This document shows, one piece after another, positions 1 through 64,000 of a stretch of 64,000 bases of DNA. Source of the stretch: Jiangella anatolica (GTDB lineage: Bacteria; Actinomycetota; Actinomycetes; Jiangellales; Jiangellaceae). Where the stretch lies: positions 1 to 64,000 of the forward strand of contig NZ_POTW01000023.1 in the NCBI RefSeq assembly GCF_003236295.1. Direction: 5' to 3'. Numbering within the stretch: position 1 is the first letter of the stretch; each line of letters begins with the position of its first letter. The notes under the pieces were generated by a model. The model had not been told where the DNA came from. It searched no databases and saw nothing but the letters and a program-made list of their open reading frames with translations. The position numbers and the translations under genes are program-made.

Positions 1-103
1 GGGCAGAACGATCACGGGCGGCCTCCTGGACGGGCGGTCGGGGTGACGAGCTGGAGAGGTGTGGGCCGGGCCGGCGTGGCGCGTGGCGGGCACGCGGCCG
101 GGC

Positions 104-1312
104 TCACTGCCGGACGAGCTTGACGGCGTCGGCACGGATGCAGCCGGCGCCGGTCCGTTCGACGCGGACGGTGTACGGGCGGTCCTCGACCAGGCTCAGC
201 GCGCCACCGACCGGGACCCACGCGTTGCCGGCGGCGCCGAAGTCGACGGGCGCCGAGGCGAGCGTCGTGCCGCCGTCGGACACCGTCACCGGCGCGCCGG
301 TCTGCCCGCCGTCGCCGCCGACCCGGTAGAAGTACGCGCGGTAGCTGCCGGTGGCCGGCGGCCGGACTGTCCAGTGCGCCGACGTGCCCGGGTCGCAGCT
401 GTACCGGCTGGTCAACCGGGCGAACGCGGGCAGCCCGGAGCTGCCCCAGCCGGTGCCGGACTCGGCGTATCCGCCGGTGGGCGAGTCGTTGTCGCCGTAG
501 GCGTCGCGCTCGTAGAAGCGGAAGTAGTCCCACTGCACCTGGCCCGGCAGCGCGCTGTCGTCGACGCCGGGACTGCCGTTGCGGCCGACGGCGATGGTCG
601 TCAGCCAGACGTTGAGGAAGTTGTGGACGTACGTGCCCGGCGCGTAGTCGGCGTACCAGGTCCGCTGGCCGTCGACGTAGAACTGCACCCGATCCTCGGT
701 CCACTCGAAGCCGTAGACGTGCCAGCCGGCCGAGCTGTCGAAGCCCAGTCGCAGGAGGTCGCTGCTGAGGTAGCCGCCGTGGTTCCAGGCGATGACGTTG
801 TGCATGACCTGGTCTGGGATGTGCGAGTCGATCTCGAAGCCGTCGATCTCGGTGAACGCGCCCGTGGCCCCGACCTCGGCCGACCAGAACGCCGAGTGCC
901 AGCCGCTACCCACGTTGGTCCGGACCCGCGTCTCGTAGTAGCCGTAGCGCGGCCTGGCCTTGCTGATCAGCCCGCCGCCGGTGTAGTCCGTGGTCGCGCT
1001 GGTCGGAAGGCACTGCGGTCCGGAGGTGCCCTTGGGGCACAGGTGGACGGTCATCACGCCGCCGCCGACGCTGACGTTCTCGGGCCGCTGCGTGCTCCAG
1101 CCGTCATGGGGCTTGGTGGTGCGGTACGACCAGCGGGTCGTGTCGACTGACGTGGTGTCGAACTCGTCGGCCCAGCTCAGGGTGTAGCCGGCTGGTGCCG
1201 CGAGGACGTCCGCCGCCGGGAGCCGTTCCGCGTCGGCCGCCGTTGACGGCCCGCCGCCGACCAGCGGCAGCGTTCCGGCCGTGACCAGGGTGATGAGCAC
1301 ACGAACCCGCAT
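104..1312 (-). CDS. Secreted GH16 glycoside hydrolase with C-terminal golvesin-like module
   Basis: A 402-residue exported endo-beta-glucanase/galactanase-type enzyme. Residues 1-26 form a signal peptide ending near STAADA. Residues about 43-275 are a GH16 jelly roll carrying the family signature ExDxxE (E155, D157, E160 in FTEIDGFEIDS), the nucleophile and acid/base of this retaining family. Residues about 285-402 resemble the golvesin/xanthan-lyase C-terminal beta-sandwich, probably a carbohydrate- or surface-binding module (inference). The ATG start has AGGAGG five bases upstream. The substrate (laminarin, agar, carrageenan or other) cannot be read from the sequence. The gene is monocistronic, and no transporter for its products lies beside it. 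Confidence 0.9.
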   Translation of the reverse strand: MRVRVLITLVTAGTLPLVGGGPSTAADAERLPAADVLAAPAGYTLSWADEFDTTSVDTTRWSYRTTKPHDGWSTQRPENVSVGGGVMTVHLCPKGTSGPQCLPTSATTDYTGGGLISKARPRYGYYETRVRTNVGSGWHSAFWSAEVGATGAFTEIDGFEIDSHIPDQVMHNVIAWNHGGYLSSDLLRLGFDSSAGWHVYGFEWTEDRVQFYVDGQRTWYADYAPGTYVHNFLNVWLTTIAVGRNGSPGVDDSALPGQVQWDYFRFYERDAYGDNDSPTGGYAESGTGWGSSGLPAFARLTSRYSCDPGTSAHWTVRPPATGSYRAYFYRVGGDGGQTGAPVTVSDGGTTLASAPVDFGAAGNAWVPVGGALSLVEDRPYTVRVERTGAGCIRADAVKLVRQ

Positions 1313-1318
1313 GATGAC

Positions 1319-1336
1319 CTCCTCGTCACCGAGGAG
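1319..1336 (-). promoter_or_regulatory. Hairpin covering the Shine-Dalgarno of the GH16 gene
   Basis: On the transcript, CTCCTCG pairs with CGAGGAG around a GUGA (GNRA-type) tetraloop. The 3' arm contains most of the AGGAGG ribosome site. It forms only if transcription starts upstream of it. A possible -10 TAGTCT at 1340-1335 would start transcription near 1328, inside the hairpin. Confidence 0.4.
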
Positions 1337-1391
1337 ACTACGACCATGCGGGTCCGATGTCTACAATGTGAATGCGGCATCTACGCCGCTG

Positions 1392-1574
1392 CTACTGCCC
1401 GATCTGCCGGTTCCGGCGGTTGCGCAGCTTGCGCCGCTGGGACGGGTCGAGCATGAGGTAGCCGGCGACCGGGATGCCGATCACGACGACCAGGAAGAGC
1501 CACCAGGGCAGCAGCCAGAGCGCGAGGATCACCGCGGCCGCTCCTCCGATGAGCCAAGTGGTGTTCTTGCTCAT
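1392..1574 (-). CDS. Small membrane protein, one or two transmembrane helices
   Basis: A 60-residue protein. Residues about 7-42 are hydrophobic (WLIGGAAAVILALWLLPWWL, then FLVVVIGIPVAGYLM) and make one long or two short membrane helices. The C-terminus from about residue 46 is strongly basic (RRKLRNRRNR), so it should face the cytoplasm. The ATG is preceded by GAAAGGA. I recognise no family; small proteins of this form are common in actinobacteria without a known role. It is flanked by the GH16 gene (same strand) and the divergent transhydrogenase operon, which gives no functional hint. Confidence 0.6.
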   Translation of the reverse strand: MSKNTTWLIGGAAAVILALWLLPWWLFLVVVIGIPVAGYLMLDPSQRRKLRNRRNRQIGQ

Positions 1575-1726
1575 GGCGTGTCCTTTCTAGGAACGTTGCT
1601 CTTCCATTCTCCCCGGTGAACGGCGTTTCGTCTCCATCCCGGGGAGGGCGCGTCCCCTACGGGACCGACCAACCCGTGGCGAGCCCCTGTCGATCACCCC
1701 GGCCGTACGGGTAACGTCTGCGGGCG

Positions 1727-2851
1727 ATGAAGGTCGTCGTCGCTGCCGAGACCCGTGACCATGAACGCCGGGTGGCGCTCGTCCCTGACCTCGTCGGGCG
1801 GCTGACCAGCGCCGGCCTGGAGGTCGCCGTCGAGTCCGGCGCCGGGCTGGGCGCCCTGCACACCGACGCCGCCTACGAGGCCGCGGGCGCGTCCGTCGCC
1901 GGCGGCGACGCGCTGGGCAGCGCCGACGTCGTCGTGTCGGTGCAGCCGCTGCCGCCTGATCGCCTCGCCGGGCTGCGCTCCGGCGCCGTCACCGTCTCCT
2001 TCCTGCCCGCGACGCAGGAGCTCGACGTCGTGCGGGCCGCCCGCGACGCCGGTGTGACGGCGTTCTCGCTCGAGCTGGTGCCGCGCATCTCGCGGGCGCA
2101 GTCGATGGACGCGCTGACGTCGCAGGCGCTGGTCGCCGGCTACCGCGCGGTGCTCGTCGCCGCGGAGAAGCTGCCGCGGTTCTTCCCGCTCTCGATGACC
2201 GCCGCCGGGACGATCCCGCCGGCCGAGGTGCTCGTGCTCGGCGCCGGTGTGGCCGGGCTGCAGGCGATCGCGACGGCGCGCCGGCTCGGCGCCCGCGTCC
2301 AGGCCTACGACGTCCGCGCGGCGTCGGCCGACGAGGTGCGCAGCCTCGGCGCGCAGTTCGTCGAGCTGGACCTGCCCAGTCTCGAGGGTGCCGGCGGCTA
2401 CGCCCGCGAGATGACCGAGGAGCGCGCCCAGCTGCAGCGCGACCTGCTCGCGCCGCACGTGTCCGGGTCCGACGTGCTGATCACGACCGCTGCCGTACCG
2501 GGCCGTTCGGCGCCGCTGCTGGTGGAGCGGGCCGCCGTCGAGGCGATGAAGCCGGGCAGCATCGTGGTCGACCTCGCGGCGGAGTCCGGCGGCAACGTCG
2601 AGGGGAGCGTCGCGGGTGCTGAGGTGCCGGTCGGTGGCGCGCTGCTGTGGGGCGCGCAGAACGTGCCGAGCCAGCTGCCGGTGCACGCGAGCCGGCTGTT
2701 CGCCGCGAACGTCGTCAACCTCGTGCTGCTGATGACGGCCGACGGCAAGGTCACGCCCGACTTCGCCGACGAGATCGTCGACGGCGCCGCCGTCACGCAT
2801 GACGGCGTCGTGCGGCATGCACCGACCCGCGAGCTCCTGGAGGCCGAGTGA
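1727..2851 (+). CDS. pntAA: NAD(P) transhydrogenase, NAD-binding subunit alpha-1
   Basis: A 374-residue domain I of proton-translocating transhydrogenase, the cytoplasmic NAD(H)-binding part that exchanges hydride with NADP on PntB. It opens with the alanine-dehydrogenase/PNT N-domain (KVVVAAETRDHERRVALVPD). A Rossmann fold follows with VLGAGVAGLQAIATARRLGA at about residues 166-185 and the conserved VVDLAAESGGN near 285. It ends after domain I, so this is the split, three-gene form of the enzyme. The ATG has no clear ribosome site; a TAACGT box lies at 1712-1717, so a very short leader is possible. The stop overlaps the next start by 4 bases. Confidence 0.93.
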   Translation: MKVVVAAETRDHERRVALVPDLVGRLTSAGLEVAVESGAGLGALHTDAAYEAAGASVAGGDALGSADVVVSVQPLPPDRLAGLRSGAVTVSFLPATQELDVVRAARDAGVTAFSLELVPRISRAQSMDALTSQALVAGYRAVLVAAEKLPRFFPLSMTAAGTIPPAEVLVLGAGVAGLQAIATARRLGARVQAYDVRAASADEVRSLGAQFVELDLPSLEGAGGYAREMTEERAQLQRDLLAPHVSGSDVLITTAAVPGRSAPLLVERAAVEAMKPGSIVVDLAAESGGNVEGSVAGAEVPVGGALLWGAQNVPSQLPVHASRLFAANVVNLVLLMTADGKVTPDFADEIVDGAAVTHDGVVRHAPTRELLEAE

Positions 2852-3192
2852 CCGAGGGCGTCGCGCTGCTGACGGTGTTCGTGCTGGCGGTGTTCGTGGG
2901 GTTCGAGGTCGTGTCGAAGGTCTCGTCCACGCTGCACACGCCGCTGATGTCAGGCGCCAACGCGATCCACGGCGTCATCCTCGTCGGCTCGGTGATCGTG
3001 GCCGGGACGGCGGACGAGGCCGGCGTGCTGGTGGTCGCGCTGATCGCGGTCGTGCTGGCGACGCTGAACCTGGTCGGCGGGTTCGTCGTGACCGACCGGA
3101 TGTTGGAGATGTTCGGCGGGAAACGGCCGCCCGACGCGCCGGCTCAGTCGTCGGCGTCGGCTCAGTTGCCGGCGAAGGAGGGCGGCGAGTGA
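2848..3192 (+). CDS. pntAB: NAD(P) transhydrogenase, membrane subunit alpha-2
   Basis: A 114-residue membrane protein with three to four hydrophobic helices, equal to the membrane part that ends PntA in enterobacteria. The stretch HTPLMSGANAIHGVILVGS is the typical transhydrogenase signature at the membrane face. The tail after residue 95 is a Pro/Ala/Ser-rich linker. It starts with GTG inside the pntAA stop (GTGA, 4-base overlap) and ends inside the pntB start, so translation of the three genes is coupled. With PntB it forms the proton channel. Confidence 0.93.
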   Translation: MTEGVALLTVFVLAVFVGFEVVSKVSSTLHTPLMSGANAIHGVILVGSVIVAGTADEAGVLVVALIAVVLATLNLVGGFVVTDRMLEMFGGKRPPDAPAQSSASAQLPAKEGGE

Positions 3193-4679
3193 TCCCGGTC
3201 TGGGCCCAGGTCTGCTACGTCGTCGCCGCCGTCTGCTTCATCCTCGCTCTCAAGGGGCTCTCGTCGCCGAAGAGCGCGCGCCGCGGCAACCTGATCGGCG
3301 CGTTCGGCGCGCTGCTCGCCGTCGTCGTCACGTTCATCGCCTACGACATCGACAACCTCGGCTGGATCCTGGCCGCGGTCGCCGTCGGCGCGATCGGCGG
3401 CGCCTGGGGCGCCCGCCGGGTCGCGATGACCGCCATGCCGCAGCTCGTCGCGCTCTTCAACGGGGTCGGCGGCGGCGCGGCGGCACTGGTGGCCCTGCTG
3501 GAGCTGTCCGAGCCGGCCCGCGCCGGGCTGGTCAAGCCCGACGGCTTCTTCAACAACGACGCCGGCTGGTTCGCGTACTCGCCGCTGAACGACGAGTCGG
3601 GCGGGCACAGCCTCGAGGAGCTGGAGCGGCTCGCGCAGCTGCTCACGACCGGCACGCTCACGGCGACGGCGTTCACGATCCTGATCGGCGCGGTGTCGTT
3701 CTCCGGCTCGGTCATCACGTTCCTCAAGCTGCAGGAGCTGATGACCGGGCGCCCGATCACGTTCCCGGGCGGGCCGTTCGTGTTCGGCGGCGTGCTCGTG
3801 GCGGCGCTCGGCCTCGGCGTCTGGACGGTCGCCACCGGCAGCGTGACGCTGGCGATCATCCTGGCGATCGTCGGGTTGCTGGCCGGCGTGCTGCTGGTGC
3901 TCCCCGTCGGCGGCGCGGACGTGCCGATCGTCATCTCGCTGCTCAACGCGTTCACCGGCCTCGCGGTCGCCGCCGGCGGCTACGTGCTGGAGAACGCGCT
4001 GCTGCTGGTCGCCGGCACACTGGTCGGCGCGAGCGGCACGATCCTCACCCGGGCGATGGCCCGCGCCATGGGCCGCTCGGTCTCGTCGATCCTGTTCGGC
4101 GCGTTCAAGGGCGGCTCGACGGCCGGTGGCGGCGAGGCGTCGGACCGCCCGGTCCGCTCGGCCGGCCCCGACGACGTGGCGATCATGCTGGCGTATGCGC
4201 GCCGCGTCATCGTCGTCCCCGGGTACGGGCTGGCGGTCGCGCAGGCGCAGCACACGATCCGCGAGCTGGTCGACCTGCTGGAGAAGCGCGGCGTCGAGGT
4301 CGGCTACGCGATCCACCCGGTGGCCGGCCGGATGCCCGGGCACATGAACGTGCTGCTCGCGGAGGCCAACGTGCCCTACGAACAGCTGCTGGAGATGGAC
4401 ACCGCCAACGGCCAGCTCCGCACCGCCGACGTCGCCCTCGTCGTCGGCGCGAACGACGTGGTCAACCCGGCCGCGCGGACGTCGCCCGGTTCGCCGATCT
4501 ACGGCATGCCGATCCTCGACGCCGACCACGCCGGCGCGATCGTGTTCCTCAAGCGGTCGATGCGGCCCGGGTTCGCCGGCATCGAGAACGAGCTGCTGTT
4601 CGACCCGAAGACGACGCTGCTGTTCGGCGATGCGAAGGCGTCGCTGACGGCGCTCGTGACGGCGCTGAAGTCACTCTGA
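3189..4679 (+). CDS. pntB: NAD(P) transhydrogenase subunit beta
   Basis: A 496-residue subunit with about nine membrane helices (residues 1-290) followed by the NADP-binding domain III. Domain III shows VIVVPGYGLAVAQAQ, HPVAGRMPGHMNVLLAEA and the ALVVGANDVVNPAA loop. The complex uses the proton gradient to reduce NADP with NADH. The GTG at 3189 is chosen because it overlaps the pntAB stop by 4 bases and starts at the conserved membrane domain; the open frame extends further upstream but runs over pntAA/pntAB coding sequence there. The gene ends the operon. Confidence 0.94.
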   Translation: MIPVWAQVCYVVAAVCFILALKGLSSPKSARRGNLIGAFGALLAVVVTFIAYDIDNLGWILAAVAVGAIGGAWGARRVAMTAMPQLVALFNGVGGGAAALVALLELSEPARAGLVKPDGFFNNDAGWFAYSPLNDESGGHSLEELERLAQLLTTGTLTATAFTILIGAVSFSGSVITFLKLQELMTGRPITFPGGPFVFGGVLVAALGLGVWTVATGSVTLAIILAIVGLLAGVLLVLPVGGADVPIVISLLNAFTGLAVAAGGYVLENALLLVAGTLVGASGTILTRAMARAMGRSVSSILFGAFKGGSTAGGGEASDRPVRSAGPDDVAIMLAYARRVIVVPGYGLAVAQAQHTIRELVDLLEKRGVEVGYAIHPVAGRMPGHMNVLLAEANVPYEQLLEMDTANGQLRTADVALVVGANDVVNPAARTSPGSPIYGMPILDADHAGAIVFLKRSMRPGFAGIENELLFDPKTTLLFGDAKASLTALVTALKSL

Positions 4680-4691
4680 CCCGCTCCGCTT

Positions 4692-4780
4692 GGAAATGAT
4701 CACGTCAAGTGGGGTGCGCTCGCTTCCCCAGGCATGCATTCCTAGGGAGACGGGGGCGGGCCTGCTTAACGATCATTTCC
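4692..4780. repeat. 10-bp inverted repeat downstream of pntB
   Basis: GGAAATGATC at 4692-4701 is repeated inverted as GATCATTTCC at 4771-4780, 69 bases apart. It lies in the 555-base region between the convergent ends of pntB and upp (4680-5234). No credible gene is seen in that region. The AT-rich arms stand out from the GC-rich surroundings. Confidence 0.5.
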
Positions 4781-4915
4781 TGCTCTTCTGCTGCACGTGG
4801 TGGGTGGGAACGGTGTGGGCCTGACGACGGCGAATCCACCCGGCCGTGCGTCGGGACGCTGCGACGGCCCGTGGCCGCACGGCTGTGGGGTCACTGCGGC
4901 GACGGTGTGAGATAG

Positions 4916-4933
4916 CTGTCGTCCCCACGACAG
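4916..4933. repeat. Short hairpin CTGTCGT-CCCC-ACGACAG
   Basis: A perfect 7-bp stem with a CCCC loop in the pntB-upp convergent gap. It could act as a transcription end signal for either gene, but no T-run follows. Confidence 0.4.
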
Positions 4934-5063
4934 TGATACCGCAGCGTTCTCACAGAAATGGCACATCGTTGCTGCCGGTCGCGCTGTCCCGCGGTGGTGC
5001 TCACCGGCCGGTGACAAAGGGCAGGGGTCGGCGTGGGCGTCGGTACCCCCGAGGACGGCCGTT

Positions 5064-5140
5064 GCCCGCGAAACCGCCGGACACAGGCCTGAGCCAGCCC
5101 AAGACCGCCGGTGTGGCGTACGTTCGCCGGTTTCGCGGGC
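5064..5140. repeat. 13-bp perfect inverted repeat between pntB and upp
   Basis: GCCCGCGAAACCG at 5064-5076 pairs with CGGTTTCGCGGGC at 5128-5140 across 51 bases. As RNA it would close a long stem-loop on either strand. Its place, 95 bases beyond the upp stop, fits a bidirectional terminator or a repeated intergenic element; copies elsewhere in the genome cannot be judged from this window. Confidence 0.5.
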
Positions 5141-5234
5141 TCGACTGGTCCCCCACGGGTCGCCCCGCCACGAGACAGAACGTAGAGCCCATTCACCCAC
5201 GGACGCAGCGGACGAGCCTCACTTCAACGTCGGG

Positions 5235-5876
5235 TCAGTCGACCACGCCGTAGAGCCGGTCGCCCGCGTCGCCGAGGCCGGGCACGATGTAGCCCTTCTC
5301 GTTCAGCCGCTCGTCCACCGCCGCTGTCACCACCGTCACGGGCACGCCCAGCTCGCGGGTCTCGTCGTCCAGGTGCTGCACGCCCTCCGGCGCCGCCAGC
5401 AGGCACACCGCCGTAATGTCGTCCGCGCCCCGCTCGACCAGGAAGCGCACCGCCGCCGCCAGCGTCCCGCCCGTCGCCAGCATCGGGTCGAGCACGTAGC
5501 ACTGCCGGCCGGTCAGGTCGTCGGGCAGCCGCGTCGCGTACGTCGTCGCCTGCAGCGTGTCCTCGTCGCGGATCATGCCGAGGAAGCCGACCTCGGCCGT
5601 CGGCACCAGCCGGGCCATGCCGTCGAGCATGCCGAGGCCGGCGCGCAGGATCGGCACGATCAGCGGCTTCGGCGAGCTGAGCTTCACGCCCGTTGTCCGC
5701 GCGACCGGGGTCTCGATCTCGACGGTGTCGACGCGCGCCTCGCGGGTGGCCTCGTAGGCCAGCAGCGTGACCAGCTCGTCGGCCAGGCGCCGGAACGTGG
5801 GCGAGTCGGTGCGGACGTTGCGCAGCACGGTGAGCTTGTGCGCGACGAGCGGATGGTCGACGGCCAGGAGACGCAT
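5235..5876 (-). CDS. upp: Uracil phosphoribosyltransferase
   Basis: A 213-residue enzyme of pyrimidine salvage that makes UMP from uracil and PRPP. The length equals the family norm. The PRPP loop is DPMLATGGT (about residues 129-137), and the uracil-binding end [13 protein letters not shown] is present. [15 protein letters not shown] is the usual N-terminal signature. The gene is single. Its ATG has no ribosome site, but a TAGGTT -10 box ends 7 bases before the A of the start, so the mRNA is probably leaderless. Confidence 0.96.
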
Positions 5877-5882
5877 GCGAGG

Positions 5883-5888
5883 AACCTA
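5883..5888 (-). promoter_or_regulatory. -10 box (TAGGTT) of upp, leaderless start
   Basis: Read on the minus strand, TAGGTT ends exactly 7 bases before the ATG at 5876. That places the transcription start at or next to the start codon. No -35 match was recognised. Confidence 0.55.
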
Positions 5889-5979
5889 TATGAATACGGG
5901 CACGCTCTCGACCAGTTGGGTCCGCTGGTGCTAGCGTCCCCGGAGTGTGCAGGGGTTGCGTCTGAAGAACGGAGGCCAG

Positions 5980-6189
5980 ATGCCCGAGGGCGCCATAGCC
6001 GAGCCTGTCGGCTCGGGTGCAGACGAACCCACAACCCCAGGCGGCGAGCTCGTCGCCGACGCCGCACGCCTGCGTCAGCGGGCGGTCTTCCTCCGTGAGC
6101 TGGCCGAAGCCCGTGCACTGCTGGCCCGCTCCACGCCGTGGCACGGCCGCACGGCCGGACTGCGCCGCCGGCTACGGCAGAGCATGTAG
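5980..6189 (+). CDS. Small conserved-looking hydrophilic protein upstream of the tadA-associated gene
   Basis: A 69-residue protein from an ATG with GGAGG four bases upstream; a GTG at 5947 would add 11 residues but has no ribosome site. The first 30 residues are acidic and disordered. Residues about 32-60 form a predicted basic amphipathic helix rich in Arg, Leu and Ala (LRQRAVFLRELAEARALLAR). I recognise no family. It lies 14 bases before the tadA-associated protein gene on the same strand and is probably cotranscribed with it. Start choice and protein reality are moderately certain. Confidence 0.5.
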   Translation: MPEGAIAEPVGSGADEPTTPGGELVADAARLRQRAVFLRELAEARALLARSTPWHGRTAGLRRRLRQSM

Positions 6190-6203
6190 GAACCCCACCG
6201 CTG

Positions 6204-6677
6204 GTGTCCGACGGTGAGGGCGTCGTCGACTTCGTGGTCGTGGCGTACCGCGAGGCGGGCCACTGGCAGGTGGAGTCGGTGTCACGGCAGTTCGGGCACG
6301 ACCTCGGCCGCATCGTCGAGGTGCTGCGTCAGCGGCCGGGCGACGGTGGCGCGCTGGCCTTCGTCTCCGTCGACGAAGACTTCTTCTACGCGGTGCGCCT
6401 GGCCGGCGCCGACGTGCGGCTGCTGCTGTCCGACGTCACCGCGGCCACCGACTGGCCGATGGCCCGCGACGTCGTGGAGCGGCTGAGGCTGCCGCTCCCG
6501 GACGACGACGACGCCGTGCAGCCGGCCGGCGACCTCACGATCTTCGCCGACCTGGGCGTCGACCCGATGGCGCTGGCCGCCATCTGCGACGACATCGACT
6601 GCTATCCCGACGAGATGCTCATGCGGATCGCCGCCCGGGCCGGCTTCGGACCCCAGCTCGACGACGTCCTGCCCTAG
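6204..6677 (+). CDS. tRNA adenosine deaminase-associated protein
   Basis: A 157-residue acidic protein that matches the actinobacterial family annotated as tRNA adenosine deaminase-associated. Recognisable parts are VDFVVVAYREAGHWQV at the N-terminus, LLSDVTAATDWPMARDV in the middle, and the C-terminal DLGVDPMALAAICDDIDCYP followed by DEML. In actinobacteria it usually sits beside tadA; here a divergent dehydrogenase-like gene separates them by 1.4 kb. Its biochemical role is unknown. The GTG at 6204 is chosen because homologous sequence begins just after it; the frame is open further upstream. Its stop overlaps the stop of the convergent gene (CTAG, 6674-6677). Confidence 0.8.
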   Translation: MSDGEGVVDFVVVAYREAGHWQVESVSRQFGHDLGRIVEVLRQRPGDGGALAFVSVDEDFFYAVRLAGADVRLLLSDVTAATDWPMARDVVERLRLPLPDDDDAVQPAGDLTIFADLGVDPMALAAICDDIDCYPDEMLMRIAARAGFGPQLDDVLP

Positions 6678-7945
6678 ATCCCGCCGCGAAGGGCCAGCGC
6701 CTCGGCGACCCGGTCGACGGCGATCGCGTAGGCCGCCTGCCGGTAGCCGCAGTGGTGCTCCTCGCTGAACTCGGCCACCTCGGTGAACGTCCGTTCGATG
6801 CGGCCGCGCAGCTCCGTCGCCAGCCGCAGCTCGTCCCACGCGATGCCGGCGACGCCCTGAGCCCACTCCGCGTAGGCGGCGATCGCGGCGCCGCCGCCGG
6901 CCAGCAGGTCCGGGATCACCCGCACCCCGCGCGCGGCCAGGACGGCGTCGGCCTCCGGCGTGACGGGGTGCGCCGCGCCCTCGACCACGATCCCCGCGCG
7001 GACGCCGTCGACGTTGAACGCCGTCAGCACCTGGCCGGTCGCCGCCGGGATGAGGATGTCGCTGCCGAGCGTGAGCAGCTCGTCCGGCGCGATCCGCTGC
7101 GACGGCGCGCCGGAGTCCGCGACGGAGTAGCCGGCGGCGGTGGCGCGCAGCAGCTCGGGGACGTCCAGGCCGCGCTCGTTCAGCACCGCGCCGCCCGCGT
7201 CGCCGACGGCGACCACCCGCACGCCGCGGACGTACAGCTCGCGCGCCACCCACGAGCCGACGTGGCCGAACCCCTGGATCGCAACCCGCTGCGCCGCGAG
7301 GTCCAGTCCCCACCGCCGCGCCGCCGCCTCCAGCACGTACACCAGCCCGCGCCCGGCCGCCGCCTCGCCGCCCGGAACGCCGCCGAGGCCGACCGGCTTC
7401 CCTGCCACCACACCGGGTGCGTGCCCGTGCCGGCTCGCGTAGGCGTCGAGGAACCACGCCATCACCCGTGCGTCGGTGTTCAGGTCGGGCGCGGCGATGT
7501 CCAGCCGCGGCCCCATCACGTGGCTGACGGCGAGCGCGTAGCGCCGCGTCAGCGCCTCGAGCTCCGTCGTCGAGTAGTCGGACGGGTCGATCAGCAGGCT
7601 GCCCTGGGCGCCGCCGAACGGCAGGCTGTGCAGCGCCGAGCGCCACGTCATCAGTGACGCGAGCGCCCGGGTCTGGTGCAGGTCGGCCCGCGGGTGGAAC
7701 CGCAGCCCGCCGAGGTACGGCCCGCGGGCGCCGTTGTGCTGCACGCGGTACCCCTGCACGATGGTGAGGCTGCCGTCGTCGCGGCGCAGTGGCAGCTGGA
7801 CGCCGAGCTCGCGGTCGTGCAGCTTGAGCAACTCGTTGACGCCCGGACGCAGTTCCAGCAGCTCGGCGGCCCGGTCGACGGAACGGTCCACGGCGATGTC
7901 GGCGCCGAGGCCGTGGTCGATCATCGAAAGGGAGGTGAGGGTCAT
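6674..7945 (-). CDS. Glu/Leu/Phe/Val dehydrogenase-fold protein lacking the active-site lysines
   Basis: A 423-residue protein of full glutamate dehydrogenase length, with the ELFV dimerisation/catalytic domain (about 35-170) and an NAD-binding domain (VAIQGFGHVGSWVA near 225). In active family members the pocket carries GPYKGG, MTWK and GGAKGG. Here these read GPYLGG (L78), MTWR (R102) and GGAQGS (Q114), so the substrate lysine, the carboxylate-binding lysine and the catalytic lysine are all replaced. The aspartate region (AAPDLNTD, D154) is kept. Leu at the first site is normal for leucine/phenylalanine dehydrogenases, but loss of the catalytic Lys is not. The protein is probably not an ordinary amino acid dehydrogenase and could be regulatory or have altered chemistry. 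An ATG with GGGAGA upstream is the start. A GAACG/CGTTC inverted repeat lies at 7963-7974. Confidence 0.85.
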   Translation of the reverse strand: MTLTSLSMIDHGLGADIAVDRSVDRAAELLELRPGVNELLKLHDRELGVQLPLRRDDGSLTIVQGYRVQHNGARGPYLGGLRFHPRADLHQTRALASLMTWRSALHSLPFGGAQGSLLIDPSDYSTTELEALTRRYALAVSHVMGPRLDIAAPDLNTDARVMAWFLDAYASRHGHAPGVVAGKPVGLGGVPGGEAAAGRGLVYVLEAAARRWGLDLAAQRVAIQGFGHVGSWVARELYVRGVRVVAVGDAGGAVLNERGLDVPELLRATAAGYSVADSGAPSQRIAPDELLTLGSDILIPAATGQVLTAFNVDGVRAGIVVEGAAHPVTPEADAVLAARGVRVIPDLLAGGGAAIAAYAEWAQGVAGIAWDELRLATELRGRIERTFTEVAEFSEEHHCGYRQAAYAIAVDRVAEALALRGGI

Positions 7946-8064
7946 GAGATCTCCCGTAAAGCGAACGCTCGTTCTTCTTAGCTTCGCATTGTTGTCCTGA
8001 TCTCGTCAAAGGATTTCTTCTCGTTCCTGTGGTGACGCTGAGAATCTCCGGGTTCCTCGCCCGT

Positions 8065-8070
8065 TAGGGT
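8065..8070 (+). promoter_or_regulatory. -10 box (TAGGGT) of tadA, leaderless start
   Basis: TAGGGT ends 7 bases before the ATG of tadA, and the intervening bases hold no credible ribosome site. The message most likely begins at the start codon. Confidence 0.55.
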
Positions 8071-8076
8071 CGGGAC

Positions 8077-8547
8077 ATGTCCGTTGGACCGGCTGGGCGG
8101 GGCTACGAGCCGCTCATGCGCCTCGCGCTGGCCGAGGCCGGGCTGGCGCCGATGACCGGCGACGTGCCGATCGGCGCCCTCGTCGTCGGGGCCGATGGAG
8201 AGGTGCTCGGCCGCGACCACAACCGGCGCGAGGCCGACGCCGACCCGGCGGGGCACGCGGAGGTGCTGGCGCTGCGGTCCGCGGCCGCCGCCCTCGGCTC
8301 CTGGCGGCTGGCCGGCTGCACGTTGATCGTGACGATGGAACCCTGCTCGATGTGCGCCGGCGCCCTCGTCCTCGCCCGCGTCGACCGCCTCGTCTACGGC
8401 GCCGCCGATCCCAAGGCCGGCGCCGTCGGCTCGCTCTGGGACCTCGTCCGCGACCGCCGGCTCAACCATCGCCCCGAGGTCATCGCCGGCGTCCTCGCCG
8501 ACGAGTGCGGCGCCCTCGTCCGCGGCTTCTTCGCCGAGCAGCGCTGA
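8077..8547 (+). CDS. tadA: tRNA-specific adenosine deaminase
   Basis: A 156-residue zinc deaminase that converts the wobble adenosine of tRNA-Arg(ACG) to inosine. The zinc and catalytic motifs are complete: HAE (H60, E62) and PCSMC (C90, C93). PIGALVV and the C-terminal GVLADECGALVRGFF are typical of TadA rather than of guanine or cytosine deaminases. The tadA-associated gene lies 1.4 kb upstream on the same strand, with the dehydrogenase-like gene between them on the other strand. The start is the ATG 7 bases after a -10 box. Confidence 0.93.
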   Translation: MSVGPAGRGYEPLMRLALAEAGLAPMTGDVPIGALVVGADGEVLGRDHNRREADADPAGHAEVLALRSAAAALGSWRLAGCTLIVTMEPCSMCAGALVLARVDRLVYGAADPKAGAVGSLWDLVRDRRLNHRPEVIAGVLADECGALVRGFFAEQR

Positions 8548-8552
8548 GCCTT

Positions 8553-8587
8553 AACATTCATTTATGTATGATACTTAGATGAATGTT
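8553..8587. promoter_or_regulatory. Operator-like inverted repeat around the promoter of the DUF234-type ATPase gene
   Basis: AACATTCAT (8553-8561) and ATGAATGTT (8579-8587) are perfect inverted arms 17 bases apart. A -10 box TATGAT (8567-8572) lies in the centre, 7 bases before the ATG at 8579, and the right arm includes that start codon. A protein binding here would block initiation. The AT-richness is exceptional for this window. Confidence 0.6.
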
Positions 8588-10039
8588 GACGCCGGAGGGT
8601 TCTACGGCCGGCGGGCACTGCTGGCCCGGCTGGAGCGCGAGCTTGCCCAGGTCGCCGCGACGGGGCGGGGCCGCATGCTCGCGGTGCGCGGCCGGCGACA
8701 GGTCGGCAAGTCGCGCCTGCTGACGCACTTCGTCGAGACCTGCGGGCGGCCGTACCTCTACACGACGGCCGTCAAGAACGCCTCGCCGGGCGCGCAGCTC
8801 GCCGCCCTGACCCGCGACGTCCTGGCATCGACGACGCCGCTCCCGGAGGTGCCCGTGCTGTTCGCCTCGCCGCCCGGGTCGTGGGACGAGTTCTTCGGCC
8901 GCCTGCGGCTCACCTTGCAGGGCTCGCCGGCAGTTGTCGTCATCGACGAGTTTCCCTGGGCCGCGCAGGCCGACCCGACGCTGGAGGGAACTCTGCAGAA
9001 CGCCTGGGATCGCACGCTGGAAGGCCTGCCGGTCCTGCTCGTGGTCGTGGGGTCCGACATCGCCATGATGGAGCGACTGACCGAGCACGACCGGCCGCTG
9101 TTCGGCCGCGCCGGCATCGTCGTCGTCCAGCCGTTCGACCCGTACGAGTGTGCGGAGCTGCTCGGCGCGGATCGCACTGCGGTCGAAGCGTTCGACGCGC
9201 ACCTCGTCACCGGCGGCTACCCGCGACTGCTCGGCCGCCTCGCCGCGTCCCCCTCGGCGGAGGACTTCGTCCTCGAGCAGTTGCGGGACGAGACCTCGGA
9301 CCTCGCCGTGCAGGCGCAGCTCAGCCTCGACGCCGAGTTCCCGCCCGACTCGCAGGCCCGCCGGATCCTCGCCGCCATCGGCACCGCCGAGGTCGGGCCG
9401 GTCACGTTCTCGCGGGTCACACAGACCATCGACGGCGACACCGCGACCGTGCAGACCGCGGTCACCCGCGGCCTGAAGATCCTCGCCGGCGTCGGTGGGG
9501 TGATCGCGGTCGACGTGCCGGCCGGTGCGGCGCCGAACAGCCGGCTGCGGCGCTACCGCGTCGCCGACCCGTACCTGCGCTTCTGGTTCCGGTTCGTCGC
9601 GCCGCAGCTGGCCAACATCGCCCGCGGACGCGGGGACCTCGCGATCGACGCCTTCCGTCGCGGCTGGCCGTCGTGGCGGGGCAAGGCGATCGAACCGGTC
9701 GTGCGGGCCGCCGTGCTGCGACTGGCGTCCGACCTCGACCGGCTGGACGACGCCGACGCCGTCGGCGGGTGGTGGAACCGCGACCACTCGACGGAGGTCG
9801 ATCTCGTCGCGACGCACGGCCCGCGGGTCCGGGCGGTCGGGTCGGTCAAGTGGCGGACGACCACCCCGTTCGACGCCGACGACGCCGCTGTCCTGCGCGG
9901 GGTTCGCCAGGTCGTCCCGGGCGCCGATGACGCCGCGCTCGTCGCCGTGTGCCCGGCCGGCGTCACCGACGAGGCCGGTGTGGACCTCGTCCTTCGCGCC
10001 GACGACCTCCTGGCCGCCTGGGGCGTCCGCGCGTCATGA
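8579..10039 (+). CDS. AAA/STAND-like ATPase of the archaeal-type DUF234 family
   Basis: A 486-residue ATPase. The P-loop is RGRRQVGKSRL (about 37-47) and the Walker B is VVVIDEFPW (about 119-127). A winged-helix region near 255-330 is followed by a C-terminal nuclease-like DUF234 domain with EVDLVA and AVGSVKW. In PD-(D/E)XK enzymes the last element is normally ExK; here it is SVK, so nuclease activity is doubtful. Members of this family are abundant, often transferred between genomes, and of unknown role. The gene stands alone with an AT-rich, palindromic promoter and a probable leaderless start, which suggests autoregulation (inference). Confidence 0.82.
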   Translation: MNVDAGGFYGRRALLARLERELAQVAATGRGRMLAVRGRRQVGKSRLLTHFVETCGRPYLYTTAVKNASPGAQLAALTRDVLASTTPLPEVPVLFASPPGSWDEFFGRLRLTLQGSPAVVVIDEFPWAAQADPTLEGTLQNAWDRTLEGLPVLLVVVGSDIAMMERLTEHDRPLFGRAGIVVVQPFDPYECAELLGADRTAVEAFDAHLVTGGYPRLLGRLAASPSAEDFVLEQLRDETSDLAVQAQLSLDAEFPPDSQARRILAAIGTAEVGPVTFSRVTQTIDGDTATVQTAVTRGLKILAGVGGVIAVDVPAGAAPNSRLRRYRVADPYLRFWFRFVAPQLANIARGRGDLAIDAFRRGWPSWRGKAIEPVVRAAVLRLASDLDRLDDADAVGGWWNRDHSTEVDLVATHGPRVRAVGSVKWRTTTPFDADDAAVLRGVRQVVPGADDAALVAVCPAGVTDEAGVDLVLRADDLLAAWGVRAS

Positions 10040-10094
10040 TCGCGAGGCCTGCTCGATTTCCGTCAGCGCCCGCGCCTCCGGTACCCTCGACGGC

Positions 10095-10181
10095 GGTAGC
10101 GTGTCCGAGCGGCCTAAGGAGCACGCCTCGAAAGCGTGTGTGGGGGCAACTCCACCGTGGGTTCAAATCCCACCGCTACCG
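10095..10181 (+). tRNA. tRNA-Ser, anticodon CGA
   Basis: The acceptor strands GGTAGCG and CGCTACC pair, the anticodon stem CACGC/GCGTG closes a CTCGAAA loop (anticodon CGA, reads UCG), and a long variable arm typical of serine tRNA follows. The T-loop is GTTCAAATC. The discriminator is G10181 and CCA is encoded at 10182-10184. Confidence 0.96.
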
Positions 10182-10189
10182 CCAGTGTG

Positions 10190-10223
10190 CAGAGCCCGCC
10201 CCGGCAGTCCGGGGCGGGCTCTG
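10190..10223. terminator. 15-bp GC-rich hairpin terminator after tRNA-Ser
   Basis: CAGAGCCCGCCCCGG and CCGGGGCGGGCTCTG form a perfect 15-bp stem with a CAGT loop, six bases beyond the encoded CCA. No long T-run follows, as is usual in actinobacteria. Confidence 0.75.
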
Positions 10224-10318
10224 TCGCTCTCACTTGTCGCGCGACCACGGCTGCCCGCGCTCTACGCTCTAGACCTGCCGCGATGCGGCTCGCCGACAGG
10301 GGACGGGGGTGCGGCGAC

Positions 10319-11830
10319 ATGACCGTCGACTCGCTCAACGTCGCCCTGCTCGCGGGCGCCGCCGTGCTCATCGTCGCCGTCGTCGCGGTACGGGTCAGCT
10401 TGAGGCTGGGCCTGCCGAGCCTCGTGCTGTATCTGCTGATCGGGGTCGCGCTCGGCGAGTCCGGCATCGGCATCCAGTTCTCCGACCCCGAGCTGGCGCG
10501 GTCGTTCGCCTACGCCGCGCTCATCGTGATCCTGGCCGAGGGCGGCCTGACGACGCAGTGGGACGAGGTGCGGCCGGTGTTCGGCATCGGCCTGTCGCTG
10601 GCGACCGTCGGCGTGGTCGTGAGCACGGCGGTCGTGGCGGTCGTCGCGCACTACGCGCTCGGCCTGCACTGGCTGCCGGCGATCCTGCTCGGTGCGATCT
10701 TCGCGCCGACCGACGCGGCGGCGGTGTTCTCGACGCTGCGGCGGCTGCCGCTGAAACGACGGCTGTCCGGCGCGCTGGAGGCGGAGTCCGGCCTGAACGA
10801 CGCGCCGGCGATCGTGCTGGTGACGATCCTCAGCGTCAGTCACGGCAGCGGCGACGGGTTCGTGCTGATCGGGCTGACGGTCGTGTACGAGCTGATCGGC
10901 GGCGCGGTGCTGGGCTACGTGGTGGGGCGGGTGGGTGCGGCCATCCTGCGGCGCACCGCGTTGCCGGCGTCGGGGCTGTACCCGCTGGTGGTGCTGACGC
11001 TGACGGTGCTGGCCTACGGCGTCGCGGCCTACGCGCACATGAGCGGGTTCGCGGCGGTGTACATCGCGGCGCTCGTGCTGGGCAACTCGCACCTGCCGCA
11101 CCGCGCGGCGACCCGGTCGTTCGTCGAGGGGCTGGCCTGGCTGGCGCAGATCGGGCTGTTCGTGATGCTGGGGCTGCTGGCGTCGCCGTCGGACATGCCC
11201 GGCGCGTTCGTCGCCGCCGTGGTCGCGGGGGCCGTGCTGACGTTCGTCGCCCGGCCGATCTCGGTGTGGGCCGCCACGGCGCCGTTCCTGATGTCCGTCC
11301 GCGAGAAGGTGTTCCTGTCGTGGGCGGGGCTGCGCGGGGCGGTGCCGGTCGTGTTCGCGACGATCCCGCTGGCCGAGGGCGTCGACCGGGCGGACTGGCT
11401 GTTCGCCGTCGTCTTCATCGTCAGCATCCTCTACACGCTGATCCAGGCGCCGACGCTGCCGTGGCTGGCCGGACGGCTCGGCATGGTGCCGGCGTTCGCG
11501 ACCCGCGACGCCGACGTCGAGTCCGCACCGCTGGAGCGCCTGGACGCCGACCTCATCCACGTCCGCGTGCCGCCCGGCTCGAAGCTGCACGGCGTCGAGG
11601 TCAACGAGCTACGGGTCCCGCCGGGTGTCGGGATCGCGCTGATCGTCCGCGGCGACACGTCGATGGTTCCCGGCCCGCGCACGAAGCTGCAGCAGGGCGA
11701 CGAGATCCTCATCGTCGCGCCGCGGGCGCTGCGGCGGGCGACGGAGTCCCGCCTGCGCGCCGTCGGCCGACGGGGCCGGCTGGCCGGTTGGTTCGGCGAG
11801 CGGGGGCAAGCCGAACCCGACGACGACTAG
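10319..11830 (+). CDS. Cation (K+ or Na+)/proton antiporter, CPA1 NhaP2/CvrA type
   Basis: A 503-residue inner-membrane antiporter with about 12-13 helices. The ion-site signatures FAPTDAAAVFS and EAESGLNDAPAIV are present. After about residue 400 comes a cytoplasmic TrkA-C/RCK-C-like domain (LIHVRVPPGSKLHGVEVNEL to EILIVAPRALRR) that in this family gates transport by binding a ligand. It probably exchanges K+ or Na+ for H+ in ion and pH control. The ATG at 10319 is preferred because the first membrane helix starts there; the frame is open upstream into the tRNA gene, and an ATG at 10283 is an alternative. Confidence 0.88.
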   Translation: MTVDSLNVALLAGAAVLIVAVVAVRVSLRLGLPSLVLYLLIGVALGESGIGIQFSDPELARSFAYAALIVILAEGGLTTQWDEVRPVFGIGLSLATVGVVVSTAVVAVVAHYALGLHWLPAILLGAIFAPTDAAAVFSTLRRLPLKRRLSGALEAESGLNDAPAIVLVTILSVSHGSGDGFVLIGLTVVYELIGGAVLGYVVGRVGAAILRRTALPASGLYPLVVLTLTVLAYGVAAYAHMSGFAAVYIAALVLGNSHLPHRAATRSFVEGLAWLAQIGLFVMLGLLASPSDMPGAFVAAVVAGAVLTFVARPISVWAATAPFLMSVREKVFLSWAGLRGAVPVVFATIPLAEGVDRADWLFAVVFIVSILYTLIQAPTLPWLAGRLGMVPAFATRDADVESAPLERLDADLIHVRVPPGSKLHGVEVNELRVPPGVGIALIVRGDTSMVPGPRTKLQQGDEILIVAPRALRRATESRLRAVGRRGRLAGWFGERGQAEPDDD

Positions 11831-11852
11831 GACAAGCCGGCGGTCGGCCGGG

Positions 11853-12137
11853 TCAGAACAGCGGCCCGCCGTCGGTCGCGTCGTAACGCTTGATCTCCAC
11901 ATGCTTCGGCGTGCCGACCTTCGGGCCCCTGGCCCGCCGGCGCCATGCGTTCAGCGCGTCGGCGTCGCGCCATATCTCGATGAGGTTGACGCGTTCGGGA
12001 TCGACGGAGTCGGCGGTCATCGCCATGTGGATGCATCCGTCGGAGGCGCGGGCGCGTGTGACGAGACCACGGAAGGCCGCGACGACGGCATCGCGCTGGT
12101 CGGCGTCGACGAGTTCGTGGCCGGCGATGATGATCAT
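11853..12137 (-). CDS. ABM-domain (antibiotic biosynthesis monooxygenase-like) protein
   Basis: A 94-residue ferredoxin-like dimeric alpha+beta barrel protein. IIIAGHELVDADQRDAVVAAF is split by a short turn, and NLIEIWRDADALNAW is the typical C-terminal half. Such proteins are small monooxygenases or degrade reactive quinone-like compounds; the substrate cannot be predicted. The ATG has GAGGAG upstream. It is the second gene of a two-gene operon, 12 bases after the SnoaL-like gene, and is likely controlled by the TetR operators at 12941-12983. Confidence 0.8.
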   Translation of the reverse strand: MIIIAGHELVDADQRDAVVAAFRGLVTRARASDGCIHMAMTADSVDPERVNLIEIWRDADALNAWRRRARGPKVGTPKHVEIKRYDATDGGPLF

Positions 12138-12149
12138 GGCTGCTGCTCC

Positions 12150-12926
12150 TCACGCCTTCACGTAGCCGCGTGCCTCGACGATCCGACCGCCGCGGATGCG
12201 AAGGAGGTTCACGCCGCGGACCCGGTCCTGCTCGCCGTCGCCCCATCGCAGCCCCCACGGCTGCACGGCGAGATCCCCGTGGACGTCGGCCGGTTCCGGC
12301 GTGAACGTCAATGCTGGGTCGCCGGCGAGCTCGGACCACCGCGCCAGGCACGCCGCGCCACCGACCCGGTTCACCCCGTCCGGAGCCGGGCCGGAGTCCT
12401 CGATGACGCAGTCGTCGGCGATCAGATCGGTGAGCAGCCCGGGCTCGTGCAGCCGGAAGGCCTCGTTGTACCGGTCGAGGACCTCGCGGGTGGTCCGCAC
12501 GCCCGCCGCGCCGCCGGCGGCCGCGCCGTCCACACCGCCTGGGCCGCCGGTCTCGGCGGCCAGCGGGACGTCGCCGGTTTTGCTGTACGCGAGCGCCTCG
12601 ACGATCAGCCCGTCGCGGACCCGCACGAGCGTCACGCCACGGACCGAGTCGCCAGGGCCGTCGCCGAAGTGGTACCGCCAGCGGATCGTCGCTCGCTCGC
12701 CGTCGATGCTCACGTCCTCGGGCTCGAACAGCGTGCCGCGGTCGGATGCCAGCGCCCGCCAGAACGCCAGGCACTCGTCCCGCCCTTCGGTGCGAGTGCC
12801 GTCCGGGGCCGGCTGGATGGCCTCCATCACGCAGTCCGCCCCGATCAGGCCGGTGAGCGCCTCGGGGTCGTGGTCGGCGAAGGCGCGGTTGAATCGGTCG
12901 ATCGTGTCTGCCGTGGTGCGAGTCAT
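12150..12926 (-). CDS. Tandem SnoaL-like (NTF2-fold) protein
   Basis: A 258-residue protein with two copies of a SnoaL/NTF2-like domain: residues about 5-118 (DTIDRFNRAFADHDPEALTG to RDGLIVEALAY) and about 145-256 (REVLDRYNEAFRLHEPGLLT to RGGRIVEARGYVK), joined by a Gly/Ala-rich linker. The copies align closely, which shows internal duplication. The fold gives small-molecule isomerases, hydrolases or binding proteins; no catalytic set identifies one. The ATG is preceded by AGGAGG. The TetR gene is divergent, with the palindromic operator between them. Confidence 0.8.
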   Translation of the reverse strand: MTRTTADTIDRFNRAFADHDPEALTGLIGADCVMEAIQPAPDGTRTEGRDECLAFWRALASDRGTLFEPEDVSIDGERATIRWRYHFGDGPGDSVRGVTLVRVRDGLIVEALAYSKTGDVPLAAETGGPGGVDGAAAGGAAGVRTTREVLDRYNEAFRLHEPGLLTDLIADDCVIEDSGPAPDGVNRVGGAACLARWSELAGDPALTFTPEPADVHGDLAVQPWGLRWGDGEQDRVRGVNLLRIRGGRIVEARGYVKA

Positions 12927-12940
12927 CGGAACTCCTCCTA

Positions 12941-12983
12941 GATAGACCGTTCGGTCTATCGACCATATAGACCGGTCGATCTA
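12941..12983. promoter_or_regulatory. Two TetR-type operators in the divergent SnoaL/tetR promoter
   Basis: Site 1 (12941-12960) is GATAGACCG-TT-CGGTCTATC, perfect over 9-bp arms. Site 2 (12968-12983) is TAGACCG-GT-CGATCTA, matching in six of seven pairs. Both share the TAGACCG half-site and are 25 bases apart centre to centre. They lie between the two divergent start codons and most likely bind the neighbouring TetR protein. Confidence 0.8.
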
Positions 12984-13005
12984 CTCGTCAAGTAGACTGG
13001 CGCAC

Positions 13006-13593
13006 GTGACCACACGAGCCGTGCCGGGACCGCGGGAACGCCTGCTGGAAGCGGCCAAGGAACTGACCTACGCCCAGGGCGTCGGCGTGGGTGTCGACGC
13101 GCTGTTGAAGTCGGCGAATGTGGCCCGGCGGTCGCTCTACGAGCACTTCGGCGGCAAGGACGGGTTGATCGCCGAGGTGCTCCGGCTGACCGCCGCCGAG
13201 GACGAGGCCGCGTACGAGCAGACCATGCGGGCGGCCGGCGACGATCCGCGCGAACGCCTTCTGGCCGTCTTCGACTGGCTCGGCGAGGTCGTCGCGGCGC
13301 CCGACTTCCGCGGCTGCCGGTACCTCGGCGCTGAGCTCGCCCTCGCCGACCCGGACCATCCGGCGCACGCCGTCATCCGCGGGTATCGCGAGCACTTGCA
13401 CGAGCTGTTCGAGCGGGAGTTGCGCGCGCTCGGCCACCCGCAACCGGCTGGCGCGGCCGACCAGCTCGTGCTCCTCATCGACGGCGTCCTCGCCGTCGGC
13501 GCCATCCGGCCCGACTCGCGCCCGGCCGCGGCGGCCCGCCGGCTCGCCGAACACACCGTCGGCGACCGCCGCCTCAGCACCGGCGGCTCGTGA
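13006..13593 (+). CDS. TetR/AcrR family repressor
   Basis: A 195-residue regulator. Residues about 8-55 form the TetR helix-turn-helix domain (RERLLEAAKELTYAQG then SLYEHFGGKDGLIAEVL). The remainder is a ligand-binding/dimer domain that probably senses a small molecule handled by the SnoaL and ABM proteins. The GTG start at 13006 has no ribosome site; a TAGACT -10 box at 12993-12998 lies 8 bases before it, so the mRNA is probably leaderless. Operator site 2 lies just upstream, implying autorepression. Confidence 0.88.
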   Translation: MTTRAVPGPRERLLEAAKELTYAQGVGVGVDALLKSANVARRSLYEHFGGKDGLIAEVLRLTAAEDEAAYEQTMRAAGDDPRERLLAVFDWLGEVVAAPDFRGCRYLGAELALADPDHPAHAVIRGYREHLHELFERELRALGHPQPAGAADQLVLLIDGVLAVGAIRPDSRPAAAARRLAEHTVGDRRLSTGGS

Positions 13594-13737
13594 CGACGGC
13601 AGGATCGTCGCCACCCACGCGGCTCCAGGCCCTCGCGATACGAACCGCACCCGCAGGCCGGCGGCCCTGAGTCCGGCGTCCACAAGGGTGACGTGCCCTG
13701 GGCACATCGCCCGCACGACCGGCCGGGAGCTAGCCCG

Positions 13738-14298
13738 TCACTGCGCGACCGGCGTGCACGGCTCCAGGCCGGCCGCCGGAGTGGGCGGCGGCGCGGCCGG
13801 GTCGGCCAGGGCCTCGAACGCCTCGCCGAGCACGAGGTCGATGGTGGCCTCGGTCCGCTCGTCCGGCACGTACACCGCGCCGGGAACCATCGTCGCGACG
13901 AGCTCGGCGGCGGCCTGATCGTCGGGACGCGATCGCACCTCGGCCGTCCCCGCGATGGTCCGGTCCAGCGGGTCGTTGTCGACGTCGACGACGGTGAAGC
14001 CGCGCCCGCGGACCTCGCGGGCGATCGCCGACGCCAGCCCGTTGCGGTCGGTGGAGTTGTAGACGTTCACCAGCACGTCGGCCGGAGCCGGCGCGGCCGT
14101 CGGCACCCCCAGGGCGCACGGCTCGCCGCTCGACGCCGCCGAGGTCTCGCCCTCGTCGACGACGTTCGACCAGCTGTACCAGGCGGCGCCGATGACCACG
14201 CCGATCAGGATCAGCAGCGTCGCCGAGGTGCGGATGCGCCGCCAACGATGCCGCCGGGCAGCCTCCTCCTCGGTCAGCTGCTCATCCTCGAAGGCCAT
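13738..14298 (-). CDS. LytR C-terminal-domain membrane protein
   Basis: A 186-residue single-pass membrane protein: a short acidic/basic cytoplasmic tail (1-24), one helix at about 26-44 (SATLLILIGVVIGAAWYSW), and an external LytR_C domain with ADVLVNVYNSTDRNGLASAI and GFTVVDVDND. The Pro-rich end carries a Cys, and an external Cys near 62 could pair with it. This domain usually accompanies LytR-CpsA-Psr cell-wall ligases, but here it stands without the catalytic LCP domain, next to the ParB-like gene, an order frequent in actinobacteria. Its exact function is unknown. Confidence 0.8.
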   Translation of the reverse strand: MAFEDEQLTEEEAARRHRWRRIRTSATLLILIGVVIGAAWYSWSNVVDEGETSAASSGEPCALGVPTAAPAPADVLVNVYNSTDRNGLASAIAREVRGRGFTVVDVDNDPLDRTIAGTAEVRSRPDDQAAAELVATMVPGAVYVPDERTEATIDLVLGEAFEALADPAAPPPTPAAGLEPCTPVAQ

Positions 14299-14375
14299 GG
14301 GTGCTCCGGGGTCGGCGGCGGCGGTGCCGCTGGGTCGGGGAATGGTGATCTACCAAGCCTAACTGTTTCCGCAGG

Positions 14376-14717
14376 TCATGCCTCGGTGTCGGCGTCCGTT
14401 GCCGGTGCCGGTTCGGGCGTCTTGTCCTGCAGGAGGAGAACGCGGGCGTGGATCACCGGACGCTGCTGCAGCGCCGCTCGCAGAGCACGGTGTAGCCCGT
14501 CCTCGAGGTACAGCTCGCCGCGCCACTCGACCACGTGGGCGAAGAGGTCGCCGTAGAACGTGGAGTCGTCGGCCAGCAGGGTCTCGAGGTTCAGCGTGCG
14601 CTTCGTGGTGACCAGCTCGTCCAGGCGGATCTGGCGCGGGGGGAGCTCGGACCACGCCCGCAGTCCCGTGTCGTGCTCGGGGTAGGGCCGGCCATCTCCG
14701 ACGCGCTTGAAAATCAC
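14376..14717 (-). CDS. ParB/sulfiredoxin-fold protein (automatically often called VapB-type antitoxin)
   Basis: A 113-residue protein. PPRQIRLDELVTTKRTLNL followed by a region ending in YLEDGLHRALRAAL has the layout of a ParB/Srx-like domain, whose motif is DGxHRxxA. Relatives beside LytR_C genes are often labelled VapB antitoxins, but no toxin gene is adjacent and the label is poorly founded. The GTG start has no ribosome site; a TAGACT -10 box (14730-14725) ends 8 bases before it, inside an inverted repeat. LytR_C lies 77 bases downstream. Confidence 0.7.
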   Translation of the reverse strand: MIFKRVGDGRPYPEHDTGLRAWSELPPRQIRLDELVTTKRTLNLETLLADDSTFYGDLFAHVVEWRGELYLEDGLHRALRAALQQRPVIHARVLLLQDKTPEPAPATDADTEA

Positions 14718-14720
14718 CTA

Positions 14721-14738
14721 GCGCAGTCTAAACTGCGC
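14721..14738. promoter_or_regulatory. Inverted repeat over the -10 box of the ParB-like gene
   Basis: GCGCAGT (14721-14727) and ACTGCGC (14732-14738) are perfect arms around CTAA. The minus-strand -10 box TAGACT overlaps the centre and left arm. This is a good candidate operator. Confidence 0.5.
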
Positions 14739-14788
14739 CCGTCGATTCGCCAGGCATATGCCGCGACCGGGCGGAACTCAGCCCGCGA

Positions 14789-16030
14789 TCACCGGTCGTC
14801 CAGCTCGGCCAGGCGGCGGGCGAGGTAGCGACGCTCGCCCGCGTTCGCGGCGACGGCGAGGGCCGCGCGGTACTGCGTCGCGGCGTCGTCGGCCCGGCCG
14901 GCGCGGCGCAGCAGGTCCGCTCTCGTCGCCGGCAACAGCGGGTAGCCGGCCAGTTCTGGTGCGACGGCGTCGACCTGCGCGAGCCCGGCGGCCGGGCCGT
15001 CCGCCATCGCGACGGCGACCGCCCGGTTCAGCCGCACCACCGGCGTCGGCGTGTACTCCAGCAGCTGGTCGTAGAGGCGGACGATCCGCGGCCAGTCGGT
15101 GTCCTCCGGCCGGGCGGCGACCGCGTGGCAGGCCGCGATCAGGGCCTGCAGTTGGTACGGGCCGGGCCGCTCGCGGTCCAGGGCGCGCCGCAGCAGATCG
15201 ACGGCGGCGTCGATCTCTGCGCGGTCCCAGCGGCCGCGGTCCTGCTCCTCCAGCGGGACGAGCGCGCCGTCGGCGCCGACCCGGGTCGCGGCGCGGGCGT
15301 CGTGCAGCCGGAGCAGGGCGAGCAGGCCGAGCGCCTCGGGCTCGTCCGGCAGCAGCTCGGCGACCAGCCCGGCCAGCCGGAGCGCCTCACGGGTCAGCTC
15401 CGGCCGCATCAGGCCGTCGCCGCTCGTGGCGCCGTAGCCCTCGTTGAACAGCAGGTACACGACGCCGAGGACGGCGCCGGTGCGGGCCGGCAGCTGGTCC
15501 GGCGGCGGGACGCGGTACGGGATGCCGGCGACGCGGATCTTCCGCTTCGCCCGGACCAGCCGCTTGGCCATCGTCGCCTCGGGCACCAGGAACGCCCGCG
15601 CGATCTCCGCCGTCGTCAGGCCGGTGAGCGTGCGCAGCGCCAGCGCGACCTGCGCCTCCTTGGCCAGCGCCGGATGACAGCACGTGTAGAGCAGGCGGAG
15701 CCGGTCGTCGTCAGGTCCGTCCGGTGGCTCGGTGCCGAGGGCCGCCGGCTCGTCCGCCGTCGCCGCGAGCAGCCGCAGCTTCACCGCGCCGGCCTTCGCT
15801 CGTCGTAGCCGGTCCAGCGCCCGCCGGCGTGCCGTCGTGGTGAGCCAGGCGCCGGGCCGGTCCGGGACGCCGTCGCGGGGCCAGGTCTCCAGCGCCGCGG
15901 CGAACGCGTCGGCGGCGCACTCCTCGGCGAGGTCCCAGTCCCCGGTGCGGGCGATCAGCGTCGCGACGATCCGGCCCCACTCGTCCCGGAACGCGGCCGC
16001 GACCGCCGCCTCGACGTCGGCGTCGTTCAT
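14789..16030 (-). CDS. ECF sigma factor, ECF42-like, with C-terminal TPR-type extension
   Basis: A 413-residue sigma factor. Residues about 1-75 are sigma-2 (LAEECAADAFAAALETW then ARRRALDRLRR). Sigma-4 lies near 130-165 (LTTAEIARAFLVPEATMAKRL). The long C-terminal part (DUF6596 plus TPR-like helices, about 180-413) replaces an anti-sigma factor as the control module in the ECF42 group. The adjacent YCII/DGPF gene, which overlaps the start by 4 bases (ATGA), is the known partner context of ECF42. Targets of these sigma factors are commonly DGPF genes themselves. Confidence 0.88.
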   Translation of the reverse strand: MNDADVEAAVAAAFRDEWGRIVATLIARTGDWDLAEECAADAFAAALETWPRDGVPDRPGAWLTTTARRRALDRLRRAKAGAVKLRLLAATADEPAALGTEPPDGPDDDRLRLLYTCCHPALAKEAQVALALRTLTGLTTAEIARAFLVPEATMAKRLVRAKRKIRVAGIPYRVPPPDQLPARTGAVLGVVYLLFNEGYGATSGDGLMRPELTREALRLAGLVAELLPDEPEALGLLALLRLHDARAATRVGADGALVPLEEQDRGRWDRAEIDAAVDLLRRALDRERPGPYQLQALIAACHAVAARPEDTDWPRIVRLYDQLLEYTPTPVVRLNRAVAVAMADGPAAGLAQVDAVAPELAGYPLLPATRADLLRRAGRADDAATQYRAALAVAANAGERRYLARRLAELDDR

Positions 16031-16380
16031 CGGACCGGGCGGATCTCGACCTGGCCGAACCGTGCGGCCGGGTGACCGGCGGCGATCTCGACCGCCTCGT
16101 CCAGGCCGGCGCACTCGATCAGCGCGAACCCGCCGACCTGGTCCTTCGTCTCCATGAACGGCCCGTCGGTGCGCAGCACCTCGCCGTCGCGCACCCGCAC
16201 CGTCGTCGCCGTCGAGCTCGGATGCAGGCCCTCGTGCGCCCGCAGCACGCCCCGTCGCTCGAGGTCGGCGAACCACTCGTGGAACCGGTGCAGGCCCTCG
16301 TCGCTGACGATCTCGGGCGCGAGGTCCTCGTCGGCGCTGATCAGCAACAGGTAGCGGGTCGGCTGGCTCATGGTGTCCAT
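16027..16380 (-). CDS. YCII-related DGPF-motif protein
   Basis: A 117-residue dimeric alpha+beta barrel protein. It contains the motif that names the group, RTDGPFMETKDQVGGFALI, near residues 70-88. The first ATG (16380) has GGGAGGG six bases upstream and is preferred to the ATG at 16371. It precedes and overlaps the ECF42 sigma gene. Catalytic function is unproven; members are linked to small-molecule metabolism and ECF42 regulation. Confidence 0.88.
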   Translation of the reverse strand: MDTMSQPTRYLLLISADEDLAPEIVSDEGLHRFHEWFADLERRGVLRAHEGLHPSSTATTVRVRDGEVLRTDGPFMETKDQVGGFALIECAGLDEAVEIAAGHPAARFGQVEIRPVR

Positions 16381-16436
16381 CGTGCGCCCTCCCGTTCGTC
16401 GTGGGGTCGAACCGTCCCGACTTCGAGGAGTGACCC

Positions 16437-17216
16437 ATGCCTGCCACCACGTCCGCCGACGGCACGACGATCGCCTACGACCTCGCCGGCTCCGGCTCGC
16501 CGATCGTCTTCGTCTCCGGCGCGTTCAACGACCGGCACACGCTGGCCCCCGTGGCCGCCGAGCTGGCGTCGTCGCACACCGTCGTCTGCTATGACCGCCG
16601 CGGCCGCGGCGACAGCTCCGACACGCCGCCCTACACCGTCGACCGAGAGGTCGAGGACCTGGCCGCCGTGCTGGAGGTCGTGGGCGGCTCGGCGGCCGTG
16701 TTCGGCTTCTCGTCGGGGGCGAATCTGGGCCTGCTCGCCGCGTCGCGCGGTGTCGCCGTCACCGCCCTCGTGCTCTACGAGGCGCCGTTCGCGCTCTCGC
16801 CGGAGGACCGCCGTCCCGCCGACCTGCCGGAGCGGCTGGCGGTGCTGATCGCGGCCGGCGATCGGGCCGGCGCCGTGACGACGTTCCAGCTCGAGGGGAT
16901 CGGGCTGCCGCCGGAGATGGTCGCCGGGATCCGGCGGTCGCCGTTCTTCCCGCAACTGGAGGCGATCGCCCCGACCGTCGTCTACGACGCCACCCTCACC
17001 GCGCCGCCGTACGACCGCCCGACCCCCGAGATGCGTGCGGTCGGCGTGCCGATCCTGGTCCTGACCGGCAAGGAGACCTGGCCCGTGCTGCGGCGGACGG
17101 CCGAGGCGCTCCCGTCCCTGCTCGCCGACGCCCGGTACGAGACCGTCCCCGGCGGCGAGAACCACACCATCTCGCCGGAGGCGACAGCCGCCGTCGTGCG
17201 GGAGTTCCTCGCCTAG
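16437..17216 (+). CDS. Alpha/beta hydrolase
   Basis: A 259-residue cytoplasmic hydrolase of the RsbQ/haloperoxidase-like type. The strand-3 block VVCYDRRGRGDSSDTPPYTV is followed by the nucleophile elbow GFSSGAN (Ser at about 98). Asp in PILVLTGKETWP-adjacent sequence is not certain, and the catalytic His is in GGENHTISPEA near the end. The cap region is short. The substrate cannot be predicted. It is divergent from the DGPF/ECF42 pair, with 56 bases between the starts, so joint regulation is possible. The AGTGACCC upstream of ATG is a weak ribosome site. Confidence 0.82.
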   Translation: MPATTSADGTTIAYDLAGSGSPIVFVSGAFNDRHTLAPVAAELASSHTVVCYDRRGRGDSSDTPPYTVDREVEDLAAVLEVVGGSAAVFGFSSGANLGLLAASRGVAVTALVLYEAPFALSPEDRRPADLPERLAVLIAAGDRAGAVTTFQLEGIGLPPEMVAGIRRSPFFPQLEAIAPTVVYDATLTAPPYDRPTPEMRAVGVPILVLTGKETWPVLRRTAEALPSLLADARYETVPGGENHTISPEATAAVVREFLA

Positions 17217-17287
17217 CTGTGATGTCCAGGCAGGTTGTACGGGTCGGATGCTCGGCAGAACCCTCACTCGCGAAGGAGGCCAGAGCG

Positions 17288-17845
17288 ATGACGACGCGCA
17301 CGGGCCAGGTCATCTGCAACATCACGATGACGGCCGACGGGTAAACGGCCGGGCTCAACCAGACCGAGGAACGTCCCTTCGGCGGCGACGGCTGGGGCGA
17401 CCAGCTGCACGCCTGGTTCACCGACAGGGCCGAGAACCAGGCCGAGATCGAGCAGATGACGGCCGCCAGCGCCTTCATCATGGGGCGCAACATGTTCGGC
17501 CCGGTGCGTGGTGAGTGGGACCGGCACTGGAACGGCTGGTGGGGCGACGATCCGCCGTACCAAGCGCCGATCTTCGTGCTTACCCACCACGCGCGCGAAC
17601 CGCAGCCGATGGAGGGCGGCACCACGTACCACTTCGTCACCGACGGAATCGAGTCGGCATTGGCACAGGCCCGTGCGGCGGCCCGCGACGGCGATGTCGC
17701 GATCACGGGCGGTGCGACGACCATCAACCAGTACCTCGCCGGTCTGGTCGACGAGCTGCGGCTGCACATCGTGCCGATGTCGCTGAAGCTCGAGCAGGTG
17801 AAATCGCGGGCGGCGAGCTCAGTGACGCACGTGGCCTATCGCATG
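17288..17845 (+). pseudogene. RibD-C/dihydrofolate reductase-like gene, broken by a stop and an internal deletion
   Basis: AAGGAGG precedes an ATG at 17288. The frame reads MTTRTGQVICNITMTADG and then a TAA at 17342-17344. It continues as the RibD C-terminal/DHFR-like fold: ASAFIMGRNMFGPVRGEW, GDVAITGGATTINQYLAGL and DELRLHIVPM. After this, the usual segment containing a GSGxRLF-type loop is missing, and the sequence jumps to the last strand, LEQVKSRAASSVTHVAYR. The original stop is also gone, so the frame stays open into the next gene. The TAA stands where a Tyr-like codon is expected. Confidence 0.82.
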
Positions 17846-17971
17846 GCGGTCCTGAGCGGGTGTGTCACAGCAGGTTCGACCAGGGGTCACCCCACGTTCC
17901 CGTTGATGGGCCAGGGTCGAGCGTGGTTTCGGGCGATCTGTCCGAGATATCACCGACGGAGAGGAGACATC

Positions 17972-18829
17972 ATGTCTCGCACTGCTCGCGTCTTCGGTGC
18001 GGCCCTGGTTGCACTGGTGCCGGTGCTCGCCGCGGCCGGACCGGCCACGGCCGGCGGAGCCGAACCCGAAGTGGAGGTCATCGCCCACCGCGGTTCGTCG
18101 GGCGCGGCGCCGGAGAACACGATCGCGGCCATCCGCCTGGCGCTCGCGCACAAGTCGGACGTCGTGGAGAACGACATCCAGCGCACGCGCGACGGTGAGC
18201 TGGTGATCATGCACGACCTGACGTTGGCCCGCACGACCGACGTCGAGGAGGTCTTCCCCGACCGCGCGCCCTGGAACGTTCGCGACTTCACCCTCGCCGA
18301 GATCAAGCAGCTCGACGCGGGCTCGTGGTTCGCTCCGGAGTTCGCGGGCGAGCGCGTGCCGACGCTGGCCGAGTGGGTCAACGCGGTCGGCGACCGCGCC
18401 GGGATGCTGCTGGAGCCGAAGTCGCCGGAGCTCTACCCCGGCATCGAGGCCGACCTCGACGAGGAGCTGCGCTCGCTGCCGGCGTTCAACCGCGCCCTCC
18501 GCGCCGACCGCGTCGTCCTGCAGTCCTTCAACCACGTTTGGCTGCGCGTCTACAAGGACCTCGCCCCCGATGTCCCGGTCGGCCTGCTCTACGGCGTCAA
18601 GCCCACCGAGGCCGACATCGCGGCGGCGGCGACCTGGGCGCAGCAGGTCAACCCGGCCCTCGGCGTGATCGATCAGGCCACGGTCGAGCAGGTCCACGCC
18701 GCCGGCATGGAGATCAACGTCTGGACCGTCAACGGCGGTCAGGACATGCGCCGGGCCATCAACTGGCAGGTCGACGGCATCATCACGAACTACCCGCAGG
18801 TGCTCCGCGACATCCTGCGCCGCGGCTGA
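17972..18829 (+). CDS. Secreted glycerophosphodiester phosphodiesterase
   Basis: A 285-residue enzyme that releases glycerol 3-phosphate from deacylated phospholipids or teichoic-acid-like polymers. A signal peptide covers about residues 1-27 (VFGAALVALVPVLAAAGPAT). The GDPD core is complete: IAHRGSSGAAPENT, VENDIQRTRDGELVIMHD, and the C-terminal INVWTVNGGQDM and DGIITNYPQ. The ATG has GGAGAGGAGA just upstream. The same frame is open 5' through the preceding pseudogene, but homology begins here. A hairpin terminator follows. Confidence 0.93.
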   Translation: MSRTARVFGAALVALVPVLAAAGPATAGGAEPEVEVIAHRGSSGAAPENTIAAIRLALAHKSDVVENDIQRTRDGELVIMHDLTLARTTDVEEVFPDRAPWNVRDFTLAEIKQLDAGSWFAPEFAGERVPTLAEWVNAVGDRAGMLLEPKSPELYPGIEADLDEELRSLPAFNRALRADRVVLQSFNHVWLRVYKDLAPDVPVGLLYGVKPTEADIAAAATWAQQVNPALGVIDQATVEQVHAAGMEINVWTVNGGQDMRRAINWQVDGIITNYPQVLRDILRRG

Positions 18830-18840
18830 GCTCGGCCGTG

Positions 18841-18869
18841 CCGGGCGTTGCGCACGTCGCAGCGCCCGG
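18841..18869 (+). terminator. Terminator hairpin after the glycerophosphodiesterase gene
   Basis: CCGGGCGTTGCG and CGCAGCGCCCGG pair over 12 positions with one G-T pair around a 5-base loop. It lies 11 bases after the stop codon. Confidence 0.7.
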
Positions 18870-18897
18870 CGCCGCGGGCCTTCCCTCATGGGGTTGG

Positions 18898-18982
18898 CGG
18901 AGGATAGGGGATTCGAACCCCTGAGGGATTGCTCCCAACACGCTTTCCAAGCGTGCGCCCTAGGCCACTAGGCGAATCCTCC
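18898..18982 (-). tRNA. tRNA-Ser, anticodon GGA
   Basis: On the minus strand the acceptor GGAGGAT pairs with ATCCTCC, the anticodon stem CACGC/GCGTG closes a TTGGAAA loop (anticodon GGA, reads UCC/UCU), and a long variable arm and GTTCGAATC T-loop follow. CCA is encoded at 18897-18895. Confidence 0.96.
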
Positions 18983-19056
18983 GCCGGAGAGGTTATCGGA
19001 CGAGGGCGCTCCGCCTGAAATCGGAGTACGGATGTGGTCCCTCGCCTGAGACCACG

Positions 19057-19062
19057 TACACT
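19057..19062 (+). promoter_or_regulatory. -10 box (TACACT) of the SRP RNA
   Basis: TACACT ends 8 bases before the 5' end of the closed SRP RNA stem at 19070, the right distance for its transcription start. Confidence 0.5.
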
Positions 19063-19069
19063 GGCAGCC

Positions 19070-19157
19070 GACCCCTCGCGTGGCGGCACCCCGCCTAACT
19101 CCCCCAGGGCCGGAAGGCAGCAAGGGTAAGTGGGCTCTACCGGGTGCGCGAGGGGTC
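19070..19157 (+). ncRNA. ffs: Signal recognition particle RNA, small bacterial type (4.5S-like)
   Basis: Terminal arms GACCCCTCGCG and CGCGAGGGGTC pair perfectly, and the apical domain carries the invariant SRP sequence CAGGGCCGGAAGGCAGCAA, including the GGAA loop and the Ffh-binding asymmetric loop. The position just before dnaX is the common actinobacterial order. Confidence 0.95.
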
Positions 19158-19195
19158 CTTCTGCGTCCGGATGGGATTCTGTCGGTCCGGGCGAC

Positions 19196-19201
19196 TAGGG
19201 T
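19196..19201 (+). promoter_or_regulatory. -10 box (TAGGGT) of dnaX, leaderless start
   Basis: TAGGGT ends 8 bases before the GTG start of dnaX, and no ribosome site is present. It provides dnaX with its own promoter downstream of the SRP RNA. Confidence 0.5.
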
Positions 19202-19208
19202 TCGCAAG

Positions 19209-21839
19209 GTGTCGTCGCTCGCTCTGTATCGCACCTATCGGCCAGGCCGGTTCGCTGACGTGGTGGGGCAGGAGCATGTCACCGTCCCGCTGATGCGAGC
19301 GCTGGCCAACGACCGCGTCCACCACGCGTACCTGTTCTCCGGGCCGCGCGGCTGCGGCAAGACGTCGTCGGCGAGAATTCTGGCGCGGTCGCTGAACTGC
19401 GAGAAGGGCCCGACGGACGAGCCGTGCGGGCAGTGTCAGTCGTGCCTGGACCTGGCGCCGAACGGGCCGGGCAACATCGACGTCGTCGAGCTGGACGCGG
19501 CGACGCACGGTCTGGTCGACGACGCGCGGGACCTGCGCGAGAAGGCGCACTTCGCGCCGGTGTCGTCGCGGTTCAAGATCTACATCATCGACGAGGCGCA
19601 CCAGCTGGGGCCGGGCGCGGCGAACGCGCTGCTCAAGCTGATCGAGGAGCCGCCGGCGCACCTCAAGTTCATCTTCGCGACCACGGCGCCGGACAAGATC
19701 ATCGACACCATCCGGTCGCGCACGCACCACTATCCGTTCCGCCTCATCCCGACGAAGACGCTGCAGCAGAACCTCGGCTGGATCTGCGAGCAGGAGGGCG
19801 TGCCGATCGAGCCGGCCGCGCTGGCGCTGGTCGCCCGCGCCGGCGCCGGGTCGGCCCGGGACGCGCAGTCGATCCTCGGCCAGCTGATCGCCGGGGCCGG
19901 CGACGACGGGGTGACGTACGACCTGGCGGTGGCGCTGCTGGGGTTCACCGACGCCGCGATGCTCGACCAGGTGGTCGAGGCGATCTCCGCCGTCGACGGC
20001 CGCTCCGTCTATGCCGCCGTCGACCAGGTGATGGACGCCGGCCACGACCCGCGCCGCTTCCTCACCGACCTGCTGGAGCGGTTCCGCGACCTCATCGTCC
20101 TGCGCGCCGCGCCCGACGCCGTCGCCGAGGGGCTGCTGGACCTGCCGCCTGAGCAGGCCGAGCGGATGGCCATCCAGGCATCGCAGTTCGGCCCGGCCGA
20201 CCTCGTGCGGCTCGCCGCCGTCGTCGACGAGGGCATCACCGCCATGAAGGGCGCCACGCCGACGCGGCTGCAACTGGAGCTGGTCTGCGCCCGGCTGCTA
20301 CTGCCCGGCGCAGAGGACACGGTCGCCGGGGTGCAGGCCCGCCTCGACCGGGTCGAGCGACGGCTGACCGGCGGCGAGCCGCTTCCGGCGGCCGGTGCGC
20401 CGGTTGCCGCCGCGGACCCCGGCCCAGCCGCACAGGCGACGCCGATCCCTGACGTGCCGCCAGGTATGTCCAGGCGACAGGCGGCGTTCGCGCGGGTCAG
20501 CCCGGCGGCCGAGCCCCCGGCGACGGGACCGGCCGCGCCCGCGGCCCAGTCGACGGCCGAGCCGGCGCCGACGACCGGAGCGGCCAGCCCAGGCGACTCG
20601 CAGCCCACGCGACCGGACGCGGTCCCGCCGGCGGCCGAGAGCGCTGCGACGTTCGGAGCCGGCGCCACTTCGCCAACGACACAGCCGACGCGGCCCGACG
20701 CCGGCCCGCCGACGGCGGAGTCCGTATCGGCCGGTGGGGCCGACGCTCCACGGGGCACACAACCGACACGGCCCGACGCGGTCCTGCCGACGGCAGGCCC
20801 GGAGCCGACGCCCTCAGCCGGGTCTGCGCCGAAGACTCAGGCCGGGTCAGGCCCGGCCGATCCGTCGCCGGAGCCGTCGTCGCCCGCGACGCCGGCGGAC
20901 GCTCCCGGCACTGATGAGCCATCGTTCGCCACCGGCCCCGAGCCCTCCGACCCGTGGCCGTCCGATCCCGAGCCGTTCGCCGAGCCGCCGGCGGCCGCGC
21001 CCGAACCGGCCGCCGCCGCTGCCGCGACCGAGCCGCCGGGCGAGCCGGCTCCGTCGGCACCGCCACCGGGCGCGCCGTCGCCGGCTCAGCCGACGCGGGC
21101 GCCGGCGCAACCGACCGGCCCGCAGCCCGCCACGCCGCAGCCGATCGCGGCGGCCGGCGCCTCCGGCGGGGTCGCCGACCTGCGGCGCATGTGGCCCGAG
21201 GTCCTCGTCCGACTCCGGGAGATCAAGCGCACCCCGTGGAGCCTGATCTCGCAGGAGTCGGTCGTCTCCGACGTCGCCGACGGCGTGCTGACCCTCGCCT
21301 TCCGGCAGCCGACGCTGCGCGACACGTTCGCCCGGCGCGCCGACTTCCAGGAGTGTCTGCAGCAGGCGATCAAGGACGTGCTGCTGCTCGACCTGCGGAT
21401 CGAGGCCATCGTCGACCCGTCCGCCGACCCGGCGGCGCAGAACCGCGGCCCGGCCGGGTCGTCGTCGCAGCAGCAGCAACCGGCCCAGCGACAGCAGGCG
21501 CCGCAGCCCCCGCCCGGCGGAGCCCAGAGCGGCGATCCAGGCTCGACCGCCGGCCCGGGCGCGCCCGGCGCCGACCAGGCCCCGCCGAGCGAGCCACAGC
21601 CGAGCCGTGCGGCCGCCGCCCGGGAGGCCGCCCGCCGGGTGCAGCAGAACACCGCCGCTGAGGCCGCCAGGGCCACGGCGGCCGCCGCCGGTGCCGGCGC
21701 CGCGGCGAGCCACCGGGCGACCGACGACGACGCCGACCCGGACGACGACGCCGACCTGGCCGACGACGGTGTGTCCGAGCGCGAGCTGCTGGAGCGGACC
21801 CTCGGCGCCACCGTCATCGCGGAGATCGAGCACGAGTGA
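19209..21839 (+). CDS. dnaX: DNA polymerase III subunits gamma/tau
   Basis: An 876-residue clamp-loader ATPase that organises the replisome. Walker A is GPRGCGKTS (45-53), the zinc module has Cys 64, 73, 76 and 79, Walker B is DEAH (128-131), and sensor 1 lies in FIFATTAPDK. Domain III ends near 365. A long Ala/Pro/Thr-rich linker (about 400-655) holds three tandem copies of a 26-27 residue repeat. A folded tau-like domain (RRMWPEVLVRLREIKRTPWS onward) and an acidic tail follow. The GTG start fits the leaderless promoter and the conserved LYRTYRPGRF beginning; the frame is open further upstream over the SRP RNA. Confidence 0.95.
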   Translation: MSSLALYRTYRPGRFADVVGQEHVTVPLMRALANDRVHHAYLFSGPRGCGKTSSARILARSLNCEKGPTDEPCGQCQSCLDLAPNGPGNIDVVELDAATHGLVDDARDLREKAHFAPVSSRFKIYIIDEAHQLGPGAANALLKLIEEPPAHLKFIFATTAPDKIIDTIRSRTHHYPFRLIPTKTLQQNLGWICEQEGVPIEPAALALVARAGAGSARDAQSILGQLIAGAGDDGVTYDLAVALLGFTDAAMLDQVVEAISAVDGRSVYAAVDQVMDAGHDPRRFLTDLLERFRDLIVLRAAPDAVAEGLLDLPPEQAERMAIQASQFGPADLVRLAAVVDEGITAMKGATPTRLQLELVCARLLLPGAEDTVAGVQARLDRVERRLTGGEPLPAAGAPVAAADPGPAAQATPIPDVPPGMSRRQAAFARVSPAAEPPATGPAAPAAQSTAEPAPTTGAASPGDSQPTRPDAVPPAAESAATFGAGATSPTTQPTRPDAGPPTAESVSAGGADAPRGTQPTRPDAVLPTAGPEPTPSAGSAPKTQAGSGPADPSPEPSSPATPADAPGTDEPSFATGPEPSDPWPSDPEPFAEPPAAAPEPAAAAAATEPPGEPAPSAPPPGAPSPAQPTRAPAQPTGPQPATPQPIAAAGASGGVADLRRMWPEVLVRLREIKRTPWSLISQESVVSDVADGVLTLAFRQPTLRDTFARRADFQECLQQAIKDVLLLDLRIEAIVDPSADPAAQNRGPAGSSSQQQQPAQRQQAPQPPPGGAQSGDPGSTAGPGAPGADQAPPSEPQPSRAAAAREAARRVQQNTAAEAARATAAAAGAGAAASHRATDDDADPDDDADLADDGVSERELLERTLGATVIAEIEHE
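20601..20797 (+). repeat. Three in-frame tandem repeats in the dnaX linker
   Basis: The peptide QPTRPDA recurs at codons starting 20601, 20682 and 20760, giving periods of 81 and 78 bases. The copies continue as VPPAAES, GPPTAES and VLPTAGP. Period and sequence conservation indicate recent tandem duplication inside a disordered linker. Confidence 0.75.
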
Positions 21840-21941
21840 TCGCATCGTCAACGCACCTGGTCAGATCGGGCCGGGTCGGTGACGTAGGCTCGCTGTGACC
21901 AAGTGCCATGACAAGACACCCGCGTGGGTGAGGAGGCAGCC

Positions 21942-22424
21942 GTGTTTCCGCCTGGTTCCGAAGGCTTCGACATGAGCCAGCTGCTGCAACAGGCCCAGCG
22001 CATGCAGGAGCAGCTCCTCTCCGCCCAGCAGGACCTCAGCGAGGCCGAGGCGACCGGCAGCGCCGGCGGCGGCCTGGTCCGGGCCACCGTCACCGGCGCC
22101 GGCGAGCTCACCGACCTGCAGCTGGACCCGTCCGTCGTCGACCCCGAGGACGTCGAGACGCTGGCCGACCTCATCATCGCGGCGGTCCGCGACGCGCACG
22201 CGGAGATCCAGCGCCGCGCCAACGAGCAGCTGGACTCGATCAACGACGACGTCGCCGGCCTGCTCGGCGGCGCCGGCGCAGCGGGCAACCCCCTGGCCGG
22301 CCTGTTCGGCGGCGGCGGCACACCCGGCAGCGCGCCCGGCGGCGGCGCGCCCGGTGGTGGCCCCCAGGGCAACACCATCCGCGGTGAGATCGAGGGCGAC
22401 GACCGCCTCGGCCAGGGCAGCTGA
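21942..22424 (+). CDS. YbaB/EbfC family nucleoid-associated protein
   Basis: A 160-residue DNA-binding dimer. The core from about residue 12 (SQLLQQAQRMQEQLLSAQQD to VRDAHAEIQRRANEQL) is the YbaB fold. The last 60 residues are Gly/Pro-rich and specific to this lineage. The GTG at 21942 is preferred, with GAGGAGG five bases upstream; a GTG at 21924 would add six residues. It sits between dnaX and recR as in most actinobacteria, and is probably cotranscribed with recR, 12 bases downstream. Confidence 0.9.
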   Translation: MFPPGSEGFDMSQLLQQAQRMQEQLLSAQQDLSEAEATGSAGGGLVRATVTGAGELTDLQLDPSVVDPEDVETLADLIIAAVRDAHAEIQRRANEQLDSINDDVAGLLGGAGAAGNPLAGLFGGGGTPGSAPGGGAPGGGPQGNTIRGEIEGDDRLGQGS

Positions 22425-22436
22425 GCCGAGGCCGTC

Positions 22437-23036
22437 GTGTACGAAGGCGTCGTCCAGGACCTGATCGACGAGCTGGGACGGTTACCCGGCGTCGGGCCGA
22501 AGAGCGCCCAGCGCATCGCGTTCCACCTGCTCGCCGCCGACGCCGACGACGTGCGCCGGCTGGTCGCCGCGCTCACCGAGGTCAAGGAGAAGGTCCGGTT
22601 CTGCACGACCTGCGGCAACGTCGCGCAGCAGGAGCAGTGCCGCATCTGCCTCGACCCGCGTCGGGACCCGTCGATCCTCTGCGTCGTCGAGGAGCCGAAG
22701 GACGTCGTCGCGATCGAGCGGACCCGCGAGTTCCGCGGCCGTTATCACGTGCTCGGCGGTGCGATCAGCCCGATCGAAGGTGTCGGTCCGGACGATCTTC
22801 GGGTACGTGAGCTGATGACCAGACTGGCCGACGACACCGTGCAGGAGATCATCCTGGCCACCGACCCGAACCTCGAGGGCGAGGCGACGGCGACGTATCT
22901 GGCCCGGATGATCAAGCCGATGGGGTTGCGCGTGACGCGGCTGGCCAGTGGACTGCCTGTGGGCGGTGATCTCGAGTACGCCGACGAGGTCACCTTGGGC
23001 CGCGCATTCGAGGGACGGAGACTGCTGGATGTCTAG
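22437..23036 (+). CDS. recR: Recombination mediator protein
   Basis: A 199-residue protein that helps RecO load RecA at single-strand gaps. All domains are present: the N-terminal helix-hairpin-helix ([18 protein letters not shown]), the four-Cys zinc finger (C-TTC and C-RIC near 57-72), the Toprim domain ([12 protein letters not shown] to [12 protein letters not shown]), and the Walker-like end. Length is normal. The GTG start fits the [12 protein letters not shown] opening. It overlaps the next gene by 8 bases. Confidence 0.96.
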
Positions 23037-23628
23037 CGCTGCACGAACTGCCGACGACCGGGCCACCGAGTACGGCGACTTCGCCGCGGAGATCGCCGAC
23101 CAGATCGAGAGCTTCCTGCTGGCCGTCCGCGAGATCGCCCGCGGCGCCGACCCCGGCAGCACGTTGTCGCTGCTCTTGCTCGAGGTCAGCCAGCTGTGCC
23201 TGGCCGGCGGCCGGCTCGGCGCGATCAGCGACGTCGTGCCGGACGAGCGGTTCGAGCCCGACGCCGGCCCGGACGCCGACGTCGACGAGCTCCGGCTGCG
23301 CATCGCCGCCCTGCTCGAGCCCGTCGACGGGTACGTCGAGGTCGTCGACCCGGTCGACCCGGAGCGCGGCGCCACCGGGTTCCGGCTCTCCGACGACCTC
23401 GCCAGCATCGCCCAGGACCTGCTGCACGGACTGACCCACTACAAGGACGGCCGGGTCATCGAGGCGCTGTGGTGGTGGCAGTTCTCCTACCTGTCGTCCT
23501 GGGGGTCGACAGCCGGTTCGGCGCTGCGCGCGCTGCACTCGCTGATCGCGCACACGCGGCTCGATCACCACGACGAGCAGATCGAGGTCACGCAGGAGGA
23601 GCTGCTTCCCGCCCAGGCCGAACTCTGA
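23029..23628 (+). CDS. DUF5063 family protein
   Basis: A 199-residue mainly helical protein. It belongs to the family found directly after recR in actinobacteria: [37 protein letters not shown] and [18 protein letters not shown] are typical. The ATG at 23029 lies within the last codons of recR (8-base overlap), so translation is coupled. No enzymatic motif is visible and the function is unknown; conservation of linkage hints at a recombination or repair link (inference). Confidence 0.85.
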
Positions 23629-23660
23629 ACACCTTGTCCCGCGATCCGGACGTCTCGGGG

Positions 23661-23707
23661 CACAGCCAGCACGTCGCCTAGACTGCCATCGGCACGTGCT
23701 GGCTGTG
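23661..23707. promoter_or_regulatory. 14-bp perfect inverted repeat flanking the lysC promoter -10 box
   Basis: CACAGCCAGCACGT (23661-23674) and ACGTGCTGGCTGTG (23694-23707) are perfect inverted arms 19 bases apart. TAGACT (23679-23684) between them is a good -10 box, placing the start near 23691. The lysC ribosome site GGGAGG overlaps the end of the right arm. An operator for lysine-pathway control or an RNA stem are both possible. Confidence 0.65.
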
Positions 23708-23720
23708 GGAGGAGTGTGCC

Positions 23721-24995
23721 GTGGGGCTGGTTGTGCAGAAGTACGGGGGTTCCTCCGTTGCCGACGCCGCGGCCATCAAGCGGGTGGCGCAGCGCATCGT
23801 CGCCACCAAGAAGGAGGGCCACGAGGTCGTCGTGGTCGTCTCCGCCATGGGTGACACCACCGATGAGCTGCTCGATCTCGCTCAGCAGGTCTCACCGCTG
23901 CCACCGGCGCGCGAGCTGGACATGCTGCTGACGTCCGGCGAGCGGATGTCGATGGCGCTGCTGGCGATGGCGATCGGCGATCTCGGCCACGAGGCCCGGT
24001 CCTTCACCGGCAGCCAGGCCGGCGTCATCACCGACTCCGCGCACGGGCGGGCCCGCATCATCGACGTCACGCCGGGCCGGATCCGCCAGGCGCTCGACGG
24101 CGGCGCGATCGCGATCGTGGCCGGCTTCCAGGGCGTCAGCCAGGACAGCAAGGACATCACGACGCTCGGCCGCGGCGGCTCCGACACCACGGCCGTCGCG
24201 CTGGCGGCGGCGCTGAACGCCGACGTGTGCGAGATCTACACCGACGTCGACGGCGTCTTCACCGCCGACCCGCGGATCGTGCCGGCCGCGCGCCGCCTTC
24301 CGCGCATCACGTACGAAGAGATGCTCGAGATGGCCGCGTGCGGGGCGAAGATCCTGCACCTGCGCTGCGTGGAGTACGCGCGCCGGTACAGCATCCCGAT
24401 CCACGTGCGTTCCAGTTTCTCGACGCTCACCGGCACGTGGGTGTCCGATTCCGAGGGAAGTGAACAGGCCGACATGGAGCAGGCGATCATCTCCGGCGTG
24501 GCGCACGACCGCAGTGAGGCGAAGATCACCGTCGTGGGCGTGCCCGACAAGGTCGGCGAGGCGGCCACGATCTTCAGCTCGGTCGCCGCGGCCGACGTCA
24601 ACATCGACATGATCGTGCAGAACGTCTCGGCCGTGGACACGAACCGCACCGACATCTCGTTCACGCTGCCGGCCAGCGACGGGCGCAAGGGCGTCGAGGC
24701 GCTGACGGCGATCCAGGACACGGTCGGCTTCGAGTCGCTGCGCTACGACGACGGCATCGGCAAGGTGTCGCTGATCGGTGCCGGCATGCGCAGCCACCCC
24801 GGCGTGAGCGCCAAGTTCTTCAGCGCGCTGGCCGACGCCGGCGTGAACATCGAGATGATCTCGACGTCGGAGATCCGCATCTCGGTGGTCGTCCGCGCCG
24901 ACGACGTCGACGCCGCGGTCACCGCCATCCACCGGGCCTTCGACCTCGACGCGAGCCAGGTCGAGGCGGTCGTGTACGGGGGTACCGGGCGATGA
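23721..24995 (+). CDS. lysC: Aspartokinase, alpha subunit
   Basis: A 424-residue enzyme that phosphorylates aspartate, the first step toward lysine, threonine and methionine. The kinase motif [13 protein letters not shown] opens the protein; [16 protein letters not shown] and [15 protein letters not shown] follow. Two ACT domains fill about 265-424 and carry feedback sites ([19 protein letters not shown]). The GTG has GGGAGGAG eight bases upstream. An internal start for a beta subunit is present. The asd start overlaps the stop by 4 bases, the standard actinobacterial lysC-asd operon. Confidence 0.97.
24474..24995 (+). CDS. lysC: Aspartokinase beta subunit from an internal start
   Basis: An in-frame ATG at codon 252 begins [19 protein letters not shown], the same place where the beta subunit of the alpha2beta2 aspartokinase starts in Corynebacterium. 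GAGGGAAG lies 13-20 bases upstream. The 173-residue product would be the two ACT regulatory domains. This is inferred from the family; expression here is not shown. Confidence 0.6.
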
Positions 24996-26056
24996 CCGAC
25001 AACCGTCCCACCCTCGCCGTCGTCGGGGCCACCGGCGCCGTCGGCACCGTCATGCGCGACATCCTCTCGACCCGGCAGAACGTCTGGGGCGAGATCCGGC
25101 TCATCGCGTCGGCCCGCTCGGCCGGGCGCCGGCTCTCTGTCCGCGGCGAGGAGGTCGAGGTCCTGGAGCTGACCGCCGACGTCTTCGACGGCGTCGACGT
25201 CGCGATGTTCGACGTGCCCGACGAGGTGTCCGCCGAGTGGGCGCCGGTCGCCGCCGAGCGCGGTGTCGTCGTGGTCGACAACTCCGGCGCGTTCCGCATG
25301 GACCCCGACGTCCCGCTGGTCGTGCCCGAGGTCAACGCGCGCATGACCCGGCAGCGGCCCAAGGGCATCATCGCCAACCCCAACTGCACCACGCTGTCGA
25401 TGATCGTGGTGCTGGGCGCGCTGCACGCCGAGCTGGGGCTGACGGCGCTGCACGCGTCGTCGTACCAGGCCGCCTCCGGCGCCGGTCAGGCCGGCATCGA
25501 CACGCTGCACGACCAGCTGAACAAGGTCGCCGGCAACCGCGAGCTGGGCACCCACCCGGGCGACGTCCGCCGCGTCATCGGCTCCGACCTCGGCCCGTTC
25601 CCGGCGCCCCTCGCGCTGAACGTCGTGCCGTGGGCGGGCTCGCTGAAGAACGACGGCTGGAGCTCCGAGGAGCTGAAGATCCGCAACGAGTCGCGCAAGA
25701 TCCTCGACCTGCCCGACCTCAAGGTCTCGGCGACGTGCGTCCGCGTGCCTGTCGTCACCACGCACTCGGTGACCATGCACGCGACGTTCGAGAACGAGGT
25801 CACGACGGAGCGGGCCTGGGAGATCCTGCGCGACGCGCCCGGCGTCGTCCTCTACGACGACCCGGCCCGCGGGGAGTTCCCGACCCCGGCCGACGTCGTC
25901 GGCACCGACCCGACCTGGGTCGGCCGGATCCGCCGCTCGCTGGACGACCCGCACTCGCTGGAGCTGTTCGTCTGCGGCGACAACCTCCGCAAGGGCGCGG
26001 CCCTGAACACCGCACAGATCGCCGAGCTGCTGGCCGCCGAGCTCACGCCCGCCTGA
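24992..26056 (+). CDS. asd: Aspartate-semialdehyde dehydrogenase
   Basis: A 354-residue NADPH enzyme that reduces aspartyl phosphate to the semialdehyde. The NADP site is [12 protein letters not shown] (9-20). The active Cys is in [13 protein letters not shown], and [13 protein letters not shown] and the catalytic His in RVPVVTTHS are present. The start overlaps lysC (ATGA). Length is normal. Confidence 0.97.
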
Positions 26057-26482
26057 TCACGGGGACTCTTCGAGGAGCTCTTCGGCCGCCTCGACAAGGT
26101 GGCGGGCCTGGCGGAGCGCTGCGGTCACACGCTGGTGGCTGACGGTCAGGACCCCGTAGTGGGCATCGTCCTTGACGGAGAGCAGTCGGCGCAGGTCGCG
26201 GGCCATGGCCTCGCCGATGCCCGCGACCTGGCCGAGGAGGTCCGCGGCCTGCCGGTGATCCTGTCCGCGCGAACGCCGGCCCAGTGCTGCGCAACACACC
26301 GCGTCAGAGGCCGCGATGCCAGCCAGGACGGCGAGCGACGCGGCGACGTTCGGCGTGGCCAACTCATCGTCCTGTTCGCCGACCAAGTCCGCGACCTCGA
26401 GGAAGGCACGAGCGTGGACCAGCCGGGTGGTCGCTTCGGCCGGACTGCAGGCGGCCGTACGGCCGGTGGACCTGGTGTTCAC
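26057..26482 (-). CDS. HEPN-like protein, partner of an MNT nucleotidyltransferase
   Basis: A 141-residue helical protein. The GTG start overlaps the stop of the upstream nucleotidyltransferase gene by 4 bases and has AGGAGG just upstream. The helix arrangement and the end (SVKDDAHYGVLTVSHQRVTAALRQ is the relevant region) fit HEPN domain proteins, the toxin half of MNT-HEPN modules. A strict RxxxxH RNase motif is not clear; the nearest form is the KDDAHYG segment. It could be a toxin with a divergent site or a substrate-binding partner. Confidence 0.65.
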   Translation of the reverse strand: MNTRSTGRTAACSPAEATTRLVHARAFLEVADLVGEQDDELATPNVAASLAVLAGIAASDAVCCAALGRRSRGQDHRQAADLLGQVAGIGEAMARDLRRLLSVKDDAHYGVLTVSHQRVTAALRQARHLVEAAEELLEESP

Positions 26483-27105
26483 CCGAGCCTCCTGACCTCG
26501 CGTACGACGTCCTGCAGGCTCGCGCCAGCGAGCGCGACGGAGTCCCTGAGCCATCCGTCGACCAATGGGTCTCCCGCTGCGACGTGCTCGGCAAGGCGAG
26601 CGACGGCGAGGGTGTAGACCTGGCATTGATTACCGGTCCAGGTCTCTACACGTTGTCGAAGTTGGTCGATCTGCTCGAGCCAGATCGTCTCGTCGTGGTG
26701 GTCAGGTTCAACGAGCAAGATGTCGATGTCGGAGTCGGCGTCGCCGTCGCCACGGGCTGCCGAGCCAAAGAGTGACGCATGCGTGGGCTGCTCCTGCCAG
26801 GCCTCGAACTCCGCGCGGAGTCGTGCGAGGAGGGTACGCCGAAGAGAGGTCAGGATCTCGACTGCGGGCCATGCGAGGTGGTCGCGATTGGCCTGGTAGA
26901 AGACGGCCGCGGCTCGTTCGTCGGCGCGAACGACGCCCTGGTGCACCAGGCGTGCGAGAGCCAGTCGGATTCCGTTCGGGGATCCGACTCCGGCCAGTTG
27001 CTGGACCTCACGTCCCGTCAGTGGACGAGTCGTGCGCGCCAGCACGGACAGCACCGGTCCGTCGAGAGTGGAGATGACGGAACGTATCGGCAGGGCGACA
27101 TCCAT
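26479..27105 (-). CDS. MNT-type nucleotidyltransferase with N-terminal winged helix
   Basis: A 208-residue protein. Residues about 14-75 form a winged helix (LTGREVQQLAGVGSPNGIRLALARL is split across it), able to bind the operon's own promoter. The minimal nucleotidyltransferase domain follows with GSAARGDGDADSDIDILLVE (114-133), where D126 and D128 bind metal. In MNT-HEPN systems this protein neutralises the HEPN partner, in known cases by AMPylating it. It precedes and overlaps the HEPN-like gene. A nested palindrome lies just upstream. Confidence 0.82.
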   Translation of the reverse strand: MDVALPIRSVISTLDGPVLSVLARTTRPLTGREVQQLAGVGSPNGIRLALARLVHQGVVRADERAAAVFYQANRDHLAWPAVEILTSLRRTLLARLRAEFEAWQEQPTHASLFGSAARGDGDADSDIDILLVEPDHHDETIWLEQIDQLRQRVETWTGNQCQVYTLAVARLAEHVAAGDPLVDGWLRDSVALAGASLQDVVREVRRLG

Positions 27106-27113
27106 TGATCACC

Positions 27114-27163
27114 ATCCTGAGCACGTGCGCAATTTTGTGCGCACACGCTCAGGATAGTGCGCA
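27114..27163 (-). promoter_or_regulatory. Nested palindrome upstream of the MNT/HEPN operon
   Basis: ATCCTGAGC (27114-27122) and GCTCAGGAT (27147-27155) enclose GTGCGCA (27125-27131) and its inverse TGCGCAC (27138-27144). A third GTGCGCA is at 27157-27163. The A/T-rich centre AATTTTG is unusual here. The block begins 9 bases upstream of the MNT start codon and is a likely autoregulatory operator. Confidence 0.65.
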
Positions 27164-27198
27164 TTGCCGCCGTTCGCATCTCTGCCGCTGGCCGTTGG

Positions 27199-27819
27199 TC
27201 AGCACGCCCGCCGCACCGTAGCCAGGGTGACCGGTCCAGCGCCGGCCCAGCTGCCGGTCAGGACGTCGGCGCCGGTCGGCGGCTCGGTGCCGACGGCCCG
27301 GACGACGACCAGCTCGAGGTCGCCGGCCCGGACGATCGTCGCCGGGCCGTCGTCGCGCGTGGTCACGGCTGCGTCCTCGGGCAGCGCCGGATCTGGGCCG
27401 CGGCCGCTGCCGCTCACCCGGGCCGACGGCTCGCGCGGGACCGACTGCCCGTCGACCAGCTCCTCGGCCTGCGGCGCGCCGGCGACGACGACGCGGGCCA
27501 GCGCCGCCACGAAGACCGGGTCGGCGCAGCCGTCGTAGACCCAGCGCGGGCCGAGGACGGAGTGCTCCATCGTGCCGACGAGCGCGGGCTCGGCGCCGGG
27601 CAGTGGTGCGCCGCGGTAGGTCAGCGGCACGTGCAGCACGGCGCCGTCGCCGTCCTGGATCAGGTGCGCCTCCAGCCCCACCTCGCCGGCCGGGTCGTCG
27701 AACCGGTAGGCGCCGAGCTGCCGGTACGGGCCGGCCCCGGCCCACGGTCGCTCGGGCAGCCAGCCGGTCAGCAGCTCCAGCTTGGTCGGCCGCAGCGTCG
27801 CCTGGTGGATGCGCGCCAC
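27199..27819 (-). CDS. Stand-alone maltokinase N-terminal cap-like protein
   Basis: A 206-residue protein that resembles the N-terminal cap domain of actinobacterial maltokinases: ARIHQATLRPTKLELLTGWL at the start and GAYRFDDPAGEVGLEAHL near 36-53. The kinase domain is absent and no trehalose/glycogen gene is nearby. Such orphan cap proteins are known as a separate family of unknown role. The GTG start lies 2 bases after the YqeY stop, so the two genes form an operon. Confidence 0.75.
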   Translation of the reverse strand: MARIHQATLRPTKLELLTGWLPERPWAGAGPYRQLGAYRFDDPAGEVGLEAHLIQDGDGAVLHVPLTYRGAPLPGAEPALVGTMEHSVLGPRWVYDGCADPVFVAALARVVVAGAPQAEELVDGQSVPREPSARVSGSGRGPDPALPEDAAVTTRDDGPATIVRAGDLELVVVRAVGTEPPTGADVLTGSWAGAGPVTLATVRRAC

Positions 27820-27821
27820 GG

Positions 27822-28274
27822 TCAGGCCAGCTTGGCCTTCACCGCGGCGGCGACCTTGCTGCCCTCGACCCGGCCGAGCACCTTCGGCTGCACGAGCTTC
27901 ATCACCTTGCCCATGTCGCGCGGCGACTCCGCACCCGTCTCGGCGATGGCGGCGGTGACGATCGCGTCGAGCTCGTCGTCGGTGAGCGGCTGCGGCAGGT
28001 ACTCGGCGATGATGGCGGCCTCGGCCTCCTCGTTCGCCGCGCTGTCCTCGCGGCCACCGCCACGGAACGCCTCGGCGGCCTCGCGGCGCCGCTTGACCTC
28101 GCGGGTCAGCAGCGCCGTGACCTCGCCGTCGGTCAGCTCGCGCGCGGCCGAGCCGGCGACCTCCTCGGTGCCGACGGCGGCGAGCACCATGCGGAGGGTG
28201 GCCTTGCGCACGTCGTCCTTGGCGCGCATCGCGGAGGTGAGGTCGGCGCGGAGTCGGTCCTTGAGGGCTGCCAT
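27822..28274 (-). CDS. GatB/YqeY domain protein
   Basis: A 150-residue helical protein related to the tail domain of GatB, the tRNA-dependent amidotransferase. Typical blocks are LKDRLRADLTSAMRAKDDVR, EAAIIAEYLPQPLTDDEL and SPRDMGKVMKLVQPKVLGR. Its role as a free protein is unknown; it may bind tRNA. The ATG at 28274 fits the family start; the upstream frame is open but has no homology. The maltokinase-cap gene follows in the same operon. Confidence 0.9.
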   Translation of the reverse strand: MAALKDRLRADLTSAMRAKDDVRKATLRMVLAAVGTEEVAGSAARELTDGEVTALLTREVKRRREAAEAFRGGGREDSAANEEAEAAIIAEYLPQPLTDDELDAIVTAAIAETGAESPRDMGKVMKLVQPKVLGRVEGSKVAAAVKAKLA

Positions 28275-28288
28275 GCGCCTAGTCTGCC

Positions 28289-29794
28289 TCAGCAGCCGTG
28301 CGACGGCGGCAGTCCCGGCGCCGAGCACGGTGCGGGCGCCGACGACGCCCTGGCCGCGGCGGCGGCCACGGTTGCGGGCTCCGCGGCCGGCTCGGTGGCC
28401 GGCGGCTCGGTGAGCGCGCGCGGCCGCAGCGTCATCGCCGCGACGGCGCCGGCGGCGAGCAGGCCGGCGCAGACGCCCATCGCGATGCGGTACGCGTCAG
28501 TGAGCAGCTCCGGGTCCTCGTAGGCCGCACCGGACAGCCCGGCGACGGCGGGCAGGGCGGCGACGGCGAGCAGTCCGGCAGCACGGGCGACGCCGTTGTT
28601 GACGCCGCTGGCGACGCCGGCCAGGTGCTGCGGCGCCGACGCCATCACCGTCGCCGTCAGAGTCGGGACCAGCGTCGTCAGGCCGATGCCGAGCAGCGTC
28701 ACACCGGGCAGGACGCCGGTCAGGTAGTCGTCGCCGGCGTCGACCATGACCAGTAGCACGACGCCGACGGCGGCGCACAGCGAGCCGACGACCAGTGGCG
28801 GCCGGACGCCGAAGCGCTTGGCGAGGTCGGCCGAGCGGCCGGAGAACAGCAGCATGAGGATCGTCGTCGGGACGGTCGCGATGCCGGCCTCCAGCGGCGA
28901 CCAGCCCAGCGTCACCTGCAGCTGGATCACGAGGAAGAACATGACGCCGGACAGCCCGGCGTACACCGCGAGCGTCATGAGGTTGATGCCGCTGAACGTG
29001 CGATCGGAGAACAGCGACAGCGGGACCATCGGGTTCGCGGCCACACGCTCGCGGTAGACGAAGCCGGCCGCCGCCGCGACCGACAGCACCGCCATGCCGA
29101 CGTTGACCGCGGAGGCTCCGGACTCGGGCCAGCTGATCAGCGCATACGTGCTGGCCCCGAGCGCGACGGCGCCGAGCGCGGCACCGGCCACGTCGAACCG
29201 GCCGGTGGCCTCCTCGTCGCGGCTCTCCGGCGCGCTGACGAGGATCAGCCACACCGTGACGACGGCCAGCGGGACGTTGATCGCAAACACCCAGCGCCAG
29301 TCGTACTCCAGCAGCCAGCCGCCGATTAGCGGTCCGATGACGCCGGAGACGCCGGTCAGCCCGGCCCACGCGCCGATGGCCCGGGGCCGGTCGTCGGGGT
29401 GCATGGTGGTCTGCAGGATCGCCAGCGCGCCGGGGGTGAGCAGCGCGCCGCCGATGCCCTGCAGCGCCCGAGCCGCGATCAGCACCTCCGCCGTCGGGGC
29501 GGCGGCGCACAGCACCGACGCCACCGTGAACCAGACGACACCGACCAGGTAGATGCGACGGCGGCCGAGCCGGTCGCCGAGCGAGCCGCCGAGCAGGATC
29601 AGCGCGGCCAGCGTGAGCGTGTAGGCGTTGACGGTCCACTGCAGCGCTGCGAGGCCGGCGTCGAGCTCGCGGCCGATCGTCGGCAGTGCGACGTTGACCA
29701 CAGTGCTGTCGAGGAACGCCATGCCCGAGCCGAGCGCCGTGGCCGTGAGCAGGGCCCGCCCGCGCGGAGTGGCCAGGCGTACACCGTCGCTCAT
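28289..29794 (-). CDS. MFS drug exporter, DHA2 (14-TM) family
   Basis: A 501-residue membrane protein with 14 predicted helices, of the EmrB/QacA group that expels drugs or metabolites by proton antiport. Motif C-like and signature segments are seen: GSGMAFLDSTVVNVALPTIG, GGSLGDRLGRRRIY (motif A) and ALQGIGGALLTPGALAIL. The C-terminus is an Ala/Pro-rich tail. The ATG at 29794 has no ribosome site, but TACCCT ends 9 bases upstream, so a leaderless start is likely; an ATG at 29842 is the alternative and would overlap the divergent gene's start. Confidence 0.85.
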   Translation of the reverse strand: MSDGVRLATPRGRALLTATALGSGMAFLDSTVVNVALPTIGRELDAGLAALQWTVNAYTLTLAALILLGGSLGDRLGRRRIYLVGVVWFTVASVLCAAAPTAEVLIAARALQGIGGALLTPGALAILQTTMHPDDRPRAIGAWAGLTGVSGVIGPLIGGWLLEYDWRWVFAINVPLAVVTVWLILVSAPESRDEEATGRFDVAGAALGAVALGASTYALISWPESGASAVNVGMAVLSVAAAAGFVYRERVAANPMVPLSLFSDRTFSGINLMTLAVYAGLSGVMFFLVIQLQVTLGWSPLEAGIATVPTTILMLLFSGRSADLAKRFGVRPPLVVGSLCAAVGVVLLVMVDAGDDYLTGVLPGVTLLGIGLTTLVPTLTATVMASAPQHLAGVASGVNNGVARAAGLLAVAALPAVAGLSGAAYEDPELLTDAYRIAMGVCAGLLAAGAVAAMTLRPRALTEPPATEPAAEPATVAAAAARASSAPAPCSAPGLPPSHGC

Positions 29795-29840
29795 GGTGAA
29801 GGAGGGTACCCGTGGGGTCCGACTATGGGACGCTGGAGAC

Positions 29841-30764
29841 ATGGTCGTGAAGCGGGTTGCGCTCGGGCTGGCGGCGACGGCCGCGGCCGGGCTCGTCTAC
29901 GCGGCCGGCTATGAGGTGCGGTCCTACCGGCTGCGGCGTTTCGACGTCCCGGTGCTGGCGCCGGACAGCCGGCCGCTGCGCGTGCTGCATGTGTCAGACC
30001 TGCATCTCACGCCTGGTCATCGCGGCCGGGCGGCCTGGGTGCGCCGGCTCGCGGCACTCGAGCCGGACCTCGTCGTCAACACCGGCGACAACCTCTCGCA
30101 TGCCGACGCCATCCCGACGGTGCTCGACGCGCTCGGGCCGCTGCTGGAGCTGCCCGGGGTGTTCGTGTTCGGCTCCAACGACTACTTCGCGCCCCGGCCG
30201 AAGAACCCGGCCCGGTACCTGCTGCCGCTGGATCGGATCCGCCGGCAGAACGCCCGCGACCACGCCGAGGCCGTCGACCTGCCGTGGAAGGAACTGCGCG
30301 ACGAGCTCAGCTCCGCCGGCTGGGTCGACCTCACCAACACGCGCGCCTCCCTGACGGTCGACGGCCGCCGCCTGACCTTCGCCGGCGTCGACGATCCGCA
30401 TCTCGGTCGCGACCGGCTGGGCGACGTCGCCGGGCCGCCGCCGTCGGGCGCGGATCTGGCGGTCGGCGTGGCGCACGCGCCGTACCAGCGGGTCCTCGAC
30501 GCCTTCCATCGCGACGGGTACCAGCTGCTGCTGGCCGGGCACACCCACGGCGGCCAGCTGTGCGTCCCCGGCTACGGCGCGCTGGTCACCAACTGCGACC
30601 TCGACACCGCCCGCGTCAAGGGCGTCTCCCGGCACCCCCGCGTCGGCGGTCCCGGGGCCTCCTGGATGCACGTCTCGGCCGGTCTCGGCACCTCGCCGTA
30701 TGCCCGCGTCCGGTTCGCCTGCCCGCCCGAGGCGACCCTGCTGACCCTGACCGGCGAGCGCTGA
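29841..30764 (+). CDS. Membrane-anchored metallophosphoesterase
   Basis: A 307-residue calcineurin-like phosphoesterase with an N-terminal membrane anchor (about 6-22). The dinuclear metal motifs are complete: DLHLTPGH, NTGDN, FGSNDY (normally GNHD, here GSND), and the C-terminal GHTHGGQ. The His of the GNHD motif is thus replaced by Asn in the order G-S-N-D, as in many YkuE/actinobacterial relatives. Substrates may be phospholipid or nucleotide derivatives. It is divergent from the MFS gene. Confidence 0.88.
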   Translation: MVVKRVALGLAATAAAGLVYAAGYEVRSYRLRRFDVPVLAPDSRPLRVLHVSDLHLTPGHRGRAAWVRRLAALEPDLVVNTGDNLSHADAIPTVLDALGPLLELPGVFVFGSNDYFAPRPKNPARYLLPLDRIRRQNARDHAEAVDLPWKELRDELSSAGWVDLTNTRASLTVDGRRLTFAGVDDPHLGRDRLGDVAGPPPSGADLAVGVAHAPYQRVLDAFHRDGYQLLLAGHTHGGQLCVPGYGALVTNCDLDTARVKGVSRHPRVGGPGASWMHVSAGLGTSPYARVRFACPPEATLLTLTGER

Positions 30765-30827
30765 CCGACCGAGGGGTGAACCGGATTTCGATCCTGCGCC
30801 CGGCTCGGATATGCTGGCCCAGCACTT

Positions 30828-31171
<344 letters not shown>

Positions 31172-31206
31172 CACCCCACCCGCTACGGGGGAACGCGGGT
31201 GGGGTG
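31172..31206. terminator. 12-bp hairpin, probable terminator of the sigma/anti-sigma operon
   Basis: CACCCCACCCGC and GCGGGTGGGGTG pair perfectly around an 11-base loop. It lies 31 bases past the stop of the minus-strand gene at 31237 and could stop transcription from both sides. Confidence 0.7.
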
Positions 31207-31236
31207 CCTTTCGGGGGATGTCCACTTTGCTGACGA

Positions 31237-32382
31237 TCAGCCGCTCGATGCGGGATCGGCTTGCCAGCTTGCGATCAGCTGTGGGTCGTCTCCAGGTGCG
31301 GGATGCACGGATTGTGCGATGTCCAGTGTGGTGTCAGCGCTGGCGTTGTGGGTCGTGAGGCTCGCGAGCACCTCCTCGGCTACCTGCCAGGTGACCGAGA
31401 CGAGCACGGGCTCCGCGTGTAGGAGCCCCGGCTTCCCGTTAACCTCGATGACCTCGTCGCCCACACGGGCTCGCAGCCACAGGTTCTCCTTGGCGCTATC
31501 GACGGTCAAGATCAGCTCGTCGTTCTCGACCTGGTAGAACACGCCGCCGACCGCAGCGTTGCCGGCTCTCGCGGGCACCATGTAGTCGGCGTCGGCGGCT
31601 ATGGACCACTGATCGAGCGAAATCTGGCCGTCGGTGTATCGGGCCGCGAGGGCGAGTTCGACGACTTCGTCGTCGGACAACGGGCTACCGGCAACCATCC
31701 AGCTACCCTCGGCAGTCCCCCAGCTCGCGGCTACGCCATCCTTTCCGGCCTCCTGGTGAGAGACGGAAATGAGCGTGGATCCGGCTTCCAGTGTGCGAGC
31801 CTCCGCGTTGGGATCACGAACGTAGGGAACGTCGACGTAGCTCACGGAGACGGCACGGGTCACTGTGCCGTCGTCCAAGTCGACGAGCCTGAGGTTCTGC
31901 ATCGGTAGCGCCGCGCAAGCGTCTTCGTACGGTGCGAGCAAGTCTGCCGCGGCCGTGTAGTCAGTCGCCGAGGCCGTCTCGGGCGCCGGCGCCGCCTCCT
32001 GGGACCACAGCAAGCGCAGCGGTACGGGAACGTCCGTGGTGTCGGCCACGTGGCGCACGCCCTCCGTGACGGCCTGGTCGACTGCTGCCTGTGCGTCGCC
32101 AACCGTCTGCGGGCAGTCGACCGGCGCCGCAGCGTGGTCAAGGGGCCCCGCGGCGGCGCGATCGTCGGGACCGGAATCGAACGGGCTGGATGTTCCCCAC
32201 CAGGACGTGGTTGTGCCCGCGACGGTCAGGGCGGCAACGGCGGTGACGGTGAGACCGACTGCGCTGACACGACGGTGCCGGTGGAGCATACGCGCACGCA
32301 CCTCGATCTCCCCGAGGGGACGCGGCGGCGCGGCCGGGAAGCTGCGTAGGTGCCGTGCGAGTTCCTCGTCGAGCGGTGTCAT
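31237..32382 (-). CDS. Single-pass membrane protein, probable partner of the adjacent ECF sigma factor
   Basis: A 381-residue protein: cytoplasmic residues 1-38, one helix at about 39-58 (RVSAVGLTVTAVAALTVAG), and a large external domain with no recognised family (strands such as DELILTVDSAKENLWLRARV). Gene order, overlap with the sigma gene (ATGA) and topology match anti-sigma/sensor proteins, but no ZAS zinc motif (HxxxCxxC) is present in the short cytoplasmic part. It may be a target lipoprotein-like sensor rather than a classical anti-sigma factor. GAGGAGA precedes the ATG. Base composition is slightly lower in GC than its neighbours. Confidence 0.7.
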   Translation of the reverse strand: MTPLDEELARHLRSFPAAPPRPLGEIEVRARMLHRHRRVSAVGLTVTAVAALTVAGTTTSWWGTSSPFDSGPDDRAAAGPLDHAAAPVDCPQTVGDAQAAVDQAVTEGVRHVADTTDVPVPLRLLWSQEAAPAPETASATDYTAAADLLAPYEDACAALPMQNLRLVDLDDGTVTRAVSVSYVDVPYVRDPNAEARTLEAGSTLISVSHQEAGKDGVAASWGTAEGSWMVAGSPLSDDEVVELALAARYTDGQISLDQWSIAADADYMVPARAGNAAVGGVFYQVENDELILTVDSAKENLWLRARVGDEVIEVNGKPGLLHAEPVLVSVTWQVAEEVLASLTTHNASADTTLDIAQSVHPAPGDDPQLIASWQADPASSG

Positions 32383-32888
32383 GAGATCTCCTCGGAGGTC
32401 GCGGTGGGAGAGGAGAGGACGCTGCCCAGCTGCTGGCGCGCGCGGCTGAGGGTGGACGCGACGGTGCCGCGCGTGATCCCGAGCGTCACGGCGATCTCCG
32501 CCTCCGGCAGGTCCGCGATGTAGCGCAGCGCCACGATGTGGCGGGTCCGGCTCGGAAGTGCCGCAACCGCATCCCACAGGGCATCGTTCCGCGGCTCCGG
32601 CGCGTCCGGATGCCGCTGGGGCTGCCCCGCCATCCGTTCCAGCGCGCGCCGCTCCAGGCGGCCGCGCCGCCACCGCGACCGCACGTGGTTGATGGCAACG
32701 GTTTGCAACCACGCGATGGGCGAGGTGACCTCGGCCGTGGCCGGCCAGCGCGCCAGCGCCCGCGCGAACGCCTCGGCCGTCGCCTCCTCAGCGAGGTCGC
32801 GGTCCCCGACGGCGACGGTGACGACCCGCAGCACGCGCGGCCACAGCGCGCTGTACCAGTCGGCGAAGTCGTCCTGCATCGTCCTCAC
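32379..32888 (-). CDS. ECF-type RNA polymerase sigma factor
   Basis: A 169-residue sigma factor of the SigE/SigM-like size. Sigma-2 is at about 8-70 (ALWPRVLRVVTVAVGDRDLA, IAWLQTVAINHVRSRWRR) and sigma-4 at about 108-155 (LPSRTRHIVALRYIADLPEA, LGITRGTVASTLSRARQQL). The GTG start has GAAGG upstream; an ATG three codons later is possible. It is the first gene of a two-gene operon with the membrane protein that overlaps its stop. A stress-signal role is inferred only from the type. Confidence 0.9.
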   Translation of the reverse strand: MRTMQDDFADWYSALWPRVLRVVTVAVGDRDLAEEATAEAFARALARWPATAEVTSPIAWLQTVAINHVRSRWRRGRLERRALERMAGQPQRHPDAPEPRNDALWDAVAALPSRTRHIVALRYIADLPEAEIAVTLGITRGTVASTLSRARQQLGSVLSSPTATSEEIS

Positions 32889-33200
32889 GGTGTCATGACC
32901 TTCGAGGACCCGAGAATGTTGAGTAGATGTCTCGGTTAGCTGCCTTCACTCTGGACCGCGCGACCCGGGGCCGTGGAGCAACCAGCCTGACGCACGGCGA
33001 GGCAATGGTTCCGGCCTGGACGAAGGGCGCGAATCGAGGGTGGCTGAGGCCGGGCGGGATGCTGCTGGCTCGGCCTGCGCTGGCTGGCCTCAAGCATCGT
33101 GTACGGCGCAGACAATCCGTCCGGGCAGCAGGACCAGGACACGTACCTATGCGCGCTCCAGGCTGCTCTGGCGTCGACGTGATCGAGTTCGGCCAGTGGC
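32889..33200. other. Intergenic region upstream of the sigma gene; no gene seen
   Basis: This 312-base stretch must contain the promoter of the sigma operon at its left end. Short open frames on both strands have no ribosome sites or family resemblance. No strong repeat was found. Confidence 0.5.
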
Positions 33201-34610
33201 TCATCGCCTCTCATGGACGTGCTCGAGGGCTTGGGCTGCAGCCCAGGTCACGGCGGCGGCCAGGTCGTCCGGGGTCTGTCCGGGCGGCTCGGGAACGATC
33301 TGATCGACGACGCCGGAGACGAAGAGGTGCGTGGCGTCGATCTTCTGTCGCCGGGCCAGGTCCGGGGCGTGCGCGGTATCGCGATGGACGATCGCGCTGG
33401 CCCCCTCGGGAGCGAGCGGTGCGAGCCACGCGTGCTCCGTCGCGATGACCTGCTGGGCTCCGAGGAGCGCCAGAGCAGCTCCGCCGGCGCCCTGGCCGAG
33501 CAGGAGAGCGACGGACGGCGCGGTCAGGGTGAGGAGATCGGCTGTGCACTGGGCGATCGTGAAGGCGAGTCCGCCGTTCTCCGCCTCGGCGGAGAGGTCG
33601 GCGCCGGGAGTGTCGATCACGGTGAGAAGTGGCAGCCTCCATTCCTCGGCAAGCGTCATCGCGCGTTGCGCTGCGCGTAGGTCGTGCGGACGTATGGGCT
33701 GGTCCGATCGTCGGTCCTGGGCGACGAGGACGCACGGGATGCCGCGGACGCCGGCGAGGCTGACGTGGATCGCCGGCCGGCCGTGGCCGGTCCCCGCCAG
33801 CGGGACGAGCGCCGCGACGCCGTTGCGGTAGAGCTCGCTGAGCGTCACCCGATCGGATCGGCGCGTCAGCTCGACCGATGCCCAGGCGTCGACGGGTTCC
33901 GGTGCCGCAACCGGCTGCCGGGCCGCAGGCCCGCTCATGCGAGTGGGAACGCCGCGGAGTGCGCCGAGGATCGTGGTGAGGAGCCGGCGCAGCTCGCTGA
34001 CCGGAGTCAGGGCATCGACGAGACCGCGGGCGGCGAGATTCGCCGCCGTCTGCACGCCTTCCGGCAGCGCCGATCCGGTCAGCATCTCGGTGACGCGAGG
34101 GCCCAGGAAGCCGAGGAGCGCACCCGGCTCCGCGAGCGTGATCTGTCCGAGAGCACCCCAGGACGCCATCACCCCTCCGGTCGTGGGATGGCGCAGATGG
34201 GCGATGTACGGGAATCCCGCCGCGCGGTGGCGCGCGACGGCGGCGCTGACGTCGAGCATCCGAACGAAGGCGGGTGTGCCTTCCTGCATCCGGGTTCCTC
34301 CTGAGGCAGTGGAGGCCAGGACCGGGAGACCCGACCGCGTTGCCCGTGCCAGCGCAGCGACGATCCGGTCGGCGGCCGCGACGCCGATGGAGCCGGCCAG
34401 GAAGTCGAACTCGCTGACGATGAGCACGACCGGGTATCCGGCGACCTGCCCCAGTCCGGTCACCACCGCCTCGTCGGCCCCGCTTCGCGCCCGAGCACGC
34501 GCGAGCGTCGCGGCGTACTCGACGTCGGCCTCTGGTGCATCGGACGGCACGTCCCACGACTCGAAGGTTCCATCGTCGACGACCGCTTCGATCACGTCGT
34601 GCGCCGGCAT
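33201..34610 (-). CDS. Acyl-CoA carboxylase carboxyltransferase, AccD-like and AccA-like halves fused
   Basis: A 469-residue cytoplasmic crotonase-fold protein. The first half (about 15-220) resembles AccD, with STASGGTRMQEG and HPTTGGVMASWGALG, but lacks the zinc finger. The second half (about 245-465) resembles AccA, with VIDTPGADLSAEAENGG, GQGAGGAALALLGAQ and LAPLAPEGASAIVHRD. It should transfer a carboxyl group between biotin and an acyl-CoA or malonyl-type donor. No biotin carboxylase or carrier gene is in the window. A malonate-decarboxylase-like MdcD/E fusion is an alternative. The gene is divergent from a FadR-type regulator, with a palindrome in the shared promoter. Confidence 0.85.
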   Translation of the reverse strand: MPAHDVIEAVVDDGTFESWDVPSDAPEADVEYAATLARARARSGADEAVVTGLGQVAGYPVVLIVSEFDFLAGSIGVAAADRIVAALARATRSGLPVLASTASGGTRMQEGTPAFVRMLDVSAAVARHRAAGFPYIAHLRHPTTGGVMASWGALGQITLAEPGALLGFLGPRVTEMLTGSALPEGVQTAANLAARGLVDALTPVSELRRLLTTILGALRGVPTRMSGPAARQPVAAPEPVDAWASVELTRRSDRVTLSELYRNGVAALVPLAGTGHGRPAIHVSLAGVRGIPCVLVAQDRRSDQPIRPHDLRAAQRAMTLAEEWRLPLLTVIDTPGADLSAEAENGGLAFTIAQCTADLLTLTAPSVALLLGQGAGGAALALLGAQQVIATEHAWLAPLAPEGASAIVHRDTAHAPDLARRQKIDATHLFVSGVVDQIVPEPPGQTPDDLAAAVTWAAAQALEHVHERR

Positions 34611-34634
34611 GGGAGCGCCTCTCTGGCGATGAAC

Positions 34635-34659
34635 TATTGGCTCAGTGGCCCAGCCAATA
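34635..34659. promoter_or_regulatory. Palindromic operator between the carboxyltransferase and gntR genes
   Basis: TATTGGCT (34635-34642) and AGCCAATA (34652-34659) are perfect arms with 9 bases between. The site starts 25 bases from the minus-strand start codon and ends 35 bases before the regulator start. It is the likely binding site of the adjacent FadR-type regulator. Confidence 0.75.
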
Positions 34660-34681
34660 TGCCATCGGATGCGCCTGTCAA

Positions 34682-34687
34682 TAGGGT
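34682..34687 (+). promoter_or_regulatory. -10 box (TAGGGT) of the FadR-type gene, leaderless start
   Basis: TAGGGT ends 7 bases before the GTG at 34694 and no ribosome site is visible. The palindrome lies 23 bases upstream, near the -35 position. Confidence 0.55.
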
Positions 34688-34693
34688 TGGTCC

Positions 34694-35386
34694 GTGCGCA
34701 ACCAGATCCGCCCGGTCGTCCGCCCGCGGCTGTACGAGACCGTCGCCCGGCAGATCGCGGCCTGGGTCGACGAGAACCAGCTCGGGGTCGGAGATCGTCT
34801 TCCGCCCGAGCGGGAGCTCGCGAGCAGCCTGGGGGTCAGCCGCACCACGGTCAGCCAGGCCCTCGTGGCCATGGAAGTGGTGGGGGCCGTCGCGGTCCGG
34901 CACGGCGACGGGGTGGTGATCACGTCCGGCGCGAGCATGGGCCGGATCGCCGACGCCATCCGCGAGCATGCCCGCCGGCTGCCCGACGTCCTCGACGCTC
35001 GCGACGCCATCGAGACGAAGCTCGCCGCGCTGGCCGCGGCCAGGCGCACCGACGCCGACCTCGCGGCCATGGACGCCGCGCTCGAGCAGATGGCTGCCGA
35101 CGTCGAGCGAGGTGGGCGTGGCGTGGAGGGCGATGAGCGGTTCCACGCCGCCGTGACGTCGGCCGCACGCTCCGGGCTGCTCAGCCGCGTGATGCTCGAG
35201 CTGACGGCCGAGATCACCGAGACGCGCATCGAGTCGCTCGGGCAGCCGGGGAGGCCGAACGAGTCTCTCGACCAGCACCGCCGTATCGCCGACGCGATCC
35301 GGCGCGGTGACGCGGACGCCGCTGCCGCCGCGATGCACGCGCATGTGACGACAGTCAGCGATCTGGCCATTCTGCGCGAGTCCTGA
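34694..35386 (+). CDS. GntR family regulator, FadR (FCD) subfamily
   Basis: A 230-residue repressor. The winged helix spans about 10-75 (RLYETVARQIAAWVDEN, LPPERELASSLGVSRTTVSQ). The helical FCD domain (about 90-220) has the expected metal/ligand residues: DARDAIETKLAALAA, DERFHAAVTSAARSG and the late QHRRIADAIRRGDADAAAAAM. FCD domains bind small carboxylates or acyl compounds, which suits the divergent carboxyltransferase. The GTG start is 7 bases after the -10 box. Confidence 0.9.
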   Translation: MRNQIRPVVRPRLYETVARQIAAWVDENQLGVGDRLPPERELASSLGVSRTTVSQALVAMEVVGAVAVRHGDGVVITSGASMGRIADAIREHARRLPDVLDARDAIETKLAALAAARRTDADLAAMDAALEQMAADVERGGRGVEGDERFHAAVTSAARSGLLSRVMLELTAEITETRIESLGQPGRPNESLDQHRRIADAIRRGDADAAAAAMHAHVTTVSDLAILRES

Positions 35387-35470
35387 TCCCGTAGCCGGGC
35401 CGCTGGGGACCGGGCGCACGCCCGCTGCCTGACGTGCATCGGCATCACCGCGCCCTCGGCTGTGCCGAGT

Positions 35471-35500
35471 CTTTAAAAATATTTAAAAGTCCAGTAGGCT
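35471..35500 (+). promoter_or_regulatory. Promoter of the peptide operon with an AT-rich operator
   Basis: TTTAAA-AATA-TTTAAA (35472-35487) is a tandem palindrome, exceptional in this GC-rich DNA. A -10 box TAGGCT (35495-35500) follows, and the first TTTAAA lies at the -35 distance. This form suits a MarR-family operator; the operon itself encodes a MarR-type protein. Confidence 0.6.
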
Positions 35501-35536
35501 CAGCGCCCCTCACCTTTACGCACAAGGAGGCGCTTC

Positions 35537-37132
35537 ATGCGAGGTCTGTTGAAGGGCGTAGGTGCCACATCTGTCGCGTTCGCTCTCGTGCTGACCGGGT
35601 GCAGCAGCACGGAGGCCGACGGGGGCGAGGGCTCGCCCGCTGAGTTGGTGATCGGCTCCTCCGATCCGGTGCCCAACCTCGTGCCCGGCCGTCAGAGCAA
35701 CGCGTTCGGGCTGACCATGTCGGTCTTCAGCCCGCTGACCTTCCTCGACGCCGAGGGCGAGCTCAGCTATGTAGCGGCCGAGTCGGTCGAGAGTGACGAT
35801 CAGATCACCTGGACGATCACGCTGCGCGACGGCTGGACCTTCCACGACGGCACCCCGGTGACGGCTCAGGACTACGTGGACAGCTGGAACACGGTGGCGT
35901 ACGGGCCGAACGCGTTCGAGAACTCCGGCCAGCTGGCGGTGATCGCCGGATACGCGGATCTGAACCCGGCAGAGGGCGAGCCGGCTACGGACGAGCTCTC
36001 CGGATTGGCCGTCATCGACGACCTGACCTTCAGCGTGACGCTCAACCGGGCGGACAGCCAGTTCCCCGTCCAGCTCTCGCAGGCCCAGACCGCCTTCTAT
36101 CCGATGCCGCAGAGCGCCTTCCAGGATCTGGACGCGTACGGGAAGCAGCCGATCGGAAACGGTCCGTTCGCGGTGACAACCCGCTGGACGGAGGGCGAGC
36201 CCATCGTCGCCGAGCGGTACCAGGACTATGCCGGCGACGAGCCGACGGTCGACAAGATCACCTGGGTGCCCTATTCGGATCGGCTCACCGCCTACACCGA
36301 TGCCCTCGCCGGCAACGTCGACATCGTGCGGCTTCCGGCCAACCGGATGACGCAGGTGGCCGACGACTTCGAGGACGATCACATCTACAGCTTCTCGGGA
36401 CCGGCGATCAGCTACCTGAGCTTCCCGTACTGGGACGCCAGGTTCGACGACGTCCGGGTCCGGCAGGCGATCTCGATGGCCATCGACCGGGATGCGATCA
36501 ACGAGGCGCTCTTCGGCGATCTGAACGCACCCGCCACGGCGTGGACGCCGTCGATCATGCCCGGTAACCCCGACGGCATCTGCGGGGAGTACTGCGAATA
36601 CGACCCCGAAGCCGCTGCCGCGCTCCTGGCGCAGGCGGGGGGCTTCGAGGGAGAGCTCACGATCCACTTCCCCGGCGGCGCGGGCCAGGACGACCTGTTC
36701 AACGCCATTGCGAACTACCTGCGCCAGAACCTCGGCGTCGACGCCATCGCCCGGCCCTCCGTCGGATGGGCCGAGTTCAGCGAGGATCGCAACAACAAGG
36801 TGCTCGACGGGCCCTTCTTCGCCCGTTGGGGTGCGCTCTACCCGAGCCAGCAGTCGACCCTGAGGGCGGTGTTCACGAGCGCCGCGGGCTGCACCAACTG
36901 CGGCGGAGTGATCATCCCCGAGGTGGAGCAGGCGCTGAACGACGCCGACGCGAGCGACAGCGAGGACGGCGAGGCGTACGCGGCCGCCCAGCAGCACCTC
37001 GCGGAGGGGTTCCCGGTCGTGCCGCTGTTCGAGGAGTCGTACAACTTCGTCACCTCCGACAAGGTCGCGGAGCTCACGGCCTCGGCCGTGGGAGAGCCGC
37101 TCCTCACCGACGTGATCCTCGCCGGCGACTGA
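35537..37132 (+). CDS. Peptide ABC transporter substrate-binding lipoprotein (SBP_bac_5)
   Basis: A 531-residue family 5 binding protein of the OppA/DppA type. Residues 1-22 form a lipoprotein signal with lipobox LTGC (Cys 22). The family signature is seen in LRDGWTFHDGTPVTAQDYVDSW. DVRVRQAISMAIDRDAINEA and DPEAAAALLAQAG follow as in oligopeptide binders. It captures the substrate outside the membrane for the downstream permeases. AAGGAGGCG precedes the ATG. It is the first gene of a seven-gene operon ending at 44114. Confidence 0.94.
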   Translation: MRGLLKGVGATSVAFALVLTGCSSTEADGGEGSPAELVIGSSDPVPNLVPGRQSNAFGLTMSVFSPLTFLDAEGELSYVAAESVESDDQITWTITLRDGWTFHDGTPVTAQDYVDSWNTVAYGPNAFENSGQLAVIAGYADLNPAEGEPATDELSGLAVIDDLTFSVTLNRADSQFPVQLSQAQTAFYPMPQSAFQDLDAYGKQPIGNGPFAVTTRWTEGEPIVAERYQDYAGDEPTVDKITWVPYSDRLTAYTDALAGNVDIVRLPANRMTQVADDFEDDHIYSFSGPAISYLSFPYWDARFDDVRVRQAISMAIDRDAINEALFGDLNAPATAWTPSIMPGNPDGICGEYCEYDPEAAAALLAQAGGFEGELTIHFPGGAGQDDLFNAIANYLRQNLGVDAIARPSVGWAEFSEDRNNKVLDGPFFARWGALYPSQQSTLRAVFTSAAGCTNCGGVIIPEVEQALNDADASDSEDGEAYAAAQQHLAEGFPVVPLFEESYNFVTSDKVAELTASAVGEPLLTDVILAGD

Positions 37133-37148
37133 GCCGCACCGGAGCACC

Positions 37149-38075
37149 ATGACGCGCTACGTATCCCGCCGGCTGCTGGAACTGGTCATCGTCTTCTTCG
37201 GTGTCACGTTCGTCATCTACTGCGCGGTGTTCCTTCTTCCCGGCGACCCGATCGCGGCCCTCGGCGGGGACCGGCCGCTGCCGGAATCCGTGCAAAAGCA
37301 GCTGAGGTCGCGATACGGGCTGGACCTCCCGATCTGGCAGCAGTACCTCGACTACCTGGGCGGCCTTGCGCGGGGGGACTTCGGCACGACCTTCACCGGT
37401 CAGTCCGTCGGCGAGCAGATGGCCAGCCGATGGCCCACCACGATCAAGCTCGCGCTGACGGCGTGGTCGTTGACCGTGCTCATCAGCGTCGCGCTGGGAC
37501 TGGCGGCGGGACTGCGGCACGGTTCAGCGCTGGACAGGAGCGTGCTTCTCGGCACGATCGTCGCGGAGTCCGTGCCCATCTTCGTCCTGGGCATCATGGC
37601 GCAGTACATCGTCGGCATCACGCTCGGCTGGGCGCCCATCGCCGGTGTGGACGACGGATGGCCGCGGGCCTATCTCCTCCCCGCGCTGATCATCGCGGTG
37701 TACGGGCTCGCAGGCGTCTCGAGGCTCATGCGAGGCAGCCTCGTCGACACGATGCGGTCGGACTTCGTGCGCACGCTGAGAGCCAAGGGCATGTCGCAAG
37801 GCGACGTCGTCGGCCTCCACGTCATGCGCAACGCCGCGGCGCCCGTCGTCAACCTGCTGGCCATCCAGCTGGGCTCGCTGCTGGGAGGAACGGTGGTCAT
37901 CGAGGCCATCTTCAACATCAACGGAGTGGGACAGCTGCTGTACAAGGCCATTCAGGACCAGGAGGGAACGCTGGTCGTCGGCGTCGCCACGACGCTGGTG
38001 TTCATCTTCCTCGTCACCAACCTGCTCGTCGACATCCTCTCGTCCGTCCTCGACCCCAGGATCCGACATGACTGA
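37149..38075 (+). CDS. Peptide ABC transporter permease, DppB type
   Basis: A 308-residue membrane protein with six helices. The N-terminal RYVSRRLLELVIVFFGVTF and PIWQQYLDYLGGLARGDFG are typical of DppB/OppB. The cytoplasmic EAA loop is near LRAKGMSQGDVVGLHVMRN. It pairs with the next permease to form the channel. It starts 16 bases after the binding-protein gene and overlaps the next permease by 8 bases. Confidence 0.94.
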   Translation: MTRYVSRRLLELVIVFFGVTFVIYCAVFLLPGDPIAALGGDRPLPESVQKQLRSRYGLDLPIWQQYLDYLGGLARGDFGTTFTGQSVGEQMASRWPTTIKLALTAWSLTVLISVALGLAAGLRHGSALDRSVLLGTIVAESVPIFVLGIMAQYIVGITLGWAPIAGVDDGWPRAYLLPALIIAVYGLAGVSRLMRGSLVDTMRSDFVRTLRAKGMSQGDVVGLHVMRNAAAPVVNLLAIQLGSLLGGTVVIEAIFNINGVGQLLYKAIQDQEGTLVVGVATTLVFIFLVTNLLVDILSSVLDPRIRHD

Positions 38076-38967
38076 GCCGGCCACGGTGGCGCTCGACGGC
38101 ACCCTCGACCGGGCCACCACCACACAGGGCCTCTGGGCCGCGCTGCGCAGCCGGGTCCAGTTCTGGGTGAGCCTCGCTCTGCTGACCGTACTGGCGATCA
38201 TCGCGGCGGTTCCGGGTGTGCTCGCGGGCCTCTTCGGAGAGGGCGATCCTCGAGCCTGTGACCTGACGGCGTCGAATCGTCCGCCGACCTCCGGCCACCT
38301 GTTCGGTACCGACGTGCAGGGCTGCGACGTCCTGGCCAACGTCCTGTTCGGTGCGCGGACGTCGCTGTTCATCGGCCTCGCGACGACGGCGATCTGCTTG
38401 GTCGTCGCCGTGACGCTCGGAACGCTGGCGGGATATGCCGGAGGGTGGCTCGACGCGCTGATCGCGCGCACCGCCGACGTGGTGCTCGGCTTCCCGTTCC
38501 TGCTCGGTGCGATCATCGTGCTCAACACCGCGCCGAATCGATCTCCGCTGCTGCTGGCCGCGGTGCTGGCCTTCTTCTCGTGGCCCACCTTCGCCAGGCT
38601 CATCCGTAGCTCGGTCAGGGAGGTGCGCGAGCGCGAGTTCGTGCAGGCCTCGCATGCGCTGGGCCTCTCACAGGCACGGGTCGTCCTCACGCACGTGCTA
38701 CCCAACTCCCTTGCCCCGACCCTGGCCATCGCCGCGACCATGGTGGGCGGTGTCATCGGAGCGGAAGCCACGCTGACCTTCCTCGGGGTCGGCCTCGTCC
38801 CGCCGTCCATCTCCTGGGGAGTCCAGCTCTCGACCGCGCAGTCCTACTTCCAGGGCGCTCCCCACACGGTCGTCTTCCCCAGCATCTTCCTCACCGTCAC
38901 CGTGATCAGTCTCATCATGCTCGGAGACGCGCTTCGTGATGCTCTCGATCCGCGGGGGCGCACATGA
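38068..38967 (+). CDS. Peptide ABC transporter permease, DppC type
   Basis: A 299-residue membrane protein. The DppC N-terminal external loop holds the usual LFGTDVQGCDVLANVLFGAR segment. The EAA motif lies in FVQASHALGLSQARVVLTHVLPNS. ATLTFLGVGLVPPSISWG is a strong family block. Gene overlaps: 8 bases with DppB, 4 bases (ATGA) with the MarR-type gene. Confidence 0.94.
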   Translation: MTEPATVALDGTLDRATTTQGLWAALRSRVQFWVSLALLTVLAIIAAVPGVLAGLFGEGDPRACDLTASNRPPTSGHLFGTDVQGCDVLANVLFGARTSLFIGLATTAICLVVAVTLGTLAGYAGGWLDALIARTADVVLGFPFLLGAIIVLNTAPNRSPLLLAAVLAFFSWPTFARLIRSSVREVREREFVQASHALGLSQARVVLTHVLPNSLAPTLAIAATMVGGVIGAEATLTFLGVGLVPPSISWGVQLSTAQSYFQGAPHTVVFPSIFLTVTVISLIMLGDALRDALDPRGRT

Positions 38968-39584
38968 GCGCCGACGTCGCGTGTGACGATCTAGCCGTTG
39001 GGGACATCGAACATGAGGAGCGCATTTCCATGGAGATGAGCGAACTGAGTGACGAGATCCGGACCTTCATCGATCGGTTCACCGATGCCTGGGAGCTGAT
39101 GCGCGGAAAGCGGATGACCGGACGAGTCCTCGCACTGCTGATCATCACGGACGAGCCGTACCTCTCCTCGGCGGACCTCGGGAGGCTGCTGAACACGAGT
39201 CCCGGCACCATCTCGACCGCGACGCGGGCGCTCCTCGGGTCCGGGTACATCACGAAGGTCTCGATCCCGAACAGCAGGATCACCTGTTTCAGAGCGGAGG
39301 ACGACGTCTGGGGAGCCTTCCTCAGCCGCGAGAAGCTGGGCCTTCAGCGGATGGAGGAGGTCCTTCGAACCGCCAGGTCGACGCCGGCCGGCTCGGCGCC
39401 GGCGACCGCCCGGCGCCTCCGGAACGGCAGTCGCTACATGGCATGGGTCGACCAGTATCACCGCAACGTGCTGGAGCAATGGCACACGTATCGGGACCAG
39501 GACGAGGACACGCCCCCGCCGCAGGAGCTTCCCGCGGAGATGCTGGCCGCGATCAAGCGCGGGGATCACGAGGAGAGTCCATGA
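38964..39584 (+). CDS. MarR/GbsR-type transcriptional regulator inside the peptide operon
   Basis: A 206-residue regulator. A winged helix at about 45-105 shows LSSADLGRLLNTSPGTISTA and LLGSGYITKVSIPNSRITCF. The N-terminal 25 residues are extra and acidic; an ATG at 39030 is an alternative start. The C-terminal half is helical and may bind the imported compound. It is translationally coupled on both sides (ATGA overlaps), so the transporter and its regulator are made together. Its likely site is the TTTAAA palindrome at 35472-35487 (inference). Confidence 0.85.
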   Translation: MSADVACDDLAVGDIEHEERISMEMSELSDEIRTFIDRFTDAWELMRGKRMTGRVLALLIITDEPYLSSADLGRLLNTSPGTISTATRALLGSGYITKVSIPNSRITCFRAEDDVWGAFLSREKLGLQRMEEVLRTARSTPAGSAPATARRLRNGSRYMAWVDQYHRNVLEQWHTYRDQDEDTPPPQELPAEMLAAIKRGDHEESP

Positions 39585-41209
39585 GCGCGCCCCTGCTGGC
39601 ACTCGACGATCTGACGGTGGACTTCCGCGGGCGACGAGGCGACGGGGTCCGGGCGGTGGACGGCGTGTCGTTCGAGGTCTTCGAGGGCGAGATCGTCGCC
39701 GTCGTCGGTGAGTCCGGATCGGGGAAGACCGTCACGGCGATGAGCGTCCTGGGTCTGCTCCCCGACAACGCCGAGGTGGCCGGCCGCATCCGGCTGGGCG
39801 GCGAGGACCTGCTGACCGCCGACGAGAAGACCCTGCAGAACGTGCGCGGCCGGCGCATCGCGATGATCTTCCAGGACCCGTTCGGGGCGCTCGACCCGGT
39901 CTTCACGATCGGGTTCCAGGTCCGGGAGGTCCTGCGCAAGCACTTCCCCGAGCTGAGCGCGCGGGATCGCAGGCGCCGGGCGATCGACCTGCTCGCGGCC
40001 GTCGAACTGCGTGAACCGGAGAAGCGCTCCCGCTCCTATCCGCATCAGCTGTCCGGCGGGCAGGCCCAGCGGGTGGTGATCGCCATGGCGCTGGCCTGCG
40101 GCCCGGAGATCCTGATCGCCGACGAACCGACGACGGCCCTCGACGTCACGGTGCAGCGGGAGATCCTCGATCTCCTGATGCGTGTGCGTGAGAGGGAGGG
40201 GACGGCCGTCCTCCTCATCACGCACGACATGGGCGTCGTCGCCGATGTCGCGGACCGGGTCGTCGTGATGAGGGACGGACGGGTCGAGGAGACACAGACC
40301 GTCGAGCGACTCTTCGCGCACCCCTCGGCCGCGTACACACAGCGGCTGCTGCGGTCCGTGCCACGCCTCGACGCGGCTGACCGCGCCTCGCTCGCCGACG
40401 ACCGGCCGGCTCTCGTCCTCGACGATCTCACGGTCGAGTACCGGCAGCGGTTCCAGTCCGTGACCGCGGTCGCCGGCGCGAGCCTGACCGTCGCGCGGGG
40501 TGAGGTCGTCGCCCTCGTGGGCGAGTCCGGCTCGGGGAAGACGACCATCGGCAAGGCCATCACCGGCCTCGCCCCGGTGACGAGCGGGACCATCGTCGTC
40601 GACGGCATGGACGCGGTGAATGCCCGCAGGCGGCGGGCGGCGGACCTGCGGAAGAAGATCGGCGTCGTGTTCCAGAACCCGATGGGCGCGCTCGATCCGC
40701 GCTGGACGATGGCGGAGTCCATCGGCGAGCCGCTGCGCGTCCACCGCGGCGTGCGCGGCAAGGCGCTGAAGGCGCGAACGGACGAACTGCTGGATGCTGT
40801 GGGGCTCGCCCGCTCCTGGTCCACCCGCTATGCGCACGAGCTCTCGGGCGGACAGCGCCAGCGCGTCGCCATCGCTCGCGCCCTGGCCCTGGACCCCGTG
40901 CTGCTGATCGCGGACGAACCGACCTCCGCGTTGGACGTGTCCGTGCAGTCGACCGTTCTCGATCTCTTCCGCAGCCTGCAGAGAGAGCTGCACTTCGCCT
41001 GCCTGTTCATCAGCCACGACCTCGCCGTGGTCGACAGCCTGGCCGACCGGATCGTGGTGATGAGCAACTCCCGCGTGGTCGAGGAGGGCGCACGCAGGCA
41101 GATCCTGCTGGATCCGCGGGAGGACTACACCAGACGGCTCCTGGAGGCCGCACCGGTTCCGGACCCGGATGTGCAGCGGAGGCGAAGGAGAGAACGAGAG
41201 AAGGTATGA
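39581..41209 (+). CDS. Fused peptide ABC ATPase (DppD-DppF in one chain)
   Basis: A 542-residue protein with two complete nucleotide-binding domains. Domain 1 (about 3-255) has GESGSGKT (43-50), LSGGQAQRVVIAMAL and ILIADEPTTALD. Domain 2 (about 278-530) has GESGSGKT, LSGGQRQRVAIARAL and LLIADEPTSALD. Each also has a switch His (LLITHDMGVVADV, LFISHDLAVVDSL). It powers the two permeases above. ATGA overlaps the MarR stop and the next gene overlaps its end. Confidence 0.95.
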   Translation: MSAPLLALDDLTVDFRGRRGDGVRAVDGVSFEVFEGEIVAVVGESGSGKTVTAMSVLGLLPDNAEVAGRIRLGGEDLLTADEKTLQNVRGRRIAMIFQDPFGALDPVFTIGFQVREVLRKHFPELSARDRRRRAIDLLAAVELREPEKRSRSYPHQLSGGQAQRVVIAMALACGPEILIADEPTTALDVTVQREILDLLMRVREREGTAVLLITHDMGVVADVADRVVVMRDGRVEETQTVERLFAHPSAAYTQRLLRSVPRLDAADRASLADDRPALVLDDLTVEYRQRFQSVTAVAGASLTVARGEVVALVGESGSGKTTIGKAITGLAPVTSGTIVVDGMDAVNARRRRAADLRKKIGVVFQNPMGALDPRWTMAESIGEPLRVHRGVRGKALKARTDELLDAVGLARSWSTRYAHELSGGQRQRVAIARALALDPVLLIADEPTSALDVSVQSTVLDLFRSLQRELHFACLFISHDLAVVDSLADRIVVMSNSRVVEEGARRQILLDPREDYTRRLLEAAPVPDPDVQRRRRREREKV

Positions 41210-42657
41210 CCACAGAGACTCTGCAGTCGGTGTCCGACGACGAGATCGTCCAGCGGGCCACCTCGCTCCCGGACTTCCAGGGGTATCCAGGCGTGGACGA
41301 GCTCATGGAGCAGGTCGAGCAGCTGAGGCTCGAGTTCCCCGACCTGCTCTCGGCCCGGCGGGTCGGCACCTCCCGTCTCGGTGAGCCGATCACGCTGTAC
41401 ACGCTCTCCCTGAGCCGTGCAGGTGCGGCGGGGGACGAGGGCGCGCCGGCGAAGCACTGCCTCGTCGTCGGTGGCGTGCACCCGAACGAGCCGATCGGAT
41501 CGCACACCGTCGTCCGCCTGCTGACCGATCTGCTGGGCGATGCCTCCCTCCGTGAGCGGCTGGGCACCGTCTGGCATTTCATCCCGTGCGCCGACCCGGA
41601 CGGCATGCGACTCAACGAGGGGTGGTTCGACGACCCGTTCGACGACGAGAGGTACTTCCGGCACTTCTACCGGCCGCCGGGGAACGAGCAGGTGGAATGG
41701 ACCTTCCCGATCAGCTACAAGTCGAAGTATTTCGACGCGATGCTGCCCGAGACGCAGGCCCTGCAGCGGGTGATCGACGAGATCCGCCCCGACTACTACA
41801 TCCCGCTGCACAACTCCGAGACCGGAGGCGCGTACTTCTACCTCTCCCAGCCGGTCGGGGACCTGGTGCCCCTCCTGCACCGTCTCCCCGCGGAGTTCGG
41901 CATCCCGCTGCACCTGGGCGAGCCCGAGGCCGCGCACTTCACCGTTCTGGCTCCGGCGATCTTCGAGTCCGGCACGTCGCAGGACGTCTATGAATGGCGC
42001 GAGGCGAACGGCCTCGACCCGGTTCCCAGCGGAGCCGCGGGCCAGTCGTCCACCAGCTACGTGCGCAGGTACGGCACCGTCTCCCTCATCGCCGAACTTC
42101 CGATCTGGCGGACCTTCGGCGCCGACGACACGAGCCCGGTCGACGCGAACTACGCCGTCCTGCTCCGCGACGCCGGCGAGGCACTGACCGGCACGGGGAC
42201 ACAGCTGGCGGAGCTCCTGGCCCGGGTCGAACCGCACCTCACCCTCGACTCGCCGTTCCTTCGCAGCGCCCGCGTGTTCATTCCCAGCATGTCCCGGGCC
42301 GGGGAGTTGATGATCGCGCGGTCCGCGGTCCCGGAGAACGACCGTGCGGCGACGGTGGCGGAGCGGCCCATGGCGGTCGTCTGGATGTACCGGCTCCGTT
42401 TCGGTGGCGCTCTGGTCCGCGCGCTGAACGCCGAGGTCACCGCGGGGTCGGCGCGAGTCGTGGTGCGGCGCTGCGCGAGGGAGCTCGAGCGCGTCTGGAG
42501 CGGCTGGCTCGAACAGCGCGTCTCCGACGAGAAGACGCAGGGGATTCCGGTCAAGGACGTCGTCGGCGTTCAGTACGGCGCGGTGCTGGGCCTCGTGGCG
42601 CATGCGCCATCCCCCGAGGCGCACACCCACGACACCGCGCCCGGCGGGCGGCCATGA
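41206..42657 (+). CDS. M14 family zinc carboxypeptidase, cytoplasmic
   Basis: A 483-residue metallopeptidase without signal peptide. Zinc ligands are H92 and E95 (GGVHPNEPIGS) and H202 (YIPLHNSETGG); the general base is E297 (TVSLIAELPIW). The C-terminal 150 residues are an uncharacterised helical extension. It should cleave C-terminal residues or amide bonds from the imported compound in the cytoplasm. The ATG overlaps the ATPase stop, and the amidase start overlaps its own stop. Confidence 0.9.
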   Translation: MTTETLQSVSDDEIVQRATSLPDFQGYPGVDELMEQVEQLRLEFPDLLSARRVGTSRLGEPITLYTLSLSRAGAAGDEGAPAKHCLVVGGVHPNEPIGSHTVVRLLTDLLGDASLRERLGTVWHFIPCADPDGMRLNEGWFDDPFDDERYFRHFYRPPGNEQVEWTFPISYKSKYFDAMLPETQALQRVIDEIRPDYYIPLHNSETGGAYFYLSQPVGDLVPLLHRLPAEFGIPLHLGEPEAAHFTVLAPAIFESGTSQDVYEWREANGLDPVPSGAAGQSSTSYVRRYGTVSLIAELPIWRTFGADDTSPVDANYAVLLRDAGEALTGTGTQLAELLARVEPHLTLDSPFLRSARVFIPSMSRAGELMIARSAVPENDRAATVAERPMAVVWMYRLRFGGALVRALNAEVTAGSARVVVRRCARELERVWSGWLEQRVSDEKTQGIPVKDVVGVQYGAVLGLVAHAPSPEAHTHDTAPGGRP

Positions 42658-44114
42658 CGCCGCCGGGACCTGTCTACGAGTCCGAGCTCACCTGGCTGAG
42701 CACGCGCGAACTGGCCGCACGGATCGCCTCCGGTGAGGTGTCCGCCCGGGAGGCGCTCACCGATCACCTGGCCCGCATCGACTCGGTCGATCCCGCCATC
42801 AACGCCATCGTCACCCGTGACGACGAACGCGCCTACGAGCGGGCCGAACGCGCCGACGCCCGGCATGCCCGCGGGGAACGGCTCGGCCCGCTCCACGGCG
42901 TGCCGCTGACCCACAAGGAGTCCACCGACACGGCCGGGCTGCGGACCACGCGCGGCTCGCCGTTGCTGGTGGACAACGTGCCTGCTCGGGACGCGCTCAT
43001 CATCGCCCGGCTGCGAGCCGCCGGAGTGGTGACCACCGGCAAGTCGAACGTGCCCGAGTTCACCGCCGGTTCGCACACGTTCAATCCGCTCTTCGGGACG
43101 ACCGTGAACCCGTACGACACGACGAAGTCGGCCGCCGGGTCCTCCGGCGGAGCGGCGGCCGCGATCGCGGCCGGCATCCAGGCGTCGGGCGACGGGTCGG
43201 ACATGGGTGGGTCCCTGCGGACGCCCGGCTCGTTCAACAACGTCGTCGGCCTGCGCCCGTCGAACGGGCGCATCCCCCATGCGCTGCCCGCCGACCCGTG
43301 GAAGTGGCTCGCCCAACCGGGTGTCCTGGCGCGAACCGTGGACGACGTCGCACTCCTCATGGCCGCCGTCTGCGGACCGGCCCCGGGCGCGCCGTTGTCG
43401 ATTCAGGAGCCCGGATCCGTGTTCGACCGCCCCGAGTTCGCCGAACCGGGCCGGCACGAGCCCGGTTCGTGGCTCGCAGGCGTACGAGTCGGCTTCTCCA
43501 CCGACCTGGGCGGGCTGCTCCCGGTCGAACCCGCGGTGGCGGCGGTCGTGGGCTCCGCCGCGGAGACGCTCGCCGCCGCGGGAGCGCGGGTCGACGACGT
43601 CCTGCCGGTTCTCGACGACGCGGATGAGGTGTTCCGGGTCTATCGGGCCCTCGACTTCGCCGCCGACTATCGGGAGATCGTCCGCAACCATCGGGACGAG
43701 GTCAAGCAGGCGGTCGTCTGGAACACCGAGCTGGGACTCGCCCTCACCGTCGACGAGATCGTCGCGGCAGAAGAGGCGCGGGTCCGCCTGCTGGCCTCGA
43801 TCGAGGACTTCTTCTCGCATCACGACCTGCTCGTGCTCACGACGAGTCAGGTGGCGCCGTTCGATGCGAGCCTGGAGTACCCGCGTCAGATCGCCGGCAC
43901 CCCTATGCGCGACTACCTGGAGTGGATGCGAGCGGCGACGGTCATCTCGGCGACCGACTGTCCCGCCATCTCCGTACCGGCCGGTTTCACCCCGGACGGA
44001 CTGCCCGTGGGCGTCCAGCTCGTCGCGGCGCCGGGCAAGGACGTCGAGCTGCTGCTGGCCGCACAGGCGTTCGAGGAGCTCACTGGCCACCATTCCAGGA
44101 GACCGGCCTTCTGA
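42654..44114 (+). CDS. Amidase-signature hydrolase
   Basis: A 486-residue amidase with the complete Ser-Ser-Lys triad: Lys88 (LHGVPLTHKES), the cis-Ser in AGSSGGAAAA (163/164), and nucleophile Ser187 in GSDMGGSLRTPG. It is related to aryl/indole-acetamide and 6-aminohexanoate-type amidases; the substrate is not fixed by sequence. It ends the peptide operon and probably completes breakdown of the compound opened by the carboxypeptidase. ATGA overlaps the preceding stop. Confidence 0.93.
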   Translation: MTPPGPVYESELTWLSTRELAARIASGEVSAREALTDHLARIDSVDPAINAIVTRDDERAYERAERADARHARGERLGPLHGVPLTHKESTDTAGLRTTRGSPLLVDNVPARDALIIARLRAAGVVTTGKSNVPEFTAGSHTFNPLFGTTVNPYDTTKSAAGSSGGAAAAIAAGIQASGDGSDMGGSLRTPGSFNNVVGLRPSNGRIPHALPADPWKWLAQPGVLARTVDDVALLMAAVCGPAPGAPLSIQEPGSVFDRPEFAEPGRHEPGSWLAGVRVGFSTDLGGLLPVEPAVAAVVGSAAETLAAAGARVDDVLPVLDDADEVFRVYRALDFAADYREIVRNHRDEVKQAVVWNTELGLALTVDEIVAAEEARVRLLASIEDFFSHHDLLVLTTSQVAPFDASLEYPRQIAGTPMRDYLEWMRAATVISATDCPAISVPAGFTPDGLPVGVQLVAAPGKDVELLLAAQAFEELTGHHSRRPAF

Positions 44115-44240
44115 TCGGTTCGATCGTCCAGAGGGTGACCCTAGCTCCAATGCAACCGGGCACCCCGCAGGAGGGTCATGGCTAGGTGAGGGGCACCACA
44201 TTCGGGCCCCCGCATGCAGTCTCGACCCCGGGAGAATGCC

Positions 44241-45173
44241 ATGAGACTCACCGCAACCGCTGTCGGCGTCATCGTCGCGGCCGTCGTGAGCAGCGGTGTC
44301 ACGTCGAGCGCGACCGCACCCTCGAGCCCCGCCGCGGCGCCCGCCGCAGCACCAGCGGCCGTGTGCCAGACACACCTCGGCACGTTCGACCAGAGCGGCA
44401 ACTACCGCAAGCTCAACGTGTCCAGCAACCTCGCCACCGTCATCGGCGAGGGCGGCAACCTTCCTGGCGCGGCCGACCTCCGAACCCTGGGCACGGGCAG
44501 CATCGACTACGGCGACCACGCCGAACCACAGCCGTTCCACGACAACTGGCACCTCGCGACGTCCGCGGCCGGGCTGTACCTGATCCGCGCCCAGAGCGAT
44601 TCCTGGACCGGTGAGCACGACAGCGTCACCGCCGAACTGGTGGCGCCGCGATGGGGAGGTTTCCGCCACCTGGTGCAAGCCGGTCAGCCGGGCGAGTCAG
44701 TGCCCAACCTGATCTACGGCCTGCACGACAACGGCGCCTTGTACCGGTATCGACTCAGCTGGGGCGGAGGCACGCCCAGTGTCACCTCCTACGGCAGCGT
44801 GGCCGGATTCGGCGACCTCCGGACGATGACGTTGATCAGCCGCAGATCGGGCTACGACACGCTGCTGGCCACCACGACCACAGGGCAGCTGACCTCGATC
44901 AGGATTCCCACGACGGCCACCATGACCGCCACCCGCTCGGTGATCCGGACGCGCACGTGGGGCGCACTCGACCAGCTCGCCATCGAGGTGTGCGACTCCG
45001 GCACGATGCTCGTCGCCATCAACAGTGCGACCGACCTGGCCTACGCCTACCACCTCGGCCTCCTCAACGGCACGGGCACCCCGATCACCAGCTGGGGGCA
45101 GCTCCAGGGCCAGTGGGCCTACCGGCTCGTCACCAACAGCTTCCCCTTCGGCACCATCCCACGCGGAGCGTGA
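44241..45173 (+). CDS. Secreted protein of unknown function, beta-propeller-like
   Basis: A 310-residue exported protein. Residues 1-24 are a signal peptide (TATAVGVIVAAVVSSGVTSS), then a Pro/Ala-rich spacer to about 40. The body is rich in Gly, Ser, Thr, Tyr and Trp with recurring blocks such as NLIYGLHDNGALYRYRLSWG and NSATDLAYAYHLGLLNG, which recall tachylectin/beta-propeller blades. Two Cys residues may form a disulfide. GGGAGA precedes the ATG. I recognise no family. It lies after the peptide operon but is separated from it by 126 bases. Confidence 0.7.
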   Translation: MRLTATAVGVIVAAVVSSGVTSSATAPSSPAAAPAAAPAAVCQTHLGTFDQSGNYRKLNVSSNLATVIGEGGNLPGAADLRTLGTGSIDYGDHAEPQPFHDNWHLATSAAGLYLIRAQSDSWTGEHDSVTAELVAPRWGGFRHLVQAGQPGESVPNLIYGLHDNGALYRYRLSWGGGTPSVTSYGSVAGFGDLRTMTLISRRSGYDTLLATTTTGQLTSIRIPTTATMTATRSVIRTRTWGALDQLAIEVCDSGTMLVAINSATDLAYAYHLGLLNGTGTPITSWGQLQGQWAYRLVTNSFPFGTIPRGA

Positions 45174-45250
45174 TCAAATGAGAGCACGTGGCGGTTCGCC
45201 GCATCCGGACGGCACCCTTGCCGGTGTGCGGCTCGCCGCAGCGTTCGCGC

Positions 45251-45466
45251 TCAGGTCGGGTCGCTGAACGGTTCGGCGTCCTCGATGAGGCCGGAGGCGA
45301 TGAGCGTGTCGCCCTCGTCGACCACGGTGTCGGCGGTGGCGTAGGTGAATCCTTCGCCCGGCTTCTTCACCGCGACGATGGTCACGCGGTGCTTCTTCCT
45401 GATCTCCGAATCGCCGAGACGCCGCCCGATCGCCGCACGATGCTCGAACCTATCGCTGCGCAGGCG
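45251..45466 (-). pseudogene. Remnant of a TrkA/KtrA-type potassium channel gene (RCK-C domain)
   Basis: On the minus strand the frame ending at TGA 45251 reads LRSDRFEHRAAIGRRLGDSE, then IRKKHRVTIVAVKKPGEGFT, then YATADTVVDEGDTLIASGLI. This is a good match to the C-terminal TrkA domain of potassium-uptake proteins. No start codon with a ribosome site precedes it, and a stop lies at 45499-45497; the N-terminal NAD-binding domain is missing. The other 200 bases of the 45174-45615 gap hold only the promoter of the next gene. Confidence 0.75.
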
Positions 45467-45603
45467 ACACGGAGCGCCGTCCTCCCTTCCCGGGTGTTAA
45501 GAGACCGTCAAGATCCCCACGCGATCCGCGCTGTCGGAGTGGCGCCCAGAGTGACCCTGTAGTCGCCCGCCTGGCCCCGCGGCTCATCGCCCCCGGCGGG
45601 TCC

Positions 45604-45609
45604 TAGGCT
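45604..45609 (+). promoter_or_regulatory. -10 box (TAGGCT) of the aldo/keto reductase gene, leaderless start
   Basis: TAGGCT ends 7 bases before the GTG at 45616, with no ribosome site between. Confidence 0.55.
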
Positions 45610-45615
45610 GGTCCG

Positions 45616-46554
45616 GTGACGACGCAGGGTGCTCGTGGAATCGGGCTGGGGCTGGCCGCGCTGGGCCGTCCGGGGTACCTGAACCTCGGCCACGGCGACG
45701 ACTTCGGGTCCGGCGCGACGGTCGATGACCTGCGCGGACGGACGCATGCGCTGCTCGACACCGCGTGGGCGGCGGGTGTGCGCTACGTCGACGCGGCGCG
45801 GTCGTACGGGCTCGCCGAGCGGTTCCTCGGCGAGTGGCTCGCGGCGCATCCCGGCCGCCGCGACCAGCTGACCGTCGGCTCGAAGTGGGGCTACACCTAC
45901 ACCGCCGGCTGGCGCGTCGACGCCGACGTGCACGAGGTCAAGGACCACTCGCTCGCGACGTTCCGGCGGCAGTGGCGCGAGACGCTCGACGCGCTGGGCG
46001 GGCCGCCGGACGTCTACCTGGTGCACAGCCTGACGTCGGACAGCCCGGCCCTGGACGACGCCGGCCTGCTGGCCGCGCTCGGCGAGCTGGCGGCCGGCGG
46101 CGTCGCCGTGGGGTTCTCGGCCAGCGGCCCGGACCAAGGCGCCGTCATCGACCGCGCGCTCGCCCTGACGGCGGACGGCGCCGCGCCGTTCCGGGCGATC
46201 CAGGCGACGTGGAACCCGCTCGAGCCGTCCGCCGGTCCGGCGCTGGCCAGCGCGCACGACGCCGGCTGGCTGGTCGTCGTCAAGGAGGCGGTCGCCAACG
46301 GCCGGCTCACCGAGCGCGGCGACGTGCCCGCGTTCCGCGCCGCGGCGCACGCCGCCGGGACGACGCCCGACGCGCTGGCGCTCGCCGTCGCGCTGCGGCA
46401 GCCGTTCACCGACGTCGCCCTGAGCGGCGCCGCCACCGAGAGCCAGCTGACCAGCAACCTCGCCGCCCGCGACCTCGACGCGCCACCGGAACCGGACGTC
46501 GCCGAGGACCCGAAGGCCTACTGGGCCACCCGCTCCGCCCTGACCTGGACCTGA
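45616..46554 (+). CDS. Aldo/keto reductase
   Basis: A 312-residue NAD(P)H oxidoreductase with the TIM-barrel AKR fold. The catalytic tetrad is visible: Asp in VRYVDAARSYG, Tyr in the same block, Lys in TVGSKWGYTY and His in VYLVHSL. The substrate is unknown. The beta-lactamase gene follows after 17 bases, so the two may be cotranscribed. Confidence 0.92.
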   Translation: MTTQGARGIGLGLAALGRPGYLNLGHGDDFGSGATVDDLRGRTHALLDTAWAAGVRYVDAARSYGLAERFLGEWLAAHPGRRDQLTVGSKWGYTYTAGWRVDADVHEVKDHSLATFRRQWRETLDALGGPPDVYLVHSLTSDSPALDDAGLLAALGELAAGGVAVGFSASGPDQGAVIDRALALTADGAAPFRAIQATWNPLEPSAGPALASAHDAGWLVVVKEAVANGRLTERGDVPAFRAAAHAAGTTPDALALAVALRQPFTDVALSGAATESQLTSNLAARDLDAPPEPDVAEDPKAYWATRSALTWT

Positions 46555-46571
46555 GACGGAGAGCACACGGC

Positions 46572-47504
46572 ATGCGACGCACCACGCTTCTGGTCCTCCT
46601 CACTGTCGCCGCTCTCGCCGGCTGCAGCGACGACCCGGCCGAGACACCGGCGGCGCCGTCGCCCACGCCCACAGCCACGCCCACGCCGACCGTCAGCACC
46701 CCGGCGGCGACGACCGACCCGGCGGTCGCGGCCGCGCTGACCGCGCTGGAGGCCGACTACCAGGCCCGGCTCGGCGTCTACGCGATCGACACCGGGACCG
46801 GCCAGATCGTGGAGCACCGCGCCGACGAGCGGTTCGCGTTCGCGTCCACCCACAAGATGCTCTCCGCCGCCGCGGTGCTGCAGGCCACCGAGCCGGCCGA
46901 CCTGGAGCAGCTGGTGCCGATCGACGCCGCCGAGGTGGTCGGCTGGTCGCCGGTCACCGAGCCGGCCGCCGGTGCCGGGCTGACGTTGCTGGAGATCATC
47001 CAGGCCGCCATCACCGTCAGCGACAACACCGCCGCCAACCTGCTGTTCGAGCAGCTCGGCGGGCCGGACGGGCTGGAGGCGGCGGTGCGCGGGTTCGGCG
47101 ACGCGACCACGTCGTTCGATCGGATCGAGCCGGACCTGAGCGAGTGGGCGCCGGGCGAGACGCGGGACACGACGACGCCGCGGGCGATGGCGGCCAACGT
47201 CGAGGGGCTGCTGCTCGGCGACCTGCTGGCGGACGAGGACCGGGCGCTGCTGCACGACACGATGCGCGCCAACACGACCGGCGACGAGCTGATCCGGGCC
47301 GGCGTCCCGGCCGGTTGGCTCGTCGCGGACAAGACCGGATCGGCGACGCACGGCGGCCGCAACGACGTCGCCGTCATCGAGCCGCCGGGCGCCGCCCCGA
47401 TCGTCCTTGCCGTCTACTCCAACCGGCTGGACCCGGACGCCGAGTCCGACCCCGCGCTCATCGCCGCCGCCACCGCGATCGTGGTGGACGAGCTGAGCGG
47501 CTGA
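46572..47504 (+). CDS. Class A beta-lactamase family lipoprotein
   Basis: A 310-residue serine hydrolase. Lipobox LAGC (Cys18) and a Pro/Thr linker (25-50) attach it to the membrane. Motifs: STHK (S92, K95), SDN (150-152), the omega-loop EPDLS (E186) and KTG (254-256). Residue 190, Ambler 170 by position, is Ser instead of the usual Asn. It may hydrolyse beta-lactams or be a related D-Ala-D-Ala hydrolase. Its stop abuts the stop of the convergent SIS gene in one TGATCA. Confidence 0.9.
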   Translation: MRRTTLLVLLTVAALAGCSDDPAETPAAPSPTPTATPTPTVSTPAATTDPAVAAALTALEADYQARLGVYAIDTGTGQIVEHRADERFAFASTHKMLSAAAVLQATEPADLEQLVPIDAAEVVGWSPVTEPAAGAGLTLLEIIQAAITVSDNTAANLLFEQLGGPDGLEAAVRGFGDATTSFDRIEPDLSEWAPGETRDTTTPRAMAANVEGLLLGDLLADEDRALLHDTMRANTTGDELIRAGVPAGWLVADKTGSATHGGRNDVAVIEPPGAAPIVLAVYSNRLDPDAESDPALIAAATAIVVDELSG

Positions 47505-48275
47505 TCACGGCTCCGACGGGCGCAGCCGCGCGCCATAGCGGGCGAACAGCGCCTCGTTGTGCGCGTCGCCCTCGGGCACGTTCGCCGAGACCAGCACCGG
47601 CACCTCGTCGCCGGTCGCCAGCAGCAGCCCGCACACCTCCGTCAGCAGCAGCTGCGCGATCAGCACGCCGGTCAGCGACGACGTCGGCGTGATCCGGACG
47701 CCCGTGGGCAGCTCCAGGGTGGCGTCGCCACGCGGCGAGCCGTTGTCGATGACCACGTCGGCCAGCTCGAACAGCCGCTGGCCGGACGGGTGCCGCGAGG
47801 TGATCTGCCCGCTGTGCTCGGCCGACGTGATCGCGATGACGGGGTGCCCGCCGTCCTTGGCCAGCCGGGCCATCTCGACGACCGAGCCGTTGCCGCCGGA
47901 GTTCGACGTGATGACGAAGACGTCGCTGGGGTGCAGCTCGACGAGGTCGAGGATGCGCTGCGCCAGCGCCGGGTCCCGCTCGACGGTGGGATCGAGGATC
48001 TCCCGCGGGTCGGCTCCGCCGTACATGACGAGATCCTTGATCGACAGCGCGTTCGCCGGGACCAGCCCGCCGGCCCGGCCGACGATCTCGGCGGTGATCG
48101 AGCGGGAGTGCCCGGTCGCGAACGCCTGGATCAGCCCGCCGGCGCGCAGCCCGTCGGCGACCAGCCGGGCGGCGGCGGAGATGGCCTCGGCCTGGGTGGC
48201 GACCAGCCGGTCGGCCGCGGCCAGCAGGATCCGGGCGGCGGCGTTCTGGTCGATCGTCTCGGCGTCGGTGGTCAT
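47505..48275 (-). CDS. SIS-domain phosphosugar protein
   Basis: A 256-residue sugar-isomerase-fold protein. Blocks GLIQAFATGHSRSITAEIVG, FVITSNSGGNGSVVEMARL and AITSAEHSGQITSRHP bind phosphosugars. It resembles the SIS proteins near MurQ and near sialic-acid/ManNAc genes but is not MurQ itself. In this operon it probably isomerises or cleaves an amino-sugar phosphate produced by the kinase and NanE. It is the last gene, 4 bases after the ceramidase-like gene. Confidence 0.85.
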   Translation of the reverse strand: MTTDAETIDQNAAARILLAAADRLVATQAEAISAAARLVADGLRAGGLIQAFATGHSRSITAEIVGRAGGLVPANALSIKDLVMYGGADPREILDPTVERDPALAQRILDLVELHPSDVFVITSNSGGNGSVVEMARLAKDGGHPVIAITSAEHSGQITSRHPSGQRLFELADVVIDNGSPRGDATLELPTGVRITPTSSLTGVLIAQLLLTEVCGLLLATGDEVPVLVSANVPEGDAHNEALFARYGARLRPSEP

Positions 48276-48279
48276 CGTG

Positions 48280-49500
48280 TCAGCCTCCGTGGGTGATTCG
48301 GTGGACGAGCTCGTGCAGGACCCCGGCGGCGCGCTCGGCGGCGTCGGGACGGAACGGTGAGATCAGCACCTCGTAGCCGGGGGTGTCGAAGTCGGCGGCG
48401 GCGGGCAGGTAGCCGGCGTAGCCGTTGGCGTACCCGAGCAGCACCGACGGCGCCGCGGTGTCGCGCAGCGACAGGAACGGCTCGCCGCCGATGCCCTGCA
48501 GCGTCAGCCCGCCGAGCCGGACCGCGGCCAGTTCCAGCGGCACCGTCTCCGGGCCGCCCACGCGGCGGGCGGCCGCCTCGACACCCTGCAGCGCGGTGAC
48601 GGCAGCCCGCCCGGCCGGGTCGTCGTCGGCCAGCCCGGCCAGCCGGCCGGTGAACTCCGCGCGCAGCCCGGTCAGTAGGTCGCCGTCGTCGTGCCGGGCC
48701 GGCAGCGGCAGCGTCGCGCGGGCAGCGGCGATCCCGTCGTCGGCGGTCCAGACCCGGCCCGGCATGGTGACGAGCTCGGCGAGCTGGTCCGCCGCCAGCG
48801 CGGCCAGCCGCCGGCCGTCGGCCTCGGTCTGGGCGTGACGGGTCCAGCGGGTGCTGACGTCGCCGGCCGCTCCCGTCGCGACGACGACCCAGGCCGACCC
48901 GCCGAGCCGGTCCCGTAGCTCGTCCCGGATCCACGCCGTCAGATCCCCGCTCACCACCGACGACGACGCCGGCAGGACGGTCGGGTGGACCGGCACGACG
49001 GCCAGCACGCCGGCCACGCGATCGCCGCCCAAGCGCAGCACGTCGACCGGCACGCGGTGGTCGCCGGTGTCGGCGCCGCGGCGCGACCCGACGCCGTCCA
49101 GCCGGCCCGAGCGGTGGCTCGCGACGCACTCCGCCTCGGCCGCGACGGCGTCCCGTGCCGCCGCGGCCGCCGCGTCGGCGACGGCGGACAGCCAGCCGTC
49201 CGGCGTCGTACCGCCGCCCGGCCCAGATCCGACGTCGGGGCCGGAGTGCGTGTGGGTCGCGCACAGCCAGGTCTCGCCGATGCCGGCCAACCGGCGGCGG
49301 ACCTCGGCGGCGAGGTCGGCGTTCACCCCGACCAGCTCGGCGACGACCAGCAGGAACCGGTCCGTCCCCGCGGCGATCGAGACGCAGTCGACCCGCAGCG
49401 GCGCCAGCGTCCCCGCCGACGGCGCGGTCCGGGCGGCGTACCCGCCCAGCGGCGTGCCGTCCGGGACGGCCAGCGTCGCGGACCCGTGCCCGACCCTCAC
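48280..49500 (-). CDS. Neutral-ceramidase-like protein, cytoplasmic
   Basis: A 406-residue protein whose first part resembles neutral/alkaline ceramidase N-terminal domains: VRVGHGSATLAVPDGTPLGG, WLCATHTHSGPD (the zinc-like His cluster HTHSGP) and VATGAAGDVS. No signal peptide is present, unlike secreted ceramidases. The C-terminal immunoglobulin-like domain of true ceramidases is missing. A deacylase or amidohydrolase for an amino-sugar derivative is possible (inference). The GTG start overlaps the NanE stop (GTGA); the frame is open further upstream but only over nanE. Confidence 0.75.
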   Translation of the reverse strand: MRVGHGSATLAVPDGTPLGGYAARTAPSAGTLAPLRVDCVSIAAGTDRFLLVVAELVGVNADLAAEVRRRLAGIGETWLCATHTHSGPDVGSGPGGGTTPDGWLSAVADAAAAAARDAVAAEAECVASHRSGRLDGVGSRRGADTGDHRVPVDVLRLGGDRVAGVLAVVPVHPTVLPASSSVVSGDLTAWIRDELRDRLGGSAWVVVATGAAGDVSTRWTRHAQTEADGRRLAALAADQLAELVTMPGRVWTADDGIAAARATLPLPARHDDGDLLTGLRAEFTGRLAGLADDDPAGRAAVTALQGVEAAARRVGGPETVPLELAAVRLGGLTLQGIGGEPFLSLRDTAAPSVLLGYANGYAGYLPAAADFDTPGYEVLISPFRPDAAERAAGVLHELVHRITHGG

Positions 49501-50162
49501 CGCACCGCCTCGACCAGCCGCCGGGTGATCGCCATCGGGTTCGTGACGGCGGTCCCGACGACGACGGTGTGCGCGCCGGCGTCGAAGGCGGCCAGCACGT
49601 CGTCGCGGGTCCAGTACCGTCCCTCGGCGACGATCGGGCAGTCCAGCTCGTCCACCAGCGTCCGGACCAGCGCGAGGTCCGGCCCGTCGACAGGCTCGCC
49701 GCCGGTGTACCCGGACAGCGTCGAGCCGACGAGGTCGGCGCCCGCTGCCCGCGCGTATCGGCCCGCGGCGAGCGTGTCGACGTCGGCCATGACGGGCACG
49801 CCCAGCCGGTCGTGGATGGCGGCGATCAGCTCGGCGAGGTCGCCACCGGGCCGGGGCCGATCGGTCCCGTCCAGCGCCACTACCGTCGCGCCGGCCCGCA
49901 CCACCGCGGCTGCTGACTCGAACGTCGGCGTGATGTAGACGCCGTCGCGGTCGCCGGTCTTGTTGATGCCCAGCACCGGCACCGAGACGACGGCGCTGAT
50001 CGCGGCGACGTCGGCCGGGCCGTTCGCCCGGATGCCGGCCGCGCCGCCGGCCTCCGCGGCCCGCGCCATCAGCGCCATCGGCTCCGGCCCGTGCAGCGGG
50101 TTCTCCGGGCCGGCCTGGCACGACACCACGATCGAGCGGTACGGGAACACGGCGTCAGACAT
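49497..50162 (-). CDS. nanE: N-acylglucosamine-6-phosphate 2-epimerase
   Basis: A 221-residue TIM-barrel enzyme that converts ManNAc-6-phosphate to GlcNAc-6-phosphate. Family blocks: VVSCQAGPENPLHGPEPM, AGIRANGPADVAAI, GINKTGDRDGVYITPTF with the catalytic Lys, and CPIVAEGRYWTRDD with the acidic residue. Its presence defines the operon as amino-sugar catabolism. Start overlaps the kinase gene by 8 bases. Confidence 0.92.
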   Translation of the reverse strand: MSDAVFPYRSIVVSCQAGPENPLHGPEPMALMARAAEAGGAAGIRANGPADVAAISAVVSVPVLGINKTGDRDGVYITPTFESAAAVVRAGATVVALDGTDRPRPGGDLAELIAAIHDRLGVPVMADVDTLAAGRYARAAGADLVGSTLSGYTGGEPVDGPDLALVRTLVDELDCPIVAEGRYWTRDDVLAAFDAGAHTVVVGTAVTNPMAITRRLVEAVR

Positions 50163-51102
50163 GGGCGTCCCTCCCGGCGGTCAGCATCAGCGGTTCGTAC
50201 GGGCCGAGCCCGGCCAGCAGCCGGACGGCGCCGTCGAGCGGGTTGCCCAGCGGCTCGCGCACCTCGACGCCCGGGCAGCGGGCCTGGATGGCGTCGGTGA
50301 ACGGCCGCCGCACCAGGTCCTCCATCGCGAACAGGCCGCCGGCCCAGGACACTGGCACCCCCTCCGGTGACGGGAACGAGCGGGCCAGCACCGCCGCCGT
50401 CGTCACGACCAGGGCGTCGACGGCGTCGGCCCAGATGGCCTGCGCCACCGCGTCGCCCTCCCGGGCGGCCGCTGCCACCCACGGCGTGCACCGGGCGACC
50501 ATCCGCACCGGCGCCGGCGAGGTGTAGATCCGCTGCGACAACCCGGCGAGATCGCCCAGCGCCTCCCGGGCGGCCTCGGTCAGCGTGGTCGCCGGGCCGC
50601 GGCCGTCGCGGGCGGCCAGCACCGCCCGCAGCGCCGCCCGGCCGATCGAGAACCCGCTGCCGGCGTCGCCGAGCAGGTAGCCGTGGCCGTCGCCCTGGTG
50701 CGCCCCGCCGTCGGCGGAGATGCCCAGGCAGACGACGCCGGTGCCGGCCGTCGTGACCACACCGGGGGCGCCGCCGAGCGCGCCGGCGTGCGCCGTCACC
50801 ATGTCCGGGCCGAGCCACACCTCCGGGTCGCCGAGCCGGTCCCGGATCCGGGCCGCCAGGCGACGGCGCCGGTCCGGCTGCAGCGGCGCGGCCGTCAGTC
50901 CGAGGCAGATCCGGCGCACCGCGGCCGGCGAGCCGAGCGCCTCGTACGCCTCGGTCACCGCGTTGGCGACGCTGTCCAGCAGGTCCGTCTCGGCGCTGTA
51001 GGCGAACCCGCCGGCGTGCGTGATCTCGACGGCCACACCGTCGTGCACCAGCGCCATCCGCAGGTTCGTCTGCCCGCCGTCGACGGCCAGCTCCAGGCTC
51101 AC
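50155..51102 (-). CDS. BadF/BcrA-type sugar kinase (N-acetylmannosamine/glucosamine kinase-like)
   Basis: A 315-residue ASKHA-fold ATPase. The phosphate-1 motif is VDGGQTNLR (7-15), GTGVVCLG is phosphate-2, and GDAGSGFSIG lies where NAGK-type kinases bind nucleotide. It should phosphorylate the sugar brought in by the transporter, giving NanE its substrate. Gene overlaps: 8 bases with nanE and 4 bases with the permease. Confidence 0.85.
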   Translation of the reverse strand: MSLELAVDGGQTNLRMALVHDGVAVEITHAGGFAYSAETDLLDSVANAVTEAYEALGSPAAVRRICLGLTAAPLQPDRRRRLAARIRDRLGDPEVWLGPDMVTAHAGALGGAPGVVTTAGTGVVCLGISADGGAHQGDGHGYLLGDAGSGFSIGRAALRAVLAARDGRGPATTLTEAAREALGDLAGLSQRIYTSPAPVRMVARCTPWVAAAAREGDAVAQAIWADAVDALVVTTAAVLARSFPSPEGVPVSWAGGLFAMEDLVRRPFTDAIQARCPGVEVREPLGNPLDGAVRLLAGLGPYEPLMLTAGRDAHV

Positions 51103-51956
51103 TTGATCCCCGCCGTCATCGTGATCCCTTCGACGAACTTGCGCTGGAGGACGAGGAAGAGCAGCAGCGTCGGCAGCAGCGCCAGCAACGCGGCCGCCAT
51201 CATCATCGGCAGACCGCCGGAGCCGAGGTTGTTAGCCTGCATCGCGGCCAGCCCGACCGGCAACGTCTGGTGGTCGGCGTCGTTGCCGACCAGCAGCGGC
51301 CATAGGTGGCTGTCCCAGTTGGTCATGAAGATGAACAGCGCCAGCGCCGCCATCGGCGACACCATCATCGGCGCGACGACGTGCCGCAGGATCCGCAGCT
51401 CGCCGGCGCCGTCGATGCGCGCGGCCTCCAGCAGCTCGTCGGGCAGCCCGTCGATGCTCTGCCGCATCAGGAAGATCCCGAACGCACTGGTGGCCGACGG
51501 GATGATCAGGCCGGCGAAGCTGTTCACCCAGCCCAGGTCGAAGACCAGCGCGTACAGCGGCACGTAGATGACCTCGAGCGGCACCATCAGCGTCGCGAGC
51601 ACGACGAAGAACAGCACGTTGCGGCCGCGGTAGGCGAACTTGGAGAAGCTGTAGCCGGCCAGCGTGCAGGTGACGACGTTGAGCAGCGTCACCGAGACGC
51701 CCACGACGGTGCTGTTGAGGTAGTAGCGGGCGAACGGCGCCTGCTCGAACGGCAGCGTGAAGTTGCTCCACAGCCACTGCGACGGCAGCCAGCGCATCGG
51801 GCTGGCCAGCACCTCGTCGGCCGGCTTCACCGCCGACAGCGCCGCGTAGACGAACACCGACGCGAACACCAGGCCGCCGGCCAGCAGCAGCGTGAACACG
51901 ACGACCTTGCCGACCGGGCGGCGCTTGCGCGAGACGACCATCGCCCCAGTGCTCAT
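51099..51956 (-). CDS. Sugar ABC transporter permease, MalG type
   Basis: A 285-residue protein with six membrane helices. The EAA loop is ELLEAARIDGAGELRILRHV. LPVGLAAMQANN and the C-terminal QRKFVEGITMTAGIK are typical of the MalG group. The ATG at 51956 is within a 4-base overlap with the previous permease. The frame is open upstream but that part only shadows the other permease. Confidence 0.94.
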   Translation of the reverse strand: MSTGAMVVSRKRRPVGKVVVFTLLLAGGLVFASVFVYAALSAVKPADEVLASPMRWLPSQWLWSNFTLPFEQAPFARYYLNSTVVGVSVTLLNVVTCTLAGYSFSKFAYRGRNVLFFVVLATLMVPLEVIYVPLYALVFDLGWVNSFAGLIIPSATSAFGIFLMRQSIDGLPDELLEAARIDGAGELRILRHVVAPMMVSPMAALALFIFMTNWDSHLWPLLVGNDADHQTLPVGLAAMQANNLGSGGLPMMMAAALLALLPTLLLFLVLQRKFVEGITMTAGIK

Positions 51957-52867
51957 GCCGACCTCCGCAGCGCCCGGAGCTGCACGAACGTCACCATCAG
52001 CAGCAGCACGAACATGAGGACGGCGACGGCGGACGCGCGGCCCATGCGGGCGCTGGCGAAGGCCGTCTTGTACACGAACAGGTTGATCACCTCGGTGCCG
52101 AAGCTGCCGCCGGTGAGCACCACCTGCGGGCTGAACGACTGGAAGCCGCGGATCACCGCCATCACCAGGACGACGACGGTGATCGGCTTGAGCAGTGGCA
52201 GCGTGACGTAGCGCAGCCGCCGCAGCGCGCCGGCGCCGTCCAGGGACGCCGCCTCCAGCAGGTCCTTCGGGACGTTCTGCAGCCCGGCCAGGAAGATGAT
52301 CAGGAAGAACCCGACCTCCTTCCAGATCGCCGCGATCGCGATCGCCCACTTGGCCCAGGTGCTCGACGTCAGCCACGGGATGTCGGTGTTCAGGGTCTGG
52401 TTCAGCAGCCCCTCCGGCTGCAGCACCAGCCGCCAGATCACCGACACCGCCACCCACGACGTCGCGACCGGCGCGAAGTACAGCAGCCGGACGAACGCGC
52501 TGCCACGCATCCGGTTGTTCAGGCCCAGCGCGAGCACCAGCGCCAGCAGCACCGCCGGCCCGTAGGTGATGACGACGTAGAACAGCGAGGCGCCGAGCGA
52601 GGCGAGGAACCGGTCGTCGCCGAACAGGAACCGGAAGTTGTCCAGCCCGACCCACACCGGCGGGCTGGTCAGGTTGTAGTCGTACAGGCTGAGCTGGAAC
52701 ACCCGCAGCATCGGGTAGATCGCGAACGCCGCGAACAGCGCCAGCGCGGGCAGCGCGAACACCAGCCCGATCGCGTCACGGCGGCGGCGCCAGCCGGGGC
52801 GGCCGGCGCCCGGAGGCCGGGCCCGCGTGCCGCGGGCCCGGTCCGGTGCGGTTCTGGTCAACGCCAT
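51953..52867 (-). CDS. Sugar ABC transporter permease, MalF type
   Basis: A 304-residue protein: a basic Arg/Gly/Pro-rich N-terminal tail (1-32), then six helices. The EAA loop is LLEAASLDGAGALRRLRYVT. It pairs with the MalG-type permease. No ATPase gene is present in the operon; actinobacteria commonly supply a shared MsiK-type ATPase from elsewhere. Confidence 0.94.
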   Translation of the reverse strand: MALTRTAPDRARGTRARPPGAGRPGWRRRRDAIGLVFALPALALFAAFAIYPMLRVFQLSLYDYNLTSPPVWVGLDNFRFLFGDDRFLASLGASLFYVVITYGPAVLLALVLALGLNNRMRGSAFVRLLYFAPVATSWVAVSVIWRLVLQPEGLLNQTLNTDIPWLTSSTWAKWAIAIAAIWKEVGFFLIIFLAGLQNVPKDLLEAASLDGAGALRRLRYVTLPLLKPITVVVLVMAVIRGFQSFSPQVVLTGGSFGTEVINLFVYKTAFASARMGRASAVAVLMFVLLLMVTFVQLRALRRSA

Positions 52868-52871
52868 GCGA

Positions 52872-54170
52872 CTAGCTCGTGACGCTCTGCTCGACGGACT
52901 CCGCGGCCTCTTCCAGGCTCTCCGCCGGTGGCTGGCCGTCGAAGATGGACCGCTCGATCGCCGCCTTGATGGCGTCCTGGACCTCGCTCCAGTGCGGGCC
53001 GACCTCGTCGAACCTGCCCTGCTGGTAGGCCTGCGACCACACCTCGAGGAACGGGATCTCCGCCGCGGCGGGCGACTCCTCCCAGCCCTGCAGCGGCTGG
53101 ACGAAGCTGACGTCCTCGAGCCAGCGCTCGCTCTGCGACGTCATGTACTCGATGAACCTCCATGCCTCCTCCTGCTGCTCGGAGGCCTTGTTCACGGCGA
53201 AGTAGTAGCCGTACCAGCGCCCGGACGGGTTGGCCGGGTCGACCTGCGGGAGCGGGACGACGGCCAGGTTCTCGAACGTCTCGGGGTTGTCGATGGCGAT
53301 CTGCTCGACCGCCCACGGATAGATCATCGTCATCGACCGGCGGCCGGAGGCGAAGTCCTCGAACGGCGACGTCGCCTCGCGGGAGGCGGTGTCGGCGTTG
53401 CCGACCTGGTCCTCGCGGATGAGGTCGTACCAGATCTGCAGCGCCTCGACCGACTCCGGCTCGGTGAGCGCCGACCCGTCGCCGTCCTCGTTGAGGATCG
53501 AGCCGCCGGTCTCGTTCAGCAACGTCTGCAGTTGCTGGGTGTACCAGCCGGAGTGCAGGTAGACGAAGTTGAAGCCCTCGTGCCCGGCGGCGACCAGCTG
53601 CTGGCCGTACTCGGCGACGTCGTCCCAGGTCTGCGGCGGGTTGGCCGGGTCGAGGCCGGCGTCGGCGAAGTGCTGGGTGTTGATGGCGAACGCCGTCGCG
53701 TTGAACTCGCTCGGCACGCCGTAGAGGGTGCCGTCCTCGCCCTTCGCGCCGTCCAGCGTGCCGTCGACGTAGAGCGCCTCCAGCTCCTCGACGGAGTCGG
53801 CGCCGAACGCCGCCGGGTCGATCGGCGCGAGCAGCTCCTTGGGGATGTACTCGCCGCGCAGCGCGCTGTCGTCCATGTTGATGATGTCCGGGCCGGAGCC
53901 GTTGCTCAGCGACGTCAGCATCTTCGTGCCGAAGTCGTTGTTCGGGATCATCTCGTAGGTGATGTCGACGTTCGGGTTGGCCTCTTCGTACTCCGCGATC
54001 AGCTGCTCGTTCAGCTCGTTCATCGGCGGGTGCGTGTGGGTCCAGTAGGTCAGCTCGATCTGCCCGCCGTCGCCGGTCGAGCCGCCGTCGTCGGAGCCGC
54101 ACGCGGCGGTCACCGCCAGCACGGCCACGGCCGGGATCAGGACCGCGCGGGCGCGCGCTCGTGTGCTCAT
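52872..54170 (-). CDS. Sugar ABC transporter substrate-binding lipoprotein (family 1)
   Basis: A 432-residue extracellular binding protein. Lipobox VTAAC gives Cys24. TYWTHTHPPMNELNEQLIAE, PDIINMDDSALRGEYI and SGRRSMTMIYPWAVEQIA are family 1 features. It should bind an amino sugar or oligosaccharide, judged from nanE downstream. It follows the regulator gene by 45 bases and precedes the permeases by 4. Confidence 0.93.
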   Translation of the reverse strand: MSTRARARAVLIPAVAVLAVTAACGSDDGGSTGDGGQIELTYWTHTHPPMNELNEQLIAEYEEANPNVDITYEMIPNNDFGTKMLTSLSNGSGPDIINMDDSALRGEYIPKELLAPIDPAAFGADSVEELEALYVDGTLDGAKGEDGTLYGVPSEFNATAFAINTQHFADAGLDPANPPQTWDDVAEYGQQLVAAGHEGFNFVYLHSGWYTQQLQTLLNETGGSILNEDGDGSALTEPESVEALQIWYDLIREDQVGNADTASREATSPFEDFASGRRSMTMIYPWAVEQIAIDNPETFENLAVVPLPQVDPANPSGRWYGYYFAVNKASEQQEEAWRFIEYMTSQSERWLEDVSFVQPLQGWEESPAAAEIPFLEVWSQAYQQGRFDEVGPHWSEVQDAIKAAIERSIFDGQPPAESLEEAAESVEQSVTS

Positions 54171-54215
54171 GGGTTGCTCGCTTTCGTCGGTCCGCCCGGA
54201 GGGCGGCGCGGAAGG

Positions 54216-54977
54216 TCAGGCGGAACGCCGGGTGCGTCCGCGCAGGGCGGGCGCGGGCACCGGCCGGAGCTCGGCCGTCAACTGGAACCGGTCACCGCGG
54301 AAGACGTCGGTGCCGCACTCGACGACGCGTCCGTTCGTGCCGAACGTGACGACGTCGAGCTGGAACGCCGGGCGGCCCGGGTCGGTGTGCAGCAGTGCGG
54401 CGTCGTGCTCGTCCAGCAGCGTCGGCTCGATGGTCGTGCGGCCGGTGAGGATCGGGATGCTGTAGCGGCCGGCCAGCAGGTCGTACCAGGAGCCGTTCAG
54501 GTCCGCCGGCGCCAGGCCGGGCACGAGGTCGTCGGCGACCCAGGTGGTCTCCAGGCCGATGGGGTCGCCGTCGGCGGTGCGGAGCCGGGTGAACCGGACG
54601 ATCGTCGTGTTGACGGGGATGCGCAGCGTCCGGGCCTGCCGTGGCCCGGCCGGCAGCCGCCGGAACTCCAGCGTCTCGCTGCCCGGCACCAGGCCGCGGC
54701 GGCGCATCTCCTCCGAGAACGAGGTCATCGCCAGGCGGCGGGTCAGCTTCGGTCGCGCGACGAAGTTGCCCCGGCCGTGCTCGCGTACGACGAACCCGGC
54801 CGTCGCCAGGTCGTCGAGGGCCCGCCGCAGGGTCATGCGGGCCACTCCCCAGTCGTGTGCCAGCCGGCGTTCCGACGGCAGCGCCACGCCTTCGTCCTCG
54901 TGGTCGATGAGCTCGAGCAGGCGGCCGCGCACCTGTGCGACCTTGCCGGCCGCCGATCCGAAGCTGTCGTTCGCCAT
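54216..54977 (-). CDS. GntR family regulator, HutC subfamily (UTRA domain)
   Basis: A 253-residue repressor. The winged helix is at about 8-75 (ALPSERRLAHDWGVARMTLR). The UTRA domain (about 90-240) binds a sugar phosphate or similar effector, as in NagR; RLAMTSFSEEMRRRGLVPGS is its typical start. It is the first gene of the amino-sugar operon and probably controls the promoter just upstream. GAGGAG precedes the ATG. Confidence 0.9.
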   Translation of the reverse strand: MANDSFGSAAGKVAQVRGRLLELIDHEDEGVALPSERRLAHDWGVARMTLRRALDDLATAGFVVREHGRGNFVARPKLTRRLAMTSFSEEMRRRGLVPGSETLEFRRLPAGPRQARTLRIPVNTTIVRFTRLRTADGDPIGLETTWVADDLVPGLAPADLNGSWYDLLAGRYSIPILTGRTTIEPTLLDEHDAALLHTDPGRPAFQLDVVTFGTNGRVVECGTDVFRGDRFQLTAELRPVPAPALRGRTRRSA

Positions 54978-55002
54978 GCCACGAGCTCCTCGACATGAGG
55001 TG

Positions 55003-55024
55003 AGGTGCAGTGCGCACCTTTATA
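55003..55024 (-). promoter_or_regulatory. Promoter and operator of the amino-sugar operon
   Basis: On the minus strand a TATAAA box (55024-55019) is followed at once by AGGTGC-AGTGC... in inverted form: AGGTGC (55003-55008) and GCACCT (55014-55019). The repeat would cover the transcription start, the usual place for a GntR-type repressor site. Confidence 0.5.
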
Positions 55025-55064
55025 GACCGTGCCGCCGAAGCCGCACCAGAGCGGCCGCGAACCT

Positions 55065-55149
55065 CGATTAGACCAGTCGCGCGCGCGTTTGTCGCGCGAT
55101 GCCGCAGGCCACCGGCTTCTTCGTGCGAGTGGGCCGCAACTGGTCCAAT
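55065..55149. repeat. 17-bp imperfect inverted repeat between the GntR and NIPSNAP genes
   Basis: CGATTAGACCAGTCGCG (55065-55081) and the inverse of CGCAACTGGTCCAATCG (55133-55149) agree at 15 of 17 positions. It may be a terminator stem for the NIPSNAP gene or a pair of regulator sites. Confidence 0.5.
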
Positions 55150-55161
55150 CGGCGCGCTCTC

Positions 55162-55875
55162 TCAGCGCAGCAGCGATCGGCCGGTCGGCGCCAGGCGGAG
55201 GGTGACGGGCGGCGCCGTGAGCCGGCGGTCCAGTTCGGCGCGCAGGTCCGCCCGCTCCTCCCACCGGTCGCGGTGGGCCGCGTAGGCGTCGGCGTCGTCG
55301 AACCGGGCCACCCGGACGACGACATTCTCGCCCGTGCGCACCGGCAGCCCCAGGAAGGTGTTCGGCGACGGGTCGGTCTCGAGCCGGGCCAGCGGGACGA
55401 CGCCCAGCGCGGGCTCGATCTCGGCGGCGAGGAAGCGGCCGAACTCGCTCCGGTCGCCGTCGACCGGGTAGACCACCACGCTCACCACCGACGACGCCGG
55501 TGCGGTCGGCCGGTCGACGGCGGCGCCGACGGCCGGGAACGGGAAGCCGCCCTCGGCGTCGGCGGGCCGCAGCAGGTGCACGTCGTCGACGTCGATCATG
55601 GTGACGTTGGCGGCGGCGGCGTGCTCCTTCCAGACCGGGCCGGAGTAGAACGCCGTCAGCGCCTCGTGCCGCGTCTCCAGGTCGGCGAAGCCCCGGATCC
55701 AGACGAACCGGTCCGGTCGGTCGAGGTCGCGGAACTGGCCGATGAGCCGCATGCCGACGGCTTCCTGCGACTCGACGAGCTCGCGGTCGAACAGCGTGAC
55801 GAGGTCGTCGCGGCGGTCGGCGTGGACCGTGTACTGGCGCAGTTCGACGAGGGGACAGCACGGGTCGCTGGTCAT
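55162..55875 (-). CDS. NIPSNAP family protein, two domains
   Basis: A 237-residue cytoplasmic protein. The first NIPSNAP ferredoxin-like domain (about 10-105) begins LVELRQYTVHADRRDDLVTL and includes FVWIRGFADLETRHEALTAF. A second similar half follows from about 125 (SVVSVVVYPVDGDRSEFGRF). The molecular role is unknown; these domains bind or modify small molecules. The ATG at 55875 is chosen by the family start. It is a single gene. Confidence 0.85.
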   Translation of the reverse strand: MTSDPCCPLVELRQYTVHADRRDDLVTLFDRELVESQEAVGMRLIGQFRDLDRPDRFVWIRGFADLETRHEALTAFYSGPVWKEHAAAANVTMIDVDDVHLLRPADAEGGFPFPAVGAAVDRPTAPASSVVSVVVYPVDGDRSEFGRFLAAEIEPALGVVPLARLETDPSPNTFLGLPVRTGENVVVRVARFDDADAYAAHRDRWEERADLRAELDRRLTAPPVTLRLAPTGRSLLR

Positions 55876-55916
55876 GCCGCGAACGGTATCGGCCGGGGCC
55901 GACAGACAGCGGCGGC

Positions 55917-56567
55917 TCAGCGCCGGGCGTAGAGCCGGTAGAACAGCTCGACGGCCTGAGCGGCCCGGTCCTCGACGGTTGCGCCCGTCCACGCGGGGCC
56001 GGCGCCCAGCAGCGCCGTGATCTGGGCGTCGCGAACGGCCAGGCCGAACAGCACGCCGAACGCCTCGGCCGGGTCGGGGCAGTCGAGCTCGCCGGACTCC
56101 GTCGCCCGGGCCAGCACCGCCTCGAACAGGGGCCCGGTGGTGGCGCGGCCGCGCTGGTACAGCACCGCGGCGAGATCGGTGTCGGCGGGAACGCCGGCGA
56201 TGGCGGCCCGGTTCAGCGCCAGCGACCGCGGCCCGGTGAGCAGCGTGAGCAGCCCGGCGATCGCGGCCAGCAGGACGCCGCGCACGGGGGCATCGGCCGG
56301 GCCTTCGAGCGCCTGGCGCAGCAGCGCGTTGGTGCCGCCGGACTGCCGCTGGACCAGCGCCTCGAGCAGACCGCGGCGGCCGCCGAACCGGGCGTAGAGC
56401 GTCTCCTTCGAGGCCCGCGCCCGCTCGGCGATGCGGCGCGTGGTCAGCGCGGCCACCCCGTCCTCCTCGAGGATCGCGGCGGCGGCCGCGAGGATCGCCT
56501 CCTCGCGCGCCTCGCCTCGCGCCGCGGATCTCGGGGTCGATCCCGGGGTTCTTCCGGATGTCGCCAT
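55917..56567 (-). CDS. TetR/AcrR family repressor
   Basis: A 216-residue regulator. The HTH domain is at about 20-67 (AILAAAAAILEEDGVAALTT, ASKETLYARFGGRRGLLEAL). The C-terminal domain resembles TetR_C_7/AefR types. The ATG is the left end of a perfect palindrome shared with the divergent DUF1772 gene; TACGGT in the palindrome ends 7 bases before the start, so the mRNA is leaderless by prediction. Autorepression and repression of the DUF1772 gene are likely. Confidence 0.9.
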   Translation of the reverse strand: MATSGRTPGSTPRSAARGEAREEAILAAAAAILEEDGVAALTTRRIAERARASKETLYARFGGRRGLLEALVQRQSGGTNALLRQALEGPADAPVRGVLLAAIAGLLTLLTGPRSLALNRAAIAGVPADTDLAAVLYQRGRATTGPLFEAVLARATESGELDCPDPAEAFGVLFGLAVRDAQITALLGAGPAWTGATVEDRAAQAVELFYRLYARR

Positions 56568-56597
56568 GTCCGAACCGTACCGTACGGTTCGGACATG
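56565..56597. promoter_or_regulatory. Perfect 33-bp palindrome containing both divergent start codons
   Basis: CATGTCCGAACCGTAC (56565-56580) is mirrored exactly in 56582-56597 around a central C. The ATG ends of the arms are the start codons of tetR (minus) and DUF1772 (plus). Each strand has TACGGT followed by six bases and then ATG. A dimeric or tetrameric TetR protein bound here would block both promoters at once. Confidence 0.85.
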
Positions 56598-57164
56598 ACC
56601 ACCTCGAACCGCGGCCAACTCGCCGCCGCCGGGCTCGCCGTGCTGCTGCTCGGCCTCATCTCCGGCTTCTTCTACGCCTACGCCTGCTCGGTGATGGTCG
56701 GGCTGGCCGACACCGACGACCGCACGTTCATCGCCGCGATGCAGGCGATCAACGCCCACGTCCGCAACGCCGGCTTCGCGCCGAGCTTCTTCGGCGCGCT
56801 GATCGCCACGGCCGCGGCGGCCCTGCTCGGCGCCCGGCGCCGTCCGTCGCGGGCGACCGTGCTGCTGGCGGCCGCCGCGCTGGTCTACGCCGTCGGCGGG
56901 TTCGCGCTGACCATGGGTGTCAGCGTGCCGCTCAACGACGAGCTGGCGGCGGCCGGCGCGCCCGCGTCGATCGCCGATCCGGCCGCGGTCCGGGCCGACT
57001 ACGAGGGGCCGTGGACCACCTGGAACCTGGTGCGGACGGTCGCGTCGACCGTGGCGTTGGCGCTGGCCGTCGCCGCCGTCCACGACCTCGGCCGGAGCTA
57101 CCGCCGCAGCAGGTCGCGCAGTTCGGCGGCGATCGCGGCCGGGTCCGCCTCGGCCATGAAGTGA
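56595..57164 (+). CDS. DUF1772 (anthrone-oxygenase-like) membrane protein
   Basis: A 189-residue membrane protein with four helices. The family core is LLGLISGFFYAYACSVMVGL, MQAINAHVRNAGFAPSFFG and the late NDELAAAG and WTTWNLVRT. Some relatives act as anthrone oxygenases, but most are unassigned. Start is the right end of the 33-bp palindrome. The last 67 bases overlap the 3' end of the convergent hydrolase gene, so its C-terminal 20 residues (Arg/Ser-rich) may be a recent extension. Confidence 0.85.
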   Translation: MTTSNRGQLAAAGLAVLLLGLISGFFYAYACSVMVGLADTDDRTFIAAMQAINAHVRNAGFAPSFFGALIATAAAALLGARRRPSRATVLLAAAALVYAVGGFALTMGVSVPLNDELAAAGAPASIADPAAVRADYEGPWTTWNLVRTVASTVALALAVAAVHDLGRSYRRSRSRSSAAIAAGSASAMK

Positions 57165-57964
57165 CCCGCCGTCGTCGTGACGTGCCGCAGGTCCGGCGCC
57201 CACGCGCGCCACAGCCCGGCCGCGTCGAAGCCGAGCGCGGCGCCCCAGTCCTGCTGGACGACGGTGACCGGCATCGCGAGCGTCCGGCCGGCCGCCCGGT
57301 CCGCCGTGTCGTGCTCGACGTCGACGCCGGCGGACGCGCGATAGTCGGCGACGATCGACGGGACGGCAGCCGCGCAGGCACGCAGGTACTCCGCGCGCAC
57401 GTCGGCCGGGATCGCGTCCGGATCGGCGCCCCACTGGTCGAGGAAGTAGCCGAAGAACTCCTCCGCCGACCCGGCGATCATCCGTTCCGGCAGGCCGGGC
57501 GGCTGTGCCATCAGGTAGAGGTGGAACGCGACCGCCGCCGACGCCCCGTGCAGGACGTCCCACATGTCCAGCGTCGGCAGCACGTCGAGGATCGCGAGGT
57601 GGCTGACCCGGCCCGGGTGATCCAGGCCGGTCCGGAACGCGACCAGCGCGCCGCGGTCGTGCCCGGCCAGCGCGAAGCGGTCATGGCCCAGCTCGGTCGC
57701 GAGGGCGACGACGTCGGCGGCCATCGTGCGCTTCGAGTAGTCCGCCGCGGGCTTGTCGCTGCCGCCGTAGCCGCGCAGGTCCGGGACGATGACGGTGTGC
57801 TCGGCGGCCAGGTCCGCGGCGACGTGCCGCCACATCAGGTGGGTCTGCGGGAACCCGTGCAGCAGCACGACCGGGCGGCCGGCGCCGCCGACGGCGACGT
57901 TCAGCGCGACGCCGCCGTCGACCGCGACGCGCCGGTACTCGAAGCCGGGGATGGTGGGCGTCAT
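57098..57964 (-). CDS. Alpha/beta hydrolase with an Asp nucleophile (haloacetate dehalogenase/epoxide hydrolase-like)
   Basis: A 288-residue hydrolase. HGFPQTHLMWRHVA is the oxyanion region. PDLRGYGGSDKP and the nucleophile elbow AGHDRGALVAF follow, with Asp as nucleophile; the catalytic His is in TTAGHFMAEADP near the end. In fluoroacetate dehalogenases a second Arg follows in GHDRGxR; here it is Leu, so another substrate is likely. AGAGGAGAG precedes the ATG. It overlaps DUF1772 tail to tail by 67 bases. The frame is open far upstream, over the next gene, without homology. Confidence 0.88.
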   Translation of the reverse strand: MTPTIPGFEYRRVAVDGGVALNVAVGGAGRPVVLLHGFPQTHLMWRHVAADLAAEHTVIVPDLRGYGGSDKPAADYSKRTMAADVVALATELGHDRFALAGHDRGALVAFRTGLDHPGRVSHLAILDVLPTLDMWDVLHGASAAVAFHLYLMAQPPGLPERMIAGSAEEFFGYFLDQWGADPDAIPADVRAEYLRACAAAVPSIVADYRASAGVDVEHDTADRAAGRTLAMPVTVVQQDWGAALGFDAAGLWRAWAPDLRHVTTTAGHFMAEADPAAIAAELRDLLRR

Positions 57965-58024
57965 GACTCTCCTCTGGGTGAAGCTGGTGACGTGTCCAGC
58001 CTCCGGCCCGCCGATGAGCGTTCG

Positions 58025-59971
58025 ATGAGCACGTCCTTCGGCGTGCTCGGCCCGGTGGTCGCGTGGTCCCGTGGCGCCGACGTCGATCTCAAGGGGCCGC
58101 GGCATCGCGAGGTGCTGGCCCGGCTGATCGCGGCGCACGGCCGGGTGGTGCCGGTTCAGCGGATCGTCGCCGACCTGTGGGAGTCGCCGCCCGACGCCGC
58201 CGTCGTCGCGGTCCGCACGTTCGTCGCCGCGCTGCGACGGGCGCTGGAGCCGTCGCGCGCGCCACGGTCGCCGGCGACGTTGCTGGTCACCGAGGGGCCG
58301 GGCTACGCCCTGCGGCCGGCCCATGACGCCGTCGACGCGTGGCGGTTCGCGGCCGCGGTCTCCGCCGCCGGCGACGCGTCGCCGGGCGACGCCCTGCGGC
58401 TGCTGGACGACGCGCTGGCGCTGTGGCGCGGCCCGGCCTACGCCGACTTCGCCGGCGCCGCGTGGGCGCGGGCGGAGCGGACGCGGCTGACCGAGCTGCG
58501 GCTGACGGCGGTCGAACGGCGGGCGGACGCCCTGCTGGCGCTGGGCCGGGCCGCTGACGCCGTACCGGACCTGGACGCGCACGTCGCCGAGCACCCGTGG
58601 CGCGAGGAGGCGTGGCGGCTGCTGGCGCTCGCGCTGTACCGCGCGGGACGGCAGGCCGACGCGCTGGACGTGCTGCGCCGGGCCCGGTCGCTGCTCGGCG
58701 ACCAGCTGGGCGTCGATCCCGGGCCGCGGCTGCGGCAGCTGGAGACCGACCTGCTCCGGCAGGACCTGCCGGTGGACACCGTCGGGCGGGTGTGGGCGGA
58801 CGCCGCCGCGGCCTATGACCAGACGGTGGCAGCGGGCGCGCCCGGCCGGCTGGAGTCGACCGTCGGGCTGCTGCGGATCCTCGCGCTGACCGGCGGACGC
58901 GGGCTGGCGGCGGCGCAGGAGCAGCGGGTCGCCGCGATCGCGGCCGCGGAGCAGCTCGGCGACCCGGAGCTGACGGCGCGGGTCATCGGCGCGTACGACG
59001 TGCCCGGCGTGTGGACCCGGTCGGACCATCCGGACCGATCGGCGCTGGTCGTGGCGGCGGCGGAGCGGACGCTGGCCGCGCTGGCGCCGTCCGCGCCGCC
59101 GGCGACCCGGGCCCGGCTGCTGGCGACCGTCGCGATGGAGTCGCGCGGGTCGCACTCGTCCCGTCCGGCGCAGGCCGCCGCCGAGGCGGAGCGGATCGCC
59201 CGCGAGTTGCACGACCCCGCGCTGCTGGCGTTCGCGCTGAACGCGACGTTCCTGCAGACGTTCCAGCGGGCCGGGCTGGCGCCGTCGCGGGACGGGATCG
59301 GCGCCGAGCTGGTCGCACTGGGCGCCACCCATGGGCTGTCGGCGTTCGAGATCCTTGGCCGGCTGGTCCGGATGCAGGCCCGCGCCGCCCTCGCCGACTT
59401 CGCCGGCGCCGACGAGCACGCTGAGGCTGCCGACGACCTGGGCGCGCGGCACGACCGGCCGCTCGTCGCCGTCTTCACCCAGTGGTACCGGGCGGTACGG
59501 CTGGCCGCCGCCGGTGGAGAGGCCGAGGACGCCTACCGCGCGGCTGCGGAGCGGCTGGAGGGCGCCGGGATGCCCGGGCTGGAGCGCGGGCTGCTCCCGC
59601 TGGCGCTGCTGTGCCTGCGGGTCTGGCGGGAGCGGCCGCTGGACTTCGCCGACGACACCGACTGGGGCCCGTACGCGCCGTGGGCGCTGCCGCTCGTGCT
59701 GGCGTCCCGTGGCCGGCACGCGGAGGCCGCGGGATTGCTGCGGCGGATGCCCGAACCGCCGCGTGACCTGCTGTTCGAGGCGACGTGGTGCCTGATCGGC
59801 CGGGCCGCGCTGGCGACCGGCGAGTGGGCGCTGGCCGAGCGGGCCCGGTCGGTGCTGGCGCCCGCGGCCGGCGAGCTGGCGGGGGCGGGCAGCGCGGTGC
59901 TCACCGCCGGACCCGTGGCGTTCCACCTCGCCGCGCTGGACACTGGGCTGTCGACGAGGGGGTCGGGATGA
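58025..59971 (+). CDS. SARP-type regulator with BTAD domain and TPR-like C-terminus
   Basis: A 648-residue protein. An OmpR-type winged helix (about 4-92: VLGPVVAWSRGADVDLKGPR, VRTFVAALRRALEP) is followed by the bacterial transcriptional activator domain (about 98-240: AYADFAGAAWARAERTRLTE, ARSLLGDQLGVDPGPRLRQL). The remaining 400 residues are helical repeats without an NB-ARC ATPase. SARPs activate secondary-metabolite genes. It is coupled by ATGA to a PLP enzyme and is divergent from the hydrolase gene. Confidence 0.88.
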   Translation: MSTSFGVLGPVVAWSRGADVDLKGPRHREVLARLIAAHGRVVPVQRIVADLWESPPDAAVVAVRTFVAALRRALEPSRAPRSPATLLVTEGPGYALRPAHDAVDAWRFAAAVSAAGDASPGDALRLLDDALALWRGPAYADFAGAAWARAERTRLTELRLTAVERRADALLALGRAADAVPDLDAHVAEHPWREEAWRLLALALYRAGRQADALDVLRRARSLLGDQLGVDPGPRLRQLETDLLRQDLPVDTVGRVWADAAAAYDQTVAAGAPGRLESTVGLLRILALTGGRGLAAAQEQRVAAIAAAEQLGDPELTARVIGAYDVPGVWTRSDHPDRSALVVAAAERTLAALAPSAPPATRARLLATVAMESRGSHSSRPAQAAAEAERIARELHDPALLAFALNATFLQTFQRAGLAPSRDGIGAELVALGATHGLSAFEILGRLVRMQARAALADFAGADEHAEAADDLGARHDRPLVAVFTQWYRAVRLAAAGGEAEDAYRAAAERLEGAGMPGLERGLLPLALLCLRVWRERPLDFADDTDWGPYAPWALPLVLASRGRHAEAAGLLRRMPEPPRDLLFEATWCLIGRAALATGEWALAERARSVLAPAAGELAGAGSAVLTAGPVAFHLAALDTGLSTRGSG

Positions 59972-61344
59972 GCGCACGACGGGAAGACTTCGACGCCGCG
60001 CTGGATGTCGCGAGCGACCGGGCCAGGGCCTGGCTCGGCGGCCTGGACGGGCGGATCGTGCGCGCGACGGCGACGGTCGACGAGGTCCGGGCGGCGCTGG
60101 GTCCGGCGCTGCCGGACGGGCCCAGCGACCCGGCCGACGTCGTCCGGCTGCTGGCTGACGCCGCCGAGCCGGGGCTGGTGGCGACGCCGTCGGGCCGGTT
60201 CTTCGGGTTCGTCATCGGCGGCACGCTGCCGGCCGCGCTGGCGGCGGACTGGCTGGTCGGCGCGTGGGACCAGAACGCCGCGCTGCGGGCCGCGAGCCCG
60301 GCCGGCGCCGCCGTCGACGACATCGCGGCGGGCTGGCTGCTCGACGTGCTGGGCTTGCCGCCCGCCGCCGGAGCCGGGTTCGTCACCGGCGCGACGATGG
60401 CGAACTTCGCCGGCCTCGCTGCCGGCCGGGACGCCGTCCTGGCCCGGGCCGGCTGGGACGTCGGCGCGCGCGGGCTGAGCGGCGCCCCGTCCGTCCGGGT
60501 GCTGGCCGGCGCGGAACGGCACGACTCCATTGTGTCGGCGCTGCGCTACCTCGGGCTCGGCGCGCCGGAGGCCGTCGCCGTCGACGACCAGGGGCGGGTG
60601 CGGTTCGACGCGCTGGCCGCCGCGCTGGCCGCGGAGCCGGGCCGGCCGACGATCGTCTGCCTGCAGGCCGGCAACATCCACTCCGGCGCGTTCGACCCGT
60701 TCGCGTCGGCCGTGCCGGCGGCGCACGCCGTCGGCGCCTGGGTGCACGTCGACGGCGCGTTCGGGCTGTGGGCGGCCGCGTCGCCGCGGACCCGGGCCCT
60801 GGTGGCGGGCGCCGGCGACGCGGACTCCTGGGCGACCGACGCGCACAAGACGCTCAACGTCCCCTACGACAGCGGGGTGGTCGTGGTCCGCGACCCGGCG
60901 GCGCTGCGGTCGGCCATGAGCTACCACGCCGACTACCTGGTCACCGACGCGGCGCACCTGGAGCCGTACGAGCGGGTGCCGGAACTGTCGCGGCGGGCCC
61001 GGTCGGTGCCGGTGTGGGCGGCGCTGCGCTCGCTCGGCCGGTCCGGCCTCTCCGACCTCGTCGACCGGCTGTGCCGGCACGCGGCCGCGTTCGCCGCCGG
61101 CGCCCGGGCGATCCCCGGCGCCGAGGTCCTCAACGACGTCGTGTTCACCCAGGTCTGCCTCTCCTTCGGCGACGACGAGCGCACCCGCGAGGTCGGCCGG
61201 CGGCTGATGGCGGACGGGACGGTCTGGATGACCGGCTCGCGCTGGCGTGGCCGCGAGGTGCTGCGCATCTCGGTGAGCAACTGGTCCACCACCGACGCCG
61301 ACGTCGCCCGCGGCCTCGACGCCCTCGCCCGCGCGGCCGGCTGA
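59968..61344 (+). CDS. PLP-dependent group II amino acid decarboxylase-like enzyme
   Basis: A 458-residue fold-type I enzyme. The Schiff-base Lys294 is in DAHKTLNVPYDSG, Asp262 (HVDGAFGLWAA) pairs with the pyridine nitrogen, and His185 (GAERHDSIVSA) can stack on PLP. RFFGFVIGGTLPAA and GFVTGATMANFAGL are typical of aromatic/glutamate decarboxylase relatives. It should decarboxylate an amino acid or act as an aldehyde synthase; the substrate is open. Translation is coupled to the SARP gene (ATGA). Confidence 0.9.
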   Translation: MSARREDFDAALDVASDRARAWLGGLDGRIVRATATVDEVRAALGPALPDGPSDPADVVRLLADAAEPGLVATPSGRFFGFVIGGTLPAALAADWLVGAWDQNAALRAASPAGAAVDDIAAGWLLDVLGLPPAAGAGFVTGATMANFAGLAAGRDAVLARAGWDVGARGLSGAPSVRVLAGAERHDSIVSALRYLGLGAPEAVAVDDQGRVRFDALAAALAAEPGRPTIVCLQAGNIHSGAFDPFASAVPAAHAVGAWVHVDGAFGLWAAASPRTRALVAGAGDADSWATDAHKTLNVPYDSGVVVVRDPAALRSAMSYHADYLVTDAAHLEPYERVPELSRRARSVPVWAALRSLGRSGLSDLVDRLCRHAAAFAAGARAIPGAEVLNDVVFTQVCLSFGDDERTREVGRRLMADGTVWMTGSRWRGREVLRISVSNWSTTDADVARGLDALARAAG

Positions 61345-61404
61345 CTGACCGCGGCGCGGCGTGCATGGCCGGGGTGGGTGGTCAGCTGCTAAACTCGTCA
61401 GCAG

Positions 61405-61458
61405 AGACCGGTGAAAAGAGGCCCAGGGGGCCTCTTCCCCTCGTGGGATAGCCGGTCT
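61405..61458 (+). terminator. Nested hairpin after the decarboxylase gene
   Basis: Outer arms AGACCGG (61405-61411) and CCGGTCT (61452-61458) enclose the perfect 9-bp stem AAGAGGCCC (61416-61424) / GGGCCTCTT (61428-61436). TTTACTATT follows the outer arm. It lies 60 bases beyond the stop and also ends the convergent DUF3800 remnant. Confidence 0.65.
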
Positions 61459-61461
61459 TTA

Positions 61462-62121
61462 CTATTGTGACCGTCCCCATGGCGTGAAAAAGGACCGCTG
61501 AGTCGCTTTCACACAGGGTTCGTACCAGCTACACCGCTTGCCTTCGAGTACTCGCTGCGCGGCCCACAGGCCATAGTCGGCTACCTGCAGACCCCATGAG
61601 GTCGGACCGTCCCAGACGCAGAGAACTATCTGACGGTGTACCTGTGCGCAGACCTCGGCCATGGCTTTACGGGCGGCAGTGGCGCGTGCCTTGGTGCCGA
61701 AGGAGCTGACGATCGCGAAGAGACGATCCCGCGGCCCGGCCACTTGTCGGGCGACCTCCTTGAAATGCAGATACCACGCCATCTGATACAGGTACATCTC
61801 GCCTCGTGCCTGGACGGACGGATAGGCATTCGCCTTGCAGAGGAAGGTCATGTCGAATCGTGGCGCCTGCGCCTTCACGACGGCGAACATCTGCCAACGA
61901 GTCGCTGGACTGTCGTTCTTCGCATGGAAACCGCGGGGAAGCTTCACTCCGCGCTCCTCGAGTTGTGCGCGTAGTGCCAGCCCGCCCCACAACTCCGAAC
62001 CGTGGTCGCGGGGAAAGACCGCCGTTCCGAAACCAAAATAGCGTGAAGCGCATTCCTTGCCGATCGTGACGTCCTAGTCGAGGTTCCCTGTCTCGTCGGC
62101 GTACAGGTAGATATCGGCCAT
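61462..62121 (-). pseudogene. DUF3800 protein gene interrupted by an amber codon
   Basis: The ATG at 62121 begins MADIYLYADETGNLD, the typical DUF3800 N-terminus with its DExG acidic motif. Codon 16 is TAG (62076-62074). The same frame then continues without damage: ASRYFGFGTAVFPRDHG, WGGLALRAQLEERGV, KANAYPSVQARGEMYLYQMA and LQVADYGLWAAQRVLEG, the normal C-terminal Asp motif region (DYG). The full reading would be 219 residues plus the broken codon. GC content is lower than in the neighbours, which suggests transfer. DUF3800 proteins are often linked to mobile DNA and have an RNase-H-like acidic centre. Confidence 0.85.
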
Positions 62122-62304
62122 GCATTGACCCCGGATAATCCTTCGATTCCTTCTGGTCGAGCGTAATGCGCTCCCATAGAACGCCGCAGCTGATCGTTCT
62201 CCGCCAGGGCCAAGGTTGGCCGGTTGGGGCGCTGGCAGGGCAGCCAGCCGGTCGCATCGTCGGCGCAGGCTCATAATGGAGACCCCTGGACCGAAGGAGT
62301 CGTG

Positions 62305-63324
62305 ATGGCGCGTCAGGGATCCAGGTCGCGGCCTCCGACCATGGCCGACGTCGCGCGGCTGGCGCAGGTCTCGCCGCAGACGGTGTCCCGGGTGCTCAAC
62401 GACTACGCGTTCATCCGGCCCGACACCCGCGACCGCGTGCTGCAGGCCATCGACGTGCTGGACTATCGGCCGAACCAGGCGGCTCGGACGCTGGCGACCA
62501 GCCGGTCGCGCACCATCGGCGTCGTCGCCACCGACTACCTGAGCTACGGCCCTGCGGCCGCGCTGTGGGGGGTCGAGCGGGCCGCCGGCGAGGCCGGCTA
62601 CGGCGTCAGCATCGTCAGCCTGCGCGAGTCGAACCACCGCGCGTTCACCGAGGCCATGCAGCGCCTCGTCGGCCAGTCGGTCGAGGGCATCGTGATGATC
62701 GCGCCGCAGGACCAGTCCACCCACGAGGTGTTCGACGCGTTCGACAACGTGCCGGTGGTGACGCTGAGCTCGTTCGAGACCGGCGAGCACAAGCCGATCA
62801 TGCTCGACTCCGCCGAGGGGTCGCGCATCGCCACCCGGCACCTCGTCGAGCTCGGGCACACCGTCATCGCGCACCTGTCAGGGCCGCCCCGGTTCACGGT
62901 GTCCGAGGAGCGGGTGCGCGGCTGGCGCGAGGTGCTGGCCGAGACCGGCCTGGCCGCGCCCGAACCGGTCGTCGGGGACTGGACGGCGGAGAGCGGCTAC
63001 CTCGTGGGGCGCGAGCTGGCCGCCGACCGCCACGTCACCGCCGTCTACGCCGCCAACGACCGCATGGCGCAGGGCCTGCTGCTCGCGCTGCACGAGGCCG
63101 GGCGCCGGGTGCCGCAGGACGTCAGCGTCGTCGGCTTCGACGACGTGCCGGAGGCGGCGTACATGATCCCGCCGCTGACGACGGTGCGCCAGGACTTCGC
63201 CGCGCTGGGGCGGCGGTGCATCGAGGCGGTGCTGGCGCTGATCGGCAACGAGCCGCGGCTCGAGCCGGACCCTCTGGTGCCGACCCTCGTCGTCCGGGAG
63301 AGCAGCGGGCCGGCGCCGCGCTGA
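62305..63324 (+). CDS. LacI family repressor
   Basis: A 339-residue regulator. The HTH and hinge are at about 12-68 (TMADVARLAQVSPQTVSRVL, YRPNQAARTLATSRSRTIGV). The sugar-binding domain follows with AIAPQD-like and VVGFDDVPEAAYMIPPLTTV blocks. GAAGGAG precedes the ATG at 62305; the frame is open 81 bases further upstream. The GH42 gene lies 97 bases downstream behind two LacI-type operators, so it is the probable target. Confidence 0.94.
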   Translation: MARQGSRSRPPTMADVARLAQVSPQTVSRVLNDYAFIRPDTRDRVLQAIDVLDYRPNQAARTLATSRSRTIGVVATDYLSYGPAAALWGVERAAGEAGYGVSIVSLRESNHRAFTEAMQRLVGQSVEGIVMIAPQDQSTHEVFDAFDNVPVVTLSSFETGEHKPIMLDSAEGSRIATRHLVELGHTVIAHLSGPPRFTVSEERVRGWREVLAETGLAAPEPVVGDWTAESGYLVGRELAADRHVTAVYAANDRMAQGLLLALHEAGRRVPQDVSVVGFDDVPEAAYMIPPLTTVRQDFAALGRRCIEAVLALIGNEPRLEPDPLVPTLVVRESSGPAPR

Positions 63325-63342
63325 ACCGCACGAGCTCGCGGA

Positions 63343-63358
63343 TTGTTTGCGCTAACGA
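63343..63358. promoter_or_regulatory. LacI-type operator 1 upstream of the GH42 gene
   Basis: TTGTTTGCGCTAACGA matches the palindrome TTGTTAGCGCTAACAA at 14 of 16 positions. It lies 19 bases after the lacI-type stop codon. Confidence 0.65.
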
Positions 63359-63398
63359 AATTCAAAGATCCAGTCCAGCGACGGGCTTGACGCGCAGT

Positions 63399-63414
63399 TT
63401 GAGAGCGCTAACAA
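63399..63414. promoter_or_regulatory. LacI-type operator 2 at the GH42 start
   Basis: TTGAGAGCGCTAACAA matches the same palindrome at 14 of 16 positions. It is exactly 56 bases from operator 1 centre to centre. TAACAA in it could be the -10 box, 8 bases before the GTG start. Confidence 0.65.
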
Positions 63415-63421
63415 TGGCCGC

Positions 63422-64000
63422 GTGGCTCAGCGCAGATACCGCATCGGCGACCGGATCCTCTTCGGCGCGGCGTACTACCCCGAGTACCAGCCGGTCGAGC
63501 GGATGGACACCGACTTCGGGTTGATGCGCGACGCCGGGTTCTCGTTGATCCGGGTCGGCGAGTCGGTGTGGAGCACGTGGGAGCCGCGTGACGGCGAGTT
63601 CGAGCTGGAGTGGCTGGCGCCGGTCCTCGACGCGGCCCACGCGCACGACATCGCCGTCGTCCTGGGCACGCCGACGTACGCGGTGCCGTCGTGGCTCATG
63701 GTCAAGCATCCGGAGATCGCCGCGGAGAGCCGCACCGGCGTCCGCGTCCCGTGGGGCGCTCGCCAGGAGACCGACACGTCGCACCCGGTGTTCCGCCGCT
63801 ACGCCGAGCGGATCATCCGCGCCGTCGTCGCCCGCTACGCCGGCCACCCCGCGGTCGTCGGCTTCCAGGTCGACAACGAGCCGGGCAACGTGCTGCCGCA
63901 CAACGAGCACGTCTTCGCAGGCTTCAAGGCCTGGCTGCTCACGCGGTACAAGGACGTCGGCGCGATCAACGACGCCTGGAACCTCACCCACTGGGCGCAC
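63422..64000 (+). CDS. GH42 beta-galactosidase, 5' part (cut by the window end)
   Basis: The open frame from GTG 63422 runs to the window end without a stop; 193 residues are visible. ILFGAAYYPEYQP, the block GFSLIRVGESVWSTWEP and ARQETDTSHPVFRRYAERI identify GH42. The acid/base is E153 in FQVDNEPGN. No signal peptide is present, so it acts in the cytoplasm. It is probably repressed by the LacI protein upstream through the two operators. Confidence 0.92.
   Translation, partial: MAQRRYRIGDRILFGAAYYPEYQPVERMDTDFGLMRDAGFSLIRVGESVWSTWEPRDGEFELEWLAPVLDAAHAHDIAVVLGTPTYAVPSWLMVKHPEIAAESRTGVRVPWGARQETDTSHPVFRRYAERIIRAVVARYAGHPAVVGFQVDNEPGNVLPHNEHVFAGFKAWLLTRYKDVGAINDAWNLTHWAH

Follow-up and report, generated by a model that had tools for sequence, protein, structure and literature searches.

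The window analysed here is a stretch of 64,000 nucleotides from Jiangella anatolica, located on contig C154 of a 7.0-Mb genome. It contains a gene in which the two carboxyltransferase halves of acetyl-CoA carboxylase, AccD and AccA, are fused, transcribed divergently from a gene for a GntR-type regulator. The question raised by this locus is which reaction such a protein carries out with no zinc finger of its own and no biotin genes nearby. A sequence-only reading had offered two answers, a specialised acyl-CoA carboxylase or a malonate-decarboxylase-type enzyme.

Carboxyltransferase gene and protein

In the window ORF list, the gene occupies positions 33201-34610 on the reverse strand. It encodes 469 amino acids from an ATG start, and no earlier in-frame start was present when the first ATG, GTG or TTG after a stop was taken as the rule. 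Both carboxyltransferase halves were matched in Pfam (Carboxyl_trans, 8.5e-41; ACCA, 5.3e-38). The protein has only two cysteines, C293 and C355, and lacks the CxxC...CxxC zinc finger. A domain search of the genome returned 12 biotin/lipoyl and 11 CPSase_L_D2 matches, none of which lies on C154. The sequence-only reading had described the fusion of both halves, the missing AccD zinc finger and the lack of biotin carboxylase or carrier genes in the vicinity correctly. The protein is a candidate malonyl-CoA decarboxylase.

A copy more than 75% identical to the window gene occurs in two of 12 genomes of the genus. The window and one genus relative (G005, 79% identity) share a layout that consists of the GntR gene and the carboxyltransferase gene only. 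Copies from other genera of the same family are 49-53% identical, and that of Thermocatellispora 68%. The window gene resembles that of Thermocatellispora more than those of the other family genera and was probably gained sideways. On the far side of the regulator, at 35537-41209, the window carries a dipeptide-type ABC operon that includes a MarR-like gene and is followed by an M14 carboxypeptidase gene; the regulator of G005 (L146) has a similar set of genes beside it.

Family placement

The window protein scored below the cut-off of the NCBIfam accD model (170.6 bits against 317.45) and of PRK05724 for accA (121.6 bits against 357), and far below that of NCBIfam malonate_beta (46.5 bits against 278.15). 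Relatives were collected in a genome scan that gave 428 confirmed sequences; the best 80 loci were kept, with a bias toward close kin. In a class sample, a match was found in 74 of 246 genomes (query L032, E <= 1e-90).

A tree was built from 84 of 114 rows, leaving out 30 rows without detected partner genes. A quick method was used, with SH-aLRT support only and a long-branch warning, and the outgroup consisted of MdcDE and PCC-type rows. One group (SH-aLRT 99, stem 1.81) comprised the window protein and 63 others. Zinc-finger AccDA proteins and the AccD and AccA pairs of Listeria and Anoxybacillus formed the neighbouring group (support 90, drawn open). MdcDE was placed with the PCC-type rows, apart from the window clade, a placement to which the long-branch warning applies. 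Membership of the Mdc family was rejected on this separation and on the malonate_beta score.

All 13 zinc-finger AccDA rows have the zinc finger, and none of the 111 other rows has it, the window protein and duplicates included. These zinc-finger proteins (L017-L027, L034, L205) resemble the window protein in their fused AccD and AccA halves and their neighbouring tree position. They differ not only in the zinc finger but also in the biotin carboxylase and carrier genes (AccC, AccB) that adjoin all 13 loci, whereas such genes were found beside the window clade in none of 80 loci (best 80 of 428) and none of 20 further examined as a second set. The ordinary AccD and AccA pairs of Listeria and Anoxybacillus likewise showed no biotin genes in the flanking stretches examined, so that missing adjacent biotin genes alone do not prove biotin independence.

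The sequence-only reading had suggested searching the genome for unpaired biotin proteins. The genome does encode an unpaired 88-residue biotin-carrier-like protein with an ESMKMEI motif (L144, G000:C24, 4957-5223). Its gene lies downstream of an apparent sigma factor gene and a small anti-sigma gene, and contig C24 has no biotin carboxylase match in the CPSase_L_D2 search of the genome.

Gene neighbourhoods

Flanks of up to 8 kb around the relatives were analysed. Neighbours were detected by single-sequence phmmer with one example each at more than 80 bits, so divergent partners may be missed; genes were picked with a home-made GC-frame rule, and some ORF starts are too long. Among the best 80 of 428 loci, 30 held a CoA-transferase, 28 a regulator homologous to that of the window, 25 a MatC-type carrier and 25 a TauE permease; the full set was present in 23 of the 80. 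In 50 of these loci no CoA-transferase was detected within the flanks; 16 of the 50 are truncated by a contig end. Selection is weaker in the class sample: among its 30 best loci, five of them from the window's own family, 18 had a CoA-transferase within 1.5 kb. Wherever both genes were present, CoA-transferase and carboxyltransferase shared a strand in 47 of 48 loci.

In the full layout, as in Terrabacter (L052; MatC_N, 2.8e-54; CoA_transf_3, 1e-116), the TauE and GntR genes share a strand, and the opposite strand carries MatC, CoA-transferase and carboxyltransferase. The Thermocatellispora locus (L035), the best of the scan, has a GntR gene divergent from CoA-transferase and carboxyltransferase genes. 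For the CoA-transferases of L052 and L035 the best NCBIfam model was succinate--glutarate CoA-transferase, below its cut-off, and the best PDB match was an uncharacterised CaiB protein, followed by succinate--hydroxymethylglutarate CoA-transferase.

Of the parts of such mat-type operons, the window has the regulator and the carboxyltransferase only. The sequence-only reading had called the gene lone. This holds locally, but the usual partner is encoded in the same genome: a family III CoA-transferase orthologue (63%, next 37%) at C81:1325-2497, on a 4.8-kb contig. There it lies beside a carbonic anhydrase gene and the end of a hydantoinase B gene, the latter matched at 20.5 bits, under the cut-off of 26.8. 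PF07158 (MatC_N) gave no match in the window genome, the one genome searched, and PF05292, the malonyl-CoA decarboxylase family to which MatA belongs, gave none in 22 genomes; the search controls were blank in both cases.

A second context links the family to barbiturase. Five of the nine genomes of the window's family that have the carboxyltransferase (G001, G016, G019, G020, G021) carry, in this order, two hydantoinase-type genes, CoA-transferase, carboxyltransferase, carbamate kinase and barbiturase; two further genes intervene in G016. The identification as barbiturase relies on L147, which scored 672.6 bits against the solved barbiturase 5hwe and 320.6 against cyanuric acid hydrolase. Outside these genomes, CoA-transferase and carboxyltransferase occur with carbamate kinase and barbiturase in Embleya (L033) and in two further loci (L244, L227), and a barbiturase gene lies close to the carboxyltransferase gene in Ornithinimicrobium (L088). 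Barbiturate breakdown, studied in Rhodococcus, yields malonate and urea. A barbiturase-family gene and the CoA-transferase occur in each of the 20 near-complete family genomes, the carboxyltransferase in only nine; the latter is thus an optional partner. In the window genome, the barbiturase-family gene follows a carbamate-kinase-like gene close to the beginning of another contig.

Some minor features of these loci were also recorded. A beta-carbonic anhydrase gene, whose product perhaps handles released CO2, adjoins the CoA-transferase gene in two loci (L142, 2461-3237; L147, 5158-5886), and a carbonic-anhydrase-like gene is seemingly present too in loci of G005 and G006 where the carboxyltransferase gene is missing. 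The barbiturase-family gene of one genome (G017:C1:430503-431631) appears as two matches, possibly owing to a pseudogene or a sequencing error. A sub-line of the clade (L150, L151; G015, G011) is divergent from a different FCD GntR gene, whose product scores about 25 bits against the window regulator, with ABC-transporter-like genes nearby; an FCD regulator was perhaps recruited independently there.

Regulator and operator

The regulator gene (34694-35386, forward strand, GTG start) encodes 230 amino acids. The protein belongs to the FCD family of GntR regulators, with a GntR helix-turn-helix and an FCD domain in Pfam (FCD, 2.7e-28). Residues D147, H151, H195 and H217 are near-invariant in 30 aligned regulators, and are reminiscent of the metal site found in small-carboxylate-binding FCD domains.

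The sequence-only reading had tied the carboxyltransferase gene to this regulator by an operator, a 25-bp inverted repeat, TATTGGCT-N9-AGCCAATA, at 34635-34659. The repeat is real and exact. It was the sole match with up to three mismatches in the 7.0-Mb genome; a backwards control also gave one match per strand, so only its exactness goes beyond chance. Comparison of related regulator loci placed a common element, TCAGTGGCCCAGCCAATA, at 34642-34659, with a FadR-like dyad core, TGGC-CCA-GCCA, at 34646-34656; the FadR operator, too, is arranged as TGGC-N3-GCCA. The consensus GGnTCAGTGGCCYAGCCAATAGG was found upstream of the regulator in 29 of the 29 loci first examined, with a search expression made after viewing the sequences and in a count that omits the duplicates L006 and L007 as well as L065, where the regulator start was misjudged. 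The left arm TATTGGCT precedes the element in one of the 29 loci, that of the window, and TGGCT does so in 18. The 25-bp repeat was rejected as the conserved operator: only its right half belongs to the element and, the left arm not being conserved, it is partly accidental. The tie to the FCD regulator stands, with the operator corrected to TCAGTGGCCYAGCCAATA (34642-34659).

A search of 255 loci (2.47 Mb) at up to three mismatches located TCAGTGGCCYAGCCAATA in 31 of the 32 loci with a regulator above 150 bits, 28 with at most one mismatch. Elsewhere among the 255 it occurred only in L219 and L226 (no mismatches) and L223 (three mismatches), all of which have MatC, the regulator not being detected in the short stretch. 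The exception is L253, a MatC operon with a regulator of 234 bits, whose best site has five mismatches; L091 and L250, which have weak regulator homologues, lack the element as well. In 28 of the 32 regulator loci, TCAATA follows 17-18 bases past the element. On the other strand of the window it is part of TTGACA (34676-34681, reverse strand), which may be the -35 hexamer of the carboxyltransferase gene. A promoter and terminator scan found no site. A strong palindrome near -219 in the MatC loci was set aside as coding sequence, as it lies within the first MatC codons. In the Pseudonocardia locus (L065, 6508-9404), regulator, operator (with one mismatch) and carboxyltransferase follow one another, both genes being on one strand, and no CoA-transferase was detected in its flank by phmmer.

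Predicted structure and active site

An AlphaFold model of the window protein (pLDDT 86.5, pTM 0.87) was weak at residues 108-110, inside the SGG.RMQEG motif. It fits carboxyltransferases over its whole length, matching AccD6 with Z 34.0 (rmsd 2.5, 383 residues) and the Chloroflexus AccA chain with Z 31.6 (rmsd 1.5, 230 residues). The core fold (Z 31-34) and the oxyanion-type glycine motifs SGG.RMQEG and GxGxGG are kept. MdcDE chains were absent among the 50 best matches of either structure listing, which has no bearing on kinship.

All 94 clade rows agree at T106, H128, R140, W151, G376, W395 and L399, positions at which most or all of the 15 zinc-finger and AccD-AccA rows have another residue. 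In the AccA half, the clade-specific replacements are S to G376, V to P398 and I to L399. Gln100, Tyr102 and Ser142 of MdcE have been named for malonyl contact (PMC5534430). By an alignment that includes two Mdc rows and uses an inferred numbering offset of 16, they correspond to A337, L339 and G376 of the window protein; each differs from the MdcE residue and is itself conserved. The lack of these contact residues speaks against a mere copy of the Mdc mechanism; a clade that decarboxylates malonyl-CoA would use other contacts than MdcE.

Proposed role and alternatives

A role of the clade in malonate metabolism is well supported by gene context. The explanation that we favour, with reasonable though limited confidence, is that the window protein belongs to a zinc-finger-less family derived from AccDA and acts in malonate breakdown, where a CoA-transferase loads malonate, the protein decarboxylates malonyl-CoA and the regulator represses. 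In short, the family III CoA-transferase, here supplied from C81, would move CoA from acetyl-CoA or another donor to malonate, and the window protein would work with it in trans. The AccDA-like protein would then decarboxylate malonyl-CoA to acetyl-CoA and CO2, most likely directly and without biotin, as the carboxyltransferase-fold pair MdcD-MdcE is described to do (PMC5534430). The two proteins would thereby run a malonate decarboxylase cycle at the level of CoA. Bound to the TGGC-N3-GCCA operator between both genes, the divergent FCD-GntR protein would repress the carboxyltransferase gene until malonate or a similar carboxylate releases it; regulator and operator would make a compact pair with which malonate may be sensed. 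Biotin-free decarboxylation of malonyl-CoA is probable for the window protein, whose fold is ordinary but whose role has probably been turned round, to malonate catabolism under a malonate-type regulator. Of the malonate-decarboxylase-type enzyme proposed by the sequence-only reading, the role is borne out by the neighbours MatC, CoA-transferase and barbiturase; the membership is not, the protein grouping with AccD and AccA and not with MdcDE.

Alternatively, the protein could be a biotin-dependent carboxyltransferase that carboxylates acetyl-CoA or a different acyl-CoA, or runs in reverse, and relies on a carrier encoded elsewhere, such as the 88-residue protein of C24 or an AccA-type subunit. 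The retained AccD/AccA fold and glycine motifs would suit such an enzyme, and the structural matches listed, AccD6 among them, are carboxyltransferases of biotin enzymes. An unpaired carrier-like protein is available, and the Listeria and Anoxybacillus pairs also do without adjacent biotin genes. Yet biotin genes are wanting beside the clade in every locus of both sets counted above while adjoining all zinc-finger AccDA loci, a malonate-type carrier and a CoA-transferase are odd neighbours for a carboxylase, and the replacements G376, P398 and L399 are specific to the clade. In addition, AccD3 of Mycobacterium tuberculosis was without a partner in the pull-down described in PMC4347857. We consider this alternative unlikely, while still a competitor of some weight. 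The specialised acyl-CoA carboxylase of the sequence-only reading gained no positive support beyond fold and motifs.

The chemistry could also be as in the malonate reading and the substrate another one: in place of malonyl-CoA, or in addition to it, methylmalonyl-CoA or a different beta-carboxy acyl-CoA. The barbiturase route leads from thymine to methylmalonate, and the CoA-transferase resembles succinate and glutarate enzymes, below the model cut-offs. Against this, the carrier of the relatives is of the MatC_N type, and MatC is a malonate carrier in Rhizobium and in engineered E. coli (PMC5237526, PMC12303837). Such a shift of substrate appears rather unlikely.

That the protein is the housekeeping acetyl-CoA carboxylase subunit of this organism, as its AccD/AccA similarity might suggest, is highly improbable, as all accD and accA model scores are below cut-off, close copies are confined to two of 12 genus genomes, and the five other carboxyltransferase matches of the genome include an AccD-type gene in an apparent fab cluster on C180 (names read from sequences) and an 1856-codon frame on C175 with biotin carboxylase, carrier and carboxyltransferase matches. 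Membership of the housekeeping group, which the sequence-only reading had named as the finding that would overturn it, was therefore not observed, and caution is advised against annotating clade proteins as acetyl-CoA carboxylase.

A broader version of the malonate breakdown reading is put forward tentatively, as somewhat less than an even prospect. The actinobacterial family, present in the 74 sampled class genomes and likely including mycobacterial AccD3, would be a stand-alone, biotin-free malonyl-CoA decarboxylase that forms a hitherto unrecognised CoA-level malonate decarboxylase cycle with a family III CoA-transferase and provides a last step of barbiturate (oxidative pyrimidine) breakdown. 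If true, it would fill the step between barbiturate breakdown and acetyl-CoA, and might explain the unexplained mycobacterial AccD3. Searches of open-licence PMC papers turned up neither the pairing with a CoA-transferase nor the link to barbiturase, the operator or the connection to AccD3.

Relation to known systems

The idea of a carboxyltransferase-type malonyl-CoA decarboxylase is partly in print already. Livieri et al. 2019 (PMC6491548) assert, with reference to the Rhizobium MatA paper, that malonate assimilation involves some group IV carboxyltransferases as malonyl-CoA decarboxylases. The carboxyltransferase-type 'MatA' of that source, SACE_3856, resembles the family by description only, and the C175 frame recalls the Saccharopolyspora multidomain enzyme that it mentions (PMC6491548).

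The MatRABC system of Rhizobium comprises the GntR regulator MatR, the decarboxylase MatA, the synthetase MatB and the carrier MatC. The relatives resemble it in a GntR gene beside a MatC_N carrier and in a pair for activation and decarboxylation, but have the CoA-transferase for MatB and the AccDA-like protein for MatA. With MdcD-MdcE the family shares the carboxyltransferase fold, the proposed biotin-free decarboxylation and a cycle with a transferase, there an acyl-carrier one. MdcD-MdcE differ in their separate tree branch, in the use of an acyl-carrier protein instead of CoA and in the malonyl-contact residues. The window neighbours that were read appear to be of other kinds than the Mdc acyl-carrier protein, MdcA, MdcB and MdcG.

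Clade members near an enoyl-CoA hydratase gene and an MBL-fold gene were found in seven of seven loci of one family (L237-L243) and in Tsukamurella (L029), an arrangement that matches the Rv0904c-Rv0906 order. Through this gene context and the Tsukamurella copy only, mycobacterial AccD3 (Rv0904c) probably belongs to the window clade. These AccD3-like copies differ from the mat-type loci in that no CoA-transferase was detected beside them. AccD3 of M. tuberculosis was described as an orphan without interaction with any tested partner (PMC4347857). Lipid synthesis was unchanged in an accD3 deletion mutant of M. smegmatis; MSMEG_2169 is a further homologue there, and the metabolic function of AccD3 "awaits further study", according to PMC5311964. 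One genome of the L237-L243 set (G095) has a second copy in a mat-type operon, with a GntR gene divergent from MatC, CoA-transferase and carboxyltransferase genes (L236). In this locus, two weaker operator-like sites with three mismatches were seen, at 4689 and 6295, before the MatC and before the CoA-transferase gene.

Follow-up and report, generated by a model that had tools for sequence, protein, structure and literature searches.

TetR-family regulators (TFRs) usually act as repressors of a divergently transcribed neighbour when the gap is under 200 bp (PMC3511530). In Tn10, the divergent repressor and target genes tetR and tetA are controlled by one repressor through operators governing both promoters; the layout spans 81 bp, in which two 15-bp operators stand apart from each other (PMC3511530). 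TetR proteins occupy single-dimer sites of 15–17 bp or dimer-of-dimers sites of 22–32 bp (PMC4150764). In Mycobacterium tuberculosis, the common −10 box is TANNNT, with no conserved −35 element (PMC3898074).

Here we analysed the window, a 64,000-nucleotide stretch of Jiangella anatolica DNA, in which a tetR gene and a DUF1772 gene diverge from a start-codon gap of 27 bp (56568–56594), far inside the 200-bp distance typical of autoregulated TetR-family operators. The locus is like Tn10 tetR/tetA in pairing a repressor gene with a divergent target, but its 27 bp would hold operator registers that overlap rather than stand apart, and leaderless starts are predicted on both sides. Judging from sequence, we consider it likely that the palindrome filling this gap is a compacted TetR-type autoregulatory switch, with both mRNAs probably leaderless.

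A palindrome bounded by two start codons

55920–56567, minus strand: tetR, 216 codons from the ATG at 56567, encoding a TetR_N + TetR_C_7 (AefR-like) regulator
56595–57164, plus strand: DUF1772/Anthrone_oxy (PF08592) gene for a small membrane-type protein of 189 amino acids
56565–56597: perfect, odd-centred 33-bp palindrome including both ATGs, found by sequence reading and repeat search

An earlier note on this DNA had named the two genes tetR and DUF1772, and domain matches bore this out. The tetR product matches TetR_N and TetR_C_7 (PF00440, 3.9e-12; PF14246, 2.8e-16), as a TetR-family protein with an N-terminal helix-turn-helix does, and its partner matches PF08592 Anthrone_oxy. Further out, a NIPSNAP-domain protein gene lies downstream of tetR (55162–55875, minus strand), and an alpha/beta hydrolase gene (57098–57880, minus strand) is convergent with the DUF1772 gene, their 3′ ends overlapping. 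Both ATGs appear to be the true translation starts, as the best in-frame candidates and as codons kept in the ortholog described below. Within 60 codons 5′ of its ATG the DUF1772 gene has no in-frame start or stop, so that this ATG is the first possible start; the same search for tetR returned only a TTG, 17 codons upstream and within the DUF1772 gene. The position of the tetR N terminus is consistent with its relatives, whose TetR matches start at query residues 2–18.

The palindrome reads CATGTCCGAACCGTAC-C-GTACGGTTCGGACATG, two perfect 16-nt arms around the central base 56581, and ends in the tetR ATG (56567 to 56565, minus strand) and the DUF1772 ATG (56595–56597, plus strand). Sequence reading and repeat search thus confirmed the exact 33-bp mirror between two divergent start codons that had been claimed, and reading also the 27-bp gap and a TACGGT-N6-ATG on each strand. 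Perfect 16-bp arms alone are not unique in the genus: the window together with 1.6 Mb of the same-genus genome G008, 1.66 Mb in all, holds eight contiguous palindromes with arms of at least 16 nt, of which several are of a GC-rich hairpin type and one is the ortholog of 56565–56597. Because long perfect palindromes are not rare, the case is carried by conservation and position and not by symmetry alone. With up to three mismatches allowed, no further copy occurs in the 7.0-Mb genome to which the window belongs.

The earlier note had proposed comparing the site in related genomes. Across 12 genomes of the genus, the palindrome recurs in just one besides its own, namely G008, at a locus (L003) where the flanking tetR and DUF1772 genes are orthologous to those of the window. 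All 33 of its bases are kept; the tetR genes are 80% identical and the DUF1772 genes 87%. The palindrome sits in a longer identical run:

56553–56599: 47 bp identical to L003; the run reaches 12 bp into tetR, but towards the DUF1772 gene it ends 2 bp after the palindrome

The 20-bp blocks near this run are 65–75% identical. Kept base for base in a second genome whose nearby flanks have diverged to this extent, the palindrome is real biology. The first codons of tetR at 56553–56564 are identical in the ortholog and the DUF1772 side diverges at once, hinting that an upstream part of the DUF1772 promoter may lie inside tetR. Around the locus the window and G008 are collinear, apart from an additional stretch of about 2.5 kb in G008 (L072, G008:C1:760001-780000, reverse complement 2125–4593), which falls between matches to window positions 53022–55152 and 55149–61355, with the junction at 55149–55152.

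Candidate operator registers and a motif shared by distant relatives

To place the site in context, we compared loci collected as relatives of the DUF1772 protein, with minus-strand loci reverse-complemented. A TetR relative lies divergently beside the DUF1772 gene in L003, L004 and L032–L051, which come from actinobacteria, three alphaproteobacteria and one Rubrobacteraceae MAG; most of the more distant DUF1772 paralogs (L005–L031) have no such TetR in the stretch examined. Nearly all divergent pairs, with the exception of L050, carry the intergenic motif CGWACY-N4-RGTWCG, a conserved palindromic site of the kind that marks divergent TetR-family operators, and this motif travels with the pair in actinobacteria, two of the three alphaproteobacteria and the Rubrobacteraceae MAG. 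The usual layout is two motif copies 23–29 bp apart with an AT-rich stretch between them, and a leader of tens of bases, often with a GGAG-type ribosome site. Set against these separate operators and leaders, the layout in the window suggests that compaction arose secondarily in this lineage. Register overlap itself is not unique to the genus, since the same overlapped GTACCGTAC-type core is present in Frankia L033 and in the alphaproteobacterial L049. A literature search on DUF1772 and TetR found no study of the regulation of this pair, and a search with operator sequence strings found no matching paper.

An operator matrix was built from 26 sites of relatives, with the window and L003 excluded. 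Scanning the 64-kb window with it, a held-out test that is not fully blind as the consensus had been spotted by eye before the matrix was constructed, returned the following two as its best and second-best sites, respectively:

56576–56591, plus strand: putative operator register 2, CGTACCGTACGGTTCG, a perfect CGWACC-N4-GGTWCG match scoring 18.0 bits
56571–56586, plus strand: putative operator register 1, CGAACCGTACCGTACG, with one mismatch, scoring 14.8 bits

Their centres lie 5 bp from each other, and the overlapping pair forms the palindrome core. That the two top sites of the window both fall inside the palindrome indicates how it is probably built: a pair of operator registers that overlap, merged with two leaderless promoters of the form TANNNT-N6-ATG standing back to back. 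The operator role assigned to the palindrome in the earlier note is supported by conservation of the motif in distant tetR–DUF1772 pairs, but the unit had been drawn too large: the predicted operator unit is likely the 16-bp CGWACC-N4-GGTWCG element in two registers rather than the whole 33-bp dyad, whose outer bases would mostly be promoter-to-ATG spacing and start codons. Given the known size classes of TetR sites, two registers would fit a dimer-of-dimers site. It is also possible that one dimer binds the better register, and the 5-bp offset could be mere sequence redundancy.

Predicted leaderless promoters and the rarity of their overlay

56583–56588, plus strand: putative −10 box TACGGT (TANNNT) of the DUF1772 gene, six bases before its ATG
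56574–56579, minus strand: putative −10 box TACGGT (TANNNT) of tetR, six bases before its ATG

These boxes predict leaderless starts at 56595 for the DUF1772 gene and at 56567 for tetR. Across 400 kb of a same-genus genome, TANNNT most often stands 6 or 7 bases ahead of an ATG, with 16 and 27 cases respectively, compared with about 1–6 cases at most other spacings; this is the distance that leaderless starts would predict. Neither gene has a Shine–Dalgarno-type sequence between −10 box and ATG, no −35 element is recognisable on either side of the palindrome, and our search near it found no classical −35 and −10 promoter and no promoter-like match by the tetR start. Both strands thus show the hallmark of actinobacterial leaderless genes, a TANNNT about 6–7 nt before the start with no Shine–Dalgarno sequence, and the earlier reading of the boxes as −10 elements of leaderless genes agrees with this genus-wide signal. 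The predicted tetR promoter has little conserved upstream sequence, identity to the ortholog stopping 2 bp past the palindrome.

Paired leaderless-looking promoters are a recurrent layout in the genus. A count over 1.6 Mb of G008 gave 17 divergent pairs that combine a gap of at most 80 bp with TANNNT 5–8 bases before both starts, against 0 at control distances, in open frames filtered by codon composition only and not by annotation. Candidates include L135:9840-9903, L077:18984-19036 and L130:18127-18197, and several of the pairs adjoin a gene with a regulator-like N terminus. The complete overlay is scarcer. A class-wide scan for exact CGWACC-N4-GGTWCG-N3-ATG, with no mismatches or GTG starts allowed, matched in 19 of 394 genomes; of the 16 hits whose surroundings were inspected, two, those in the window and in its ortholog, lie between tetR and DUF1772, and the rest look fortuitous or fall inside genes. 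What is unusual is therefore the complete coincidence of an operator with both promoters, its exact pattern occurring in 2 of 394 genomes of the class. The claim that such an arrangement is rarely described holds for this overlay. It does not hold for the parts: TetR operators are as a rule divergent, the genus has a fair number of divergent pairs that look leaderless, and a regulator and target pair with both mRNAs leaderless is reported for M. tuberculosis (PMC3898074). Most likely, the predicted site packs the well-known divergent operator-promoter of TetR systems into an extremely compact form.

Proposed switch, rival readings and known systems

In the model that we propose, TetR would bind the CGWACC-N4-GGTWCG elements in the 27-bp gap, as motif conservation suggests, and either one dimer or two on opposite DNA faces, as in QacR and CprB, could cover the overlapping registers. 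The two back-to-back TANNNT boxes share operator bases, each six bases before an ATG, so a bound repressor would close off the −10 boxes and the starts of both genes, and ligand-triggered release would open both promoters; the mRNAs are probably leaderless, in line with the genus-wide spacing signal. Just 3 bp separate the boxes and 28 bp the predicted starts, so opposing polymerases should exclude each other. RNA polymerase would then occupy one orientation at a time, leaving the repressor and DUF1772 genes co-induced yet competing. A stronger version, in which one fully symmetric 33-bp element supplies the two leaderless promoters with their start codons and also acts as a two-dimer operator, is tentative, and we put it at somewhat below an even chance. 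Were it true, the tetR and DUF1772 promoters would be identical in sequence from −12 to +3 with all control shared, and the direction in which polymerase lands would alone separate the genes, giving a stochastic, competitive feedback loop.

The main rival keeps the palindrome as the TetR operator and makes only the DUF1772 gene leaderless. The promoter of tetR would then lie within the DUF1772 gene and give the tetR mRNA a real leader, and the TANNNT on the tetR side would be a by-product of operator symmetry. Frankia sp. QA3 (L033), whose TACGGT-N6-ATG also speaks for the proposed switch, fits this rival, with a TTGACT −35-like box and TACGGT-N6-ATG before an in-frame DUF1772 start and candidate tetR starts 51–72 bp away. 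The lopsided identity run points the same way, with its 12 bp on the tetR side, where the upstream part of a DUF1772 promoter would lie, and 2 bp on the other. Against this, the TACGGT-N6-ATG spacing is exact on both strands, and tetR has neither a promoter-like match near its start nor an SD-like sequence before it; we regard this reading as unlikely, though worth keeping in mind.

Two others depart further from the proposed switch. That the palindrome serves a different regulator while the adjacent TetR acts elsewhere is improbable, as the motif accompanies the tetR–DUF1772 pair from actinobacteria to two of three alphaproteobacteria and the Rubrobacteraceae MAG, and the site is single in its own genome within three mismatches. 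More improbable still is a DNA or RNA hairpin, a terminator or attenuator, in place of a protein site. Although the inverted repeat is perfect, and several palindromes in the genus with arms of at least 16 nt resemble GC-rich hairpins, this one lies between divergent start codons and not after genes, and relatives keep the spaced operator motif and its duplication, not a continuous hairpin. We rejected the terminator reading, having found no terminator-like site.

If the compacted TetR switch is correct, it shows how tightly a TetR divergent switch can be packed, with 33 bp accommodating the operator and, for each of the two genes, a promoter and a start codon, which leaderless translation would allow by making leaders unnecessary. 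The locus also provides a testable candidate operator motif for a widespread, apparently undescribed TetR–DUF1772 module, and a natural symmetric test case for RNA polymerase competition at divergent promoters.

Two possible precedents were set aside: CrtR/crtE of Corynebacterium glutamicum, as crtE has a 114-nt leader, and LysG/lysE of M. tuberculosis, which has overlapping promoters and one leaderless start. The dimer-of-dimers operators of QacR and CprB (PMC4150764) are likewise long sites able to hold two dimers on opposite DNA faces, but in the window two dimers are suggested only by registers 5 bp apart, and start codons fall within the palindrome. M. tuberculosis Rv1129c/prpD (PMC3898074, Cortes et al. 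2013) also joins a divergent regulator and target with leaderless mRNAs on both sides, although the part of that article considered here does not describe an overlay of operator, −10 box and ATG in one perfect palindrome. The bidirectional promoters of Warman and co-workers (PMC12825309) are similar in their symmetric promoter DNA and in the mutual exclusion of opposing polymerases. In those promoters a single −10 element is read in both directions, and the distance between starts is mostly 18 bp, with 10 or 23 bp also seen, whereas in the window 3 bp separate two distinct TACGGT boxes and the predicted starts are 28 bp from each other.
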